This document shows positions 1-64,000 of a DNA stretch of 64,000 nt, one piece after another. The DNA is from Magnetospirillum gryphiswaldense MSR-1 v2 (lineage in GTDB: Bacteria > Pseudomonadota > Alphaproteobacteria > Rhodospirillales > Magnetospirillaceae), in assembly GCF_000513295.1 (NCBI RefSeq), contig NC_023065.1, forward strand, positions 1,612,001 to 1,676,000, given 5' to 3'. The position numbers and the translations under genes are program-made. Positions within the stretch are counted from its first letter, which is position 1. Every line of letters starts with the position of its first letter. Below the pieces are notes generated by a model that saw only the letters and a list, made by a program, of their open reading frames with translations, was not told the DNA's origin and searched no databases.

Positions 1-1571
<1,571 letters not shown>

Positions 1572-1575
<4 letters not shown>

Positions 1576-2261
1576 GACAACGCCTCCACCAGCGAATCGA
1601 ACATCAGCTTGCCGTCGGACCCGCCCAGCAGATCCTCGGCCAAGCGTTCCGGGTGCGGCATCAGGCCCAGCACGTTCTTCTTGGTATTATAAACACCGGC
1701 GACGTTGCCCAAGCTGCCATTGGGATTGAACTCGGGCGCGACAGTACCGTCGGCACCGCAATAGCGGAAGGCCACCTGACCGTTGTCTTCCATTTCCCGA
1801 TAGGTCTTGGGATCGACGAAGTAATTACCCTCGGCATGGGCGATGGGGAAGCGCACCACGTCGCCGCTGCGGTAATAGCGGCAGAAATCGGTGCGGTCGT
1901 TCTCCACCCGCAGATGCACGTCGCGGCAGATGAACTTGAGCGCGGCATTGCGCATCAGCACGCCGGGCAGCAGCCCCGCTTCGGTGATGATCTGGAAGCC
2001 GTTGCAGATGCCCAAGACCCGCGCGCCCTGATCGGCGCGGGCCTTGACCTCGCGCATGATCGGCGAATGGGCGGCCATGGCGCCGCAGCGCAGATAATCG
2101 CCATAAGAAAAACCGCCGGGAACGACGATCAGATCGACGTCGGGCAGTTGGGTGTCGCGGTGCCAAACCATGTGGGGCTTGGCGCCCATGCTTGCTTCCA
2201 GCGCCACGGCGACGTCGCGGTCGCAGTTGGAGCCGGGAAATACGATGACGGCGGCTTTCAC
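1572..2261 (-). CDS. purQ: Phosphoribosylformylglycinamidine synthase, glutaminase subunit PurQ
   Basis: PurQ is the class I glutamine amidotransferase subunit that supplies ammonia to PurL. The 229-residue protein begins [20 protein letters not shown], carries the nucleophile Cys86 in GICNGFQ, and has the His/Glu pair of the triad in MPHPERL near its C-terminus. A longer reading frame reaches 2330, but the family N-terminus fits the GTG at 2261, which has an AGGGA ribosome site just upstream. The stop overlaps the purL start. No purS lies immediately upstream, where purS often sits in related bacteria; a divergent iron transporter begins there instead. Confidence 0.95.
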
Positions 2262-2363
2262 GGGCAATCCCTGATCGGTTGGGATGGGGAACGTCTTCTT
2301 AATACGGAACCGTGACGGTTTCCAGTTCAAAGCAGGAAATCGTGCAGGAAGATGGATTGCCGT

Positions 2364-2378
2364 TGCTAATCACTTGCA
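2364..2378. promoter_or_regulatory. Candidate Fur box upstream of the iron permease gene
   Basis: The 15-mer TGCTAATCACTTGCA agrees at 12 of 14 defined positions with the alphaproteobacterial Fur/Mur consensus TGCAAATNATTTGCA (recalled from the literature). It lies 42 bases before the permease start and between divergent genes. A second, near-identical site precedes the binding-protein gene of the same transporter. Confidence 0.6.
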
Positions 2379-2420
2379 ATATCCTATCGATCTTTCCTGC
2401 TCCCTTTCCGGGATTTTCGC

Positions 2421-4094
2421 GTGCCCGCATATCCACACAAAAAAAATGGCTTTAAGGCGCCGCTGCCCTGGCTGGCGGCGGTTGTGGTGCTGGCGGCGCT
2501 GGTGGCGCTGCCGGTCGTGGTCGTGGCCGGCAATCTGCTGGTGCCGTCGGGCGGCATCTGGACCCATCTGGCCGAGACCGTGCTGGGATCGTATATCGGC
2601 AATTCCATCATCCTGATGATCGGCGTCGGCGCCGGCGTCGCCTTGGGCGGCGTCGGCACCGCCTGGCTGGTGACTATGTGCCGGTTTCCCTTCAGCCGCG
2701 TGCTGGAATGGGCGCTGCTCTTGCCCATGGCCATGCCCGCTTATGTGGTCGCCTATACCTATACCGGCCTGCTGGATTATTCCGGTCCGGTGCAGGGCGC
2801 GCTTCGTGCCCTGATGGGCTGGACCAGCGCGCGCGATTACTGGTTCCCGGAAATCCGCTCGCTCGGCGGGGCGGTGACGGTGATGGTGATGGTGCTCTAC
2901 CCCTATGTCTACATCCTGGCCCGCGCCGCCTTCCTCGAGCAATCGGTGTGCGTGCTGGAGGCCAGCCGCACCTTGGGCCGCGGGCCGTGGCGGGCGTTTT
3001 CCCAGGTCGCCCTGCCGCTGGCGCGACCGGCGGTGATGGCCGGCATCGCCCTGGCGCTGATGGAAACCTTGAACGATTTCGGCACCGTGCATTATTTCGC
3101 CGTCGACACCTTCACCACCGGCATCTACCGCACCTGGCTGGGCATGGGCGAACCGGCGGTGGCGGCGCAATTAGGCGCGGTGCTGATGATCTTCGTCGCC
3201 GGTCTGATCGCCCTGGAACGCTGGTCGCGCGGCGGCGCCAAAAGCCACCACACCACCAGCCGCTATCGCCGCCTGCCGCGCATCGCCCTGCCCGGCTGGC
3301 GCGGTGGGCTGGCCCTGGCCTTTTCGCTGTTGCCGGTGTTGCTGGGCTTCGTCATCCCAGCGGCCATGCTGGCGTGGTGGACGTTTCAGGTCGGGCTGGC
3401 GGCATCGTTCGGCGGCGACTTCACCCGTCTGGCCGGCAACTCGCTGATCCTCGCCCTGGTCGCCGGGCTGGCGGCGGTGGCGGTGGCGGTGGTGCTGGCC
3501 TATGCCCAGCGCCTGCATCCGCGCCCATTGATCCGTCTGGCCGTGCGGGTGGCGTCGTTGGGCTATGCCGTGCCCGGCTCGGTCATCGCTGTCGGCATCA
3601 TGGTGCCGCTGGTGGCGCTCGACCGTTCCATCGCCCGCACCATCGAGGGCTGGACCGGCGCCTCGCCCGGCCTGCTGCTGACCGGCACCATCTTCGCCCT
3701 GATCTATGCCTATCTGGTGCGCTTCCTGGCGGTCTCCGCCAACACGGTGGAAGCCAGCCTAGCCAAGGTGACGCCATCGCTGGAAGCCGCCGCCCGCACC
3801 CTGGGCTGCGGCACGGTGTCGGCCTTGCGCCGGGTGCATCTGCCCATCATCAAGGGCAGCCTGCTGTCGGCGGTGCTGCTGGTCTTCGTCGACGTGATGA
3901 AGGAATTGCCGGCCACCTTGATCATGCGTCCGTTCAATTTCGATACCCTGGCGACCCGCACCTTCACCCTGGCCTCGGACGAACGTCTGGCCGATGCCGG
4001 CGCCCCGGCCCTGGCCATCGTCCTGGTCGGGCTGGTGCCGGTGCTGCTGCTCAGCCGCGCCATCGCCAAATCCCGCCCCGGAGAACCATCATGA
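2421..4094 (+). CDS. Ferric-iron ABC transporter permease (FbpB/SfuB type, two fused permease halves)
   Basis: This 557-residue inner-membrane protein is expected to form the Fe3+ channel of an FbpABC-type importer. It has about twelve hydrophobic segments in two homologous halves. Each half carries the cytoplasmic EAA loop that contacts the ATPase: EASRTLGRGPWRAFSQVALP near residue 175 and EAAARTLGCGTVSALRRVHL near residue 455. The start is GTG at 2421, since the only in-frame ATG codons lie inside conserved sequence. The stop overlaps the ATPase start as ATGA. Thiamine or putrescine permeases share this fold, but the neighbouring binding protein points to iron. Confidence 0.88.
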   Translation: MPAYPHKKNGFKAPLPWLAAVVVLAALVALPVVVVAGNLLVPSGGIWTHLAETVLGSYIGNSIILMIGVGAGVALGGVGTAWLVTMCRFPFSRVLEWALLLPMAMPAYVVAYTYTGLLDYSGPVQGALRALMGWTSARDYWFPEIRSLGGAVTVMVMVLYPYVYILARAAFLEQSVCVLEASRTLGRGPWRAFSQVALPLARPAVMAGIALALMETLNDFGTVHYFAVDTFTTGIYRTWLGMGEPAVAAQLGAVLMIFVAGLIALERWSRGGAKSHHTTSRYRRLPRIALPGWRGGLALAFSLLPVLLGFVIPAAMLAWWTFQVGLAASFGGDFTRLAGNSLILALVAGLAAVAVAVVLAYAQRLHPRPLIRLAVRVASLGYAVPGSVIAVGIMVPLVALDRSIARTIEGWTGASPGLLLTGTIFALIYAYLVRFLAVSANTVEASLAKVTPSLEAAARTLGCGTVSALRRVHLPIIKGSLLSAVLLVFVDVMKELPATLIMRPFNFDTLATRTFTLASDERLADAGAPALAIVLVGLVPVLLLSRAIAKSRPGEPS

Positions 4095-5137
4095 ATTCCA
4101 CCACCGGATTGGTGATGAGCAACATCACCCACCATTTCGGCCAAACCCGCGTGGTGGACGACGTCAGCCTGTCCATCGCCCCGGGCGAGTTGCTCTGCCT
4201 GCTGGGGCCGTCGGGTTGCGGCAAGACCACCACCTTGCGCATCGCCGCCGGGCTGGAATCGCCCAGCGCCGGCACCGTGGTGCTGAACAGCCAGTTGGTG
4301 TCGGGCAACGGCGTGCATCTGCCGCCGGAACGCCGCCATGTGGGCTTTCTGTTCCAGGATTACGCCCTGTTCCCCCATCTCGACGTACTGGGCAACGTCG
4401 AATTCGGCATCCAAAGCCTGACCGGGACCGAGCGCAAGACCCGCGCCCTGGAGATGCTGGATCAGGTGGGGATGAAGGATTATGCCCAGGCGTGGCCGCA
4501 TCAATTGTCGGGCGGCCAGCAACAGCGTGTCGCCCTGGCCCGCGCGCTGGCCCCCAATCCCGGCCTGATGCTGCTGGACGAGCCGTTTTCCGGCCTGGAC
4601 AAGCGCCTGCGCGATCAGGTCCGCGACGAAACCCTGCACGTCTTGAAGCGCAACCGGGTCTCGACCTTGATGGTCACCCACGACCCGGAGGAAGCCATGT
4701 TCATGGCCGACCGCGTCGCCGTCATGCGCCAGGGCCGCATCGTCCAGATGGACCAGCCGGAGGCGCTGTACAACAGCCCCGCCGACCCGTTCGTCGCCTC
4801 GTTCTTCGGCGAGGTCAACATCTTCGACGCCCTGGTGAGCAATGGCATGGCGGATACGCCGCTGGGCCGCTTTAGCGTCGATGGCCCTGTCGCCAAGGCC
4901 CAGGTGCTGGTCCGCCCCGAAGGCATCGGCATCACCGACGATGCCGGCCCCGAGGCGGTGGTGCTGGCCGCGCGCCTGCTGGGCCGGGTCAGCCTGATCC
5001 ATCTGCGGGTGGAACACCCCCACCTGCCCGCCGCCCATCTGCATGCCCGGCTGGCCAGCCGGGCCCTGCCGGCGGAAGGCGAGCGCCTGCGCCTGAGCAT
5101 CGATCACAGTCAGGTTTTCATCTTTCCGGCGACATAG
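4091..5137 (+). CDS. Ferric-iron ABC transporter ATP-binding protein (FbpC type)
   Basis: This is the 348-residue ATPase of the importer. It contains Walker A (GPSGCGKTT, about residues 37-45), a Q-loop (LFQDYALFPH), the signature LSGGQQQR, Walker B (LMLLDEPFSGLD) and the H-loop (VTHD). About 110 C-terminal residues form a TOBE-like regulatory domain, as is usual for FbpC/PotA/CysA ATPases. The ATG at 4091 overlaps the permease stop. A much longer reading frame in this phase begins at 2678, but its first 471 codons are a shadow of the permease gene. Confidence 0.92.
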   Translation: MNSTTGLVMSNITHHFGQTRVVDDVSLSIAPGELLCLLGPSGCGKTTTLRIAAGLESPSAGTVVLNSQLVSGNGVHLPPERRHVGFLFQDYALFPHLDVLGNVEFGIQSLTGTERKTRALEMLDQVGMKDYAQAWPHQLSGGQQQRVALARALAPNPGLMLLDEPFSGLDKRLRDQVRDETLHVLKRNRVSTLMVTHDPEEAMFMADRVAVMRQGRIVQMDQPEALYNSPADPFVASFFGEVNIFDALVSNGMADTPLGRFSVDGPVAKAQVLVRPEGIGITDDAGPEAVVLAARLLGRVSLIHLRVEHPHLPAAHLHARLASRALPAEGERLRLSIDHSQVFIFPAT

Positions 5138-5176
5138 GCCTTTCGCTTAGCTCTCCCTCGTGCTAGTTTTCGCACA

Positions 5177-5191
5177 TGCAAATCACTCGCA
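5177..5191. promoter_or_regulatory. Candidate Fur box upstream of the iron-binding protein gene
   Basis: TGCAAATCACTCGCA agrees at 12 of 14 defined positions with the alphaproteobacterial Fur/Mur consensus TGCAAATNATTTGCA and closely resembles the site at 2364-2378. It ends 19 bases before the ATG of the binding-protein gene, so that gene may have its own iron-regulated promoter in the 73-base gap. Confidence 0.6.
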
Positions 5192-5210
5192 TAATCACGG
5201 AGCCTTTCCC

Positions 5211-6227
5211 ATGCGTCTGTTCAGCCGTCTCGCCCTGACCGTCGCCGCCTGCATGGCCGCCGGCACGGTGTCCGCCGCCGAGGTCAACGTCTATTCCGCC
5301 CGCAAGGACCATCTGCTCAAGCCGGTGCTGGACGCCTTCACCCAATCCAGCGGCATCAAGGTCAACCTGCTGTCGGCCAACGAGACCCAGTTGCTGGAAC
5401 GTCTGAAGAGCGAAGGCAAGGACAGCCCCGCCGATCTGTTCATCACCACCGACGTCGCCCACCTGCACGCCGCCCGTGTCGCCGGTATCCTGGCCCCGGT
5501 GCAAAGCGCGGTGCTGGCCAAGAACATCCCGGCCCAGTATCACGACCCCCAGGGCTATTGGTACGGCCTGTCGGCCCGCGCCCGGGTGATCTTCTACGCT
5601 AAGGACCGGGTCAAGCCCGCCGATCTGTCCACCTACGAGGATCTGGCCACGGCCAAGTGGAAGGGCCGCATCTGCGTGCGCTCGTCGTCGTCCACCTACA
5701 ACCAGTCGCTGCTGGGTGGCCTGATCGCCGTGATGGGGCCGGAAAAGGCCGAAGCCTGGGCCAAGGGCATCACCGACAACATGGCGCGCAAGCCCCAGGG
5801 TGGCGACCGCGACCAGATCGCCGCCGTCGCCGCCGGCCAATGCGACGTGGCCATCGCCAACACCTATTATTTCGGCGGCATGCAGACCTCGGATAAGGCC
5901 GATGAGCGCGACGCCGCCGCCAAGGTCGGCCTGTTCTTCCCCAATCAGGCCGATCGCGGCGCCCATATGAACGTGGCCGGCGCCGGCCTGACCGTGTCGG
6001 CCAAGAACAAGGCCGAAGCCTTGAAGCTGCTGGAATTCATGTCGGGCGAAGCGGCGCAAAAGCTGTTCGCCGAAGCCAACAACGAATTCCCGGTGCTGGC
6101 CAGCGCCAAGATGTCGCCCACCGTCGCCGCCTGGGGGCCGTTCAAGGGGGAAAAGATCAACGTCGCCATGCTGGGCGAAAACGCCTCGCAGGCCGTGCGC
6201 ATTTTCGATCGCGTCGGCTGGCGCTGA
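5211..6227 (+). CDS. Periplasmic ferric-iron-binding protein (FbpA/FutA family)
   Basis: This 338-residue protein should bind Fe3+ in the periplasm and deliver it to the permease encoded at 2421. A signal peptide (MRLFSRLALTVAACMAAGTV, cleavage near AEVNVYSARK) is followed by a two-lobed transferrin-like fold. The paired Tyr219-Tyr220 in ANTYYFGGM match the iron-ligating tyrosine pair of the family. The chosen ATG at 5211 has an ACGGAG ribosome site; an upstream frame from 5160 would spoil the signal peptide. Putrescine-type binding proteins lack the Tyr pair. Confidence 0.9.
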   Translation: MRLFSRLALTVAACMAAGTVSAAEVNVYSARKDHLLKPVLDAFTQSSGIKVNLLSANETQLLERLKSEGKDSPADLFITTDVAHLHAARVAGILAPVQSAVLAKNIPAQYHDPQGYWYGLSARARVIFYAKDRVKPADLSTYEDLATAKWKGRICVRSSSSTYNQSLLGGLIAVMGPEKAEAWAKGITDNMARKPQGGDRDQIAAVAAGQCDVAIANTYYFGGMQTSDKADERDAAAKVGLFFPNQADRGAHMNVAGAGLTVSAKNKAEALKLLEFMSGEAAQKLFAEANNEFPVLASAKMSPTVAAWGPFKGEKINVAMLGENASQAVRIFDRVGWR

Positions 6228-6258
6228 TTTCCTTATCTCCCCTCTATCCTTTAGGTCA

Positions 6259-6284
6259 GGGGGGTAGGCCATCGCTTGCCCCCC
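6259..6284 (+). terminator. GC-rich hairpin, probable terminator of the iron operon
   Basis: The arms 6259-6269 and 6274-6284 form an 11-bp stem (six G-C pairs at the base, two G-U wobbles) around a four-base CATC loop, 31 bases after the binding-protein stop. No T-run follows, so intrinsic termination is plausible rather than certain. Confidence 0.5.
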
Positions 6285-6415
6285 CGTCACACCCCAGCTA
6301 TGCTTTCGGACGAGCAACCTGCGCCTTGCCAACGTGCCTAGAAAAATGGCACTGATGTGTACGCACAGAAATTGTGCAGGAACGTAGGGGCAAGAGTTTG
6401 GACGGTGGCGAGATC

Positions 6416-8488
6416 ATGACCGAAGGGACTGGGCGGAAGGAAAAGGCAAAAGCCATTTCCAACCAATACCGTTCCTTGTTCGAGAACGCCGTCGAGGGCA
6501 TCTACCGCACCACGCCGTCGGGCCGCTATCTCAACGCCAATCAGGCTTTGGCCCGCATTTACGGCTATGACAGCCCCAAGGCCCTGATCGAGGGCCTGAC
6601 CGACATCGCCCACGGGCTCTATGTCCATCCCGAGGACCGCGACCGTTTCAAGCGGCTGCTGGACCATGAATCGGTGGTGCGCAACTTCGAGGCCCAGGTC
6701 TATCGCAAGACCGGCGAGATCATCTGGATCGCCGAAAACGCCCGTTTGGTGCGTGACGACGACGGCAACGCCGTCTGTTACGAAGGCACCGTCCAGGACA
6801 TCACCGAGCGCAAGCTGACGGAAGAGCGCCTGCGTCTGGCCGCCACCGTCTATGAAAATGTCGGCGAGGCGATCATCGTCACCGACACCGACGATGTCGT
6901 CCACGCCATCAACCCGGCCTTTTCGCGCATGACCGGCTTTGCCGTCGATCAGGTGGTGGGGCTGAAATCGAAATTCATCGCCGACGAGATCAACGACCCC
7001 AAGACGGTGGCCGAGGCCTGGGACTTCGCCCGCAGGGGCGAAACCTGGCATGGCGAATTGTGGGGCCGGCGCTCCAACGGCGACGTCTTCCCGGCTTCGG
7101 TGGCGCTGACCGGGGTGCAGGGCGAAAACGGCGAAGTGGGCAGCTTCGTCATGGTGGCGTCCGACGTCACCCGGCGCAAGATGGACGAACAGCGCATCCG
7201 CTTCCACGCCCGCCACGACGCCCTGACCAAGCTGGCCAACCGCCACACGGTGATGGAAGCCCTGGGTGACGCCATCGTCCGGGCCGAGAACGAAGGCAAC
7301 CGGCTGGCGCTGTTGTTCCTGGACGTCAACCACTTCAAGGACGTCAACGACAGCTTCGGCCATGCCGCCGGCGACGAATTGCTGAAACAGGTGGCGCGGC
7401 GGCTGAAGGGCTGCGTGCGCGCCAGCGACATCATCGGGCGCCTGGGTGGCGACGAATTCGTCGTCGCCTTGCCGTCCATCACCGATGCCCAAGGGGCGCT
7501 GGCCTGCGTGGAAAAGGTGCTCTACGCCTTTTCCGAACCGTTCAGCCTGCCGGAGCAGGAGCTTTACGCCTCGACCAGCATCGGCGTGGCGCTGTATCCC
7601 GACCATGCCGATTGCGCCGAAACCCTGTTGTCGCACGCCGACGCCGCCATGTACCACGCCAAGGCCGGCGGCAATGCCTATCGCTTCTACGACAGCGACA
7701 TGGACCGTCAGGCGGCGGAACGGGTCAATCTGGAAAACGACCTGCGCCACGCCTTGGCCGAGGGCCAGTTCCGCCTGAACTACCAGCCCAAGATCGACGG
7801 TATCTCGCGCAAGGTGGTGGCAGCCGAGGCGCTGATCCGCTGGAAACACCCGACGCGCGGCAATGTCAGCCCGGCCTTGTTCATCCCGGTGGCCGAACGT
7901 GCCGGCCTGATCGGTGCCATCGGCGATTGGGCGCTGGCCGAAGCCTGCCGACAGATGCGGCTGTGGCTGGATGACGGCATTGAATTCGGTTGCATCTCGG
8001 TCAATCTGAGCCCGGCCCAGTTCCACGATGCCAGCTTGAAACAAAAGGTCGAGCGGTCGCTGTCGCAATGGGGATTAAGCCCGTCGCTGCTGGAACTGGA
8101 AATCACCGAAACCATGATGGCGACCGAGGTCGACCGCGCCATCGCCATCGTCGGCGAGTTGGGGCAGATGGGCGTGCGCATGTCCATCGACGATTTCGGC
8201 ACCGGCTATTCCAGCCTAGCGTACCTGAAATTGTTCCCGGTCAACGTGCTGAAAATCGACCGCGCCTTCATCAAGGAATTGCCGGGCAACCGCAAGGACG
8301 GCGCCATCGTGTCGTCCATCGCCACCCTGGCCGCCAATCTGGGCTTCGAGGTCATCGCCGAAGGGGTGGAAACCCAGGCCCAGGCCGGTTTCCTGCTGAC
8401 CAAGGGGGTAACCCTGATGCAGGGCTTTTTGTTCAGCCCGGCGGTGCCGCCGGACGAATTCGCCCAATTGGTCCGGACCGGGGTGTAG
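6416..8488 (+). CDS. PAS-PAS-GGDEF-EAL cyclic-di-GMP turnover protein
   Basis: This 690-residue cytoplasmic protein has two PAS sensor domains (about residues 15-135 and 140-265), then a diguanylate cyclase domain with intact GGDEF at 344-348 and an RxxD inhibitory site (RASD) just before it. A phosphodiesterase domain follows with EAL at 471-473 and the DFGTGYSSLAYLK loop. Both catalytic signatures look intact, so it could either make or degrade c-di-GMP, with PAS input setting the balance. No transmembrane segment is apparent. The start is uncertain: ATG 6416 is used, but a TTG at 6398 preceded by AGGGG is possible. It appears to be a single-gene transcript. Confidence 0.93.
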   Translation: MTEGTGRKEKAKAISNQYRSLFENAVEGIYRTTPSGRYLNANQALARIYGYDSPKALIEGLTDIAHGLYVHPEDRDRFKRLLDHESVVRNFEAQVYRKTGEIIWIAENARLVRDDDGNAVCYEGTVQDITERKLTEERLRLAATVYENVGEAIIVTDTDDVVHAINPAFSRMTGFAVDQVVGLKSKFIADEINDPKTVAEAWDFARRGETWHGELWGRRSNGDVFPASVALTGVQGENGEVGSFVMVASDVTRRKMDEQRIRFHARHDALTKLANRHTVMEALGDAIVRAENEGNRLALLFLDVNHFKDVNDSFGHAAGDELLKQVARRLKGCVRASDIIGRLGGDEFVVALPSITDAQGALACVEKVLYAFSEPFSLPEQELYASTSIGVALYPDHADCAETLLSHADAAMYHAKAGGNAYRFYDSDMDRQAAERVNLENDLRHALAEGQFRLNYQPKIDGISRKVVAAEALIRWKHPTRGNVSPALFIPVAERAGLIGAIGDWALAEACRQMRLWLDDGIEFGCISVNLSPAQFHDASLKQKVERSLSQWGLSPSLLELEITETMMATEVDRAIAIVGELGQMGVRMSIDDFGTGYSSLAYLKLFPVNVLKIDRAFIKELPGNRKDGAIVSSIATLAANLGFEVIAEGVETQAQAGFLLTKGVTLMQGFLFSPAVPPDEFAQLVRTGV

Positions 8489-8491
8489 CTC

Positions 8492-8520
8492 CCGTCACCC
8501 CCGCCTACGCGGGGGGACGG
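8492..8520. repeat. REP-like palindrome between convergent genes
   Basis: CCGTC and CCCCCGC (8492-8504) pair with GCGGGGG and GACGG (8509-8520) around a CTAC loop, with one bulged A. The CGTCA plus CCCGC-loop-GCGGG layout matches half of the larger element at 44494-44579. It sits between convergent genes and could act as a two-way terminator. Confidence 0.6.
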
Positions 8521-8557
8521 ATCGAGCGTATGTACATCAAATTTAGCGCAGGGGGCC

Positions 8558-10324
8558 TTATTCGTCGTCGAAACGCCCCGGCGCCATCACTGGCACGATC
8601 AGCGGTTCGCCGTCTTCTTCCGGCTCGGCTACCGCCTTGGCTTTCAACGCCCGGCGCAAAATCTTGCCGGTGGTGGTCTTGGGCATGCTGTCGACGAAGT
8701 GGATTTCCCGCGGCGCCAGGGTGCCGCCCAGGCATTGACGGGCGAAGGTCAGCAATTCCACCCGTAACGCCTCGCCCGCCTCGAAGCCGGGATTGAGCGA
8801 GATGAAGGCCACCGGCACTTCGCGCAGCAGCAGGTCGGGCTTGCCGACGACGCCGATCTCGGCCACCGCCGGATGGTCCATCAGGCCGCATTCCACCTCG
8901 AACGGGCCGATGGTGTGCGACGCCGACTTGATCATGTCGTCGGCACGACCGACGAACCAGAAGCAGCCATCGGCATCACGACGCACCAGATCGCCGGTCA
9001 GGTACCAGCCGTCGATGAACGACAGGTCGTAATTGGCGCCCTCGCCCATATAGGCGGTGAACATGGACGGCAGATCGGCGCGCAAGGCCAGTTCGCCCAC
9101 CTCGTCGGCGCGGCCCACCGGGGTGACGCTGGACAGGTCGCGGCTGATCACCGCCGCCTCGACGCCGGGCAACGGCATGCCCATGCTGCCGGCCTTGGCC
9201 TTGCCCGGGCAATTGGCGATGGCGATGGCCCCGGTTTCGGTCTGCCACCACGTGTCCAGGAACGGCACGCCCAGGGCTTTTTCCCCCCAGGCCACCGCCT
9301 CGGGGTTCAGGGGCTCGCCGACGCTGGCGGCGACGCGCAGCGAATTTTCCTTGTAGGCGCGGGCCAGGGCGGCGCCATAGCGCATCATCATGCGGATATT
9401 GGTGGGCGTGGTGTACCACACCGTCACCTTCTCATCCTTCAAGATGCCGTACCAGCGGCGGGGGTCGAAATCGTCCTCGTCCACCACCACTTGGCAGCCA
9501 TTGGCCAGGGGCGCGATCAGGGCATAGGCGGTATTGGTGATCCAGCCCGGATCGGCGGTGCACCAGAACACGTCATCGGGCACCAGCCCGAACACTTGGC
9601 GCGCCGTCAGCGCTTCCGCCACCACCGCCGAATGGGAATGCAGCACGCCCTTGGGCGTGCCGGTGGTGCCGCTGGTGAAATGCAGGAAGGCCGGCATCTC
9701 CGGCGTGGTCGCCAGGATCGGCGCCGGCTGGGCGGCGTTGATGGCCGCATTGAAATCCAAGGCGCCGTCCGTCTCCACCATCTCGCCATCGGCACCGACC
9801 AGCAGCACCGTTTGCAGATCGGGCAGCGCCGGGCGCTGGGCGGCGATCTTGCGGCGATACAATTCCTCGGTGGCGATCAACACCTTGGCCCGCGACAGTT
9901 CCAGCCTTGATTTCAGCGGGCCGGGGCCAAAGGCGGAAAACAGCGGGCAATAGACCGCGCCCACTTTCCAGCAGCCGAAGGCGGCCACGTACAATTCCAC
10001 CGACCGCCCGGTCAGCACCGCCACTTTGTCGCCGGCACCGACGCCGTGCGCGGCCAGAACGGCGGCCAGACGGGCGGACAGGTCGGCAAGCTGGGCATAG
10101 CTCAGGCGACGCTTTTCATAGCGTCGGCCCAGGCTGAGAATGGCCGGGCGACCCCCCCGCCCCGCCGCCACATGACGGTCGACAGCCGCATAAGCAATGT
10201 TCATCCCCGCGTTGCCAGGGCCGCTCAGACTTTGACGCGCATGCGTCCAGTCAAGCTCGGGCGATACCGTGGCATCACCGAAACACTGTTCGGCAATGGT
10301 TGGGCCGGAATTCGGCGGAACCAT
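8558..10324 (-). CDS. Acetyl-CoA synthetase-like acyl-CoA ligase (short AcsA type)
   Basis: This 588-residue AMP-forming ligase activates a short carboxylic acid, probably acetate, to its CoA thioester through an acyl-adenylate. Visible motifs are the P-loop FTSGTTGTPKGV (about residue 216), TWWQTETG (about residue 355), the hinge region WYLTGDLVRRDADGCFWFVG and the C-terminal catalytic lysine motif TTTGKILRRALK. The TWWQTE tryptophan is typical of acetyl/propionyl-CoA synthetases, but at 588 residues it is shorter than the roughly 650-residue Acs and resembles the Bacillus AcsA form. A GGGAGG site precedes the ATG. It ends with an acidic tail. Substrate range cannot be read from sequence. 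Confidence 0.85.
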   Translation of the reverse strand: MVPPNSGPTIAEQCFGDATVSPELDWTHARQSLSGPGNAGMNIAYAAVDRHVAAGRGGRPAILSLGRRYEKRRLSYAQLADLSARLAAVLAAHGVGAGDKVAVLTGRSVELYVAAFGCWKVGAVYCPLFSAFGPGPLKSRLELSRAKVLIATEELYRRKIAAQRPALPDLQTVLLVGADGEMVETDGALDFNAAINAAQPAPILATTPEMPAFLHFTSGTTGTPKGVLHSHSAVVAEALTARQVFGLVPDDVFWCTADPGWITNTAYALIAPLANGCQVVVDEDDFDPRRWYGILKDEKVTVWYTTPTNIRMMMRYGAALARAYKENSLRVAASVGEPLNPEAVAWGEKALGVPFLDTWWQTETGAIAIANCPGKAKAGSMGMPLPGVEAAVISRDLSSVTPVGRADEVGELALRADLPSMFTAYMGEGANYDLSFIDGWYLTGDLVRRDADGCFWFVGRADDMIKSASHTIGPFEVECGLMDHPAVAEIGVVGKPDLLLREVPVAFISLNPGFEAGEALRVELLTFARQCLGGTLAPREIHFVDSMPKTTTGKILRRALKAKAVAEPEEDGEPLIVPVMAPGRFDDE

Positions 10325-10448
10325 TCATCCTCCCGCTTTGACTCTGTGCATGGCCGCCGGACGGCCATGGCATGATGGCGGTGCATTCTGGCGACACTCC
10401 GCCCACGACGCAACGCCTTGATATGCAATCCTGCGATGCATCGCCCGG

Positions 10449-11330
10449 TCAGCGCCGGGGCAAGGTGGCCAAGCCGATGCCGGCGAAGATCAACAGACCG
10501 CCCACGGAATGGAACCAGGCAAAGGTTTCCCCCAGCAACGCCACCCCCAAAACGGCGGTGAACAAGGGGATGAGGTTGGCGAACAACCCGGCGGTGGGCG
10601 CCCCCAGGGCGGCCACCCCCACATTCCAGAAGTAATAAGCCAAAAGCGATGCACAGACTGCAGTATAGGCTATCACCCCCAAGGTCATCGGGCGCACCTG
10701 CACCGTGTAGCCCAAGGACAGCTCGAACAGATAAAACGGCACGATCATCACCCAGCCGACGATGATCAGCGCGGTCAGCAAGGTGAAACCCTTCACCGGA
10801 ATGGGGAAGCGGCGCAGCATGACCGAATAGGCCGCCCACGAGGCCGAGGCCAGCAGCATCAGCCCGTCACCCGGCGTCAACGTCAAGGTGGCCAGCCGCG
10901 CCGGCTCGCCCCGGGTGACCACCGCCAGCAGGCCGATGATGGACACCACCATGCCCATGGCCTGACGCGGTCGGATCGGATCGCCCAGCCACAAACGCGC
11001 CAGCAGCAGCACCATGATCGGCAGCGAGGTGCCGACCAAGGTGGCGTTGATGGCGGTGGTGGTCTGCACCGCCAGATACAGCAAGGTGTTATAGGCGGCG
11101 ACACTGGTCAGGGCCAGCCCCAGCACCGCCCGCCAATGAGCCCAAAGCACCCGGCGATGAGCCCATAGATCACGCCCGGTGAACGGCAGGATCAGCACCA
11201 GGGCCAAAATCCAGCGCCAGAAGGCCAAGGCCACCGGCGGCAGGTCACCGGCGGTGGCCCGCGCCAGCAGGGCGTTGCCGGCCCAGAACAAGGGCGGCAA
11301 CAACAGCAGCAGAAGCGCCCGGTTCTTCAC
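10449..11330 (-). CDS. EamA/DMT-family membrane transporter
   Basis: This 293-residue inner-membrane protein has ten predicted hydrophobic segments in two EamA repeats, each with the characteristic short, glycine-rich helices (for example PPLFWAGNALLARA and SASWAAYSVMLRR). Such proteins export metabolites or amino acids; the substrate is unknown. The start is GTG at 11330, overlapping the stop of the SGNH-like gene as GTGA, so the two are co-transcribed. Confidence 0.85.
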   Translation of the reverse strand: MKNRALLLLLLPPLFWAGNALLARATAGDLPPVALAFWRWILALVLILPFTGRDLWAHRRVLWAHWRAVLGLALTSVAAYNTLLYLAVQTTTAINATLVGTSLPIMVLLLARLWLGDPIRPRQAMGMVVSIIGLLAVVTRGEPARLATLTLTPGDGLMLLASASWAAYSVMLRRFPIPVKGFTLLTALIIVGWVMIVPFYLFELSLGYTVQVRPMTLGVIAYTAVCASLLAYYFWNVGVAALGAPTAGLFANLIPLFTAVLGVALLGETFAWFHSVGGLLIFAGIGLATLPRR

Positions 11331-12517
11331 TGCGCCGCCGGCGGATTGGCCGCCGGACTGGCGCCATCGAAGGCGGTGGCCGGCAACAGGTCGCCCACCC
11401 GCCGGGCCAGGGTTTCACCGATCAGACGGGCAAAGGCCGGGGCGTAATGGACGGGGTCGATATAGGCGTTGGCCTCGCCCGGTTCCAGTTCGGCCAGCCA
11501 CAGCAAATCCTGTTCCCACAACTTGCCGGTACCGCGCATTTCGGCCAGCCGGGCATAGCCCTTGGCCACCGGCACGTAGGGTACCATCAGGTGGGGTTCC
11601 ACCGGCACCGCCCGCTTGGCGTTGTCGTAATGATAGGTCGGCACCGGCTGCTGAACGAAGACCGGCTTGACGCCGAAACGTTCGGCCATGGCGGCGATCA
11701 GACGGCGGTTGGCATCCAGACGGGCCAGCGACGCCTCGGCCTGGGAATCGCTGGCGCAGGCCGGATTATGGGGCACCGGACCGGACGGTTCGGGCATGCC
11801 GGTCAGTCGGCGGACCAAGGCGGCCAGGGCCGATTGGCGGACCACCGTTTCCAACCCGGCGGGGATGCCGACCCGGGCCAGACGGTCGCTCCAGGCGGTG
11901 CGCTCGGGTTTGCCGCAAGAGAGGAAATCATCGACACCGTGGATGAACACCGCCACATCCGGCTTGTCGCCGGTGGCCAGCATCTCGGCAAAGGCGATGC
12001 GATCCTGGGTCGAATACCAACCGGGGGTCGCCCGGTTTTCCACCCGCGCCGGACGACCGTCCTGGGCCAGCTTGGCCGCCATGATCGCGGCAATGGTCTC
12101 GCCATCGGTCAGGCCGTGGCCGAAAGCGGTGGAGCCGCCAAAGACGACGACGCGCGGCCCATCGGCCCCCATCACCCCACCGCGGATGCCCTGGCCGTCG
12201 ATGGTCAGGTGCCGGCCCTGGCGGGCGGGCATGCGGTATTCGGTCAAGGGGGCATAGGTGCCGTCATGGGCCTGGGGCATTTCCGCCAGCGCCTCGCGGT
12301 ACTGCGCCGGCTGGTCGGTGCCATACAGTTTGACGATATCGTCGTCGGACAGCGTCACCGCCTTGGCACGGCTGTCCAGCCGGGCCATGATGGCGCTTGC
12401 GCTCCATTCGGCGATGGGCAACAAGACGACAAGCAGCAGCAGCAGGCGGGGCAACTTGCCGAAAGCCAGGGCGGGGGAAGCGGTTTCACTACGGTTGCGG
12501 GACCGGCGACGGCGCAT
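11327..12517 (-). CDS. SGNH/GDSL-like membrane-anchored hydrolase
   Basis: The 396-residue protein has one N-terminal transmembrane helix (LLLLLVVLLPIAEWSASAIM) and a periplasmic SGNH-like domain. The nucleophile block reads VVVFGGSTAFGHGL, and the C-terminal Asp-x-x-His block reads YIDPVHY. The usual Asn-containing block is IHGVDDF here, with Asp where Asn is expected. Proteins of this kind often deacetylate or esterify surface glycans, but no glycan genes are adjacent. The ATG at 12517 with GAAGAGA upstream is preferred over an upstream ATG at 12553. It overlaps the DMT transporter gene. Confidence 0.7.
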   Translation of the reverse strand: MRRRRSRNRSETASPALAFGKLPRLLLLLVVLLPIAEWSASAIMARLDSRAKAVTLSDDDIVKLYGTDQPAQYREALAEMPQAHDGTYAPLTEYRMPARQGRHLTIDGQGIRGGVMGADGPRVVVFGGSTAFGHGLTDGETIAAIMAAKLAQDGRPARVENRATPGWYSTQDRIAFAEMLATGDKPDVAVFIHGVDDFLSCGKPERTAWSDRLARVGIPAGLETVVRQSALAALVRRLTGMPEPSGPVPHNPACASDSQAEASLARLDANRRLIAAMAERFGVKPVFVQQPVPTYHYDNAKRAVPVEPHLMVPYVPVAKGYARLAEMRGTGKLWEQDLLWLAELEPGEANAYIDPVHYAPAFARLIGETLARRVGDLLPATAFDGASPAANPPAAQ

Positions 12518-12592
12518 CACATTCTCTTCATCGTGGTCATCCGCGCCGGTCATACCGCGAAAACACAAGACTAGGCAATTGGGAGCTTTCAA

Positions 12593-13006
12593 ATGTTTGA
12601 ACTACACCCCCGTTTGAAGGCGGACACCATCCCCGTCATCGACTGGCCTTTGTGCCGGATTTTGTTGATGAATGAATGCGCTTGGCCTTGGCTGGTGCTG
12701 GTTCCCCGCCGCCACGGCATCACCGAAATTCATGAACTGGATGCCGGCGACCGCGAAATGCTGATCCAGGAAATCGCCGCAATTTCCACCCGGCTGCAAA
12801 ATCTGAGCGGTGCCGACAAGATGAACGTGGCCGCCCTGGGCAACATGGTGCCGCAGTTGCATATCCACATCATCGCCCGCTTCAAGGACGATCCGGCTTG
12901 GCCGAAGCCGGTGTTCGGCTTTCAGGCGCCCAATCCCTATGATGCGGAATTCCTGGCCGAACACATGCCGCAGATGGTCGACGCCCTGGGCGACGGTCCG
13001 GGCTGA
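12593..13006 (+). CDS. HIT-family nucleotide hydrolase
   Basis: This 137-residue protein belongs to the histidine triad superfamily, which hydrolyses dinucleoside polyphosphates or nucleoside phosphoramidates. The signature reads QLHIHIIAR, so the third histidine of the classical HxHxH triad is isoleucine; this form is common in one bacterial HIT subfamily. A GGGAG site lies seven bases before the ATG. It is the first gene of a tight three-gene run with the PdeM-like protein and the photolyase, a possible nucleotide-damage theme. Confidence 0.85.
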   Translation: MFELHPRLKADTIPVIDWPLCRILLMNECAWPWLVLVPRRHGITEIHELDAGDREMLIQEIAAISTRLQNLSGADKMNVAALGNMVPQLHIHIIARFKDDPAWPKPVFGFQAPNPYDAEFLAEHMPQMVDALGDGPG

Positions 13007-13009
13007 GCC

Positions 13010-13555
13010 ATGTTGTTGAACGGCGTCCACCTGCTGCCCGATGCCAGCGGCGCCCTGATCTGGCCGGCGCGGCAATTGCTGGCGGTGGCCAGCCCGCCCG
13101 CCGCCATGGCCGCCCAGGCGGTGCGCCGGCTGGCGGCGCTGGCCCGACAACGCCGGCCACGCGTTATCGTCTGGATGGGTGAGGCCCCGATCGCCTTGCC
13201 CGACCGCGAACAACGGGAGTGGGACCGATTGCAGGCCGAGCATGAATGGATCGCCTGCGAAGACGAAATCCAACTGTCGCCCTTGACCTTTCGCCTTCAG
13301 GCCGGCGCGGCCACCAAGGCGGGCGAGATCATCGCCCGCCCCAACCCGCTGGCCCGCTACGATGGCCAGGTCTGGCCCGCCTTCGTCATCGACGGGCGCC
13401 GGCTGGCCCTGCCCGCCTTCGGCCCGACCGGGGGCGGCACCGAGGTGATGAGCACAGCCTTCCTGTCGCTGTTCCGCCGTCCGTTCCAAGCCCTGATGCT
13501 GGTCAATGGCCGCATCGTCACCCGCCCGCGCGCCCGACTGGAAAACCCGTCATGA
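13010..13555 (+). CDS. Decayed PdeM-like metallophosphoesterase lacking metal ligands
   Basis: This 181-residue protein aligns by eye with the DNA ligase-associated metallophosphoesterase PdeM at both ends: GALIWPARQLLAVA near the N-terminus, and FVIDGRRLALPAFGPTGGG in the C-terminal half. Every metal-binding motif is changed. The DLHL block is ASPP, the GD block is GE, the GNHD block is missing, and the GHxHP block reads ARPNP. It is also shorter than typical PdeM. It is unlikely to be a phosphoesterase and may be structural. It starts three bases after the HIT gene and overlaps the photolyase start as ATGA. Confidence 0.65.
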   Translation: MLLNGVHLLPDASGALIWPARQLLAVASPPAAMAAQAVRRLAALARQRRPRVIVWMGEAPIALPDREQREWDRLQAEHEWIACEDEIQLSPLTFRLQAGAATKAGEIIARPNPLARYDGQVWPAFVIDGRRLALPAFGPTGGGTEVMSTAFLSLFRRPFQALMLVNGRIVTRPRARLENPS

Positions 13556-14925
13556 CCAATGCCCCCATCCTGGTCTGGCTGCGCCGCGACCTGCGCCTGA
13601 CCGACCACCCGGCGCTCTATCACGCCGCCCAGCAAGGCCCGGTGGTGCTGGCCTTTTGCCACGACGACCAGGATGGCCGCGCCCTGGGCGGGGCATCGCG
13701 CTGGTGGCTGCATCAATCCCTGACCGCCCTGGGCGACACCGTCACCCTGGCGCGGGGGCGCTGCGAAGCCGAAATCCCGCGTCTGGCCCAAGCCTGCGGC
13801 GCCCGCGCTGTCTACTGGAACGCCTCGGCCGATCCGGCTTTGTCGGCGACGGAAGCGCGGGTGCGTCAGGCGCTGAAAATCCCCACCGAGCCCTTTGCCG
13901 GCGACGAATTGTTCAGCATCGGCGCCGTACGCACCAATGCCGGCACTCCGTTCCAGGTGTTCACCCCGTTCTGGCGCGCAGCCCTGGCCCTGCCGCCACC
14001 GCCCCAGCCCCTGCCCCGGCCGGCGCCGCTGGTCTTGGCCCCCTGCCCCGGCCTGCCCCTGGCGGCGCTGGAGCTGATGCCCAAGCTGGATTGGTGGCGC
14101 GGCATGGCCGAACTCTGGCAGCCGGGCGAAGCGGGAGCGGCGGCGCGGCTGGCCGATTTTCTCGACGGACCGGTGGAAACCTATCAGCGCGACCGTGATT
14201 TGCCGGCCAAGCCGGGCACCTCGCTGCTGTCGCCGCATCTGGCCTTCGGCGAAATCTCGCCCCGGCAAATCTGGCACGCCGCCCGGGCGCTGCCCCCCGG
14301 CGACGGAATCCACACCTTCTTGAAGGAACTGGGCTGGCGCGAGTTCAGCCGCCATCTGCTGGCCCGCCAGCCGGATTTGGCGACCATCCCGCTCAGGCCC
14401 GAATTCCGTGCCTTTCCCTGGCGCGACGACCCCGAGGCTTTACGCAAATGGCAGATGGGCCGCACCGGCTATCCCATCATCGATGCCGGGCTGCGGCAAT
14501 TGTGGCAAACCGGTTGGATGCACAACCGCGTGCGCATGATCGTCGCCTCGTTCCTGATCAAGGATCTGCTGATCCCCTGGCAGGCTGGCGAGGCGTGGTT
14601 CTGGGACACCCTGGTGGACGCCGACAGCGCCAACAACGCCGCCTCGTGGCAATGGGTGGCCGGCAGCGGCGCCGATGCCGCCCCGTTCTTCCGCATCTTC
14701 AACCCGGTGACCCAGGGCGAGAAATTCGACCCCGACGGCACTTATGTACGCACCTGGGTGCCGGAACTGGCCCACCTGCCCAAGGCTTTCGTCCATCAGC
14801 CGTGGAAGATGGGCCGGGTCCCGGGCTATCCGCCGCCCATGGTCGACCACGCCTTGGCGCGCACCCGCGCCCTGGCCGCCTTCAAGGGCCTGAAGGACGA
14901 TCCGGTGCAACACTTGTTGCTGTAG
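13552..14925 (+). CDS. phrB: Deoxyribodipyrimidine photolyase (class I CPD photolyase)
   Basis: This 457-residue flavoprotein repairs UV-induced cyclobutane pyrimidine dimers using blue light. The N-terminal antenna domain starts ILVWLRRDLRLTDHPAL, and the FAD domain carries the photolyase signature TGYPIIDAGLRQLWQTGWMH followed by NRVRMIVASFLIKDLL and DADSANNAASWQWVAG. Length and motifs fit the E. coli PhrB class. Its ATG overlaps the stop of the PdeM-like gene. Its 3' end overlaps the convergent DUF454 gene by 44 bases. Confidence 0.93.
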   Translation: MTNAPILVWLRRDLRLTDHPALYHAAQQGPVVLAFCHDDQDGRALGGASRWWLHQSLTALGDTVTLARGRCEAEIPRLAQACGARAVYWNASADPALSATEARVRQALKIPTEPFAGDELFSIGAVRTNAGTPFQVFTPFWRAALALPPPPQPLPRPAPLVLAPCPGLPLAALELMPKLDWWRGMAELWQPGEAGAAARLADFLDGPVETYQRDRDLPAKPGTSLLSPHLAFGEISPRQIWHAARALPPGDGIHTFLKELGWREFSRHLLARQPDLATIPLRPEFRAFPWRDDPEALRKWQMGRTGYPIIDAGLRQLWQTGWMHNRVRMIVASFLIKDLLIPWQAGEAWFWDTLVDADSANNAASWQWVAGSGADAAPFFRIFNPVTQGEKFDPDGTYVRTWVPELAHLPKAFVHQPWKMGRVPGYPPPMVDHALARTRALAAFKGLKDDPVQHLLL

Positions 14926-15301
14926 ACGGGTGTTTCAGCACATACCACGCGCCGAAGGCGCACACCGCCCCCATACTGGCCATGGCCGGCCACGGCGCCT
15001 GCGACCAGCCAACCATCCACACCATGGCCGCTGCCATGCTGCCGATTGCGATGATCTTGGCCCGGATCGGGATGATCCGGTGCAGTTCCCAGTCGCGCAG
15101 GCTGGGACCGAACCAGCGGTGATGCAGCAGCCAGGAATGAAAGCGCCGCGACGAGCGGGCGAAGCACCAAAGCGCCAGCAGCAGAAACGGCGTCGTCGGC
15201 AATAGCGGCAAAAAAACGCCGATCACGCCCAAGCCGGTGAACATCCAGCCCAGAAAGAACATCGCCCAGCGGCGCAGCGGTGTCGCGTCGAAATCAGTCA
15301 T
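14882..15301 (-). CDS. DUF454 (YbaN-like) inner-membrane protein
   Basis: This 139-residue protein has two to three hydrophobic segments and the family core GWMFTGLGVIGVFLPLLPTT, followed by FLLLALWCFARSSRRFHSWL. DUF454/YbaN proteins are small inner-membrane proteins of unknown function. The gene is convergent with, and overlaps, the photolyase gene. Confidence 0.85.
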   Translation of the reverse strand: MTDFDATPLRRWAMFFLGWMFTGLGVIGVFLPLLPTTPFLLLALWCFARSSRRFHSWLLHHRWFGPSLRDWELHRIIPIRAKIIAIGSMAAAMVWMVGWSQAPWPAMASMGAVCAFGAWYVLKHPSTATSVAPDRPSGP

Positions 15302-15340
15302 GGGGAAATGATAAGGCGGAATCCGCTCGGCCCCAAGGTT

Positions 15341-16525
15341 TCAGCTTTTGCGCATGAAGGTGGCGGTGAGATAGCCGGCCAAGGCCACGCCGCAACAGGC
15401 CAACAGGGCCAAGATCACCGCACGCGGTGAACCGGTGGCCGACCACAGCCCGGCCAGGGCCAGCGGCGACGCCGCCTTGGCGATGTTGATGGGCAGGGCC
15501 AAGGCGCCGTTGGTGGCGCCATAGCGGGCATTGCCCAGATATTCCGGCACGGCGGTGCCGCGCACGATGGTCATGATGCCGTTGCCGGCGCCATAGAGCA
15601 GGGCAAAGGCGACCAGGGCGGGAAAATAACCCGGCGCCAGCAGCAAGATGGTCACCGATCCCAACATGGACACGACGACGAAGGCGCCGGTGCCGCGCGC
15701 CGTCTGCCGCCGTCCCAAAGCCAGCAGGACGATGCGCCCGAACACCTGCATGGGACCGATCAGGGCCATGACGACGATGATGCGGCCAGAATCCAGATCA
15801 TGAGCCGACATCAGCGGAATCAACTGGAAGGTCAGGCCGGTGAAGATGGCGCCATAGGCGGTGAACCACACCGCCAGCCCCAGGAAAACCGGGCTCAGCA
15901 CCAGCGGTCCGCCCGTTTTTTCCACCGCCTGGGGCTGATGCGGCGCTTTCCCATCGCCGGGGCGCAGCAGCAATGCATGGATGCCGCCGACGAAGACGAT
16001 GCAGAACAGGCCGATGGTCAGGATGGCGTGACGCCAGCCCACGGCGTCGCACAACAATTGGGTCACCGGGATCAGCACCGTGCTGGCGAAACCGCCCAGC
16101 AACGTGATGGCGGTGATGGCGCGGCGGTAATCGGCGCCGTAAAGGGCGGTGACCACGGCGAAGGCCGGTTCGTACAACAGACAGGCCATGGACGCCCCCA
16201 TGGCCGCCCAGATCAGGTAAAACTGCCAAATCTCCCGCACCTGCGACCACGCCACCATCAGCAGGCCGCCAGCGACGGCGCCGCCGATCATCACCGCGCG
16301 GGCGCCGTGGCGGTCGATCCACTGGCCGACCAGGGGGGCGCACAGGCCCCAACTCAACAAGCCCACCGACAAGGCGCCGTTCAAGCTGGTCTTGGACCAG
16401 CCCAATTCCGCCTCCATCGGCACCACGGCGACGGCGAAGGCATAATACAGGCTGCCCCAGGCCACCAATTGCGCCGCCGCCAGCAGCCAGACGAAGGAAT
16501 AAGGCCGGGTGCCACCGCTCATCAT
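15341..16525 (-). CDS. Major facilitator superfamily transporter
   Basis: This 394-residue protein has twelve hydrophobic segments and the MFS loop motif GQWIDRHGARAVM between helices 2 and 3. It resembles the monocarboxylate/OxlT-like branch of MFS proteins. The substrate is not clear. The ATG at 16525 overlaps the stop of the PadR gene as TGATG, with GGGCAGGG upstream, so regulator and transporter form an operon. A longer frame to 16564 overlaps the regulator further and is unlikely. Confidence 0.85.
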   Translation of the reverse strand: MMSGGTRPYSFVWLLAAAQLVAWGSLYYAFAVAVVPMEAELGWSKTSLNGALSVGLLSWGLCAPLVGQWIDRHGARAVMIGGAVAGGLLMVAWSQVREIWQFYLIWAAMGASMACLLYEPAFAVVTALYGADYRRAITAITLLGGFASTVLIPVTQLLCDAVGWRHAILTIGLFCIVFVGGIHALLLRPGDGKAPHQPQAVEKTGGPLVLSPVFLGLAVWFTAYGAIFTGLTFQLIPLMSAHDLDSGRIIVVMALIGPMQVFGRIVLLALGRRQTARGTGAFVVVSMLGSVTILLLAPGYFPALVAFALLYGAGNGIMTIVRGTAVPEYLGNARYGATNGALALPINIAKAASPLALAGLWSATGSPRAVILALLACCGVALAGYLTATFMRKS

Positions 16526-16899
16526 CAGCCCTGCCCGTCCAGATAAGCCCCGACCTCGCGCCACGCCTCGACCGCCACGGCGAAGGCCCGCTGTCCCTTG
16601 TCGGTGATGGTGTAGACCTTGCGCTGGCGCCCGCCGGTGTGTTCGATCAAGGCGGTGACATAGCCGCCCTCCTCGAATTCCCGCAGCACCGGATACAGCG
16701 CCCCGGCGGTGGGGGCGCAGCAGCCCTTGGTCGACAATTCCACCTGACGGGCGATTTCATAGCCGTGCATGGGACGGCGCTGCAACTCGGCCAGGATGAA
16801 GAACTTGGACAGGCTCATCTTGATGAGCCCGCTCCAATACTGGCGGTCGGTGTAATCCACCCCGCCGCCCTTGCCCTGATTGCGTGTCGCGCTGGTCAT
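16525..16899 (-). CDS. PadR-family transcriptional regulator
   Basis: This 124-residue winged-helix protein contains the PadR core KFFILAELQRRPMHGYEIAR, then APTAGALYPVLREFEEGGYV and a basic wing (GGRQRKVYTITDKG). PadR proteins usually repress a neighbouring transporter until a ligand binds; the MFS gene directly downstream is the probable target. ATG 16899 is preferred over 16965 because the longer version would code through an AT-rich inverted repeat that looks like an operator. The two adjacent cysteines (KGCCAP) near the recognition helix are unusual and might sense redox state. Confidence 0.8.
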   Translation of the reverse strand: MTSATRNQGKGGGVDYTDRQYWSGLIKMSLSKFFILAELQRRPMHGYEIARQVELSTKGCCAPTAGALYPVLREFEEGGYVTALIEHTGGRQRKVYTITDKGQRAFAVAVEAWREVGAYLDGQG

Positions 16900-16936
16900 G
16901 GCGACCACGGTGGCAGCGGCAAGCTTATCAGGCAAC

Positions 16937-16959
16937 AATATATTGATGAATGATATATT
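16937..16959. promoter_or_regulatory. Candidate operator: AT-rich inverted repeat upstream of padR
   Basis: AATATAT (16937-16943) and ATATATT (16953-16959) form a perfect 7-bp inverted repeat with a nine-base spacer, standing out against GC-rich surroundings. It lies about 40 bases upstream of the chosen padR start. It is a plausible autoregulatory site. Confidence 0.5.
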
Positions 16960-17041
16960 ACCCATCCCATGCCGATGGGACGGACGCCCCCCTGGATAAA
17001 ACCGGCGACCTTGACAAAGCCCTCCGCCGGTCGCATTGTGA

Positions 17042-17053
17042 GTGAACGTTCAC
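17042..17053. promoter_or_regulatory. Candidate TetR operator: perfect 12-bp palindrome
   Basis: GTGAACGTTCAC is a perfect palindrome 17 bases before the TetR gene start, in the divergent gap facing padR. TGAACGTTCA-type palindromes are typical operators of TetR-family lipid regulators. Autoregulation of the tetR-aas operon is the likely role. Confidence 0.55.
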
Positions 17054-17070
17054 ATTATCGGTAACGGACT

Positions 17071-17667
17071 ATGAAGGACGGACGACCAACCCGACAGCGC
17101 ATTCATGACGCAGCCCTGCGGCTGTTCGTGGAAAAAGGGGTGACCGAAACCAGCGTGCGCGATCTGGCCCAGGCCGCCGGCATCGCCGAGGGCACCTTGT
17201 ACCGCCACTACGCGTCCAAGGACGATCTGGTCGCCGACCTGTTCGCCCGCAATTACACCGCCTTCGCCCACCATCTCACCGCGCTTCAGGCGCCGCTTCA
17301 CGGCTTTCGCCCCCGCCTCGCCGCGCTGATCGGCGAAATCTTCCGCTTCCACGACGACAACCCGACGCTGTTTCGCTTTCTGCTGTTGGTGCAGCACCAG
17401 GGATTGCCGCGTATCGCCGATGGCGCCGACAACCCGGTCTCGGTGCTGCATGAATTGGTCGAACAGGGCATCAAGGACGGAGATTTGGGCCTGACCGACC
17501 CGGCCCTGGCCACCGCCATGATCCTGGGGCTGATGCTGCAACCGGCCACCGCAATCATCTATGGCCGCCTGCAAGCGCCGCTGTCCCGCTTTACCGATCA
17601 GATCAATTCCGCCTGCCTGCGCGCACTCGATTCCACCGGCCAACCGACCGAGGTCCATCATGGCTGA
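17071..17667 (+). CDS. TetR/AcrR-family regulator of the lipid-remodelling operon
   Basis: This 198-residue protein has an N-terminal TetR helix-turn-helix (RIHDAALRLFVEKGVTETSV, then RDLAQAAGIAEGTLYRHYAS) and a variable helical ligand domain. It probably represses its own operon through the palindrome at 17042. Its 3' end overlaps the acyltransferase gene by eight bases, which suggests it responds to acyl chains or lysophospholipids handled by that operon. The ligand is inference. Confidence 0.88.
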   Translation: MKDGRPTRQRIHDAALRLFVEKGVTETSVRDLAQAAGIAEGTLYRHYASKDDLVADLFARNYTAFAHHLTALQAPLHGFRPRLAALIGEIFRFHDDNPTLFRFLLLVQHQGLPRIADGADNPVSVLHELVEQGIKDGDLGLTDPALATAMILGLMLQPATAIIYGRLQAPLSRFTDQINSACLRALDSTGQPTEVHHG

Positions 17668-20600
17668 CGCAACCTTCCACCTGCTGGCCTGCCGTCGTTT
17701 CCTGCCGCTGTTCATCAGCCAGTTCCTGGGCGCCGCCAACGACAATTTCTTCAAGAACGCGTTGGTCATCCTGGTGGTCTACCAATTGGGGGCACAAGCC
17801 GGCATGGACCCGCAGGTACTGGCGACCACCGCCGCCGGCCTGTTCATCCTGCCTTACTTCCTGTTTTCCGCCACCGCCGGCCAGATGGCCGATCGCTACG
17901 AGAAATCCGGACTGATGAAGTTCTGGAAAGGGGCCGAGATCGCCATTTCCGCCTTGGCCGCCTGGGCCTTGATGGCGCAAAGCATCACCGGCATGCTGGC
18001 GGCGCTGTTTTTGCTGGGACTGCAATCCACCTTCACCAGCCCGATCAAATACGCCGTCCTGCCCGAATATCTGCGCGATGGCGAATTGGTCGGCGGCAAT
18101 GCCCTGATCGAGGGCGGCACCTTCCTGGCCATCCTGATCGGCACCATCGCCGGCGGCACCATCGTTCTGATCGACGGCGGATTGGTTATCGTCGCCTGGT
18201 CCATGATCGCCCTGGCGGTGCTGGGCTTCGGCGCCAGCCTGGCGCTGCCCCGCGCCCATGGCGGCAACACCAGCGTCAAGGTCGGCTTCAACCTGCTGGG
18301 CGAGACCATCGGGCTTTACACCCTGGTGCGCCGCCAGCGCGATCTGTACCTGTCGGTGCTGGGTATTTCCTGGTTCTGGCTGGTCGGCGCCACCTATCTG
18401 TCGCAATTCCCCGCTTTCGCCAAGAACGTGCTGCACGCCGACGAACACGTGGTGACGCTGATGCTGACCATGTTCTCGGTCGGCATCGGTCTGGGCTCGG
18501 TGCTGTGCGGACGCTTGCTCAAGGGCGAGGTCTCGGCCCGCCATGTGCCCTTCGCCGCCCTGGCCATGACCGTGTTCGCCGTCGATCTGTGGTTCGCCGC
18601 CAGTCCCGTCGCCGGCGACGGCACCCTGGCCAGCCTGTCGCAGTTCCTGGCACGCCCGCAATCGTGGCGGCTGCTGGCCGATCTGCTGCTGTTCGCCATC
18701 TGCGGCGGCCTCTACATCGTGCCGCTTTACGCCATCTTGCAGGCGCGCAGCGACGAGGCGGTGCGCGCCCGCGTGGTCGCTGCCAACAACCTGTTCAACG
18801 CTGCCTTCATGGTCGCCGCCGCCCTGGCCAGTGCCGGCCTGTTGGCCGTGGGCCTGAGCGTCACCGACATCTTCGGCGTGCTGGGTCTGGCCAATCTGGT
18901 GGTGGCCGTCATCATCTGCGGCCTGCTGCCCGACACCTTCGTCAAGGGTGTGCTGTCCTGGCTGTTCCGCCGCCTGTATCGGGTGGAAGTGCGCGGGCTG
19001 GAACATTTGCCGCAAGCGGGCGAGGCGGCGGTGATCGTGGTCAACCACACCTCGTTCCTCGACCCGGCGCTGCTGGCCGCCTTCATGCCGGAAAAGCCGG
19101 TCTTCGCCGTCAACAGTTTCATCGCCCAACAATGGTGGGTAAAGCCGTTCCTGCGGCTGGTCGACGCCTTTCCCGTCGATCCCACCAATCCCATGTCGAC
19201 CAAAAGCCTGATCCGGGTGGTGCAGGAAGGCAAAAGTCTGGTGATCTTCCCGGAAGGACGGCTGACCGTCACCGGGGCGCTGATGAAGATCTATGACGGC
19301 CCGGGCATGATCGCCGACCGCGCCGGGGCCAAGCTGGTGCCGGTGCGCATCGACGGGGCCGAGTTCACGCCGTTCTCGCGCCTGAAAGGCAAGCTGCGGC
19401 TGCGCTGGTTCCCCACCATCACCATCACCGTGCTGCCGCCCACCCGTTTCGACGTCCCGTCCGAGATCAAGGGCCGGGCGCGGCGCCGCCGCATCGGCGT
19501 CGCCCTTTACGACGTCATGTCGGCGATGATGTTCGAGACGGCGCCGCACCACCGCACCTTGTTCGGCGCGCTGTTGGACACCAGCCGCATCCATGGCGGC
19601 ACCGCCCTGGCGGTGGACGACATCAACCGCAAGCCGCTGAGCTATGACCGGCTGATCATGGGCGGTCTGGCTTTGGGTCGGGTACTGGCCCGCCAGTCGA
19701 AGCCGGGCGAGGCCATGGGCCTTTTGTTGCCCAACGCCGCCGCCACCGCCGTTACGTTTTTCGCCCTTCAGGCCTGCAATCGCGTGCCGGCCATGCTCAA
19801 TTTCTCCACCGGTCCCGGCAATGTGGTGGCGGCCTGTCAGGCGGCCTGCATCCAGACCGTGATCACCTCGCGCCGGTTCATCGACCAGGCCCGGCTGTCG
19901 GCGACCATCGAGGCGCTGAGCGCCCAGGTGAAAGTCGTCTACCTGGAAGACATCCGCAACATTATGGGCCTGACCGACAGGCTTTATGGCCTGCTGGCCC
20001 GCCCCTTCGCTGGCCGCATCCACCGCCGCTCGGGGGCGCAGGCCGACAAGCCGGCGGTGATCCTGTTCACCTCGGGCTCGGAAGGCATGCCCAAGGGGGT
20101 GGTGCTGTCGCATGCCAACATCCTGTCCAACTGCGCCCAACTGGCGGCGCGGGTGGCCTTCAGCCCCACCGATATCGTCTTCAACGCGCTTCCGGTATTC
20201 CACTCCTTCGGCCTGACCGGCGGCCTGCTGCTGCCGGTGCTGGCCGGGATCAAATGCTTCTTGTACCCGTCGCCGCTGCATTACCGCATCGTCCCCGAGA
20301 TGGTCTACGACACCAACGCCACCATCCTGTTCGGTACCGACACCTTTTTGTCCGGCTATGCCCGCGTCGCCAATGCCTATGATTTCTATAGTGTCCGCTA
20401 TGTCTTCGCCGGGGCCGAGAAGGTCAAGGACGAAACCAGGCGGGTATGGATGGACAAGTTCGGCCTGCGCATCCTGGAAGGCTATGGCACCACCGAAACC
20501 GCCCCGGTCCTGGCCGTCAACACGCCCATGCATTTCAAGGCCGGCACCGTCGGCCGCCTGCTGCCGGGCATCGCCTTCCGGCTGGAGGCCATGCCCGGCA

Positions 20601-21091
20601 TCGACGAGGGCGGCAAGCTGTGGGTCAGCGGCCCCAATATCATGCTGGGCTATTACCGGGTGGAGAAGCCCGGCGAGTTGGAACCGCCGGCAGATGGCTG
20701 GTACGACACCGGCGACATCGTCGAAGTGGACGAATTGGGCTTCGTCCGCATCGTCGGCCGGGCCAAACGCTTCGCCAAGATCGCCGGAGAAATGGTGTCC
20801 CTGGGCAAGGTGGAAAGTGAACTGGCGCTGCTGTGGGCAGAAAACCACCACGTGGTGGTGGCCATCAGCGACGACCGCAAGGGCGAGCAATTGGTGTTGC
20901 TGACCGATCGTCCAGCCCCGACCCGCGACGCCGTTTTGGCTCATTTCCGCGCCCGGGGACTGGCGGAATTGCTGGTGCCGAAAACCCTGCTGACGGTGGA
21001 GCGCATCCCGCTTCTGGGCAGCGGCAAGACCGATTACGGCGCGGCGAAGGCCATGGCCGAATCCTTCGTCCGCCCGGGAGGCGGAGCATGA
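17660..21091 (+). CDS. aas: LplT-PlsC-acyl-ACP synthetase fusion (Aas-type lysophospholipid acyltransferase)
   Basis: This 1143-residue protein joins three activities for re-acylating lysophospholipids. Residues 1-420 are an MFS domain like the lysophospholipid flippase LplT (FLPLFISQFLGAANDNFFKN). Residues about 440-620 are a PlsC acyltransferase with the NHxxxxD motif (NHTSFLD, about 461-467). Residues about 640-1143 are an AMP-forming acyl-ACP synthetase (LFTSGSEGMPKGVVLSHANI, about residue 800). E. coli has LplT separate from a PlsC-AMP Aas, so this is the full fusion. ATG 17660 overlaps tetR, and the stop overlaps the amidase start. Confidence 0.9.
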   Translation: MADATFHLLACRRFLPLFISQFLGAANDNFFKNALVILVVYQLGAQAGMDPQVLATTAAGLFILPYFLFSATAGQMADRYEKSGLMKFWKGAEIAISALAAWALMAQSITGMLAALFLLGLQSTFTSPIKYAVLPEYLRDGELVGGNALIEGGTFLAILIGTIAGGTIVLIDGGLVIVAWSMIALAVLGFGASLALPRAHGGNTSVKVGFNLLGETIGLYTLVRRQRDLYLSVLGISWFWLVGATYLSQFPAFAKNVLHADEHVVTLMLTMFSVGIGLGSVLCGRLLKGEVSARHVPFAALAMTVFAVDLWFAASPVAGDGTLASLSQFLARPQSWRLLADLLLFAICGGLYIVPLYAILQARSDEAVRARVVAANNLFNAAFMVAAALASAGLLAVGLSVTDIFGVLGLANLVVAVIICGLLPDTFVKGVLSWLFRRLYRVEVRGLEHLPQAGEAAVIVVNHTSFLDPALLAAFMPEKPVFAVNSFIAQQWWVKPFLRLVDAFPVDPTNPMSTKSLIRVVQEGKSLVIFPEGRLTVTGALMKIYDGPGMIADRAGAKLVPVRIDGAEFTPFSRLKGKLRLRWFPTITITVLPPTRFDVPSEIKGRARRRRIGVALYDVMSAMMFETAPHHRTLFGALLDTSRIHGGTALAVDDINRKPLSYDRLIMGGLALGRVLARQSKPGEAMGLLLPNAAATAVTFFALQACNRVPAMLNFSTGPGNVVAACQAACIQTVITSRRFIDQARLSATIEALSAQVKVVYLEDIRNIMGLTDRLYGLLARPFAGRIHRRSGAQADKPAVILFTSGSEGMPKGVVLSHANILSNCAQLAARVAFSPTDIVFNALPVFHSFGLTGGLLLPVLAGIKCFLYPSPLHYRIVPEMVYDTNATILFGTDTFLSGYARVANAYDFYSVRYVFAGAEKVKDETRRVWMDKFGLRILEGYGTTETAPVLAVNTPMHFKAGTVGRLLPGIAFRLEAMPGIDEGGKLWVSGPNIMLGYYRVEKPGELEPPADGWYDTGDIVEVDELGFVRIVGRAKRFAKIAGEMVSLGKVESELALLWAENHHVVVAISDDRKGEQLVLLTDRPAPTRDAVLAHFRARGLAELLVPKTLLTVERIPLLGSGKTDYGAAKAMAESFVRPGGGA

Positions 21092-22251
21092 TCGACCGCC
21101 GCACCGTGCTGGGGGCCGCCGCCGCCATCCCCTTGCTGCCGCTGGGTCGGGCCCTGGCCTCGCCACTCGCCTGCCCCGCCGCCGATCGCGTCACCTTGAG
21201 AACCGCCCGCCGTATCGACCTTGATGCCGCCACCGCCGCCGATCGCTGGGCCGATATCGGCCATGCCGAGGATGTGTCGGCCATGCGCGGTCTGGCCCAG
21301 GCGGTGATGGGGGACATCCGCCGCAAGCGGTCGTGGGAAATCGCCTGGAAGGTGGCGACCCGGGCCGCCTATGGCGCCATCTACCAACCCTTCGGCCTTT
21401 ATATGGACGAAAGCAATCATCTGGCCGACCGCATCGGCGACCATATCCTGGCCCGATCCGATCTGGCCGCCATGCAACGCCTTTATACGCTGTCCCATGC
21501 CGGCTGCTCGACGGTGATGGCTTGGGATCGCCGCCAGGGCCATATGGTCCATTTCCGCAGCCTGGACTGGCCCTCGGCCTCGGCCATCGCCGCGGCCAGC
21601 CGCATCTATGTGGGACACCGCGCCAACCGCGAGGTCTTCGCCGCCGCCGGCCTGCTGGGCATGGTCGGCTTCCTGACGGCGGTGAAGCCCGGCTTTTCCA
21701 TCGCCATCAATTTCGCCCCCTGGCGCGGCACGTCGTTTTCGCTCAACGCCGATCCCACCTTCCTGATCCGCCGGCTGATGGAATCCCCTATTTCCACCTA
21801 TGCCCAGGCCTACCAGCACATCAAGGACTGGCGCCCCGGTGCCCCCGTTTTCATCAGCCTGTGCGGAATCGCCAAGGGCGAGGCCTGCATCTTCGAATTC
21901 GGCACGCGGGGACAAGCCCATGTGGTCGCCATGGCCGAGGCCGATTACCTGATCCAGACCAACCACTTCGCTCCCGGCTCCCCGTTCGCCGAGCACACGA
22001 AGCCGCAGGCGGCGGACAAGCCGTGGGACCATCAGACCTGGGACGGCCATGCCATCTTGGAAACCTCGGTGGCACGGTGGCGGCTTCTTGACGAAAGTCT
22101 GGCCGCCGCCTATGGCAGCGCAACGGAATTCGACCTGATGAGCGTGCTGGAACAGGCCTATGGCCGTCGACCACTTTGGAATTGCGAGACGGCCCAATGG
22201 GTCGGAATGATCCCGCAGACCGGTGACATCCACACCTGGGTCCGGGCCTAA
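21088..22251 (+). CDS. Secreted acid ceramidase/NAAA-like Ntn hydrolase
   Basis: This 387-residue protein has a signal sequence with paired arginines (DRRTVLGAAAAIPLLPL), possibly Tat-dependent. It contains the cysteine-type Ntn core HAGCSTVMAW followed by HMVHFRSLDW. Candidate catalytic residues are Cys140, Arg157 and Asp160; spacings of 17 and 20 are within one residue of those recalled for acid ceramidase and N-acylethanolamine acid amidase (16 and 19). Such enzymes cleave lipid amides after self-processing at the cysteine. ATG 21088 overlaps the Aas stop, so it is translationally coupled to phospholipid re-acylation. Penicillin or bile-salt amidase activity is an alternative. Confidence 0.65.
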   Translation: MIDRRTVLGAAAAIPLLPLGRALASPLACPAADRVTLRTARRIDLDAATAADRWADIGHAEDVSAMRGLAQAVMGDIRRKRSWEIAWKVATRAAYGAIYQPFGLYMDESNHLADRIGDHILARSDLAAMQRLYTLSHAGCSTVMAWDRRQGHMVHFRSLDWPSASAIAAASRIYVGHRANREVFAAAGLLGMVGFLTAVKPGFSIAINFAPWRGTSFSLNADPTFLIRRLMESPISTYAQAYQHIKDWRPGAPVFISLCGIAKGEACIFEFGTRGQAHVVAMAEADYLIQTNHFAPGSPFAEHTKPQAADKPWDHQTWDGHAILETSVARWRLLDESLAAAYGSATEFDLMSVLEQAYGRRPLWNCETAQWVGMIPQTGDIHTWVRA

Positions 22252-22272
22252 TTCAAACGCCGGGAGGCGGAA

Positions 22273-24888
22273 ATGTTTGATGGTTACATGCTGCTTGGGG
22301 CTTTGGTCGGGCTGTTCTTCGCCGTTGGCGTCCCCGCCGCCGCCTTTATCGCCCTGTCGCGGTCGAACCGGCTGGAAATGGAAGTCCGTGCCTTGCGCAA
22401 GCGTCTGGCTGCTGTCGAAATCAGCCAGACGCAGGCACATACGGTGCCGGTCCCGGTACCGGCGGTTCCCACACCGCCACCCCCCGAGCCCGAATCAATC
22501 GAAATCCCCGCCGAACCGGCCCGGACACCGCCGCCGCTGCCCACCCCCTCGCCCATTCCCATGGCGGCGGAGCGGGCCTTGACCGAACGCTGGCTGGTGT
22601 GGCTGGGCGGCATCGCCCTGGCCCTGGGCGGCGCCTTCCTGGTCAAGTATTCCAGCGACCAGGGATTGCTGGGCCCGGCGCTGCGGGTGTCGCTGGCCGC
22701 CGCCGCCGGCGTCGCCTTCATCGGCCTGGGCCATTGGCTGTCGCGCCGCGACCTGCCCCTGCCCGGCCTGCCCTGGCAGGTGCCGCCGGCCCTGGTCGCC
22801 GGTGGCGCGGCCATGGTCTTCGCCAGCATTTACGCCGCCTATGGCCTGTACGACCTGCTGTCACCCATGGCCGCCTTTACCGGCCTTGCCGCTACCGCCG
22901 CCGCCACCGTGCTGCTGTCGTTGGGTCACGGCCCCTTTGTCGCCCTGCTGGGCCTGATCGGCGGTTTCGCCGTGCCCATGCTGGTGCAATCGGACCATCC
23001 CAGCGCCATCGGCCTGTTCACCTATCTGCTGGTGCTGTCGGCGGGTGCCCTGGCCTTGTTGCGCTGGCGCGGCTGGTGGTGGCTGGCCTGGGCGGTTCTG
23101 GCCGGAAGTGCCGGCTGGAGCCTGATATGGCTGGTATTCTCGTGGCGCGACGGCGATGCCGTGGTGCTGGGGGCTTTCCTGTGTGCCTTGGCCGGCCTGT
23201 TCGCCGCCTTCCGCCTGGGCCTGCCGGCCATCCCCCATCTGGCCGGAACGGCCGAGCACCCCATGGTCCACCGGGTGGTGTTCATCGCCGCCGCGATCAT
23301 CTGTGTCGTCACCCTGGCCTTGGCCCATGGCGACGACTTCTCGCCCCAGGCCATGACCGTGCCGGTCATTCTGTCCGGGCTGTTCCTGGCCTTCAGCTGG
23401 CGCGATCAGGTCTTTGACCGGGTGCCGTGGATCGCCGCAACCCTGGCGGTGCTGATTTTGGCCGGCTGGGATGCCGGCCTGCGCGAGATCGACGCCATCG
23501 GCGACATCCTGTCGCCGCCGCTGCCGGGCGAGGCCGGGCGCTTCGCCTGGGTGGCGCTGATCCTGGCCGCGCTGTTCGGCATGGGCGGTTTCATCGCCAT
23601 CGGGCGGACGGAGCGGCCCTGGCGTTGGGCGGCACTGTCGGCAGCGGCGCCCTTGGCCCTGCTGGCGGTGTCCTATTGGCGGCTGGTGCCGCTGGGCCAT
23701 GTCTGGGCCTGGGTGGCCGGGGCCCTGGCCGTAGGCGCCGTTTTGCTGCTGGCGGGCGAACGCATGGCCCGACGGCGCGGCGAAACCGGAATGGACGGCG
23801 CTCTGGCCGCCTATGCGGTGGGGACCATCGGCGCCGTCGCCCTGGCCGCCACCTTCGCCCTGGAACAGGCTTGGCTGACCGTCGCCCTGGCGGTATTGCC
23901 GGCGGCCATCGCCTGGGTCGAACGGCGCCTGTGCCTTGACGGCCTGCGCAATGTCGCCCTGCTGTTGGCCGCGATCATCCTGATCCGGCTCGGGCTCAAC
24001 CCCTATGTGCTGGATTATCCCATTGCCGAGGGCAGCGCCTTCAACTGGCTGCTGTACGGCTATGGAATCCCCATGCTGGCTTTTGCCGGGGCCGCCCGCC
24101 TGTTCCGCCAGCGCGCCGACGATCTGCTGGTCGCCGTGCTGGAAGCCGGTGCCATCGCCCTGGCGGTGCTGCTGGTCAGCCTGGAAATCCGCCACCTGAC
24201 CGCCGACAGCCTGACCGCGGGGACGTATTCCCTGACCGAACGCGGCTTGCATACCATCGCCTGGCTCTCCGGCTCGGCCCTGCTGTTCCTGGCCCACCGG
24301 CGCAGCGGGCGGTTGGTGCCGCTGCGTGCGGCCCAGGCTTTGCTGCTGCTGGCCACCGCCCAGGCGGTGTGGTTGCAGGCGGTTTTCGGCAATCCGCTGA
24401 TCAGCCGCGAAACCGTGGGGGAGACCCTGGTCTTCAATCCGCTGCTCTTGGTTTTCGCCGCCCCCGCCCTGCTTTATGCCGTTCATGTCCGCTTGGCCCC
24501 CTCCCAACCGTCATGGCAACGCCCGGCCTGCGCCGTGCTCGGGCTGGTCTTCGCCTTTTTGTGGGCAACCTTGGAAATCCGCCACGTCTTCGCCGGTGCC
24601 AGATTGTGGGTTGGTCCTGTGGTCCAGACCGAATTGTGGGCCTATTCCGTGCTGTATCTGCTGGGCGGGGTGGCGGTGCTGCTGGGCGGCGTGCGGGCGG
24701 GTTCAACCGCTTTCCGCCGTGGCGGGTTGGCCATCATCTTGCTGGTGGTGGCCAAGGTCTTCCTGATCGATCTGTCGCAGACCACCGGCATCTGGCGGGC
24801 CCTGTCGTTCCTGGGCTTGGGCCTGGGCCTGGTGGGAACGGGCTGGCTTTACCGCCGCTTCGTCCGGCTGGCGGATGAAGTGCGCTGA
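22273..24888 (+). CDS. DUF2339 multi-pass membrane protein
   Basis: This 871-residue protein begins with one hydrophobic helix and a short coiled-coil-like stretch (LEMEVRALRKRLAAVE). A proline-rich linker follows (about residues 58-95), then more than twenty hydrophobic segments. ERWLVWLGGIALALGGAFLV, followed by KYSSDQGLLGPALRV, is characteristic of DUF2339. Members are predicted membrane proteins of unknown function. A GGGAGGCGG site precedes the ATG, 21 bases after the amidase gene. Confidence 0.85.
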   Translation: MFDGYMLLGALVGLFFAVGVPAAAFIALSRSNRLEMEVRALRKRLAAVEISQTQAHTVPVPVPAVPTPPPPEPESIEIPAEPARTPPPLPTPSPIPMAAERALTERWLVWLGGIALALGGAFLVKYSSDQGLLGPALRVSLAAAAGVAFIGLGHWLSRRDLPLPGLPWQVPPALVAGGAAMVFASIYAAYGLYDLLSPMAAFTGLAATAAATVLLSLGHGPFVALLGLIGGFAVPMLVQSDHPSAIGLFTYLLVLSAGALALLRWRGWWWLAWAVLAGSAGWSLIWLVFSWRDGDAVVLGAFLCALAGLFAAFRLGLPAIPHLAGTAEHPMVHRVVFIAAAIICVVTLALAHGDDFSPQAMTVPVILSGLFLAFSWRDQVFDRVPWIAATLAVLILAGWDAGLREIDAIGDILSPPLPGEAGRFAWVALILAALFGMGGFIAIGRTERPWRWAALSAAAPLALLAVSYWRLVPLGHVWAWVAGALAVGAVLLLAGERMARRRGETGMDGALAAYAVGTIGAVALAATFALEQAWLTVALAVLPAAIAWVERRLCLDGLRNVALLLAAIILIRLGLNPYVLDYPIAEGSAFNWLLYGYGIPMLAFAGAARLFRQRADDLLVAVLEAGAIALAVLLVSLEIRHLTADSLTAGTYSLTERGLHTIAWLSGSALLFLAHRRSGRLVPLRAAQALLLLATAQAVWLQAVFGNPLISRETVGETLVFNPLLLVFAAPALLYAVHVRLAPSQPSWQRPACAVLGLVFAFLWATLEIRHVFAGARLWVGPVVQTELWAYSVLYLLGGVAVLLGGVRAGSTAFRRGGLAIILLVVAKVFLIDLSQTTGIWRALSFLGLGLGLVGTGWLYRRFVRLADEVR

Positions 24889-24937
24889 GCCCACCGAGGC
24901 AGACGTCGAAGGCGGCGGCGCAATTGGCTTTTGACCA

Positions 24938-24983
24938 CCCCCCATACCATCGCTATGATTGAAGGGATATGGTGGATGGGGGG
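24938..24983 (+). promoter_or_regulatory. Hairpin that may mask the ribosome site of the response regulator
   Basis: CCCCCCAT-ACCAT (24938-24950) pairs with ATGGT (24969-24973) and ATGGGGGG (24976-24983), with GG bulged. The right arm is the G-rich segment directly before the ATG at 24988, so folding would hide the ribosome site. Translational control is inference. Confidence 0.45.
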
Positions 24984-24987
24984 CTAA

Positions 24988-25746
24988 ATGGGCGACAGTC
25001 TTACGCTAGCTATGACCCAGTCACGACAGGACATCAGGCCCAAGCTTGTCGTGCTGGATGACGACCCGGTTACCCGGTCGATGATCGCCCGGTATTTCTC
25101 GGATGAAGGCTTTCATGTGCGCGAAGCGCCGTCGGCGGCGGAATGCCGTACGTTGTTGAAAGCCTCTCCCCCCGATCTGCTGTTTGTCGATATCCATCTG
25201 CCCGATGCCAACGGCATCACCTTTGCCCAGGAAATCCGGGCCAGCAGTCAAGTCGGCATCATCTTCGTCACCCAGCGTGACAGCGAAATCGACCGTGTCG
25301 TCGGGCTTGAATCGGCAGGCGACGATTATGTCACCAAACCCATCAACCTGCGTGAACTGATGGCGCGGACGCGGTCTTTACTGCGTCGCAGCAAGCAGAG
25401 TTCGGGGCAGCCCAGCCATCGTTCCGTCATCACCTTCGGCGCCTATGTCATGGATATGACGCGACGGGAACTGTCGAGCAAAGGCGGCAAGCTGATCCCA
25501 TTGACGCGCGGCGAGTTCGATCTGCTGGCGGCGCTGGTCGAAGCCAACGGACGCCCGCTTTATCGCGACTTCCTGGCCGAGGTGGTGAACAACCGCACCG
25601 GCGGCGGCGAAGGCGCCCTGCGCACGGTGGATACCTTGGTGGCGCGGCTGCGCCGCAAGCTGAAGCAGGCTGAAGGCGACGAGACACTCATCATCACCAT
25701 GCCGGGCATCGGCTATCGTTTCGGTCGCGTCGTCGGACTTACCTGA
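24988..25746 (+). CDS. OmpR-family response regulator
   Basis: This 252-residue protein has a receiver domain (about residues 18-130) with phospho-acceptor Asp68 in FVDIHLPD and conserved Lys in VTKPINL, then an OmpR/PhoB winged-helix domain (about residues 150-248) ending in GIGYRFGRVV. It most likely works with the hybrid kinase encoded convergently; the two 3' ends overlap by eight bases. ATG 24988 follows a G-rich segment that lies in a hairpin. Confidence 0.92.
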   Translation: MGDSLTLAMTQSRQDIRPKLVVLDDDPVTRSMIARYFSDEGFHVREAPSAAECRTLLKASPPDLLFVDIHLPDANGITFAQEIRASSQVGIIFVTQRDSEIDRVVGLESAGDDYVTKPINLRELMARTRSLLRRSKQSSGQPSHRSVITFGAYVMDMTRRELSSKGGKLIPLTRGEFDLLAALVEANGRPLYRDFLAEVVNNRTGGGEGALRTVDTLVARLRRKLKQAEGDETLIITMPGIGYRFGRVVGLT

Positions 25747-28700
25747 GCGACCGGGCATAAACCGCCAAGGCCTTCAGCCCCGCCAACCGACCGGCACGCA
25801 ACTGCCCGAGCATGCCGGCCAATTCTGCCGACGCCACCTTGGCGGCGGCCTCGACCTCGGACGTCATCGCCCCCAATTCCATCATTCCCAACGAGCCCGA
25901 GGCGCTGCGCAGCCGGTGCGCCAAGGCCTGAACACCATCCCCGTCACCTGATTGAGCGGCTTTTTCCATGCTGGCGATCATATCGCGCGATACCTTTTGG
26001 AACAGACGGACGAGCCGGATCATTTCGCGCGGCCCCAAGATGTCCACTTGCTGGGCCAAAAACCCCAGATCCAGCCCCCTCGAACTCGGCAGCACCGGTC
26101 GGGCGGTCGCCGCCAGGCGTTGCAGGTCCTCAATCCTGACCGGCTTGGCCAAGGTTTCGTCCATGCCCGCGTCCAGACACTGACGGCGCACCTCGTCATT
26201 GAGATCTGCGGTCATGGCGATGATGACGGCCCGGCCCCGGCCCACCGCCGTTTCCTGATTCCTGATCCGCAGGGCGGCTTCCATGCCGTCCATATCCGGC
26301 ATGCGCACATCCATCAGCACGACGTCGAAAGCGGATTGAACCATGGCCGCCACCGCATCGTGACCGCAGGTGGCCACGCTGACGTGATGGCCCATATGGG
26401 TCAGCATGCGCTCGGCCACCCTTAGATTGATTTCCTCGTCATCGACCACCAGCACCCGCAAACCGCCGGACCCGGTGGGATCGGGCAAAGCCTCCACCGT
26501 CGGTGCCGGCGGCGGCGCCCCCCATTCGGCCCGGAAATCCAGGCGGAACCGGCTGCCGTTCGCCACCGTGCCGTCATGGACCAGTTCACCGCCCAGATGG
26601 GTGGCCATGCGCCGCGACAGAGCCAGTCCCAAACCGACACCGCCGAACCGGCGGGTGATGGAATCATCGGCCTGGATGAATTCACTGAAAATGGCTTGGC
26701 TCATGTCCGGCGGCACACCGATACCGGTATCGGTGACGGTGACGACCACATGGCGGCGGGTATCGTCGTCAGTGACCGCCACGGTGATGGTGACCGATCC
26801 GTGATCGGTGAATTTGACCGCGTTACCGATCAGGTTGAGCAGAATGCGCGACAATTTGACCCGATGGGACCGAATCCACATTTCTTCGTCCGGCAGAACC
26901 TCAAGAATCAGGGCCAGTCCCTTGGCCTCGGCATGGGGGCGCAGCATGGCGGCGATTTCCTGGGCCAGGGCCCGCATATCCATGTCATCCAGGGTGATTT
27001 CAGCGGATTGCGAGCCTTCGCGGCCATATTCAAGCACGCTTTCCACCAACAATCGCAAATTGTCGCCAGCCTGTTTGGCCCGCGACAGCGACTGGCGTTG
27101 ATCCTCGTCCAGCCGGCCCAGATCAAGGATCTGCAACATTCCCAGCAGACCGTTCAGCGGCGTCCGGATTTCATGACCGATGATCGCCAGAAACCGGGAT
27201 TTCATGGCATCGGCGGCTTCCGCCACCTCCTTGGCCCGGCGGGCGTGCTCTTCTCCGGCCAAGGCCCATTGCCGTGCGGCCTCGGCTTCGGCGGTTTTGG
27301 CGATCACCTGTTGGTTCAGTTCCGTCTCGCGCCGCTGGTGATAGGCCTTGCGCATCAGGATAAGGCCGATACCCCCGCCCAGGATCGACAACCACAGTAT
27401 GGAGCGGAACCACGCCGTCTGATACCAGGCCGGCAGAACGTGGATGCTCAGTTCCAGCGGTTCGCCCCATTTACCGATGCTGCTTGATCCCATCAGCTCC
27501 AGTTTATGCACGCCCGGCGGCAGATTGGTGTAGCTGGCGGTGCGGTGATAGGCATCGGTATAAACCCAATCGGATTTGTCCAGGCGATAGGCATAGCGAT
27601 TGCGTTCCGGAGCGGAATAATCGAGGGCGGAATAATCCACCTGGATACTGTCTTCGCCGGAGGGAATCTCGATTTTTTCAGCCAGCAGCACCGGCTGGCC
27701 GCCAACCCGTATGTCCGTCACCACCACCGGCGGACGGAAATCCCAACTGGGCAAGACGGTGGGGCGGACCACGGCCATGCCGCCGAAACCGCCCAAAACC
27801 AGGGTTCCATCCTTCATCCTTGTGGCCGATCCGGCCCAGAAGGTCTTGATCTCAAGCCCCTCGGGCGGGCCCAGGGTGCGCACTTTCAAGGTTTCCGGAT
27901 CAAGCACCGACAGGCCGTCGCCGGTGCCCGCGACCATCAGGCCGCCTTCCCCTTCGATGACCGACAAGACGGTGCCGCTACCCAATCCCTGGGCCCGGCC
28001 CACCCGCGTAAACCGCAACCGGCCTTCCTGTTCGGGATCGAAGATGCCGATGCCGTTGCCGGTGGCCAGCCACAAGCGGCCGAACCGATCCTCGGCGATG
28101 CGGTTGATGATGTCGCTGGGCAGGCTGGCGGAATCGCCGGGATCGTTGAAAATGCGCCTGAACCGACCGGATTGCGCGTCTTCCAGCAGATCGAAGCCGC
28201 GTTGGGTTCCGACCCATAAACGCTGGGCGCGGTCACGGTGGATGGCCTGTACGCTGTTGTCGCTCAGCGTCGTCGCGTCATCGCGCACCGACCGGTAGAA
28301 CCGCGGTATCCCGCCATCAGGGGGAATGTTGACCAACCCCATGGAGCCCCCGGCCCACAGCGAATCATGGTCGCGGTACAAGGTCTGGATGTTGCTATCC
28401 TTCAACGGCGCATAAGGCGTGACCCTGCCGGTTTTGATATCGATCTCGAACAATCCCGAAGGCAAACCGGCCCAAACCCGGCCATCGGCGGTATCGGCCA
28501 CCGCCTGAACCGGGCCGCCGGGCAACCCTTCGGGCCATGGTCCGGTGGCGGGCATGTCCGCCGACAACCTGGCGCCGGGCTCCACCAGAGCCAGACCGGA
28601 GACGCGGAAGCCCAGCCAGACGCCGCCATCATCGGCGGCGGCGACGCTGCGGACATCGTGTCCGGTCAGACCGCCGTCACGGTGGGTCACCACCGTGACG

Positions 28701-29728
28701 ACGCGCTGATTGGTGGGAATATGACGGTCGATGCCGCGTAGCGTCCCGGCCCAGACCAGCCCCGAGCGGTCCACCAGCAAATCGGTCACCGTGTCGTCGC
28801 CAAGACTGGTGGCGGCGGTGGGGTCGCGCCTCAGCCCGCGAACACGCTTGGACTCCAGGTGGAACTCACGGATGCCGCCACCATATTCGGCCACCCACAA
28901 CACCCCCGGCCTGGGCTCGGCAAAGGCGGTGACGCGATAATGCGACCGCTCCAGCACTGTTTCCAGCACGGCCTTGCCACCGTCGGCGGAGATGTAGCCG
29001 ACGGCGCCGTGGCGGGTGCCGAACCAGATCTTGCCGTTGACGTCCTCGTATAAAGCCGTGGCCGCGTCGATTCCCAGATCGACCGGCATGGTGACCGGCA
29101 CGAAAGTACCGCCGGGTTGGCGCTTCCAGATACCGCCGCCGGCCGTCCCCACCCAGATTCGCCCCCCCCGGTCGATCAATATGCTGGTGGCCTCGCCCTT
29201 GGGAATGCCTTCCTCGCGCTGCCAGGTCCGGGTCGCCACGTCCAGGCGGAAGGCCCCCTGACGGCTGGCGGTCCACACGCCCCCCTTGCCATCCCCGCAA
29301 ATGCCGTTCAAGCGCCCGAAATCACCCTGCGGATGGCGATAGGTGACGAAACCCTGGCTGGCTTCGTCAAACCGAACCACCACCCCCGACACGGTACTGA
29401 ACCAGGGGCGGCCATATTCGTCGGCAAAGGCCTTAGTGATGATGTTGTCGGGCAACGAATTGGGATCGTCGTCATCATGGCGGAACACCGTCATGCGATA
29501 ACCGTCCCAACGGGCGACGCCGCCGGGCGTCGCCGCCCAGATGAACCCCTTGCCGTCCTGAGCCAGACCCAAGGCCACCGGATAGGGCAATCCCTCGGCC
29601 GGGGTCAGATGGCTGAACACCGGGGGCACATTGTCATCCCAGGCATCCTGATTGGCGCGATCATCCCTGGCCAATGCCTGACCAACGGATAAAACGACGC
29701 ACAGCCACAATGCCAGGACGTTGCGCAC
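25739..29728 (-). CDS. Hybrid sensor histidine kinase with periplasmic Reg_prop propeller, receiver and Hpt
   Basis: This protein of about 1329 residues starts with a signal peptide (MRNVLALWLCVVLSVGQALA). A long periplasmic two-component-propeller region follows (about residues 35-700), with many repeats of the type DxxGxIWxGT, then a Y_Y_Y domain and a transmembrane helix near residue 795. The cytoplasmic part has HisKA with His852 in IIGHEIRTPLNG, HATPase_c (NLIGNAVKFTD), a receiver with Asp1140 in LMDVRMPDMDG, and a C-terminal Hpt with His1271 in ALAHRLRSASG. GTG 29728 has GGGAGG four bases upstream; GTG 29740 is an alternative. The likely output is the OmpR-type regulator next door. Confidence 0.9.
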   Translation of the reverse strand: MRNVLALWLCVVLSVGQALARDDRANQDAWDDNVPPVFSHLTPAEGLPYPVALGLAQDGKGFIWAATPGGVARWDGYRMTVFRHDDDDPNSLPDNIITKAFADEYGRPWFSTVSGVVVRFDEASQGFVTYRHPQGDFGRLNGICGDGKGGVWTASRQGAFRLDVATRTWQREEGIPKGEATSILIDRGGRIWVGTAGGGIWKRQPGGTFVPVTMPVDLGIDAATALYEDVNGKIWFGTRHGAVGYISADGGKAVLETVLERSHYRVTAFAEPRPGVLWVAEYGGGIREFHLESKRVRGLRRDPTAATSLGDDTVTDLLVDRSGLVWAGTLRGIDRHIPTNQRVVTVVTHRDGGLTGHDVRSVAAADDGGVWLGFRVSGLALVEPGARLSADMPATGPWPEGLPGGPVQAVADTADGRVWAGLPSGLFEIDIKTGRVTPYAPLKDSNIQTLYRDHDSLWAGGSMGLVNIPPDGGIPRFYRSVRDDATTLSDNSVQAIHRDRAQRLWVGTQRGFDLLEDAQSGRFRRIFNDPGDSASLPSDIINRIAEDRFGRLWLATGNGIGIFDPEQEGRLRFTRVGRAQGLGSGTVLSVIEGEGGLMVAGTGDGLSVLDPETLKVRTLGPPEGLEIKTFWAGSATRMKDGTLVLGGFGGMAVVRPTVLPSWDFRPPVVVTDIRVGGQPVLLAEKIEIPSGEDSIQVDYSALDYSAPERNRYAYRLDKSDWVYTDAYHRTASYTNLPPGVHKLELMGSSSIGKWGEPLELSIHVLPAWYQTAWFRSILWLSILGGGIGLILMRKAYHQRRETELNQQVIAKTAEAEAARQWALAGEEHARRAKEVAEAADAMKSRFLAIIGHEIRTPLNGLLGMLQILDLGRLDEDQRQSLSRAKQAGDNLRLLVESVLEYGREGSQSAEITLDDMDMRALAQEIAAMLRPHAEAKGLALILEVLPDEEMWIRSHRVKLSRILLNLIGNAVKFTDHGSVTITVAVTDDDTRRHVVVTVTDTGIGVPPDMSQAIFSEFIQADDSITRRFGGVGLGLALSRRMATHLGGELVHDGTVANGSRFRLDFRAEWGAPPPAPTVEALPDPTGSGGLRVLVVDDEEINLRVAERMLTHMGHHVSVATCGHDAVAAMVQSAFDVVLMDVRMPDMDGMEAALRIRNQETAVGRGRAVIIAMTADLNDEVRRQCLDAGMDETLAKPVRIEDLQRLAATARPVLPSSRGLDLGFLAQQVDILGPREMIRLVRLFQKVSRDMIASMEKAAQSGDGDGVQALAHRLRSASGSLGMMELGAMTSEVEAAAKVASAELAGMLGQLRAGRLAGLKALAVYARSLR

Positions 29729-30047
29729 ATCGCCTCCCACGGTTTTTGCCCTGCCCGGAGCCTATCCCCCAAGCACCCCAGGAAACAACCGCGGCCACGG
29801 CCCCTGTGAACGTTTATCGACACCTCGTCCATATCGCATCGACCGGATGATCAAGTCGATGATTTATCGGCAAAATCCTGTAAACATCGGTGGATGACCG
29901 TCCACAACAGGTCGACAGCACGTTCACAACGATCCTCTAGCGTGCCGAAAGTTTGTGGACGATGTCATCTTGATCCCATAGCCCCCCCGCATCGCACGGG
30001 GGGCTTTCTCTTGGCATCAAGTCACATCGAATGGAAGGGGCGATCAC
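29729..30047. other. Divergent intergenic region rich in inverted repeats
   Basis: This 319-base gap separates the hybrid kinase from the voltage-gated channel gene. It holds exact inverted repeats: CATCGAC/GTCGATG (29837-29843, 29855-29861), GTGGA/TCCAC (29890-29905) and the widely spaced TGTGAACGT/ACGTTCACA (29805-29813, 29920-29928). It ends with a terminator-like hairpin at 29980-30012. No protein-coding frame is convincing. It probably carries promoters for both flanking genes. Confidence 0.55.
29980..30012 (+). terminator. Terminator-like hairpin in the channel gene leader
   Basis: AGCCCCCC (29980-29987) pairs with GGGGGGCT (29998-30005) around a ten-base loop and is followed by TTTCTCTT. 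It lies 35 bases before the channel ATG, with no upstream plus-strand gene. It may end a small RNA or attenuate the channel transcript. Confidence 0.5.
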
Positions 30048-30860
30048 ATGAATTTCATTAAAAGCATTGTGGAAAATAAGATTTTCCAATGGTTTATCAT
30101 TGGCGTCATCCTGGTCAACGCTGGCATCCTCGGCCTGCTGACCATGGAGCATACGCCCGAGACCTTGCACGCTCTCGAAGTGCTCGACCAGATTTGCCTG
30201 GTCATCTTCTGCATTGAAATCGCCATGAAGCTGATCGTCATGCGTGGCGCCTTCTTCAAGGACGGCTGGAACGTGTTCGACGTCATCGTCGTCGGCATCG
30301 CCCTGGCTCCGGCCACCGGCGAATTGTCGGTACTGCGTGCCCTGCGCGTGCTGCGACTGATGCGCTTGGCCTCGGCCATTCCGTCCATGCGCCGGGTCAT
30401 CAACGGCATGTTCGCCGCCATCCCCGGCGGTGGTTCGGTCGCCGCCGTGCTGTTCGTCATGTATTACGTCGCCGCCATCATGGGCACCAACTTCTTCGGC
30501 AAGACGGTTCCCGCCCATTTCGGCGACCTGGGCACCACCTTCTTCACCTTGTTCAAGATGATGACGCTGGAAGGCTGGCCGGACATCGCCTCCGATGTGC
30601 TGGAGCACCATCCCAGGGCCTGGATCTTCTTCGTCATCTTCATCGTCTTCACCACCTTCACCACCTTGAACCTGCTGTTCGGCATCATCGTCGACGCCAT
30701 GGAGCAGGCCAAGGAAGCCGACGCCCGTCAGCAGATGGCCGAACAGGGCGTGGAAGTGACCGAGCAATCCAACGAAATGCGCCTGGCGATCATCGAAGAC
30801 GACGTCAAGCACATCAGGGCCTTGCTGACCAACATGTCGGCCAAGCCGGCTGGGGAATAA
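30048..30860 (+). CDS. NaChBac-type voltage-gated cation channel with calcium-type filter
   Basis: This 270-residue protein has the single-domain six-helix layout of bacterial voltage-gated channels, which assemble as tetramers. S4 carries four arginines at three-residue spacing (R97, R100, R103, R106 in LRALRVLRLMRL). The pore loop has TLEGWPD at 173-179, S6 is FVIFIVFTTFTTLNLLFGII, and the C-terminus is a polar helix likely to form a four-helix bundle. NaChBac and NavAb have TLESW; Gly176 and Asp179 instead resemble the EGW filters of eukaryotic Cav domains, so Ca2+ selectivity is predicted. A GGAAGGGG site precedes the ATG. The next gene starts five bases downstream. Confidence 0.9.
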   Translation: MNFIKSIVENKIFQWFIIGVILVNAGILGLLTMEHTPETLHALEVLDQICLVIFCIEIAMKLIVMRGAFFKDGWNVFDVIVVGIALAPATGELSVLRALRVLRLMRLASAIPSMRRVINGMFAAIPGGGSVAAVLFVMYYVAAIMGTNFFGKTVPAHFGDLGTTFFTLFKMMTLEGWPDIASDVLEHHPRAWIFFVIFIVFTTFTTLNLLFGIIVDAMEQAKEADARQQMAEQGVEVTEQSNEMRLAIIEDDVKHIRALLTNMSAKPAGE

Positions 30861-30865
30861 CCAAA

Positions 30866-31990
30866 ATGGCTTTCTGGCGCGGGCTGCTGTCCACATCGGC
30901 AAGTGTATTGACAGTGATGGTGGCCAGTGCGGCGGCGACTTCCGCCGCCGAGCCGGGGCGCGGGCAGGTGTTTCACAGCATCTTGCAACGCTACCTGGAC
31001 CAGGAAGATTTGAATGGCGGGGTGCTGCTGGTGTCGGCACCCCACCACCGCGAGGTCGCAGCCTTGGGCTTCGCCGACGACCGGACCAATACCCGCATCA
31101 CCGCCGACAGCCGCTTTTACGTGGCTTCGGTGGGCAAGATGGTGACCGCTACCACCGCCCTGCAATTGGTGGAAGAAGGCGCCCTGTCGCTTGACGCCCC
31201 GGTGCTGGGATTGGTGGGCAGCGTGCCCGACATCGCCAAACTGCCCAATGTCGGCAAGGCCAATGTCGAGCAATTGCTCAACCATTCCTCGGGCATTGCC
31301 GATTACCTGACCGACAAGTTTTCCGAGGATTTTCACGCCAACCCGACGCGCCTGACCGCGGCCAGGGTGCTGCCTTATGCCTATAAGGAAAAGCCGCCCG
31401 GCCAGACCGGTAAGGTCCATGAATACAGCAACAGCAATTATGTGCTGTTGGGCGACATCATCGCCAAGGCCGATGGTGGTTCGTTCGAGGAATCCATCCG
31501 CCGCCGCGTGCTCAAGCGGGCCGGTATGGACAACACCACCGTGGGGGCCGATCCCAAGGACCGCACGCTGGCCCATGGCTACGCCGATTTGGAAGAAACC
31601 GGCGAAAACCAGGATGTCAGCCGTTATGCCTGGAACAGCCCGCTGGGCGACGGGCCGCTGGTGACCACCGCCGACGATCTAGAACGCTTTCTGTTCGCCC
31701 TGTTCCGCGACGGCAAGCTGCTGAAGCCGGCCACCTTGGCACGCATGACCGCGCCGTCCAAGCTGGAGGCGGAATACGGCCTGGGCGTCGAACTGGGCCA
31801 CGACCGTTGGGGCGATTGGTACGGCCATTCCGGCCTGGAAGACGGCTTCGAGGCCGAAACCCGCTATTACCCCGGTCGCAAGGCCGTGCTGGTGGTCATG
31901 GTCAACGGCAACACCGAATCGGAAAAATCCATCCTGGACCGGGCGGCGGCGGCACTGTTCCGCGCCACATCGGGCGACACGAGGAAATAA
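30866..31990 (+). CDS. Periplasmic beta-lactamase-fold serine hydrolase
   Basis: This 374-residue secreted protein (signal peptide about residues 1-28) belongs to the beta-lactamase class C/DD-peptidase/esterase family. The catalytic motifs are S88-V-G-K91, Y187-S-N189 and H321-S-G. Such proteins act as D-aminopeptidases, esterases or peptidoglycan hydrolases; the sequence does not show which. It lies five bases after the channel gene and four before the TMEM43-like gene, so all three probably form one transcript. Confidence 0.85.
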   Translation: MAFWRGLLSTSASVLTVMVASAAATSAAEPGRGQVFHSILQRYLDQEDLNGGVLLVSAPHHREVAALGFADDRTNTRITADSRFYVASVGKMVTATTALQLVEEGALSLDAPVLGLVGSVPDIAKLPNVGKANVEQLLNHSSGIADYLTDKFSEDFHANPTRLTAARVLPYAYKEKPPGQTGKVHEYSNSNYVLLGDIIAKADGGSFEESIRRRVLKRAGMDNTTVGADPKDRTLAHGYADLEETGENQDVSRYAWNSPLGDGPLVTTADDLERFLFALFRDGKLLKPATLARMTAPSKLEAEYGLGVELGHDRWGDWYGHSGLEDGFEAETRYYPGRKAVLVVMVNGNTESEKSILDRAAAALFRATSGDTRK

Positions 31991-31994
31991 GGCC

Positions 31995-33137
31995 ATGGCC
32001 GACGACGACAGCTTCACCGTCACCCAACACCGCAACTGGTTTTCCCGCTTCGGCGATTCCATCGCCGGGGTGATCGTCGGCCTGCTGCTGTTCGCCGTCA
32101 GCTTCGTCGTGTTGTTCTGGAACGAATCACGGGCGGTCGACGCCATCACCGCCCTTGATCTGGGGGCGAAGACGGTGGTGTCGGTCAGCGCCGAGCGCGT
32201 CGATCCCGCCAATCAGGGCCGCCTGATCCACCTGTCCGGCCCGGTGACGGTGCCCGCCGCCTTGGAAGACAAGCAATTCCGCGTCAGCGCCGCCAACGCC
32301 CTGCGCCTGTCCCGTCAGGTCGAGATGTACCAGTGGGTCGAGACCGAGGAACAAAAGACCGAGAAATCCGTGGGCGGCGGCGAGACCACCACCACCACCT
32401 ACCGCTATTCCCGCCAATGGCGTGAAGGCGCGGTGGAGTCCAGCCGGTTCAAGCGGCCCGAGGGGCACCACAACCCGGCCATGCACCATACCTCGCGCCG
32501 GATCGACGTCCAGGGGGCCAAGATCGGCGCCTTCACCCTGGACCACAGCCAGATCACCCAGTTGGATGCCTTCGAGCCGCTGCCGGTGACCGGCGACACC
32601 CCCGCCCCACAAGGATTCCGGTGGGTGGGCGAGCAGCTTTATCGCGGCACCTCACCCCAGGATCCGCAGGTAGGCGACCTGCGCGTCGGCTTTTCCATGG
32701 TGCCGGCCACAAGCCTGAGCGTGGTGGCGGCGCAATCGGGCAGCACCTTGGCCGAATACACCACCAATCAGGGCTATGGCATCAATCTGTCCGCTATCGG
32801 CACCCACACCGCCGCCGCCATGTTCACCCAGGCGAAACGGGACGAGGCGACACTGACCTGGATTTTGCGCGGCGCCGGCTTTTTGCTGATGCTGTTCGGG
32901 CTGATGCTGATGAGCAGCCCGCTGCATTGGCTGGCCAGCCTGCTGCCCTTGCTGGAATCCCTGGTGTCGGCGGCCACCTTCGTCATGGCCCTGGCCGTCG
33001 CCATCCCTTTGACCCTGGTCACCATCGCCCTGGCCTGGCTGACCTATCGTCCCTTGCTGGCGGGGGGGCTGATCCTGGGCGGATTGGCCGGCGCCTTCAT
33101 CATCAAACGCATGGCCGGCAAGAAAGTCGCCACCTGA
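31995..33137 (+). CDS. TMEM43 (LUMA)-family membrane protein
   Basis: This 380-residue protein has one N-terminal transmembrane helix (IAGVIVGLLLFAVSFVVLFW followed by NESRAV), a large soluble domain (about residues 55-285) and three or four C-terminal hydrophobic helices. The layout and the NESRAVDAI region match the TMEM43 family, known in animals as the nuclear-envelope protein LUMA and found in scattered bacteria with unknown roles. A Thr-rich stretch (GGGETTTTTYRYSRQW) interrupts the soluble part. It follows the serine hydrolase by four bases, which ties it to the channel operon. Confidence 0.8.
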   Translation: MADDDSFTVTQHRNWFSRFGDSIAGVIVGLLLFAVSFVVLFWNESRAVDAITALDLGAKTVVSVSAERVDPANQGRLIHLSGPVTVPAALEDKQFRVSAANALRLSRQVEMYQWVETEEQKTEKSVGGGETTTTTYRYSRQWREGAVESSRFKRPEGHHNPAMHHTSRRIDVQGAKIGAFTLDHSQITQLDAFEPLPVTGDTPAPQGFRWVGEQLYRGTSPQDPQVGDLRVGFSMVPATSLSVVAAQSGSTLAEYTTNQGYGINLSAIGTHTAAAMFTQAKRDEATLTWILRGAGFLLMLFGLMLMSSPLHWLASLLPLLESLVSAATFVMALAVAIPLTLVTIALAWLTYRPLLAGGLILGGLAGAFIIKRMAGKKVAT

Positions 33138-33163
33138 GCAGAGACAAGGATAAAGGGAGCAAA

Positions 33164-33184
33164 ATGGTTAAAATTTTAAATTAA
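33164..33184 (+). other. Six-codon mini reading frame with strong ribosome site
   Basis: Codons for MVKILN and a TAA stop follow an AAAGGGAG ribosome site at an ideal distance, 26 bases after the TMEM43-like gene. The codons are AT-rich, unlike the neighbours. It may be a leader peptide or the remnant of a deleted gene. The following 170 bases hold no other convincing gene. Confidence 0.3.
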
Positions 33185-33352
33185 TGCGATTGTTATGGTT
33201 GAGCCATTTCGGCATATGACTTATTATTGTGCGATTTTAGACGACACACAAAAACAGCAAACGATTTGCTTTGATACTTTTGCCTTGCAACTTAGAGGGT
33301 GGCCTCATCGTGGACAGGAAATTTGTCCCGATTGGGTTTGAAGGAGGGGTGA

Positions 33353-33694
33353 ATGAAAAACTTGCTACTCAGTCTGAACGGACGCATTCCGCGCAAGACA
33401 TATTGGATGTTCTTTCTGGCGATCATCGTCTTGAACGTGGTGGCGCTGACCTTGGACAGCCTCATCGCCGGCGACGATATCGAAGCGTTTCCGCTGTTCA
33501 GCCTGATCATTTCGTTGGCCATGATCTGGCCGTCCATCGCCGTGAGCGCCAAGCGCTGGCATGACCGCGACAAGTCCGGCTGGTGGATGCTGATCACCCT
33601 GATCCCGCTGGTCGGCCCGATCTGGGCGTTGGTGGAAAACGGCTTCCTGGCTGGTACCGAGGGCGATAATCGCTTCGGCCCGGCTTGTGTTTGA
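33353..33694 (+). CDS. DUF805 small membrane protein
   Basis: This 113-residue protein has three to four hydrophobic helices and the DUF805 signatures LNGRIPRKTYWMFFL and AVSAKRWHDRDKSGWWMLI. DUF805 proteins are widespread inner-membrane proteins of unknown function, often beside toxin, phage or channel genes. A GAAGGAGGGG site precedes the ATG. Upstream lies about 215 bases of comparatively AT-rich sequence that probably holds its promoter. The secreted-protein gene follows 41 bases later. Confidence 0.88.
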   Translation: MKNLLLSLNGRIPRKTYWMFFLAIIVLNVVALTLDSLIAGDDIEAFPLFSLIISLAMIWPSIAVSAKRWHDRDKSGWWMLITLIPLVGPIWALVENGFLAGTEGDNRFGPACV

Positions 33695-33700
33695 TCAAAC
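33689..33700. promoter_or_regulatory. Perfect 12-bp palindrome upstream of secreted-protein gene
   Basis: GTTTGATCAAAC is a perfect palindrome that includes the TGA stop of the DUF805 gene and lies 36 bases before the next start. It could be a regulator site for the secreted-protein gene, or chance. Confidence 0.25.
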
Positions 33701-33735
33701 TGTTTACCTGTGCAACTGAAAACAAGGGGATTACC

Positions 33736-34098
33736 ATGAAGAAATTTGCTTTCGCTGTTCTGGCCGCCGCCATGTTCACCTCCGCCGCCGCTCAGGCTGG
33801 CGATCAGGATTTCGCCTTGGTCAACAAGACCGGTTACCAGATCGACGAAGTTTACGTCGCCACCCCGAGCTCGAAGAGCTGGGGCAAGGACATCATGGGC
33901 GACGGCGTTCTGTCCAATGGCGCCAAGAAGAACATCATTTTCCGCAACTCCACCACCGCCTGCAAGTGGCAGCTGGCCGTGAAGTTCGAAGATGGCAGCG
34001 ACGTTGAATGGGAAGAGCCCTTCGACCTGTGCACGGTCGAAGTGATCACCTTGAAGTACAACAAGAGCACCGGCGTCACCAGCGCCGAAGCCAAGTAA
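33736..34098 (+). CDS. Small secreted protein of unknown function
   Basis: This 120-residue protein has a clear signal peptide (MKKFAFAVLAAAMFTSAAAQ, cleavage after AQA) and a mature part of about 100 residues. The mature part has DFALVNKTGYQIDEVYV, two cysteines (in TACKW and DLCTVE) that may form a disulfide, and the end TLKYNKSTGVTSAE. The fold looks beta-rich. It resembles a family of small periplasmic proteins of unknown function. ATG 33736 with AAGGGGA upstream is chosen because it gives the signal peptide. A strong terminator follows. Confidence 0.8.
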   Translation: MKKFAFAVLAAAMFTSAAAQAGDQDFALVNKTGYQIDEVYVATPSSKSWGKDIMGDGVLSNGAKKNIIFRNSTTACKWQLAVKFEDGSDVEWEEPFDLCTVEVITLKYNKSTGVTSAEAK

Positions 34099-34113
34099 TC
34101 ATATCCGTTACAG

Positions 34114-34143
34114 TGCCCGGAGACCCAGGTCTCCGGGCATTTT
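34114..34143 (+). terminator. Rho-independent terminator
   Basis: Twelve perfectly paired bases (TGCCCGGAGACC, 34114-34125, with GGTCTCCGGGCA, 34128-34139) around a two-base gap are followed by TTTT. This ends the DUF805/secreted-protein transcript and separates it from the ligand-gated channel gene. Confidence 0.9.
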
Positions 34144-34237
34144 ACCGCCGCCATCGGTAAAGCCAAAAAACCCCACACATCATCACGTCCCCACACCAGA
34201 CCGGCAAGGTCTGAACCCTTACTCATGGGAGAAGGCC

Positions 34238-35278
34238 ATGCGCCTGACGACTATTGCAAAAATGTTGACGGTGGTCATGGCCACCTGTTTCGCCGGTACA
34301 GCCCTGGCAGCGGAACCGGCGGCAAAAAAGGAAGCCCCAAAGGCGGAACCCGCCAAGGTGGAGGAAGAGGCCAAGCCCGACCAGATCCGCCTGGGTCTTT
34401 TCATCACCAATATCTATAATATCGACTTCGCCAACAACCAGTTCAGCACCCAATTCTGGGCTTGGTTCAACCATGACCGCAAGTCCTTCACGGCGCAGTC
34501 TGGCATCGAATTCCCCAGCGCCAAGAACTCCCGCATCCTGAACACGGTCAAGGAAGAGCGCGACGGCAAGATTTGGGCGCAAGCCAAGTACGATGTCCAG
34601 TTCAACCAGTATTGGGACATCCGCAACTATCCCTTCGACCGTCAGGTTCTGACCTATATCCTGGAATGCGCCGACGCCGATTCCTCTGGCGTGCAGTTCG
34701 TCGCCGACCAGGGCAGCAAGCTCAGTGACGAGTTGACGCTGGATGGCTGGGATATCTCGAACTTCCGCGTCAAGAACGTGGATCACGAGTACAACACCTC
34801 GTACGGCGATCCCGATCTGGGCGCCGATGGCCCCTCGGCCTACAGCCGAGTCATCGCCGAGCTGGAATTGAAGCGCAACGGCTGGCGTCTGCTGTTCTAC
34901 AACTTCCTGGGTTTTGTCTTCGGCATCAGCCTTTCCGGCGTCGTGCTCTACGTCAACGCGGTGCCGCGCCTGTCGGAAACCATCGTCCTGGCCACCAAGG
35001 TCGCCATGGGCACCGGCGCTCTGTTCGCCTCGGTCGGTGCGGCCTACGTGTTGCAGGCCCGCCTGCCCTCGACCACCGCCTTCACGGTCGCCGACGCCAT
35101 TCAGGGCACCGCCTTCCTGGCGACGCTCTTGGCCGTCATATCGTCCCTGGCGGCGGAAGCGCTGACCAAGGCCAAGCGGACCGAGGCGGCAACCCTGATG
35201 GGGCGGCTTCTGTTCGCATCCTTCCTGCTGATGCTGGCGGTCGACGCCTATCTTCTGACCATGGCGGTCAAGTCCTGA
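34238..35278 (+). CDS. Pentameric ligand-gated ion channel (Cys-loop receptor) homologue
   Basis: This 346-residue protein has a signal peptide (MRLTTIAKMLTVVMATCFAG, cleavage near ALA-AEP) and a charged linker. A beta-sandwich extracellular domain follows with Y131-PFDRQ-136 in the place of the receptor-family FPFDxQ, and then four C-terminal hydrophobic helices. M2 (SETIVLATKVAMGTGALFAS) is followed by LPSTTAFTVADAI, which lines up with the M2-M3 region of the Gloeobacter channel GLIC, including a glutamate at the cytoplasmic end of M2. The cysteines of the eukaryotic Cys-loop are absent, as in other prokaryotic members. It is predicted to form a pentameric inner-membrane channel; ligand and ion are unknown. 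Confidence 0.8.
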   Translation: MRLTTIAKMLTVVMATCFAGTALAAEPAAKKEAPKAEPAKVEEEAKPDQIRLGLFITNIYNIDFANNQFSTQFWAWFNHDRKSFTAQSGIEFPSAKNSRILNTVKEERDGKIWAQAKYDVQFNQYWDIRNYPFDRQVLTYILECADADSSGVQFVADQGSKLSDELTLDGWDISNFRVKNVDHEYNTSYGDPDLGADGPSAYSRVIAELELKRNGWRLLFYNFLGFVFGISLSGVVLYVNAVPRLSETIVLATKVAMGTGALFASVGAAYVLQARLPSTTAFTVADAIQGTAFLATLLAVISSLAAEALTKAKRTEAATLMGRLLFASFLLMLAVDAYLLTMAVKS

Positions 35279-35299
35279 TCCTGGTCGCCACCGCGAAAA

Positions 35300-35326
35300 G
35301 CCCTCGCCCTCGGCGGGGGCTTTTTT
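35300..35326 (+). terminator. Rho-independent terminator
   Basis: GCCCTCGCC (35300-35308) pairs with GGCGGGGGC (35312-35320) with one wobble, followed by six T residues. It ends the ligand-gated channel gene. Confidence 0.92.
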
Positions 35327-35387
35327 GTTGCGCACCGTCGCCAAGGCGGGTACCTACTCCGCTCCCAATTTCCAAGAGGCGCGGCAG

Positions 35388-36692
35388 ATGTTCGTAGGCA
35401 TGGATTTCGGCACCTCCAACAGTGCCGTCGGCATCGTTGACGCCAGCGGCGCCGCCCGCATCGTCAGCCACGACAATGCCGGCCTGTCCGAGCGGGCCAC
35501 CAATGATACCCTGCGCTCGATGATCGCCTTCGACCGTGCCCATCGCGATAGCGACGGCTGGCCGCTGCCCCTGGTCGGCCAGGCCGGCATCGCCGCCTAT
35601 CTCAACAGCGGCGACGAGTGCCGGTTGCTGCAATCGTTCAAAAGCCACCTGACCAGCCGGCTGTTCACCAGCGCCACCATCTTCAACCGCCCTTACAGCC
35701 TGGAACGGCTGATCGCCATCGTCGTCGAGCGGTTGCGCCTGAGCGCCGAGGGCCAACGCGGCGCCCCGCTGACCCAGGTGGTGGCGGGACGCCCGGTGCG
35801 CTTTGTCGCCGAGGACGGCAAGGATGTCGACGATTACGCGGTGGAGCGGCTGACGGAGGCCTTCCGTCAGGCCGGCATCGCCGAAATCGCCTTTGAATTC
35901 GAGCCCATCGCCGCCGCTTATTATTATGAACGCACGCTCGACCACGATGAAACCGTGCTGGTCGCCGATTTCGGCGGCGGCACCAGCGATTTTTGTCTGG
36001 TGCGGCTGGGGCCGGGACGGGCGGGCATGGCCGATCCGCGCGACGCCATCATCGGCACCGGCGGCGTCGGCATCGCCGGCGACACTTTCGACCGCCGCAT
36101 CGTCGAACGCGGCATCGCCCCGTTCTTCGGCAAGAACACCACCTATCACAGCAACAAGAAGGATTTGCCGGTTCCCGACTGGATCTACGGCAAGTTCGCC
36201 CGCTGGCACCATATCGGCTTTCTCGGCACCGGCTCGACCCTGCGCATGCTGCGCGACATCCAGCGCCACGCCAGCCACCCCGAGCGCATCGAGGACCTGC
36301 TGACCCTGATCGAATACAATCTGGGCTATCACCTGTATCGGTCGGTGGAACAGGCCAAGGTCGCCTTGTCGCAAGGGACGGAAACCACCTTCGTCTTCGA
36401 TCATGATCCGGTGCGGGTGGAACGCCCCATCACCCGGGCCGAGTTCGAGGACTGGATATCGCCCGAACTGACCGAGATCGAAACCTGCGTCGAGACCCTG
36501 TTGACCAGCACCGGCACGCCGGCGGGCAAAGTCGATCGGGTGTTCATGACCGGCGGCTCGTCGCTGGTGCCGGCGGTGCGCGCCATCTTTGACCGCCGCT
36601 TCGGCGCCGAAAGGGTCCGTGCCGGCGGCGAGTTCGTCTCGGTGGCCAGCGGTCTGGCCTATCGCGCCGCCGAACTGTTCGGGCGCGGCTGA
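35388..36692 (+). CDS. Hsp70-like chaperone ATPase (YegD type)
   Basis: This 434-residue protein consists mainly of an actin/Hsp70 nucleotide-binding domain: phosphate-1 loop VGMDFGTSNSAVG, phosphate-2 VADFGGGTSDFCLV, and adenosine motif FMTGGSSLVPAV. It lacks the substrate-binding beta-sandwich and lid of DnaK, like E. coli YegD. Its client proteins are unknown. ATG 35388 starts directly at the conserved N-terminus. It is probably a single-gene transcript after the terminator at 35300. Confidence 0.9.
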   Translation: MFVGMDFGTSNSAVGIVDASGAARIVSHDNAGLSERATNDTLRSMIAFDRAHRDSDGWPLPLVGQAGIAAYLNSGDECRLLQSFKSHLTSRLFTSATIFNRPYSLERLIAIVVERLRLSAEGQRGAPLTQVVAGRPVRFVAEDGKDVDDYAVERLTEAFRQAGIAEIAFEFEPIAAAYYYERTLDHDETVLVADFGGGTSDFCLVRLGPGRAGMADPRDAIIGTGGVGIAGDTFDRRIVERGIAPFFGKNTTYHSNKKDLPVPDWIYGKFARWHHIGFLGTGSTLRMLRDIQRHASHPERIEDLLTLIEYNLGYHLYRSVEQAKVALSQGTETTFVFDHDPVRVERPITRAEFEDWISPELTEIETCVETLLTSTGTPAGKVDRVFMTGGSSLVPAVRAIFDRRFGAERVRAGGEFVSVASGLAYRAAELFGRG

Positions 36693-36915
36693 GCTTTCAA
36701 CCCGGACCGCCCGGAGGCCGAGCCTTTCGCTACCGCGAAAAAACTCATTCAGTTGTTGCGTGAATATAAATTACACCCTTTGGTCGCTGACGGGGCGATC
36801 AGACTGTGATGACGTACCATTCCGCCTTTCGGTTGAGCCGGAATCTAGCTATTCTGACGCTAATCAGTGGTGAATGCACTGCTCATACGGGAAATTTTGA
36901 CTAAGGTTTGAACTC

Positions 36916-37728
36916 ATGCGGCGGGCAATACTGGGATTGGGTGTGACGGCGCTGTGCCTGTGCGTATCGGCAGCCGAGGCGGTCGAGCGGCTGCGTGTCG
37001 CCGGCACCGGCGTTGGTGTGGCACTGATGCGCCAATTAGGCCAGACCTATCAGGCGGCCAATCCCGGGGCGTCGTTGTGGGTGCCCGACAGCGTCGGCAC
37101 CATCGGCGCGATTCGTGGTCTGGCGGCCGGTAAGCTGGATGTCGGTTTCGTGCTGCGCACACCGACCGCGGATGAACTGCCCGGTGGGCAGGCCATCGAG
37201 ATCTGCCGGACTCCGTTGGTTTTTTTCGCCGCTGCCGACCGCAAAGACGTCACGCTGACCCGCGCCGACCTGCCTGCACTTTATAACAGCTCGCTTTCCG
37301 GCTTTGCCGGCGGCGCGGTGCGACCGTTACTGCGTCCGCCCACCGATACCGGCACCATGTTGCAGGTCGGCTTTTTTCCTGAATTGGCCAAGATCCTGCC
37401 AGCGGCGCGCGAAAGACGCGGCGCAATCATGGCGCTAAACGACCAGGACGCCATGGACGCGGTCGAAGGATCACGCACCCTGGTGGCGTTTGGCGCGCTG
37501 GCGCCGATCATCGCCGAACAGCGCAAGATCACGGTGGTTCCATTGGACGGTTTGGCCGGCACGGTCGATGAGATGGCCGCCGGTCGTTATCCCTATGACA
37601 CGCCGCTCTTGCTGCTGTTGGGGGCCAATCCGTCCGACGAGGCTTCGCGTTTCGTCGCTTTCGCCCGCTCTCCCCAGGCCGCCCAGATCCTGCGCGCGCA
37701 GGCCTGCCTGCCGTCGTCCGGAGGCTAG
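36916..37728 (+). CDS. PstS-like periplasmic binding protein paired with a histidine kinase
   Basis: This 270-residue protein has a signal peptide (MRRAILGLGVTALCLCVSAA) and a PBP-like fold (RLRVAGTGVGVALMRQLGQT; LDVGFVLRTPTADEL). It resembles phosphate-binding PstS proteins but is shorter and lacks a clear TGSG phosphate loop. No permease or ATPase gene is near. It lies three bases before a membrane kinase gene, which suggests a sensory partner role. About 220 bases upstream contain no gene, only candidate promoter sequence. Confidence 0.78.
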   Translation: MRRAILGLGVTALCLCVSAAEAVERLRVAGTGVGVALMRQLGQTYQAANPGASLWVPDSVGTIGAIRGLAAGKLDVGFVLRTPTADELPGGQAIEICRTPLVFFAAADRKDVTLTRADLPALYNSSLSGFAGGAVRPLLRPPTDTGTMLQVGFFPELAKILPAARERRGAIMALNDQDAMDAVEGSRTLVAFGALAPIIAEQRKITVVPLDGLAGTVDEMAAGRYPYDTPLLLLLGANPSDEASRFVAFARSPQAAQILRAQACLPSSGG

Positions 37729-37731
37729 GAC

Positions 37732-39042
37732 GTGAGGTTTTCGGGAGAAACGGAGTTTCATCGGTCGGTCTTACGGGTACGTTGGCTGTTCTCGGTGGTG
37801 CTGTGGGCGATGGGAGCCTTGTGGCTGGTGGTGGTTCCCGCTCTGGAGCTGGAACGCTCCTATCAGCGCATCCGTACCGAGGCCGGCATTCGCTTGGCGC
37901 TGGCGGCCGATCTGGTGTCGTCGCACATCGCCAACAATCTGGAAACCTGGGAGTTCGAAGGCGTCCGCCTGCCATCGCTGGTAACCAGCGTCACCCGCGG
38001 CAGCCAGATCAGCATCAGCCACCTGGAGCTGCTGAACGGCCAGAACCGATCAATCATGGCCATCGAAGCCGGCCCGGTTCCGACCTTGCCGCTGGTATTG
38101 CGCGAGCCGGTGACCGATGGCGTGGTACCGGTCGGTGAGGTGGTCATGACGGTCGCGCTCGACCCGGCTTTCACCGCAGCCGCTCGCTCCGGCGGGATTG
38201 GCCTGGTGTCGGTGCTGGTGTTGCTCACCTTGGCGCACGTGGTCGGGCGCCGGATGCTCGACCATGCCATGGCGGTGGTGGGCGATACTACCCTGCGATT
38301 GGCCCAACAATTGGAACAGCGCGACCGCGACCAGCGCCTGCTGGCCCGGCAGGCCCTGCATCTGCGCCAGGCCGGCGAGGATTTTGCGCATGTGGCGCGC
38401 ATGGCCGCGCATCACCTGCAGGAGCCACTGCGCACCGTACTGGCCTACGCGCAATTATTGTTGCGCTGGCATCGCGAAGGCGGCGGGGGTATCGAACGGG
38501 CCGACGGCTATGTCGAGTTCGTCCGCGCCGGCATCGAACAGATGCGCGGTCAATTGTCGGCCCTGGCCGCATACATGGACCTGCGCACCAAGGATTTTTC
38601 ACCGCAGCCGGTCGAACTTGAGGCGGTGGTGGCCAAGGCGGCGGCGGCCATGGCCGCCTTGGATGTGCGGTTGAACTGGCAAGACTTGCCGGTAGTGGCG
38701 GCGCAACCCGATCGCCTGTACGATCTGTTCTTCGATATTTTCGGCTGGTCCAAGCGGTATCGTCTGCCGGACCAACCGCTGGAGGTGAGCATCTCGGCCG
38801 AGCCCAGCCCCGAAGGTTGGGTCATCGCCATCGCCGACAACGGTCGGTCTCTAGGCGACCGCGATCCCGAGCGAATGTTCGGCCTGTTGGTGCATGACGG
38901 TGATGGACGTATGGTCCTCGGGTTGGCAGCCGCCCGCCTGACCGTCTTCATGATGGGTGGTCGGCTGTGGGCGGAACCGACGGATACCGGTGCGCGGCTA
39001 TCTCTGGAAATACCGAATGCAGACGCGTGCACGAATCCGTAG
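37732..39042 (+). CDS. Membrane histidine kinase with degenerate ATP-binding site
   Basis: This 436-residue protein has two transmembrane helices (about residues 15-38 and 150-170) flanking a periplasmic domain of about 110 residues. A phytochrome-type HisKA follows, with MAAHHLQEPLRTVLAYAQLL. The ATPase domain keeps the DNG of the G1 box (IAIADNGRSLG), but the N-box reads LFFDIFGWSKRY with no Asn, and the G2 box reads RMVLGLAAA rather than GTGIGL. It may be a pseudokinase or phosphatase. The start is GTG 37732 with GGAGG upstream, directly after the binding-protein gene. Confidence 0.82.
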   Translation: MRFSGETEFHRSVLRVRWLFSVVLWAMGALWLVVVPALELERSYQRIRTEAGIRLALAADLVSSHIANNLETWEFEGVRLPSLVTSVTRGSQISISHLELLNGQNRSIMAIEAGPVPTLPLVLREPVTDGVVPVGEVVMTVALDPAFTAAARSGGIGLVSVLVLLTLAHVVGRRMLDHAMAVVGDTTLRLAQQLEQRDRDQRLLARQALHLRQAGEDFAHVARMAAHHLQEPLRTVLAYAQLLLRWHREGGGGIERADGYVEFVRAGIEQMRGQLSALAAYMDLRTKDFSPQPVELEAVVAKAAAAMAALDVRLNWQDLPVVAAQPDRLYDLFFDIFGWSKRYRLPDQPLEVSISAEPSPEGWVIAIADNGRSLGDRDPERMFGLLVHDGDGRMVLGLAAARLTVFMMGGRLWAEPTDTGARLSLEIPNADACTNP

Positions 39043-39058
39043 CCGCTAGGATGTCTTT

Positions 39059-39274
39059 TCAATAATGCGGTGGCGGACGGTCGTCCTGGGGCGAGCGTTC
39101 GCCGCCGGCCTCGACATTTTGCAGGCGATCGACCAGACGGCGGACCATCAGGTTCAGGCGGGTGATCTCGTCTTGCTGCTGCGCCATCACCTCGGACATG
39201 TCCTCGGCCATCCGTTCGTGATGGGCCAAGCGGATTTCCAGATCGGTCAGACGGGATCGGGTGTCGTCGGTCAT
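39059..39274 (-). CDS. slyX: SlyX-family protein
   Basis: This 71-residue protein is almost entirely a coiled coil (RLTDLEIRLAHHERMAEDMS, then EVMAQQQDEITRLNLMVRRL) and ends with the proline-rich PPPHY tail seen in SlyX. Its function is unknown. ATG 39274 has AGGAG at ideal spacing; a longer frame to 39337 lacks this. It converges on the kinase gene. Confidence 0.88.
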   Translation of the reverse strand: MTDDTRSRLTDLEIRLAHHERMAEDMSEVMAQQQDEITRLNLMVRRLVDRLQNVEAGGERSPQDDRPPPHY

Positions 39275-39414
39275 GAATACTCCTGGACGGCCATGGGTGG
39301 ATTGAATTGAAGCCGTTAGCGGCATTCTTATAACCATTCACCGAACCGCGCTTTACATTTTGCCGGAGGATGAGAAAATCGGGCCGGTATTTTACCGTGC
39401 CTTCGGAGAGCCAT

Positions 39415-40266
39415 ATGCCTGTACCACGCCTGCAACCACGGTACCGCGCCGGTGGAAAATTCCGCGCAATGCTGGTACTGGCGGCCATCGGCCTGATAGC
39501 GGCCCACACCGCCAGGGCCGCTGAAAGCACCGTGCATCTGCGCGGCACCTCGGCCCTGGTCCCGGTGGCGCAAAAAATCGCCGAGGCCCACATGGCCAAG
39601 GATGCCGATGCCACCATCGTCATCCGCGCCGCCGACAGCGAACCGGGATTGAAATCCCTGCTCGACGGCACCACCGACATCGCCATGGTGTCGGGCGACA
39701 TCCCCGCCGAGATGGAAAAGCGGGCCAAGGCCATGGGCCTGAAGCTCGAGGTGCAGACAGTGGCCCAGGATGCCATCGTCCCGGTCGTCCACCCGACCAA
39801 TCCGATTTCGTCACTGTCCATGGACCAGTTGACGGCCATTTACGGTGGTTCCACCACCGATTGGGCCGAGGTTGGCGGGAAGGAACACGAAATGGCGGTG
39901 CTGGTGCTGCCGGCCATCTCGGGCACCGCCTCGGGTTGGAAGCACGCGGTTTTGGGGGATCGCATCCAGACCGCCAAGGCCGAGCCGCTGGCGCTGAAGG
40001 CGCTGAAAGCCAAGGTCGCCGCCACCCCGGATGCCATCGGCTATATGGGCTTGAGTGCCGTTGACGGCACGGTCAAGCCGGTTTCCGTCGATGGCATCGC
40101 CGCCAATACCGACACCATCCGCAAGGGCAGCTATCCCATCCGGCGCCAATTGTCCCTGGTGACCAGTTCAGCCAGTTCCGCTGCCGCCCGCCAGTTCGTT
40201 TCCCGGTTCCTGAGCAGCGAGGCCCAGGCGGCCATGGCCGCCAGCGGCCTGGTTCCGGTTCAGTAA
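39415..40266 (+). CDS. PstS-like periplasmic binding protein
   Basis: This 283-residue protein has a signal peptide (about residues 19-35, AMLVLAAIGLIAAHTARA) and a PBP-like phosphate-family fold (STVHLRGTSALVPVAQKIAE; TTDIAMVSGDI). Related proteins bind phosphate or act as ligand sensors. No ABC permease lies nearby. It is followed 11 bases later by a second PstS-like gene and then a TAXI-like gene. ATG 39415 with GGAGAG upstream is chosen; the ATG at 39370 has no space for a ribosome site. Confidence 0.8.
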   Translation: MPVPRLQPRYRAGGKFRAMLVLAAIGLIAAHTARAAESTVHLRGTSALVPVAQKIAEAHMAKDADATIVIRAADSEPGLKSLLDGTTDIAMVSGDIPAEMEKRAKAMGLKLEVQTVAQDAIVPVVHPTNPISSLSMDQLTAIYGGSTTDWAEVGGKEHEMAVLVLPAISGTASGWKHAVLGDRIQTAKAEPLALKALKAKVAATPDAIGYMGLSAVDGTVKPVSVDGIAANTDTIRKGSYPIRRQLSLVTSSASSAAARQFVSRFLSSEAQAAMAASGLVPVQ

Positions 40267-40277
40267 GGATAAAGTCC

Positions 40278-41108
40278 ATGACACTCAAGCGGCGTGCTTT
40301 CGTCCTTGGCGCCGGCGCCTTGTCGGTCACCGCCCTGGGGGCGGCCACCTCCAGCATCGATTGGGGCGGGGTCGAGCAGGAATCCCTGCTGGTCGCCGGC
40401 TCCGAGGAATTCCACCCCTATGCCGTCAAGCTGGTGGACGGCTTCGCCCAGACCCGGCCCAAACTGGACGTGGTGGTCGAGGCCGGCGGCACCGCCGGCG
40501 GTCTGCTGGCACTCAAGCGCGGCGCCATCGACGTCGCCCTGACCTCGCGCGAGCTGACCGCCACCGAGGACGAAAAGCTGACCCGCGCCTATCTGGTCGC
40601 CCGCGACGCCATCGCCTTGGTGGTGCATCCCGGCAATCCCGTCGGCAACCTGGACCGCAAACAGGCGGCGGCTATCCTGCGCGGCGAGGTGCGCGACTGG
40701 GGCAAGCTGCCCGGCGGCAGCGCTGGCCCCATCCGGCTTTACCGCCGCAAGGCCGATGCCGGGACGCAAAAGGCGCTGGACAAGATGGTGCTGGCCAATG
40801 CCGAGATGCCCAGTTCGGCCATTGTGATGGAAAGCGGCCACGCCATGCACGACCGCTTGGCCGCCGATGTCCAGGGCTTCGGCTTTCTGTCGCTGCACGA
40901 CGTCACCCCGGCGGTCAAGGTTCTGGCCATCGACGGCGTGGGCATGAGCCGGGCCAGCATCCTGGGCGGCTCCTATCCCTTCACCCGGTCGTTTTTCTGT
41001 GTCACGCACGGCGCCGAAAAGGATGTCGTGCGTGCGTTCTTGTCTTTCGCCCAGGGGCCGCAAGGCCAAAACATCCTGAAGGGCGCCGGACTGATCTCGG
41101 TCCGATAG
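40278..41108 (+). CDS. PstS-like binding protein with twin-arginine-like signal
   Basis: This 276-residue protein starts MTLKRRAFVLGAGALSVTAL, an N-terminus with paired arginines suited to Tat export. The mature part is a PBP-like domain (LLVAGSEEFHPYAVKLVDGF; AGGTAGGLLALKRGAIDVAL). It is the middle gene of three consecutive binding-protein genes. The ligand is unknown. Confidence 0.8.
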   Translation: MTLKRRAFVLGAGALSVTALGAATSSIDWGGVEQESLLVAGSEEFHPYAVKLVDGFAQTRPKLDVVVEAGGTAGGLLALKRGAIDVALTSRELTATEDEKLTRAYLVARDAIALVVHPGNPVGNLDRKQAAAILRGEVRDWGKLPGGSAGPIRLYRRKADAGTQKALDKMVLANAEMPSSAIVMESGHAMHDRLAADVQGFGFLSLHDVTPAVKVLAIDGVGMSRASILGGSYPFTRSFFCVTHGAEKDVVRAFLSFAQGPQGQNILKGAGLISVR

Positions 41109-41117
41109 GGGGAAGCG

Positions 41118-42443
41118 ATGTCCGAGGAGATTGATTTCAACCAGCATCTGCAAACCGTCCTGGCGCGTTTCCAGAACAATGATCTGGTGCGCAAGGTCGT
41201 GGGCGTGGTCCTGATCGCCGCCTTCGTCGCCGGTGCCGGCTATTTCATCTATGACCTGCTGCCGCGCCGCCATAACCTGACCATCACCGGCGGCGAAATC
41301 ACCGGCAACCGCCATTTCATCGCCAAGGTGCTGCAGGACGAGGCCAAGGAACAGGGCGTGGCGCTGAAGATCGTGCCCACCCGCGGCAGCCTTGAGGCGC
41401 TGGAAAAGCTGGAATCGGGCGAGTTGGACCTGGCGCTGTCGCAAGGCGGACTTGAGCCCAGCTTCGACAATATCGTCCACGTGGCGACCCTGGCGCCCGA
41501 ATACATCCACTTCATCGTCAAGCCCGAGATCAAGTCCCTGGCCGATCTGCGCGGCAAGGTGATCAATCTGGGCGGCAAATCGGGCGGCACCCGCGTGGTC
41601 GCGCAAAACATCCTGCGCACTTCGGGTCTGGTCGAGGGCATCGATTACGCCGAGGCCAATTACGGCAACGACAAGCTGATCGCCATGTCCACCGGCAAAC
41701 TGCCCGACGCCATCGTCAACGTCTCTTTCGTCCCGTCGCTGCTGGCCGATTATCTGGTCAAGGAGCACGGCTACACCATCTTGGAAATCCCCTTCCCCGG
41801 CTCGCTGGCCCTGCGCATGGGCTGGGTCGCCGACGCCACCATCCTGGGCTACACCTATGGTGTCGAGCCCCCTGTCCCCGAAACCGATATCAAGACGGTG
41901 GGCGTCAACCTGCACCTGCTGGCCAATGCCGACGTGCCGCCGCGCGCCATCCAGGCGGTGCTGGAGGCGCTTTACAGCCCAAGCGTGGCCAGCCGCACCC
42001 GCCAGACCTTCGACGAGGCGGATATCCTGCGCCCGTCCGGGTTCCCGCTGTCGGCGGGCACCTTGGCCTTCACCACCCGCAACGAACCCTTGCTGTCCGC
42101 CGAAATGCTGGAAGACCTGAAGGCGGCGGCGGGTCTGGCGTTCTCGCTGCTGTCAGGCGGGATGATCGCGTTGCGCTGGTTCCGCGGCAAGCCGGTGACC
42201 GAGCAATTCGACGACGCTGAACTCAAGGCGGCCATCGCCGAGGTCGCCACCATCCAGCGCCGCCTGATGCAGGACCAGGATGCCGCCGCCCTGGCGGAAA
42301 TGGACCGTCGCCTGGACGAGTTGAAAACCGGAATCCTGGAGCGCATGGCTCAATTGCGGCTGACCGACACCTCGTTGCTGACCACCTTGCTGGCCGCCGA
42401 AAGCGGCGCCCGTGCCCGCTTGCAGCAGGTGCAGGCGGCGTAG
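41118..42443 (+). CDS. Membrane-anchored TAXI-family binding protein with C-terminal helical tail
   Basis: This 441-residue protein has one N-terminal transmembrane helix (VVGVVLIAAFVAGAGYFIYD) and a TAXI-type solute-binding domain (TITGGEITGNRHFIAKVLQD; INLGGKSGGTRVVAQNIL). A second hydrophobic segment lies near residue 340 (AAGLAFSLLSGGMIALRW), and a charged helical tail follows. Classical TAXI proteins are free in the periplasm and serve TRAP transporters; here there is no TRAP permease and the protein is tethered. A sensory or scaffold role is possible. A GGGGGAAG site precedes the ATG. Confidence 0.75.
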   Translation: MSEEIDFNQHLQTVLARFQNNDLVRKVVGVVLIAAFVAGAGYFIYDLLPRRHNLTITGGEITGNRHFIAKVLQDEAKEQGVALKIVPTRGSLEALEKLESGELDLALSQGGLEPSFDNIVHVATLAPEYIHFIVKPEIKSLADLRGKVINLGGKSGGTRVVAQNILRTSGLVEGIDYAEANYGNDKLIAMSTGKLPDAIVNVSFVPSLLADYLVKEHGYTILEIPFPGSLALRMGWVADATILGYTYGVEPPVPETDIKTVGVNLHLLANADVPPRAIQAVLEALYSPSVASRTRQTFDEADILRPSGFPLSAGTLAFTTRNEPLLSAEMLEDLKAAAGLAFSLLSGGMIALRWFRGKPVTEQFDDAELKAAIAEVATIQRRLMQDQDAAALAEMDRRLDELKTGILERMAQLRLTDTSLLTTLLAAESGARARLQQVQAA

Positions 42444-42522
42444 GGCTTGAACCCATGGGCCATCGGTTCAATAATGGACCCGGTGGCTCCGTGGGGACGG
42501 GCAAGCGGCCAAAGGTGACGGC

Positions 42523-43206
42523 ATGACCGGTACGGAACAAACCCTGGCGGGCATTGCCCTGTTTGCCGACCTGTCGCGGGAACAGCTTGCCGAGATCGAA
42601 ACGCGGTGCCGGTGGTATCATCTGGCCGAGGGCGCCCAGGTCTTCGACAAGGACAGCGACAGCCTGGACGTCTATTTCATCGTCGGTGGCGCGGTCCGCA
42701 TCCTTAGTCAGGCGCTGGAACGCGAAGTGGCCCTGGCCGATCTGCAAGCCGGGCGTTATTTCGGCGAATTGGCGGCCATCGACGGCCTGCCCCGCTCGGC
42801 CCGGGTCATCGCCCTGACCGATTGCCTGCTGGCCTCGCTCGATGGTCCGGGTTTCCGGGCGCTGCTGCTGCATTATCCCGAAGTGGGGTTGCGGGTGATG
42901 GGCCGCATGACCGGAGTGATCCGCGATCTCGACCGCCGGGTGATGGAATTGTCCACCACCAGCGAAGCCCAGCGCATCTGCGGCGAGCTGTTGCGTCTGG
43001 CCCAGCCCATGGTCGACCGGCCCGAGCTGTGGCACGTGGCCGACATGCCCAATCACAAGGATATCGCCGCCTGGATCGGTACCTCGCGCGAGGTGGTGGC
43101 CCAGGTCATCGGCGAACTGGCCCGCGACGGCGTGGTCAAACGCCGCGGCATGGGCCTGTCCATCACCGATCTGCCACGTCTAAGGCTTTTGGCTCGCGCC
43201 GCCTGA
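42523..43206 (+). CDS. Crp/Fnr-family transcriptional regulator
   Basis: This 227-residue protein has a cyclic-nucleotide-binding-type domain (about residues 12-130; GRYFGELAAIDGLPRSARVI resembles the cAMP phosphate cassette) and a winged helix with NHKDIAAWIGTSREVVAQVI. It has no Fnr-type N-terminal cysteine cluster. The FGELAAIDGLPRSA segment is consistent with cyclic-nucleotide binding. It converges with, and overlaps by 27 bases, a Tad-related gene, and may regulate the pilus locus. Confidence 0.9.
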   Translation: MTGTEQTLAGIALFADLSREQLAEIETRCRWYHLAEGAQVFDKDSDSLDVYFIVGGAVRILSQALEREVALADLQAGRYFGELAAIDGLPRSARVIALTDCLLASLDGPGFRALLLHYPEVGLRVMGRMTGVIRDLDRRVMELSTTSEAQRICGELLRLAQPMVDRPELWHVADMPNHKDIAAWIGTSREVVAQVIGELARDGVVKRRGMGLSITDLPRLRLLARAA

Positions 43207-43596
43207 ACTGTCCTCGGCCACGCGGGAACAGCCCTGGCCGCAGGCATGGATCACGGTCAAACCGCCGGGCTTGACGTCCTTGCCGGCACCATAGGTCACC
43301 GTCACCGTGCCCTCGCCGCCGGCACGGACCACCACCGCGTGGTCCAACAGAACCGCACCGTTGCGGCCCAACACGGTCAGCGAGGTGCTGCCCGCCCGCT
43401 TACCGAACAGTTGGATGCGCCCGGCACTGTCAACGCTGACATCGGCGACCTTGGGATCACCGATCACCACCTGGGCGACGCCGCGCCCGGCATCGACCCG
43501 TCGGCTTTGTCCCGCCCCCAGCTCCAACGTGTCGGCGCGGGCGGACGAGACGGCAAAAGCGGTGAGGACCGCCACGGCGAAGAATGCCTTGAACAT
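43180..43596 (-). CDS. Stand-alone secretin N-terminal domain protein (pilus assembly)
   Basis: This 138-residue secreted protein (signal peptide about residues 1-22, MFKAFFAVAVLTAFAVSSARA) consists of the pilus-formation N-domain normally found at the start of CpaC/RcpA secretins (LELGAGQSRRVDAGRGVAQV; VIGDPKVADVSVDSAGRI). The channel domain is missing. A C-terminal extension has two cysteines (HACGQGCS). It may assist the CpaC secretin encoded at 49764. ATG 43596 with GGAGG upstream is chosen. Confidence 0.8.
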   Translation of the reverse strand: MFKAFFAVAVLTAFAVSSARADTLELGAGQSRRVDAGRGVAQVVIGDPKVADVSVDSAGRIQLFGKRAGSTSLTVLGRNGAVLLDHAVVVRAGGEGTVTVTYGAGKDVKPGGLTVIHACGQGCSRVAEDSSGGASQKP

Positions 43597-43706
43597 ACCA
43601 ACCTCCACGGAAGAGTTTTCTTCCACATCCGCAATGGTACTGCTATTTTACTGTTGGTCGGAAGCGTTTTTTACTTTCGCTTCACTTAAAAAATGGGAAG
43701 AATTTT

Positions 43707-44471
43707 ATGCAAAAGTCCACCTGCGCAAGGGTCGCCCTCCTGCTTGTGCCTCTCTGGCTGAATGCCTGTGGCGGCGGCGCGTCCGGCGGCGTGGACGACC
43801 GCACCCTGACCCGTGCGGTGGAACCGTCACTGCGGGCCGCCGCCGTCGCCGCCGAGGCCGCCAACGACTGGAACGGCGCTGCCCAGCATTGGCGCACGCT
43901 GCTGTCCCATTACCCCGACGACCGGGCCATCGCCCTGTCGCTGGCCCGCGCCATGCGCATCGCCGGCAAGCCCGAGGCATCGGCAGAATTGATGCAGGCG
44001 ATGGCGGCACGCCACCCCACCGATGCTGGCATCCAGGCGGAATTGGGCAAGGATTATCTGGCGGCGGAACGGCTGGGACTGGCGCTCAAGGCGCTGGACC
44101 GCGCCGCCGCCTTGGCCCCCAACGATTGGGAAATCCTCTCGGCCCAGGGTGTGGCGCTGGACATGCACGACCGCCAGGGTGAGGCCCAGGCCGCCTATGG
44201 CCGCGCCTTGGCGCTGTCACCCGACAACCCGGAAATCCTCAACAATCTGGCGCTGTCGCAAGCCCTGTCCGGTGACCTTGCCGCCGCCATCGCCAGCCTG
44301 CGCCAAGCCGGCGAACAACCCAGCGCCGGCGCCCAGATCCGCCACAACCTGGCCCTGATGCTGGCCCTAAGCGGCGACGCGGCCCAGGCCGAACGTCTGG
44401 CCGCCAAGGATTTGCCGCCCGACCTGCTGCGCGCCAACGCCGCCATTTATCGCAAGCTGGCGGGGCGATAG
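43707..44471 (+). CDS. tadD: TadD-like tetratricopeptide lipoprotein
   Basis: This 254-residue outer-membrane lipoprotein has a lipobox LNAC with Cys21, followed by about five TPR repeats (for example AIALSLARAMRIAGKPEASA and ALALSPDNPEILNNLALSQA). TadD acts as a pilotin-like partner for Tad pilus assembly. It is transcribed divergently from the secretin N-domain gene and converges on tadC across a REP-like element. Confidence 0.85.
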   Translation: MQKSTCARVALLLVPLWLNACGGGASGGVDDRTLTRAVEPSLRAAAVAAEAANDWNGAAQHWRTLLSHYPDDRAIALSLARAMRIAGKPEASAELMQAMAARHPTDAGIQAELGKDYLAAERLGLALKALDRAAALAPNDWEILSAQGVALDMHDRQGEAQAAYGRALALSPDNPEILNNLALSQALSGDLAAAIASLRQAGEQPSAGAQIRHNLALMLALSGDAAQAERLAAKDLPPDLLRANAAIYRKLAGR

Positions 44472-44493
44472 AGCCGAGCCATTAAACGTAAAG

Positions 44494-44579
44494 CCGTCAC
44501 TCCCGCGCAGGCGGGAGTCCAGAGGGTGCACCTCCGCCTTTTCCGCGACTCCTGGATACCCGCCTGCGCGGGTATGACG
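44494..44579. repeat. BIME-like pair of inverted REP sequences
   Basis: Two inverted halves of about 30 bases each form their own hairpins: CTCCCGC-GCAG-GCGGGAG (44500-44517) and ATACCCGC-CTGC-GCGGGTAT (44556-44575). Their flanks also match in inverted form (CCGTCA with TGACGA; AGTCCAG with CTGGAT). This is the CGTCA-CCCGC...GCGGG-TCCAG type repeat common in proteobacteria. It lies in the 155-base gap between convergent tadD and tadC. Confidence 0.75.
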
Positions 44580-44626
44580 ACCGAAACGAAAGGTGCGTCC
44601 GCTTCCACGTTCCTGGCTCCAGCCCC

Positions 44627-45571
44627 CTATTTCCACGCCGCCATCACCTGAATGGCCGCCGGCCCGGCGATGACGATGAACAGCACCGGCAGAAAAAACA
44701 CGATCATCGGCACGGTCAGCTTGGCCGGCAGCGACGCCGCCTTTTTCTCTGCCGCCGCCATGCGGGTTTCGCGGTTTTCCTGGGACAGCACCCGCAGCGC
44801 CTGGGCCACCGGGGTGCCGTACTTTTCCGACTGCACCAAGGCGGTACTGAGCGACTTGACCTGGGCCAAACCGGTGCGTTCGGCCAGATTGTCCCAGGCT
44901 TGGCGACGGTCGCCGAGAAAAGCCAACTCAGCCGCGGTCAGGCCGATTTCCTCGGCCAGTTCGGGGGCGCTGTTGGCCATTTCATCGGTCACCTTCAACA
45001 GTGCCGCCTCCACCGACAGTCCGGCCTCGACGCAGATGACCATCAGGTCGAGGGCGTCGGGAAAGCCGCGCGCCAGGGCCTGTTGGCGTTTTTGTACCGC
45101 ATTGGCGACCAGGATGGCCGGCAGGTAATGGCCGGCGGCGGTGCCGGCCAGCAGGATCATCGCCTTGGTCAGAAACGGCGCCTGGGCGAAGGCCGAGGCG
45201 GTATAAAGCAGGGCCAGGGCGAAGCCGGCCACCGGCCCGGCGACGCGGGCGAAAATATAGGTGACCGCCGCCGAGGGCCGGCGCCAGCCGGCCTGGCCCA
45301 GGCGCATCTTGATGGCCGGGTCGTCGATGGCCTGTTGCAGGTTAAGCCGTCCCAGCACCGATTTCATCCAACTGACCCGGCGGTTGGGCTGGAAACGCAC
45401 GCCCTTCAGGCTGTCGCGCTGGCGCGCCGACAATTCCTGGCGCCGCCGCGCCACCGCCTTCAGCCGGTTGGCCAATTGGTCGCGCGACGACAATTGCACG
45501 CCCAGGGCCATGACCGAGGCAAAGGCGGCGATGGCGGCGACGATGATGACCAATTGGGACAGGGACGGCAT
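44627..45571 (-). CDS. tadC: Tad pilus inner-membrane platform protein TadC
   Basis: This 314-residue type II secretion F-domain protein has one N-terminal and three C-terminal hydrophobic regions and the GSPII_F core (FPDALDLMVICVEAGLSVEA; VKSLSTALVQSEKYGTPVAQ). With TadB it forms the platform driven by TadA. It is the last gene of the minus-strand Tad operon, 12 bases after tadB. Confidence 0.92.
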   Translation of the reverse strand: MPSLSQLVIIVAAIAAFASVMALGVQLSSRDQLANRLKAVARRRQELSARQRDSLKGVRFQPNRRVSWMKSVLGRLNLQQAIDDPAIKMRLGQAGWRRPSAAVTYIFARVAGPVAGFALALLYTASAFAQAPFLTKAMILLAGTAAGHYLPAILVANAVQKRQQALARGFPDALDLMVICVEAGLSVEAALLKVTDEMANSAPELAEEIGLTAAELAFLGDRRQAWDNLAERTGLAQVKSLSTALVQSEKYGTPVAQALRVLSQENRETRMAAAEKKAASLPAKLTVPMIVFFLPVLFIVIAGPAAIQVMAAWK

Positions 45572-45583
45572 AGAGAGCCTCCG

Positions 45584-46552
45584 TTACAGATCGAAATTGA
45601 TCATCTTGCGCATGACCAGCGCCCCCATGCCCATCAACAGGCCGCCGCTGGCCAGCAACAGATGTCCGGTGGGGGTGGAAAACAGGATGCCGATATAATC
45701 GGGGCCGACCGCCGTCAACAGCAGCGCCACCACCACCGGCAACGAGCCGATGATCATGGCCGAGGCGGTGGCTTCCGACGAAAACGCCTTGATCTTGTCG
45801 CGCATGCGCTTGCGCGCGCGCAGCACCTCGGACAGCTTGGCCAGGGTCTCGGCCAGATTGCCGCCGGTCTGTTGCTGGATGCCCAGGACAATGGCGAAAT
45901 ACTTGAAATCGGCGGTGGGGGTGCGTTCCACCGCGCGGGCCAGGGATTCCTCCAGCGACAGGCCCAGCTTCTGCCCTTCCATGACCAGACGGAATTCCGG
46001 CCCCAGCGGCTCGGGCACCTCGCGGCCGATGATGGCCATGCATTCACCCAACGGCAGGCCCGAGCGCAAGCCGCGCACCACGATATCCAGGGCGTCGGCG
46101 AACAAGGTGGTGAAACGGGCGATGCGGCGCTTGCCCAGCCAGCCGACCAGCAGTCGCGGCAGGCCGAAGCCCAGGGATGCCGCCAACAGCGGCCCCAACA
46201 GCGGCGGCGCCTTCAGCCCCAGGGCGACCAGCCACACCAGCACGGCGATGGCCACGTTCAGCCCCAGCCACAGCCGCACATCCATGCGGATGCCGGCCCG
46301 CATCAATTGTTCACGCATTTGTCCGGCCCAGCGCCGCCCCCGGCTTTGCTCGCCGCTTTGCAGCCGGTGCAGGCTGCGGCGGCGCGGCGCGGCGGCGGCA
46401 ATTGTGCTCTTGCGCCCGACCACCTGGGCCAGACGCCGCCGCAGCCGGGCCCGCTGACCATGCAGAAGATGATTGAGCAACCAGGCGAACAACCCCAGCG
46501 CCACGAACAAGGCCAAGACCAGCAGGGCGATCACGGTGGGAAGATTAGCCAT
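45584..46552 (-). CDS. tadB: Tad pilus inner-membrane platform protein TadB
   Basis: This 322-residue protein has an N-terminal transmembrane helix (VIALLVLALFVALGLFAWLL), a cytoplasmic linker and the GSPII_F domain (FADALDIVVRGLRSGLPLGE; FAIVLGIQQQTGGNLAETLA). It pairs with TadC. ATG 46552 overlaps the tadA stop by eight bases; the longer frame up to 46933 is a tadA shadow. Confidence 0.92.
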   Translation of the reverse strand: MANLPTVIALLVLALFVALGLFAWLLNHLLHGQRARLRRRLAQVVGRKSTIAAAAPRRRSLHRLQSGEQSRGRRWAGQMREQLMRAGIRMDVRLWLGLNVAIAVLVWLVALGLKAPPLLGPLLAASLGFGLPRLLVGWLGKRRIARFTTLFADALDIVVRGLRSGLPLGECMAIIGREVPEPLGPEFRLVMEGQKLGLSLEESLARAVERTPTADFKYFAIVLGIQQQTGGNLAETLAKLSEVLRARKRMRDKIKAFSSEATASAMIIGSLPVVVALLLTAVGPDYIGILFSTPTGHLLLASGGLLMGMGALVMRKMINFDL

Positions 46553-47927
46553 GGCGATCCTCGCGCAAGGCCTCGGCCAATTCGCGGTCACGACCGAAAT
46601 AGCGGGCCTTGTCCCAAAACGCCGGACGGATGCCGGTGGGACGATGGGTGCCCAGGATACGGCCCTGGGCATCCTCGCCGTCCATGTCGAAGACGAACAG
46701 ATCCTGCAAGGTGATGACGTCACCTTCCATGCCGATGACTTCGGTGATGTGGGTGATGCGGCGGCTGCCGTCGCGCAGGCGCGACGCCTGGACGATGACG
46801 TTGACCGCCGCCGCGATCTGTTCGCGCACCGCCTTGGCCGGCAGGTTGTAGCCGCCCATGGCCACCATGTTCTCGACACGGGCCAAGGCGTCGCGCGGGG
46901 TGTTGGCGTGGATGGTGCCCATGGAGCCGTCATGGCCGGTATTCATGGCCTGCAACAGGTCGAAGGCCTCGGGGCCGCGCACCTCGCCGACGATGATGCG
47001 TTCGGGCCGCATGCGCAGGCAATTCTTGACCAGATCGCGCATGGTCACCTGCCCGGCGCCTTCCAGGTTGGGCGGGCGGGTTTCCAGGCGGACCACATGC
47101 GGCTGCTGCAATTGCAGCTCGGCGGCGTCCTCGCAGGTGACGATGCGTTCGCCTTCGTCGATATAGCGGGTCAGACAGTTGAGCAAGGTGGTCTTGCCCG
47201 AGCCGGTGCCGCCCGATACCAGGATGTTGCAGCGGCAGGCGGCGGCGATTTCCAGCACCTTGGCCCCGGCCACCGAAATGGTGCCGAAGCCGATCAGCTT
47301 GTCCAGCGTCAGCTTGTCGCGCTTGAACTTGCGGATGGTCAGGGTGGGGCCGTCCAGGGCCAAAGGCGGGACGATGACGTTGACGCGCGAGCCGTCGGCT
47401 AGACGGGCGTCGCAGATGGGGCTGCTTTCGTCCACCCGCCGCCCCACCGCCGAGACGATGCGCTGGCAGATGTTCATCAATTGGGCATTGTCGCGGAACT
47501 TGATGTCGGTGAGTTGGATGTGGCCGGCCACCTCGATATAGACCTTGCCGGCGCCGTTGACCATGATGTCGGCGATGTCGTCGCGGGCGATCAAGGGTTC
47601 CAGCGGCCCTAAGCCCAGCACGTCGTTGCAGATGTCGGTGACCACCACCTGCTGTTCCGCCGCCGACAGCACCAGACCGCGCATGGAAATGATCTCGGCG
47701 ACGATGTCCGAGATTTCCTCGCGCACGGTCTGCGGATCAAGGCGCGACAATTCCGCCGGATCGACCGAATCGATCAGGTCGTTGAAGATGGCCACCTTGA
47801 TGTCCGACAGCCGCTGGTCGTTTTCCGCCGCCTTGACCGATATCACCTTGGCCGACACCGGCGCCGCCGGCTTGGCGGCGGAGGCGGTTTGCACGGTGGG
47901 GGTGGGGGATTGGCGGCGCCCGAACAT
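46545..47927 (-). CDS. cpaF: Tad pilus assembly ATPase TadA/CpaF
   Basis: This 460-residue secretion ATPase powers Flp pilus assembly. It has the Walker A motif [12 protein letters not shown] (about residues 238-249), an Asp/His-box region (CEDAAELQL), Walker B ([17 protein letters not shown]) and the His box [15 protein letters not shown] 47927 starts [11 protein letters not shown] with GAAGGGA upstream, five bases after the TadZ stop. It overlaps tadB by eight bases. Confidence 0.95.
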
Positions 47928-47932
47928 GGGAT

Positions 47933-49120
47933 TTATCCCTTCAACCACGACCACAGGGTCTTGCCGCCGCGGTCCTTGCGAGCCTGTCCGCGCCCGACCA
48001 GGGTGGCGGCCAAGCTTTCCAACTGGCCGACGATCTTGTGTCCCTTGCCCAGTTCGGCCAGTAATTGGCCGTTATTGCCGGCCTCGCCGAACAACACGCT
48101 GTCCCATGGCAGCACCAAAGCCGGAGCGACCGCCAAGGTATCGTGGAAATCCTTCACCGTCAGCTGGGTCTTGCGGCACAGGTCGAGGCCGTTGATCACC
48201 AAACGGGCCGGCGCATTGCCGTTGCGGTTGGCGGCCAGGCTTTCCAGCAACAATTTGCAGTCGCGCAACGATGCCAGATCGGGCCGCGCCACCACCACCA
48301 CCTCGTCGGCGGCGCGCAGCAAGGCTTCGGTCCACGGTGCCCACACATGCGGCAGGTCCAGCACCAAAGCGGGCGCCATACGCGCGGCCAGATCGACCAG
48401 TTGCTCGGCAGCCTCGGTTTGGATGTCCAGGCTGCGCGGGGCGGCGCCGCCCGACGGCAGCAGGCGCAGATAATCGTCGTGCACCACCAAAAAACGGTCC
48501 AGCAGCACCGAATCCAGTCGTTCCGGCTGCGCCAGCACCTCGGCGGCGCTTTGCCGGGCCTCGAGGTTGAAGGCCAGATCGGAAGCGCCGAAGGTCATAT
48601 CCAAATCCAGGTAGATGGCCTGTTCACCCAAGGCTTTGCCCATGTGCCATGCCAGATTGCGGGCGATGGTCGACGCCCCCGCCCCGCCCCGGGCCGACCA
48701 CAGCGCCGTCACCTTGCCGCGCGGTGCCGCCGCCGGATCGGCGAACAGGGCCGACACCGCCCCCGCGATTTGCCCCGGTGTCACCGGCGCCACCAGATAT
48801 TCCGACACCCCATGGCCCAGCAAGGTGCGATAAAGGCCGATATCGTTGAGACTGCCGATGACGATGACGCGGGTGCCGGGGTCGCAGACCTCGGCCAATT
48901 GTTCCAGCCGTCCCAGCATGGTGCGGTCGTCGTCGTTTTCCTCGACGATGACCACCTGGGGGGTGGGGTTATGGGCCAGATGGACGATGGCCCCGGGCAG
49001 GCCGCCGGCATGAACGCCCAGGCGCGAATGCTGCAAGGCGCGTTCGCGGCCAGCGGCGACCAAGGCGGTTTCCACCCCCGGGCTCAGGGCGAAGGCATCG
49101 ATGGTGACGCGAAACGACAT
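47933..49120 (-). CDS. cpaE: Pilus localisation protein TadZ/CpaE
   Basis: This 395-residue protein has an N-terminal atypical receiver-like domain (about residues 1-125) and a C-terminal ParA/MinD-type ATPase domain. The deviant Walker A reads SARGGAGASTIARN with no Lys between Gly and Ser. The second block DLDMTFGASDLAFNL is intact. TadZ/CpaE positions the Tad machinery at the pole. Lysine loss at this position occurs in other CpaE proteins. Confidence 0.9.
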   Translation of the reverse strand: MSFRVTIDAFALSPGVETALVAAGRERALQHSRLGVHAGGLPGAIVHLAHNPTPQVVIVEENDDDRTMLGRLEQLAEVCDPGTRVIVIGSLNDIGLYRTLLGHGVSEYLVAPVTPGQIAGAVSALFADPAAAPRGKVTALWSARGGAGASTIARNLAWHMGKALGEQAIYLDLDMTFGASDLAFNLEARQSAAEVLAQPERLDSVLLDRFLVVHDDYLRLLPSGGAAPRSLDIQTEAAEQLVDLAARMAPALVLDLPHVWAPWTEALLRAADEVVVVARPDLASLRDCKLLLESLAANRNGNAPARLVINGLDLCRKTQLTVKDFHDTLAVAPALVLPWDSVLFGEAGNNGQLLAELGKGHKIVGQLESLAATLVGRGQARKDRGGKTLWSWLKG

Positions 49121-49134
49121 CGTTCCCCCCTCCC

Positions 49135-49746
49135 CTATTTGCCGACGGTGCTGAGCGTGCCGGTGGCCCCGGTTTCCGCCGCCGACGAGGTCGCCTTGCC
49201 CTCGCCGTATTTGCCGAGGACATCGACAGCACGATTGCCGTCGCGGCCGGAAGTCTCGCGGGCGCGGACCAGATCGGCGGGGTCAGAGACCATCAGACCG
49301 ATATTGCGGGTGACCGAACAGCCGAAATTCCAGGTGTTCTGGTTGGCGCCGTCGGGATTGATGCTTTCTTCCCAGCGCCCGCATTCCGGCACCACCGCCA
49401 CCCATACCGGCACCGCCACGCTGACCGCGCCGTCACCGCTGGCGCTGATGGCCATGCGGTCGGCGGCGATGCCGTGATTTTTCAGGATATCCGCGATCTC
49501 GGCGGCCTTGTCCGCCGGACCGCTGATGGCGACAGGGGCGGCGCCGCGCCGGCCATGCTCGCGCGCCAGATCGCGCAAGGCGGCATGGTCGGACGGGCTT
49601 AACGGGCCGGGCTTGAAGCTGGCGACCAGTTCGCGCGATTCCACCTTGTTGCGGAAACGCTGGTGCGCATCATAGGTGCTCATGTCCTGGTCGGCGCAGC
49701 CGGAAAGCAGCAGGACGGCCAGGACGGGAAGAGTGAAAAAACGCAT
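49135..49746 (-). CDS. cpaD: Pilus assembly lipoprotein CpaD
   Basis: This 203-residue lipoprotein (lipobox LLSGC, Cys17) has the CpaD hallmark NFGCSVTRNIGLMVSDPADL near residue 155. CpaD associates with the CpaC secretin at the outer membrane. It sits between cpaC and cpaE, as in other alphaproteobacterial tad loci. Confidence 0.9.
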   Translation of the reverse strand: MRFFTLPVLAVLLLSGCADQDMSTYDAHQRFRNKVESRELVASFKPGPLSPSDHAALRDLAREHGRRGAAPVAISGPADKAAEIADILKNHGIAADRMAISASGDGAVSVAVPVWVAVVPECGRWEESINPDGANQNTWNFGCSVTRNIGLMVSDPADLVRARETSGRDGNRAVDVLGKYGEGKATSSAAETGATGTLSTVGK

Positions 49747-49763
49747 GATGAATTCTCCCGTTC

Positions 49764-51182
49764 CTAGCGCACCATGAAGCCGTGCGGGCCTTGCAGCTTG
49801 GGCGGCACGGCTGGCGGCGGCACATTCTTGACATAGCGTTCCTGCAACCGCCCCAACAAGATGCGGTCCATATCCGAGGACGGCGCAAAGCCGTCGCTGG
49901 GCAGGGCCATTTGCGGCTTTTCCAGGGGCTGGACGACAAAGGCCGAGACGATGACCACCAACTCGGTTTCCTTGCGCTGGAACGAGTTGGAGCGGAACAA
50001 CGTCCCCAGAATGGGGATATCCATGGCCCCAGGCATGCCCGAAAGCGTGGCGGTGATATCGTTTTGCAGCAGGCCGGCGATCATGATCGACCCACCCGAG
50101 GACATTTCCACCGTGGACGAGGCACGACGCACGGTCAGGCCGGGGATTTCAAAATTGTTGAGCTTGACCGGGGCGGTGATCTTGTCGATGGCGCTGACCT
50201 CGGTTTGCAGCTTCAGCGATATGCGGCCCGGATCCATCACCACCGGGGTGAAGTTGAGCAACACCCCGAATTGCTTGAACTCGATGGTCACCTGACCATT
50301 GTTTTCCGACACCGGAATGGGGAATTCGCCGCCGGCCAGCAGATTGGCGGTTTCCCCCGACACCGCGGTCAGGTTGGGCTCGACCAGGGTGCGGATCAGG
50401 CCTTGGCGCTCCAGCCCCGACAAGGTGGAGACCAGCGAGCCCAGGCCCGACACCGTCAACGATCCGAACAGGGCCGTGGATTGGGTCAGGCCGGTGGTGG
50501 CGGTGGTGGCCAAGGTGCCGGCGACGCCGTCGATGCCGAAGGCCTTACCCGACAGACCGACGCCCAGTTCCTTCAGCACCGTCTTTTGCATCTCGGCCAC
50601 CTTGACCTGCAACAGCACCTGACTTTCCGAGGACACTTTCAGCAGGTTGACGATACCGGCATCATCCTTGACATAGCGCCGCGCCAGGGTGCGGATTTGC
50701 ATGGCGGCGGCATCGGAACCGACACTGCCCGACAGGTAAAGCGCATCACCAATGCCCGCGACCCGCACATGGCGTTCCTCCGGCATCAATTGTTCGAGAA
50801 CCGTCTGCAAACCATCGGCGTCCAAATGGACATCGACGCTGACGCGATGCAGCACCGCGCCCGAGGACGAAAAGAAAGTGACGTCGCTTTGGCCGATGCC
50901 GCGCCCGACCAGAAAGGCCTGGGTGGGGGTCTTAACCATGACGTCGACCACATCCGGGTTGCCCACCACCACATCACGCATGGGTTGGGTCAAGATGATC
51001 TCACGCGTCTTGTGCAGGGCCATGCGCTGGGTTTCCGCCGATAGCGGCAGTCCACGGGTGACAGGGCGATTCAGCGGTTGCGACGACACCTTGCCCAAGA
51101 CCGGGGCCGGTTGCGGCAACGGCGGTTCCTGCGCCAGGGCGGGCATGGCCAGCAGCGCCAGAATGGCAATCAGGCGAATCAT
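49764..51182 (-). CDS. cpaC: Outer-membrane secretin CpaC
   Basis: This 472-residue protein has a signal peptide (MIRLIAILALLAMPALAQ) and the pilus N-domain (REIILTQPMRDVVVGNPDVV). A BON-like middle region follows, then the secretin domain (RTLVEPNLTAVSGETANLLA; GGEFPIPVSENNG; TVEMSSGGSIMIAGLLQNDI; PILGTLFRSNSFQRKETELV). It forms the pilus exit pore. Its start overlaps the cpaB stop. Confidence 0.95.
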   Translation of the reverse strand: MIRLIAILALLAMPALAQEPPLPQPAPVLGKVSSQPLNRPVTRGLPLSAETQRMALHKTREIILTQPMRDVVVGNPDVVDVMVKTPTQAFLVGRGIGQSDVTFFSSSGAVLHRVSVDVHLDADGLQTVLEQLMPEERHVRVAGIGDALYLSGSVGSDAAAMQIRTLARRYVKDDAGIVNLLKVSSESQVLLQVKVAEMQKTVLKELGVGLSGKAFGIDGVAGTLATTATTGLTQSTALFGSLTVSGLGSLVSTLSGLERQGLIRTLVEPNLTAVSGETANLLAGGEFPIPVSENNGQVTIEFKQFGVLLNFTPVVMDPGRISLKLQTEVSAIDKITAPVKLNNFEIPGLTVRRASSTVEMSSGGSIMIAGLLQNDITATLSGMPGAMDIPILGTLFRSNSFQRKETELVVIVSAFVVQPLEKPQMALPSDGFAPSSDMDRILLGRLQERYVKNVPPPAVPPKLQGPHGFMVR

Positions 51183-52045
51183 GGCGTGCCTCCGACGGCA
51201 CCGCCGCGATTGATGATGATGGACGACCCGGTGGATTTTGCCGCCGGCTTGGCGCTGCCACCGGCCAAGGCCCGCATGGCCGCCGAGGCTTGGGTGTCGG
51301 CGGTGAACGGACGCTTGGCTTGGGTGCCCGCATCCTGGGGGCCGACACCGCGCAGGATCAGCGATAATTGCCCCATCAGGCCAGCGGTCACCAGGATTTC
51401 CGCCTGATCCGGCGACACTTCCAGCGTCGCCGTCTTGCCTTGGATGGTCGGGCCGTCCTTGCCCTTGGAGAATTGCTGATCCACCGCCAGCACCTTGACG
51501 TCGGCCAGCACGGTTTCCGCCGCGTAGCGGACGATGGCGCCGCCGCCCTTGCCCGCCGCTTCCGAATCGGCGCGCTGGAAATCGGCGGCCAACACCACAT
51601 CGACGCGGTCGCCGGGGACGACGAAGCCGGACACGGCGCTGGCATTGCTGATGGCCACCGAAACCGCCCGCATGCCCGGCGCCAGCATGCCAGCCAGGAT
51701 ACCGCTGCCATCGCGGGTGAAGGTGGCCGAGGGGGTGAAGGGCTCGCCCTCGCTCAGCGGACGGCGGGCGACCGAACCGATGGCGCGGGCCTTGGGGTCG
51801 TCGCCGTCCTTGCGGGTCATGAACCGGCCAGCGTTGACCGCCGGCCAGTTTTCATAACGCAGATCGGCATCGCTCAGGGCCGAGCCGGTGGCCACGTCGC
51901 GGGCCAGGACCAGCACCTCGACGCTGTCGGCGGCCACGGTCGGACGCGCCGTACTTTGCTTGTCGGTCCACCGCTTGGCCAGCAAGGCGGTCAACCCGGC
52001 GGCCAACACCGCCACGATCACCAGGACAATCGCCAAAGGGCGCAT
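51179..52045 (-). CDS. cpaB: Pilus assembly protein CpaB (RcpC)
   Basis: This 288-residue protein has an N-terminal membrane helix (LAIVLVIVAVLAAGLTALLA) and a SAF domain (VEVLVLARDVATGSALSDAD), followed by MRAVSVAISNASAVSGFVVP and GDRVDVVL. It belongs to the periplasmic part of the Tad system. The stop overlaps the cpaC start as ATGA. Confidence 0.93.
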   Translation of the reverse strand: MRPLAIVLVIVAVLAAGLTALLAKRWTDKQSTARPTVAADSVEVLVLARDVATGSALSDADLRYENWPAVNAGRFMTRKDGDDPKARAIGSVARRPLSEGEPFTPSATFTRDGSGILAGMLAPGMRAVSVAISNASAVSGFVVPGDRVDVVLAADFQRADSEAAGKGGGAIVRYAAETVLADVKVLAVDQQFSKGKDGPTIQGKTATLEVSPDQAEILVTAGLMGQLSLILRGVGPQDAGTQAKRPFTADTQASAAMRALAGGSAKPAAKSTGSSIIINRGGAVGGTP

Positions 52046-52095
52046 GATCTATCCCTATCCCCCATCAAAGGGCGGCGGGCGCCCTTCGATCCTCT

Positions 52096-52563
52096 TCACA
52101 GATCAAGCTGCAACGGCAAAGTGCGCCACAGCCAATCCATGCCGGCGGCTGCAATGGCCAAGCCATAGGGCACTTGACCACCGGCGGCGCGTCCGCGCAA
52201 GGCCAGAACCGCCAAAGCCACGATCCCGCCGACCATGGCCATGACGAATAAAAAGCGGGGCAGCCCGACAAAACCGGTCAACAAAGCCAGAGCGGCGCAC
52301 AATTTGACGTCACCACCACCCCACACCCCCAGCGCGAACAAGGCGGCTCCGGCAGCGAAAACCGCCACCGCCGCCGCCACGTGCCAAGCCAGTTCCTGCA
52401 CCGGCCAGCCATTCGCCCCCAAAAGGATGAAGGCCGCCACCACCGCCACGCTGTCGCGGTCGGCGATGCGCAGGGCACGCATGTCGCTGATGCAAGCATC
52501 GACCAAGGCGGCGACCAGCAAACAACCGGCAAGGAGAGCGCTGAATGTGTGCAGAGTGATCAT
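52096..52563 (-). CDS. cpaA: Prepilin peptidase CpaA/TadV
   Basis: This 155-residue membrane aspartic protease processes Flp prepilin and TadE/F pseudopilins. The two catalytic aspartates lie in DACISDMRALRIADRD and GGGDVKL, separated by hydrophobic helices. ATG 52563 follows AAGGGG. It is encoded just downstream of the pilin, beyond a hairpin. Confidence 0.9.
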   Translation of the reverse strand: MITLHTFSALLAGCLLVAALVDACISDMRALRIADRDSVAVVAAFILLGANGWPVQELAWHVAAAVAVFAAGAALFALGVWGGGDVKLCAALALLTGFVGLPRFLFVMAMVGGIVALAVLALRGRAAGGQVPYGLAIAAAGMDWLWRTLPLQLDL

Positions 52564-52584
52564 CGAACCAGCCCCTTGACGCCA

Positions 52585-52615
52585 AAGCGCCGCCCGAATG
52601 AACCGGGCGGCGCTT
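52585..52615 (-). terminator. Hairpin between flp and cpaA, probable partial terminator
   Basis: Two 12-bp arms (52585-52596 and 52604-52615, AAGCGCCGCCCG and its complement) pair perfectly around a seven-base loop in the flp-cpaA gap. On the minus strand the stem is followed by only three T residues. It may cut or stabilise the transcript so that pilin exceeds the assembly proteins. Confidence 0.65.
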
Positions 52616-52653
52616 CGCAACTTGTCGTTTGACTGACGGCGCCGACCGTCGGA

Positions 52654-52833
52654 TCAGCCGCCAAGCGTGGTGGCGACGGTTTGGAACAAGGTGTTGAGGC
52701 CACCGGACAAAGCCTGCAGACCACCGATGATGACGATGGCGACCAGGGCAGCGATCAGACCGTATTCAATGGCGGTGGCGCCACGTTCGTCACGGTTCAG
52801 CTTGGTCAGCATGGTGCGGATATTGGTCAACAT
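52654..52833 (-). CDS. flp: Flp/Fap type IVb major pilin
   Basis: This 59-residue prepilin has a short basic leader and the class IVb processing site RGATAIEYGL, with the conserved Glu at +5, followed by the hydrophobic assembly helix IAALVAIVIIGGLQALSGGL. ATG 52833 has GAGGAG seven bases upstream. It is the structural subunit of the adhesive Flp pilus and has its own AT-rich promoter region. Confidence 0.95.
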   Translation of the reverse strand: MLTNIRTMLTKLNRDERGATAIEYGLIAALVAIVIIGGLQALSGGLNTLFQTVATTLGG

Positions 52834-52932
52834 GGCTTTTCTCCTCATCCCCTGATACCCATCAGGATTAATTTATCAGAACTTAATTAGCCCAGCGCCT
52901 TGCGCTACTTTGTAAGTTCTTCCGTAAGAAGA

Positions 52933-52962
52933 TTTATAACACTGTGTTTACATCGCGTTCAA
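52933..52962 (-). promoter_or_regulatory. Candidate sigma-70 promoter of flp
   Basis: On the minus strand TTGAAC (52962-52957) and TATAAA (52938-52933) are 18 bases apart, predicting a start near 52926 and a leader of about 93 bases. A TTCTT/AAGAA inverted repeat (52917-52930) overlaps the predicted start and could be an operator. An AGCGC/GCGCT hairpin (52894-52906) lies in the leader. Confidence 0.5.
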
Positions 52963-53090
52963 GATAAAAATGCATATGCCCATAGTTTTTATTCAAGCAA
53001 GTCTTATGTATTTAAAATATCATTTGGTTTTACTTTGTAAGTCATTTCACTTTTTCTTTATTTTCTTTTATATAAAATTTTATGAAAACG
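52963..53090. other. Strongly AT-rich intergenic segment upstream of flp
   Basis: Together with the promoter this fills the 311-base gap 52834-53144. The segment contains long A/T runs in a GC-rich genome. No gene is supported: the short frame from 52970 is low-complexity. It may be an UP element or a binding site for an H-NS/MucR-like silencer. Confidence 0.6.
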
Positions 53091-53097
53091 CGGAAAC

Positions 53098-53117
53098 CCG
53101 CGCCATTCCTGGCGCGG
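53098..53117 (-). terminator. Probable terminator of the tadE-tadF-tadG operon
   Basis: CCGCGCCA (53098-53105) pairs with TGGCGCGG (53110-53117) around TTCC. On the minus strand the stem lies about 30 bases after the tadG stop and is followed by GTTT and AT-rich sequence. Confidence 0.65.
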
Positions 53118-53144
53118 CACCCGCTTTCCCGCATGTTGTCGTGA

Positions 53145-54527
53145 TTATTGGCTGACGCGCAGTTGCGACAATTCGGTGGCGATGGCGCGGAACGAGGCGC
53201 GCAGATCCGCCTGGGACGGCGAATCGAACCACTTGGCCGTGCTGCTGGCGCAGGCCTTGTAGATATCCTTGGTCGCCTGATTGATGCCCGAGGTGAAGGT
53301 GATGGTATAGACGGTGATGCCCTTGTCCTTCATGGCCTGGCACACCTGGGTCAAGCGAGTGTTGATGACGCTCTTGGCGGTGGTGGTGCTGGTGGTGCCC
53401 AAGGCGCCGTACTGATCCAGCCGGCCATAGCCGCTGTAATCGGAATTGACGGCGCTGTTGACCTTGTTGGGGCCGGTGGTGCTGGTCAGCTTATAGAACT
53501 GGTTGTCGCCGTCGGTCATCAGGATCACCGCCTTCGCCCATTTGGGCGTGTTCCAGGCCAGCCCCTCGGTGAAGGGTGGTTCCGGCGACAGCACCCTCAG
53601 GCCCCAGGCCATGCCGATATCGCCCATGGTGCCGCCGCGGCTCCAGGCACGCAGAGCCTGGATGGCGCTGTCCACCGTGGCCTTGACCCCGGTCAGCGGC
53701 GTGATCGGCGTCGGACAGCCCAGATTGGGGCCGGTGCCGCCATTGCCCTGGCTGGGATCGGCACGCACCGTCGACGCCTTGGTCGCATCGTAATAATTGT
53801 CGATGGCCGGCAGCCATTGATAACGCTGCCAAGCGGCGGTCGAGGCCGGACTGTCTTCCATGGCGCGACCGACGCGCTCGATGACGCAGCCCTTCCAGCC
53901 CAGCAGGTTGGTGAGGGCATAGGCATCGTTGCCGCTGATCAGCGTAGGGGCGATGGGGCCGGGATTGACCGAGGCGGAATACGGCACCACCGCCACCCGC
54001 AAGGTGGGATGGTCGGCGCGACCGCCGAACAGGATATCCACCAGTTCCTGCGCCGCGTCGCGCAGGGCGCCGATATTGTCGCTGGTGGTCATCGACCCGG
54101 TATTGTCCAGCACCAGGGCCAGTTCCAGCCCCTTGATCGAGCGGATCACCTGGGCGCTTTCGCTGACCGCGATGGTGTCGATGCCGACCAGTTGCATCAA
54201 CGTGGTCTGCACCTGGGCCGAGCCATTGGCCGACACCACGTCGCCTGTGACGGAAACGCTGAAACTGCCGGCGGCATCCAGGCCGCTATCCTTGAAATTG
54301 GCGTCGAAGAACTTTTGCCCGATCTGTTGCAGTTCATCGGCGGTGCCGGTGGACGACCCCACCGCCAGGGCGGCGGCATCCAAGGCCTGCGATAACTTGC
54401 TTTTGACCGCATAGGCCCGGGCGGTGTCCACCGCCAGCCCCACCGACAGCGACAGGGGAATCAGGGCCAGGGCGAAGATGATCGCCACAGTACCGCGCCG
54501 GTCGTGCATCAGACGTCGCAAGATCAT
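53145..54527 (-). CDS. tadG: TadG-like pilus-associated protein with von Willebrand A domain
   Basis: This 460-residue protein has the TadG N-terminal motif DRRGTVAIIFALALIPLSLS with a transmembrane helix. A von Willebrand A domain follows with the metal site LDNTGSMT near residue 140 and VILMTDGDNQF. TadG is a minor pilus-associated protein that anchors or adheres. Its start overlaps the upstream tadF stop as ATGA. Confidence 0.88.
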   Translation of the reverse strand: MILRRLMHDRRGTVAIIFALALIPLSLSVGLAVDTARAYAVKSKLSQALDAAALAVGSSTGTADELQQIGQKFFDANFKDSGLDAAGSFSVSVTGDVVSANGSAQVQTTLMQLVGIDTIAVSESAQVIRSIKGLELALVLDNTGSMTTSDNIGALRDAAQELVDILFGGRADHPTLRVAVVPYSASVNPGPIAPTLISGNDAYALTNLLGWKGCVIERVGRAMEDSPASTAAWQRYQWLPAIDNYYDATKASTVRADPSQGNGGTGPNLGCPTPITPLTGVKATVDSAIQALRAWSRGGTMGDIGMAWGLRVLSPEPPFTEGLAWNTPKWAKAVILMTDGDNQFYKLTSTTGPNKVNSAVNSDYSGYGRLDQYGALGTTSTTTAKSVINTRLTQVCQAMKDKGITVYTITFTSGINQATKDIYKACASSTAKWFDSPSQADLRASFRAIATELSQLRVSQ

Positions 54528-55078
54528 GGCAATGTTCCCGTCGAACCGTTGAAGGGGATCAGGCGCACCAGCCGAGGGCGCGAGACGACGCTGTGATTCA
54601 GGCTCAGGCTGCCCAAGATGGCTTGCAGCAAGGGCGGATGGGTATAGCGCAGGGTCACCATGATGACGCTTTGACCGTTGGGAGCCAGCCCGGCGGCATC
54701 ACCGATGGCGACGGCGGGCGCGGCCCCGCCCCAGGAATAGGTCCACAACTGCACTGGCTGGCCGGCACTGGAAATGCCGACACTGGCCACCCGGATACCC
54801 AACCGGTCGGCGCCGCTGGGCAGCGGGTCGAGCACCCGTTGCGCCCCGGTGACGATGCCGTTCATGCTGGCGGTGCTCTGGCTGTCGGCGCGCGAGGTCA
54901 GATCGGACACCACCTGGGCCGCCGACAACGCCTTGCCATAGGCCTGAACCAGGCCGAAGACCTCGGCCATGCCCACCAGCATCAGCACCATCACCGGCAG
55001 GATCAGGGCGAATTCGGTGGCGGCGATGCCGGCGCGGTCGCGGCGAAGACGGGCGAGCATGCGGGCGGCGGGGCTCAT
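54524..55078 (-). CDS. tadF: TadE/TadF-family pseudopilin
   Basis: This 184-residue minor pseudopilin has the TadE-like start RDRAGIAATEFALILPVMVL and a single membrane helix. It is coupled to its neighbours by ATGA overlaps on both sides. Assignment as TadF rather than a second TadE follows from position only. Confidence 0.82.
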   Translation of the reverse strand: MSPAARMLARLRRDRAGIAATEFALILPVMVLMLVGMAEVFGLVQAYGKALSAAQVVSDLTSRADSQSTASMNGIVTGAQRVLDPLPSGADRLGIRVASVGISSAGQPVQLWTYSWGGAAPAVAIGDAAGLAPNGQSVIMVTLRYTHPPLLQAILGSLSLNHSVVSRPRLVRLIPFNGSTGTLP

Positions 55079-55599
55079 TCGAACGGCTCCGTCCGCATCA
55101 CCGTGGTGGAAATCAGCGGCAAGGTGCCGTCGCCACCGCCCATCAGCGATCCGATCAAGGGCGTGATGAAGGAATGCACATGGATGACCCGCACGGTGAC
55201 CACCGTGTTGGCGCCGCCGGGGCTGAACTGCACATTGGTGGGAATGCCGGCGGCGTCGAAGACCGGCGCCGGCAAGGCGATGGTGGCGAAATCGGCGAAG
55301 CTGCGGACATCGAAATAGAAATCCTCACAGGGGAACAGCCCGATCAGATTGGGGCAGAATTCCTGTTGGAAGCGCGCGCCGGCATCGCCGGCGCCCTGCA
55401 CCACCCCGGTGCGCACCTGCCGCGCCGCTTCGCGCGTGGCGCCCTCCATCACCGCCGCCTTGAAGGCGACATAGCCGGTTTCCACCATGCCGGCGATCAT
55501 CAGGAAGAACGGCAAGGCGACAAGGGCGAATTCCACCGCGGTGGAGCCGCGGCTGTCGCCCCGCAATCGGTGCAGGATTTTGGTCAAGGGAAAGCGCAT
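55075..55599 (-). CDS. tadE: TadE-family pseudopilin
   Basis: This 174-residue pseudopilin has the TadE motif GDSRGSTAVEFALVALPFFL with the conserved Glu of the prepilin-type helix. A periplasmic domain follows with two cysteines (FCPNLIGLFPCED). It is the first gene of the tadE-tadF-tadG run and would be processed by CpaA. Confidence 0.88.
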   Translation of the reverse strand: MRFPLTKILHRLRGDSRGSTAVEFALVALPFFLMIAGMVETGYVAFKAAVMEGATREAARQVRTGVVQGAGDAGARFQQEFCPNLIGLFPCEDFYFDVRSFADFATIALPAPVFDAAGIPTNVQFSPGGANTVVTVRVIHVHSFITPLIGSLMGGGDGTLPLISTTVMRTEPFE

Positions 55600-55682
55600 G
55601 CAGAATGTCCCTGTTCGGGGCAGTCCGCGGTCGGCGCGATAATGATCATAATCCCGGCGGCGGAATTGCTCAATGGCTTCCT

Positions 55683-56903
55683 TCAGCCGCCCACCACGCC
55701 CTTGGCCCGCAGGTCCATGATGGCCGCTTGGTCCAGCCCCAACAGCCGCGACAACAAGGCATCGGTATCGGCGCCCAGCACCGGCGGCGCCCGCTCATAG
55801 CTGATCGGCGTCTCGGAAAAGCGGATGGGATTGGCGACCAGATCCACCGATCCGGCCAAAGGGTGATCCACCGCCGCCACCATGCCGCGATGTTTGATCT
55901 GCGGATTGTCGAACACCTGATCCAAAGTGTTGATGGGGCCACACGGCACCCCGGCAGCCTCCAACGTCTCGATCCACACCGCGCTGGGGCGCGATCGCAG
56001 CACCTCGCGCAACAGCGGGATCAGAGTGTCGCGGTTGCCCACCCGCCCGGCATTGCTGGCATAGCGCCCGTCCGCCGCCACCTCCGGGCAGCCGGCGACG
56101 GCGCAGAATTTCTGGAACTGGCCGTCATTGCCCACCGCCAAGATCACATGGCCGTCGCTGGTGGCGAAGGCCTGATAGGGCACGATATTGGGATGCGCAT
56201 TGCCCAAACGCTGGGGCACCATACCGCCGACCAGATAATTGGCGGCCTGATTGGCCAGCACCGCCACCTGCACGTCCAACAGCGCCAAATCCACGTGCTG
56301 GCCTTGGCCGGTACGGTCACGGTGGGACAAAGCCGCCAGCACCGCCACCGACGCGTACATGCCGGTGAAAATGTCGGTAAGGGCGACGCCGACCTTCATG
56401 GGCTCGCCCTCGGGTTCGCCGGTCAGGCTCATCAGTCCGCCCATGCCCTGGACCAGAAAATCGTATCCGGCCCGCTGGGCATAGGGACCATCCTGGCCAA
56501 AGCCGGTGATGGAACAATAGATGATGTCGGGCTTGACCTGACGCAGACTGGCGTAATCCAAACCATATTTGGCCAGCCCCCCGGCCTTGAAGTTTTCCAG
56601 CACCACGTCGCAATCGGCGGCCAGTTGGCGCACCAGTTGCTGCCCCTCTGCCTGGGTGAAGTCGATGGCCAGGGATTGCTTGCCCCGGTTGGCCGACAGG
56701 TAATAGGCGCTTTCCCGTGTATCGCGCCCTTGGTCATCCTTGAGGAAAGGCGGTCCCCAGGCGCGGGTATCGTCGCCCTGCCCCGGCTTTTCCACCTTGA
56801 TGACCTCGGCCCCCAGATCGGCCAGCATCTGACCGGCCCAGGGGCCGGCCAGCACGCGGCTGAGATCGAGCACGCGCAGATGCGCAAGCGCCCCCTTGGT
56901 CAC
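55683..56903 (-). CDS. CaiB/BaiF-family CoA-transferase, probable succinyl-CoA:glutarate CoA-transferase
   Basis: This 406-residue family III CoA-transferase contains [30 protein letters not shown]-like [17 protein letters not shown], and the catalytic Asp region [16 protein letters not shown]. Its GTG start overlaps the stop of glutaryl-CoA dehydrogenase as GTGA. That coupling suggests it charges glutarate with CoA to make glutaryl-CoA, like human SUGCT. Other dicarboxylates are possible. Confidence 0.85.
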
Positions 56904-58078
56904 GAAAAGGCCTGGATGCCGGTTTGCGAGCGGCCCAGGATCAAAGCGTGCACGTCCTGGGTGCCTTCATAGGTGTTGACGGTTTCCAAATTGACCATGT
57001 GGCGCATGACCTGGAACTCGTCGGCGATGCCGTTGCCGCCGTGCATGTCGCGGGCGACGCGGGCGATATCCAGCGCCTTGACGCAATTGTTGCGCTTGAT
57101 CAGCGACACCGCTTCCGGCGCCCAAGAGCCGTCATCCATCATCCGCCCGACCCGGATGGCCGCTTGCAGGGCCAAAGCGATGTCGGTCTGCATGTTGGCC
57201 AGCTTGAACTGGATCAGCTGGTTGGCGGCCAGAGGACGGCCGAACTGCTTGCGGTCCAAGGTGTATTGGCGGGCGGCGTGCCAACAGAACTCGGCGGCGC
57301 CGACCACGCCCCAGGCGATGCCGTAGCGCGCCTTGTTCAGGCAGCCGAACGGACCGGCCAGCCCCGAAGCATTGGGCAGCAGATTGTCATCGGGAACGAA
57401 GGCCTCGTCCAACACGATCTCGCCGGTGACCGAGGCGCGCAAGCTCAGCTTGCCCTCGATCTTGGGGGTAGTGAAGCCCTTGGTGCCGCGCTCGACGACG
57501 AAACCCTTGATCTTGCCGTCATGGCCGTCGGACTTGGCCCACACCACGGCGATGTCGGCGATGGGGGAATTGGTGATCCACATCTTCTGCCCAGACAACA
57601 GATAGCCGCCATCGACCTTTTTCGCCCGCGTGCGCATGCTGGCCGGGTCCGAGCCCGAATCCGGCTCGGTCAGGCCGAAACAGCCGACCAACTCGCCCGA
57701 GGCCAGACGCGGCAACCATTTCTGTTTCTGCGCCTCGCTGCCATAGGCGTGGATGGGGTGCATGACCAGCGACGATTGCACGCTCATGGCCGAACGATAG
57801 CCGGAATCCACCCGCTCGACCTCGCGCGCGATCAGGCCGTAAGCCACGTGGTTGACGCCGGGTCCGCCGTATTCCTCCGGCACCGTCGGCCCCAGCAGGC
57901 CCAGGGCGCCCATCTCGGTCATGATCTCGCGGTCGAAGCGCTCGTGGCGGAAGGCGCCGATGACGCGCGGCTGCAATTTGTCCTGACAATAGTCGCGGGC
58001 GGCGTCGCGGATCATCCTTTCCTCTTGGGAAAGCTGGTCCTCGATCAGAAAGGGGTCATCCCAGCGAAAGTCCTGCAC
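56900..58078 (-). CDS. gcdH: Glutaryl-CoA dehydrogenase
   Basis: This 392-residue FAD enzyme oxidises and decarboxylates glutaryl-CoA to crotonyl-CoA in lysine, tryptophan and glutarate breakdown. It starts [20 protein letters not shown], as GcdH proteins do. It contains the acyl-CoA dehydrogenase signatures [16 protein letters not shown] and [15 protein letters not shown], and the catalytic Glu in [15 protein letters not shown]. It is the upstream partner of the CoA-transferase gene. Confidence 0.93.
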
Positions 58079-58113
58079 GGTGAAGTCTCCTCGTTATTTC
58101 TTGTGTTGCCCCA

Positions 58114-59301
58114 TCATAGCGGACGAAAAGCCAAAAGCGTCATGTCGTCGCGCTGCGGCTCGGCGCCGCGCCATTGGGCCAGACGGCTTTCCAGGGCGTC
58201 AAGCTGCCGGGGCAGCAACTCGGCCCGATGATGGGCCAGTTGCTCGGCCAGACGGCGCCAGCCGAACAATTGGCGCCGCTCCCCGCCGCCCATATTGTCG
58301 GTGATGCCGTCGCTGAACAGATAGAAGCTCGCCCCCGGACGCAGCTCCACCAGGCGGGTCGACAGCCGGGCCAGATCGGGCGCGCCGCCATCGCCGCAGC
58401 CGATGCGGTCGCCGCGCAGCAGATCCACCCCCTCGGCCTCGCCCATCAGCAGATGCATGTTGGCACCGGCAAAGGCCAGTTGCCGCCGCACGGGATCGAC
58501 CACGCAGATGGCGGCGTCGAAACCGTCATCGCTGGCTTGCCCGCCTTGGTCCTGACGCAGCAGATTGCGAAAGGCCTGGTGCAGATCGGCGAGGATGCGG
58601 GCGGGATCGGTGTTGCGGCTGTCGCGCAGCACCTGGGCCAGACTGGCGGCGGCGACCACCGCCATGAAGGCGCCGGGAACGCCGTGGCCGGTGCAGTCGA
58701 TCAAGGCGAAGACGCTGACATCGCCATGCATTCCAGCCCAATAATAATCGCCGCCGACCACGTCGAGGGGCCGCCACAACACCGCCGTCTCGGCCACCGC
58801 TCCTTGCAGATCGGCCAAATCCGGCAGCATGGCCCCTTGAATGCGGCTGGCATAGCGAAGGCCGGCGGCAACCATGCGGTTGGCATCTTCAAGCTGCCGG
58901 TTGTATCGACGCAGATTGATGCGGGCACGGACCATTTCCAGGTGGTTATGAACCCGGGCGCGGACCACCGGCGGATTGAACGGCTTGGGGATATAATCCA
59001 CCGCCCCGCATTGCAACCCTTTGATCTCGGATTCCTTGTCTTCCAGGCTGGTGATGAAGATGACCGGAATCTCGGCGGTGACGGAATCGGCTTTCAGCCG
59101 CCGGCACAGTTCATAGCCGTCCATGCCCGGCATCATCACATCCAGCAAGATCAGATGCGGCAACCGGTGGAATGCGATGTCCAGCGCCTTCAAGGCATCG
59201 GTGGCGAACAGCACGTCATGTTCGGGCCGCAGGGTCTGCGACAGAATCATGATGTTGGCCGGATCGTCGTCAACGACCAGGACGATGCCGCGCGCCTGCA
59301 T
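58114..59301 (-). CDS. Response regulator with PP2C-type (RsbU) phosphatase output
   Basis: This 395-residue protein has a receiver (about residues 5-120; acceptor Asp in LLDVMMPGMDGYEL), a helical linker and a PP2C/SpoIIE phosphatase domain (VVGGDYYWAG; LIDCTGHGVPGAFMA; LFSDGITDNMGG; RDDMTLLAF). Such proteins dephosphorylate anti-sigma-factor antagonists. No anti-sigma or STAS gene is visible here. ATG 59301 overlaps the preceding receiver gene as TGATG. Confidence 0.92.
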   Translation of the reverse strand: MQARGIVLVVDDDPANIMILSQTLRPEHDVLFATDALKALDIAFHRLPHLILLDVMMPGMDGYELCRRLKADSVTAEIPVIFITSLEDKESEIKGLQCGAVDYIPKPFNPPVVRARVHNHLEMVRARINLRRYNRQLEDANRMVAAGLRYASRIQGAMLPDLADLQGAVAETAVLWRPLDVVGGDYYWAGMHGDVSVFALIDCTGHGVPGAFMAVVAAASLAQVLRDSRNTDPARILADLHQAFRNLLRQDQGGQASDDGFDAAICVVDPVRRQLAFAGANMHLLMGEAEGVDLLRGDRIGCGDGGAPDLARLSTRLVELRPGASFYLFSDGITDNMGGGERRQLFGWRRLAEQLAHHRAELLPRQLDALESRLAQWRGAEPQRDDMTLLAFRPL

Positions 59302-59687
59302 CAGCGCCGCCTATGGGCGAGTTCGGCCAACAGCCGCACCCTTTGCCGGATCAGCGCCGGGGCGACCGGCTTGGCGATGAAGTCGTCGGCGCCGCTTTCC
59401 AGGCCGCACTCGACATCGGCATCGGCGGAGGAACCCGACACCAGCACCACCATCATTCCGGCGGTGGCGGGATCGGCGCGCAAGGCCCGCGTCACCGCGA
59501 AACCATCGAGGTCCGGCATGACCACGTCGAGCAGGACCACGTCGGGCGGATTGGCCCTTGCCAGCTTCAGCGCCTGTTCCCCCGAGCGGGCGAATTGAAC
59601 CGGCCCCAGGGGGCTGACCGCCGCGTGCAGGATCTGGATGTTGGCCGGCTCGTCATCGACGATCAAAATGCGGATGGGATCAGTCAT
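59301..59687 (-). CDS. Single-domain response regulator
   Basis: This 128-residue receiver has the acid pair DDE, acceptor Asp in LLDVVMPDLDG, and Lys in IAKPVAP, with no output domain. It probably shuttles phosphate between the Hpt protein upstream and another partner. ATG 59687 with AAGGGA seven bases upstream is preferred over ATG 59693. Confidence 0.88.
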   Translation of the reverse strand: MTDPIRILIVDDEPANIQILHAAVSPLGPVQFARSGEQALKLARANPPDVVLLDVVMPDLDGFAVTRALRADPATAGMMVVLVSGSSADADVECGLESGADDFIAKPVAPALIRQRVRLLAELAHRRR

Positions 59688-60231
59688 GACCATTTCCCTT
59701 ACCTACCAGCAAAGCTGCGGCACCAGAAAAATCCAGTCCCCGAACGGCGGCGATGATAGCATCGTTATGGCCATTGCGGGGGACTGCCAGCCACCATTGC
59801 TCGGCCACCGACAGCGCCGCCAGATCACTTTGGTTCAGCAACGCGGCCAAACGTGTGGCCAAGACGTCGCCGGAATCGCCGCCGGTGGTCGTTTCAACCG
59901 TCGGCAAGGCGGCAAGGACCATCTGCACCTGGGCTTGGGCGGCGCCGATACGCTCTTGCAAAGCCGCCAGCGCCGCCCGCCAGTGTTCCGCCGTGGCCGA
60001 CGGCTGGCGTAGCAGCATGGCTTCACATTCCCGCGCCGCCTCGGCCACCTGGATCAGGGCCAGGTTGCCGGCGCTGCCGCCGATGCGATGAACCAAATTG
60101 CGCAAATCCGTACCCTCGGCCTCGGCAACGGCTCCGTGTTCGGCGAAGAAGCCTTCCAGCAGCCGCCGCGCCAGAGCCACATTGCCGTTGACGCGCGACA
60201 ACAGGGCAGGCCAATCAAAAGCGTCGCTCAT
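59680..60231 (-). CDS. Hpt-domain phosphotransfer protein
   Basis: This 183-residue protein has an N-terminal Hpt domain with His48 in NLVHRIGGSAGNLAL (usual HxLKG) and a C-terminal extension of about 80 residues with no recognised domain. It would carry phosphate between a hybrid kinase and the downstream receivers. ATG 60231 is used; the frame extends to 60630, but that would overlap the divergent regulator. Confidence 0.82.
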   Translation of the reverse strand: MSDAFDWPALLSRVNGNVALARRLLEGFFAEHGAVAEAEGTDLRNLVHRIGGSAGNLALIQVAEAARECEAMLLRQPSATAEHWRAALAALQERIGAAQAQVQMVLAALPTVETTTGGDSGDVLATRLAALLNQSDLAALSVAEQWWLAVPRNGHNDAIIAAVRGLDFSGAAALLVGKGNGHD

Positions 60232-60328
60232 GCCGGAACATCCCTGCCGGGTGAAGAAGTCGGTTGGATTTATATATTTGACCGCTATCCTGTGGAACAG
60301 CTGTTTTAGACAGATAACAAAGGCCAGG

Positions 60329-61267
60329 ATGAAACACGGCGCCGACATACTTATAGTTGAGGATTCAGCAACAGACATCCAGATACTGGCAGAGCTTCTC
60401 TCCGGCCTTGGCAGCATATCCTTTGCCATGACCGGATGTGATGCCTTGGCCAAGCTGCGCGACAGCCAGTTCGATGTCATCTTGCTGGATGTGATGCTGC
60501 CCGACATGACCGGCTTCGACGTTTGCCGAAAGATCGCCGCCGACCTCAAGCCGGGGGAATCGTCGGTGATTTTCGTCACCGCCTTGCATGATGCGCAATC
60601 CGAGGAGCACGGCCTGTTGCTGGGCGCCATGGATTACATCACCAAGCCGTTCTCCCCCCCTGCCGTGCGGGCACGGGTGCGCAACCACCTGATCCTCAGC
60701 CGGACGACGCGGGATTTGCGCCGTGCCCATGAACGGCTGCAACAATTGGCGGCGCTGGATTACCTGACCGGCACCTTCAATCGCGGCCATTTCGAGATGC
60801 TGGTCAACCGCGAACTGGAACGGGCGGAACGCAGCGGCCTGACCGGGGCGCTTTTGCTCATCGACCTCGATCATTTCAAACGCATCAACGACACCCATGG
60901 CCATGCCGCCGGCGATCAGGTCTTGATCTCGGTCGCCGATGCATGGCTGCGTGAGTTGCGGTCCTGCGACATCCTCGGTCGCGTCGGCGGCGAGGAATTC
61001 GCCGTGTTCCTGCCCGAAACCGGCGGAACCGAAGCGGCCAGTATCGCCGTCCGGCTGCTGCAACGGACCCGTGATCTCCCCATCGTCTGGGAGGGCCGGC
61101 AAACCCTGCGGGTCACCGCCTCGATCGGCGGGGCCTGGCCGGTGGATTGCGCGCTTGACCTGAAAACCCTGATGAAAGCCGCCGACCGCCTGCTGTATCG
61201 GGCCAAGCAGGCGGGACGTGACCGCATTGAAATCGAAGGCGCCAACAAGGAGCAGTCAATATGCTGA
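60329..61267 (+). CDS. Response regulator with diguanylate cyclase output (REC-GGDEF, PleD/WspR-like)
   Basis: This 312-residue protein has a receiver (acceptor Asp in LLDVMLPDMTGFDV) and a GGDEF domain with active GGEEF at 220-224 and an RxxD inhibitory site (RSCD) before it. Phosphorylation should raise c-di-GMP. ATG 60329 follows AAAGG. It overlaps the binding-protein gene by seven bases, and the kinase after that may be its activator. Confidence 0.92.
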   Translation: MKHGADILIVEDSATDIQILAELLSGLGSISFAMTGCDALAKLRDSQFDVILLDVMLPDMTGFDVCRKIAADLKPGESSVIFVTALHDAQSEEHGLLLGAMDYITKPFSPPAVRARVRNHLILSRTTRDLRRAHERLQQLAALDYLTGTFNRGHFEMLVNRELERAERSGLTGALLLIDLDHFKRINDTHGHAAGDQVLISVADAWLRELRSCDILGRVGGEEFAVFLPETGGTEAASIAVRLLQRTRDLPIVWEGRQTLRVTASIGGAWPVDCALDLKTLMKAADRLLYRAKQAGRDRIEIEGANKEQSIC

Positions 61268-62283
61268 AACGGATTGCGATCGCCGCATTGACCGCACTGC
61301 CATTGATCGCGGGCCTGACCACGCCGCCCCAGGCCCGCGCCGGCACCTTGGAAGAGGTCACCGCCCGCGGCGTCATCCGCTGCGGTGTCAGCGAATACGG
61401 CCCGGCCCTGACCGCCATGAACGAAAACGGTCAATGGGCCGGTTTCTACACCGATTTCTGCCGCGCCTTCGCCGCCGCCACCTTGGGCAATGCCCGGGCG
61501 GTGGATTTCGTCTCGGTGTCCAGCCTCGACCGTTTCGAGGCCTTGCGGCAAAAGGCCGTTGACGTGCTGTCCGAGGCCTCGACCTGGACCTCGGAGCGGG
61601 ACTTGGGCGGGCTGGCCTTTCCCGCCACCTCCATGATGGACGGCCAAGGCTTCCTGGTCCGCCGCGACGGCGGCATCAGCGGCTTGGACCAGTTGAAGGG
61701 GCGGCGTATCTGCGTGATCAGCCATGCCACCTCGGTAGGCGGACTGAACCGCGTCAACAAGGTCCGCAATCTTGGCTTCAAGATCCAGGAATATTCGTCC
61801 ATCCAGGGTTCGTTCGCCGCCTTCTTCGATCGCCAATGCGACGCGGTCAGCACCGACGGCATCATCCTGGCGTCGCTGCGCCAACAATTGGCCCCCAATC
61901 CCGCCGATTACGTGCTGCTGCCCGAACGCATCACCCGCGAACCCTTGTCGCCGGTGGTGCTGAAGAATGACCGCCGCTGGGAAGACATCATCCGCTGGAC
62001 CATCCTGGCCACCATCGCCGCCGAGGAATTGGGCATCACCTCGGCCAACGTCAAACAGCATCTGAACAGCACAGACCCGGAAATCCGCCGCCTGCTGGGG
62101 CTGGACGGCGACATGGGCGCCCGCCTGGGCCTGGACAAGGCCTGGGTCATGCGGGTGATCGAACAGGTCGGCAATTACGGCGAAATCTACAACCGCAACC
62201 TGACCAAGGTTCTCGGGCTGGACCGTGGCCAGAACGCCCTGTCGAGCCAGGGCGGCATCCTGTGGTCGCCGCCGTTCCGCTGA
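61261..62283 (+). CDS. Amino-acid-type periplasmic binding protein
   Basis: This 340-residue protein has a signal peptide (about residues 1-28) and an AapJ/BztA-like bacterial extracellular solute-binding family 3 fold ([57 protein letters not shown]). No ABC permease follows; a histidine kinase gene starts 23 bases downstream. It may present an amino acid to the kinase as a sensor subunit. Confidence 0.85.
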
Positions 62284-62305
62284 TTTCCGACGAAGGACCA
62301 TCACC

Positions 62306-64000
62306 ATGCGCTTCGGCTTCGCCACCCGCTTGACCCTGGGAATGCTGACGGTCATCGGCATGACCGTGGCCGCATTTCTGGTGGCGTTGGTCGGAACCCA
62401 ACGGTTCGAGCAGGGGTTCAGCCACATCGCCGACACCCAGATGGGCCGGCTGATCGTGGTCTCCCGTCTGGTTCAGCGCAGCGAAGCCTTATCGGAAAGC
62501 GGCCTCAGCCTGTCCACCGCCACCGGAATGTTTGAATTGCGGCGCAAGCGCGATGTCGTCAACGACCAATTGTCGGTGCTGGGCCGCGCCTTCAATGATT
62601 TGGGGCAAAAGGGCGTCAGCGAAGCCGCCCGCAACAATCTGGCCCAGCATCGCGACGCCATGGCCGCCAACCTGGATCAACTGGTGGCGGCGGTGGGCGA
62701 ACGCATCGAGCTCGAGGAAAAACTTGCCCAGGCCACCCGCCGTGTCGATGTCCTGTCGCAAACCATCCGTCAGGCGGAACAGCAACAGGGCGGCGTGCCG
62801 TGGGCGCTGGAACGCGGCATCACCTTGATGACCCGCGCCCTCAGCATCACGCGTGAGCACGAGATGGATGCCCTCGAGCAGGAAGCCGCCCAGGTGCTGG
62901 CGGCGGCGATCAAGGCCAGGATGCCGGCATCGGTGCGCGACGCCGCCAGCCAACTGGCGATCATGACCCAGGAAAGCGACGGCATCTTCACCCTGCGCCG
63001 CCGCTGGCTGGTGGTGGATGGCCGGGTCAAGGGATTGCTGCGCCACAACGACAATTTGATGTCGCGGCTGTCGCTGTCGGCCACCAATCTGTTCGCCGAG
63101 TTGGAGCGCGAAACCGCCGCCGACCGCGAAGCCTTTTCCCACTTCATTACCCGCGACCAGGCGGTGTTGTACGGGGTCACCGGCGCCGCTATCCTGGTCG
63201 GCCTGCTGGTCATGCTTTATGTCAACCGTCAGGTGGTCGGACGCTTGGTCCGCCTGCAGGAAACCATGGGCAGTCATGCCCGCGGCATCGCAATGCCCAT
63301 CCCCACCGAGGGCAAGGACGAAATCGCCGACATGGCCCGCAGCCTGGGCTATTTCGTCGACGCCATCCGCCAGCGCGAGGACGCCCTGTCCCAGGCCCGC
63401 GACGAGGCCGATCAGGCCAATCAGGCCAAAAGCGCCTTTCTCGCCAACATGAGCCACGAAATCCGCACGCCCATGAACGCCATCATCGGCCTGTCGGGGC
63501 TGGCCCTGCGCACCGGACTCGATCCGCGTCAGCGCGATTATCTGATCAAGATTCAAAACGCCTCGCAGACCCTGCTGGGGATCATCAACGACATCCTGGA
63601 TTTCTCCAAGATCGAGGCCGGACGGCTGGAATTCGAGCAGATCGAGTTTTCCATCACCGACGTGCTCGACGACGTCGCCAACCTGATTACCCGCCGGGCC
63701 GAGGAAAAAGGCCTGGAAATCGTTTTCGCCACCACCGGCGACCTGCCGCAAAAGGTGATCGGCGATCCGTTGCGGCTGGCCCAGGTCATCACCAATCTGT
63801 GCACCAACGCCATCAAGTTCACCCATGTGGGCGAAGTGGTGGTACGGGTCGAACTGCGATCCATCAGCGACGGTAAGGCCTGCCTGCTGTTTTCCGTCCG
63901 CGACACCGGCATCGGCCTGACCGAACAGCAGGCCGCCCGCCTGTTCGAGCCGTTCAGCCAGGCCGACGCCTCGACCACCCGCCAGTTCGGCGGCACCGGC
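62306..64000 (+). CDS. Membrane sensor histidine kinase, cut by window edge
   Basis: The first 565 codons are visible. The protein has an N-terminal membrane helix, a periplasmic helical domain of about 260 residues like the TorS/NIT sensor type, a second membrane helix near residue 300, and a HAMP-like linker. HisKA with His384 in [16 protein letters not shown] and HATPase_c ([28 protein letters not shown]) follow. Receiver or Hpt domains may lie past the edge. It pairs with the binding protein upstream and the receiver proteins of the cluster. Confidence 0.92.

Follow-up and report, generated by a model that had tools for sequence, protein, structure and literature searches.

What does the single Nav/Cav-type gene found in a 4,365,796-base bacterial genome conduct, and on what kind of channel did its filter evolve? 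The protein encoded in the window (the whole stretch of 64,000 nucleotides that was analysed) groups with NavMs and carries four S4 arginines, yet its filter reads TLEGW instead of the TLESW of Na+ channels.

A one-domain channel with a TLEGWPD filter

The channel gene and its parts are the following.

30048..30860, + strand: channel gene, 270 aa with an ATG start; one six-helix subunit of a presumed homotetramer
30336..30365, + strand: S4 voltage sensor, R97-R100-R103-R106 (sequence and alignment)
30528..30563, + strand: P1 pore helix, residues 161-172 (AlphaFold2 model)
30564..30584, + strand: selectivity filter, T173-L-E-G-W-P-D179 (translation)
30573-30575 and 30582-30584, + strand: codons of G176 and D179, within the filter
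30576..30608, + strand: P2 pore helix, residues 177-187 (AlphaFold2 model)
30612..30743, + strand: S6 and its cytoplasmic continuation, residues 189-232, with the S6 glycine G212 (AlphaFold2 model)
30771..30839, + strand: C-terminal helix, residues 242-264 (AlphaFold2 model)

The protein is a one-domain member of the bacterial Nav/Cav superfamily. Pfam Ion_trans (PF00520) matches residues 10-224 as a single domain (E 3.6e-46), and the S4 arginines stand at every third position (97, 100, 103 and 106), the first three being invariant and R106 nearly invariant in a 45-row alignment. The AlphaFold2 model, for which 44 proteins from named loci served as input, has a mean pLDDT of 88 and a pTM of 0.64; its helices can be read as six transmembrane segments, P1, P2, a long S6 and a C-terminal helix, the naming of segments being an interpretation. 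Translation, Pfam and model thus bear out the open reading frame, four-arginine S4, six helices and C-terminal helix of the original prediction, and its TLEGWPD filter and numbering of G176 and D179 are correct, the motif beginning at residue 173. Compared with four relatives, the channel gene has a dN/dS of 0.10 to 0.14, which indicates that it is under purifying selection and maintained. The other Ion_trans match of the genome has a YGD motif and a tail that, judged by eye, resembles a cyclic-nucleotide-binding one.

The filter compared with characterised channels

The best match to the window protein is NavMs of Magnetococcus marinus (PDB 5hvx, E 1.5e-70), in the same TxExW frame, and the six best solved structures in a Foldseek search with the window model are all NavMs (42-46% identity in the NavMs rows). 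NavMs has the filter TLESWSM; the window channel has glycine at position 4 (Gly4), proline at position 6 and aspartate at position 7, and its P2 stretch is one residue shorter, the alignment opening a one-residue gap after position 6. A P2 shorter by one residue is shared with the AnclNav-like rows of our alignment.

CavMr of Meiothermus ruber, a native Ca2+ channel of the AnclNav group, has the filter 183-TLEGWVD-189 (PMC7041947). As had been predicted, G176 falls on its filter glycine, at position 4, and D179 on position 7, so that both channels read TLEGW-x-D, with Pro178 at position 6 in one and valine in the other. The proposed dependence of CavMr on this glycine agrees with published work: G4S and G4D are reported to cause a strong drop in Ca2+ selectivity and V6T a smaller one, NavPp D4G gains divalent selectivity, and Gly4 is presented as a key determinant of Ca2+ selectivity in both channels (PMC7041947). 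The parallel drawn with the EGW of eukaryotic Cav domains I and III also holds, Gly4 being described as conserved there (PMC7041947). The domain I filter of Cav3.2 (alpha-1H, 9ayg), TLEGWVDI, aligns to the window filter without a gap in the filter. The likeness to eukaryotic Cav domains I and III lies in Gly4; unlike these channels, the window channel has one domain, and hence an identical filter in each subunit. EGWP is present in domain III of Cav1 and Cav2. Our literature search left this last motif unconfirmed, and the short-segment matches in the PDB, among the 60 of 110 listed, were bacterial channels and chimeras of them.

Does Gly4 then make a Ca2+ channel? For the ions carried by NavMs and for a general review of these channels we drew on two further papers (PMC10120453, PMC4972137). 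The review ranks glycine at filter position 4 as Ca2+-selective in one-domain channels, and NavMs currents are reported for Na+ and Li+ only. In NavAb, the engineered S178G substitution ('LivAb', PDB 9uc3) places TLEGW on a NavAb-type backbone, as in the window channel, and is reported to give a Li+-selective channel with PCa/PNa <0.01 (PMC12919392). Since S178G is nearly impermeable to Ca2+ and NavMs passes only Na+ and Li+, Gly176 alone cannot carry the Ca2+ conclusion; the argument also needs Asp7 and the loss of one residue from the P2 stretch. Position 7, which is Asp in the window channel, is moreover the site at which the NavAb mutation M181A admits Ca2+ (PMC12919392). The native Ca2+ channel of the original prediction therefore stands as far as Gly4 and Asp7 match CavMr, and falls short in that Gly4 by itself is insufficient in a NavAb-type backbone. 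As to D179 and its added negative charge, CavMr does have Asp at position 7, but this residue is dispensable in CavMr itself, where D7M keeps its selectivity (PMC7041947). Channels in which the filters of CavMr and NavAb were swapped are reported to have shown no currents (PMC7041947).

These data bear on two other scenarios. The first is a channel that, as NavMs does, still passes monovalent Na+ and Li+, its mouth being widened as in LivAb. It would be in line with a backbone that is sister to NavMs and with the behaviour of NavAb S178G; we regard it as improbable, since LivAb retains Met7 and a full-length P2 (PMC12919392), where the window channel has Asp7 and one residue fewer. Alternatively, the mouth may bind Ca2+ without passing it selectively, which would make the protein either a cation channel of low selectivity or a Na+ channel that external Ca2+ blocks. 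NavPp, with the filter TLEDWTD, is reported to prefer Na+ and to be blocked by Ca2+ (PMC7041947), the position 7 mutant NavAb M181A is described as non-selective with an approximately 10-fold preference for Ca2+ (PMC12919392), and position 6, at which V6T lowers the selectivity of CavMr, is Pro rather than Val in the window channel. This second scenario is unlikely, although it deserves more weight than the first; Gly4 rather than Asp4 places the window filter with the Ca2+-selective class.

Place of the TxEGWP channels on the tree

The filter columns were taken out before any tree was built. A quick tree of 149 rows places the window protein in a set of 31 rows that all have a TxEGWP filter (support 100), itself nested in a set of 36 that includes five TLESWSMG proteins (support 95). 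A careful tree of 77 chosen rows, whose bootstrap was not yet fully settled, gives the TxEGWP clade of 31 at 100/100 and its 36-row union with the NavMs-like rows at 100/98. One of the latter rows (L072) is NavMs, with 274 of 275 aligned residues identical to PDB 5hvx and the mismatch at the very start of the alignment. Among other positions, the clade differs from the NavMs-like rows at residues 164-166, 181 and 206.

The same trees allow us to consider whether the window lineage acquired a member of the CavMr/NavPp (AnclNav) group, which would account for Gly4 and Asp7 as in CavMr and for the shortened P2 of AnclNav-like rows. Forcing the clade together with five TxEDWTD rows lowered the log-likelihood by 22 (AU test, p = 0.012). 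These rows count as AnclNav-like on the strength of their filter only. As neither CavMr nor NavPp is in the tree, the test against AnclNav is by proxy; both groups used in AU tests were chosen with the quick tree already in view. The length of the loop points in the same direction: from the filter Thr to the S6 Gly there are 39 residues in the window channel and 40 in NavMs, taking G212 as the matching S6 glycine, which is our interpretation, against 57 in CavMr by the numbering of PMC7041947 (Thr183 and Gly240, the latter matched there to NaChBac Gly229). The L6 loop extension with a disulfide that a review describes for CavMr is absent from the window channel, whose only cysteines, 50 and 55, lie outside the pore. 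Given the 100/98 union with NavMs, the AU test and the long CavMr stretch that the window channel does not have, we tend to exclude membership of this group. Uniting the 31 rows in a single clade with 15 further rows that have a short filter (Gly4 in 13, Ala4 in two) was rejected as well (log-likelihood down 52, p = 0.00076).

The best reading of these trees is that the TxEGWP filter would have arisen on a NavAb/NavMs-type backbone, separately from the AnclNav-like channels. Outside the clade, nine actinobacterial homologues with alanine at filter position 4 (TGEAWPD/E; L105-L111, L113 and L122) form one clade of their own.

Glycine at position 4 is usually accompanied by an acidic residue at 7 or 8

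If Gly4 is insufficient, what accompanies it in nature? We retained the 219 of 231 aligned homologues whose filter combines E or D at position 3 with W at position 5, dropping the other twelve. Of the 101 Gly4 filters, 93 carry an acidic residue at position 7 or 8, against 0 of the 97 Ser4 filters. Part of this set comes from a scan of named genomes (the best 80 of 440 relatives, ranked by the window pore), and this part is rich in Gly4 because one of the two scan patterns demands EGW; the patterns place no demand on positions 6-8. Of the phylum search, the loci that it listed were used, along with two further sets. Among the class-search homologues, which were not chosen by filter and from which the weakest matches were left out, Gly4 is found in 24 of 111, and the acidic residue in 24/24 Gly4 and 0/70 Ser4 filters. 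For all loci outside the named genomes, the counts are 38/42 and 0/93, and each of the four exceptions is the leading gene of a tandem pair. In the whole set all eight exceptions read TTEGW. Seven of them stand first in a tandem pair; the eighth, L152, lies in a locus where no second channel gene was seen. Met7 occurs in a single Gly4 filter of the 101 sampled, together with Glu at position 8, which further disfavours the monovalent scenario.

How often did this association arise? The best quick tree implies about 20 Gly/Ser swaps, and of 20 independent pairs 18 to 20 agree and 0 oppose (500 pairings). Branches of this 219-row tree are often weak, however (61 of 216 inner branches are starred, and L224 and L240 are very long); keeping well-supported branches alone leaves 5 independent pairs, of which on average 4.8 agree and 0 oppose (p 0.0625), a number too small to give a formal result. 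A tie between Gly4 and the one-residue shortening was also considered and set aside: the raw counts of short and long filter stretches are 61/40 for Gly4 and 1/96 for Ser4, and the independent pairs are mostly tied, showing no clear coupling. Channel homologues in small alphaproteobacterial genomes (L228, L229, L230, L233, L237 and L238) have the filter TLSSWE, in which the key glutamate of position 3 is replaced by Ser and a Glu stands at position 6.

What chiefly makes a Ca2+ channel the likeliest reading is the acidic residue that accompanies Gly4 at position 7 or 8, rather than Gly4 by itself. On balance, we favour a homotetrameric channel that is probably Ca2+-permeable or Ca2+-selective, and whose calcium-type filter evolved on a NavMs-type backbone. 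Its ion selectivity, gating, tetrameric state and the roles of single residues we infer as follows. Depolarisation would move the four-arginine S4, the S4-S5 linker would pass this motion on and S6 would open, as judged from the family. Gly176 would take away the serine side chain that lines the mouth of Na+ channels, giving a wider mouth in which the Glu175 ring is exposed. Asp179 would stand in place of the methionine that helps to keep divalent ions out of NavAb, and would place a negative ring of four charges at the mouth, while Pro178 and the one-residue shortening may re-set the start of the P2 helix. As to the cellular role, Ca2+ entry upon depolarisation, perhaps for motility, is a guess.

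Tandem channel-gene pairs

Ten adjacent pairs on the same strand, with the A type first (L095-L103 and L115), account for 20 of the 31 clade members and occur in Magnetococcales, Thiomargarita, Azonexus, spirochaetes and alphaproteobacteria. Taking the first in-frame ATG as the start codon, the second gene begins 3 bases past the first stop in seven pairs, overlaps it by 4 bases in two and lies 24 bases away in one. The first genes form one clade (100/98), and the second genes one side of an unsupported branch (66/4). In 7 of the 10 pairs the filters have diverged: the first gene has TTEGWP plus T, S or N, its partner T(M/S)EGWPD. The remaining three pairs, which come from Azonexus and from two near-identical alphaproteobacterial bins, have TLEGWPD in both genes. 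The eleven single-gene members, including the window channel, are the sister set of the pairs (98/84) and all have Asp7.

Close pairing and shared descent suggest that the paired subunits may be co-assembled. Adjacency alone proves nothing on this point, because tandem pairs in three other genomes (L180, L184 and L186) have TLESWSM in both genes, with undiverged filters. We tentatively propose, as something short of an even chance, that the co-inherited pairs build a 2+2 heterotetramer, of which the window gene would be the single-subunit sister, its branch having stayed homotetrameric. Literature searches for paired BacNav genes, judged from the titles listed (two in one search, 8 of 281 in another), found nothing relevant. 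Elsewhere on the tree, L224 has two adjacent, distant channel genes on very long branches (minus-strand frame coordinates 607-1464 and 1475-2332), whose TFDDW and TLEGW filters recall the Asp/Gly alternation of Cav domains.

Neighbouring genes and distribution

The surroundings of the channel gene contain the following features.

25739-29740, - strand: hybrid sensor kinase with regulator propeller, receiver and Hpt domains, upstream of the channel on the opposite strand
29983-30003: terminator-like GC hairpin, about 45 bases before the channel start
30866..31990, + strand: serine hydrolase with a beta-lactamase fold (PF00144), beginning 5 bases past the channel
31995-33137: bacterial TMEM43-family membrane protein (PF07787, E 9e-83), two genes past the channel

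The PF00144 hydrolase scores far below the NCBIfam cut-offs for true class C beta-lactamases. The three nearest relatives have it downstream of their channel too, but a search of 17 further clade loci, some of them stopping near the channel gene, did not find it; the hydrolase is probably not part of the channel. A conserved regulatory leader was considered for the region before the gene and discarded: the hairpin is at chance level in our scan, Rfam gave no credible match and the region is poorly conserved in the three relatives. The fold of the leader has a z of -2.5.

Channel matches with an E value of 1e-10 or better were found in 8 of 55 genomes of the family, 111 of 385 of the class and 128 of 398 of the phylum. 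The channel gene is also present in Paramagnetospirillum marisnigri SP-1 (Rhodospirillales, Magnetospirillaceae according to NCBI). None of the 12 other genomes of the window's genus that were searched, not all of them complete, has a TxEGWP channel, and the gene is thus patchy; two of the genus genomes have matches, with either a TLESW filter or no such filter. Thirty-eight plasmid records match the channel, none of them at 60% identity or above.

A calcium-type filter beside NavMs

According to a paper of February 2026, CavMr remains the only identified prokaryotic Cav, and Gly4 does not turn NavAb into a Ca2+ channel (PMC12919392). In the literature searched, which covered few subscription papers, we found no description of the TxEGWP clade, of the coupling of Gly4 to an acidic residue or of the tandem pairs. 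Our best guess is a native Ca2+ channel, for a reason partly different from that first given, and the main interest of the locus lies in a calcium-type filter placed beside NavMs. The clade would supply what this puzzle lacks: a filter of calcium type that occurs naturally on the backbone of a strict Na+ channel, NavMs, for which many structures have been solved. As its Gly4 travels with Pro6, the one-residue shortening and, in the eleven single-gene members, Asp7, the difference from NavMs amounts to a small set of changes that could be grafted. If the 2+2 arrangement of the tandem pairs is true, their alternating TTEGWPT/S/N and TxEGWPD filters would mimic the asymmetric pore of eukaryotic Cav channels, and the pairs may be a model for the origin of asymmetric Ca2+ pores. 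The window channel itself would offer a natural test of the conversion between Na+ and Ca2+ channel kinds.
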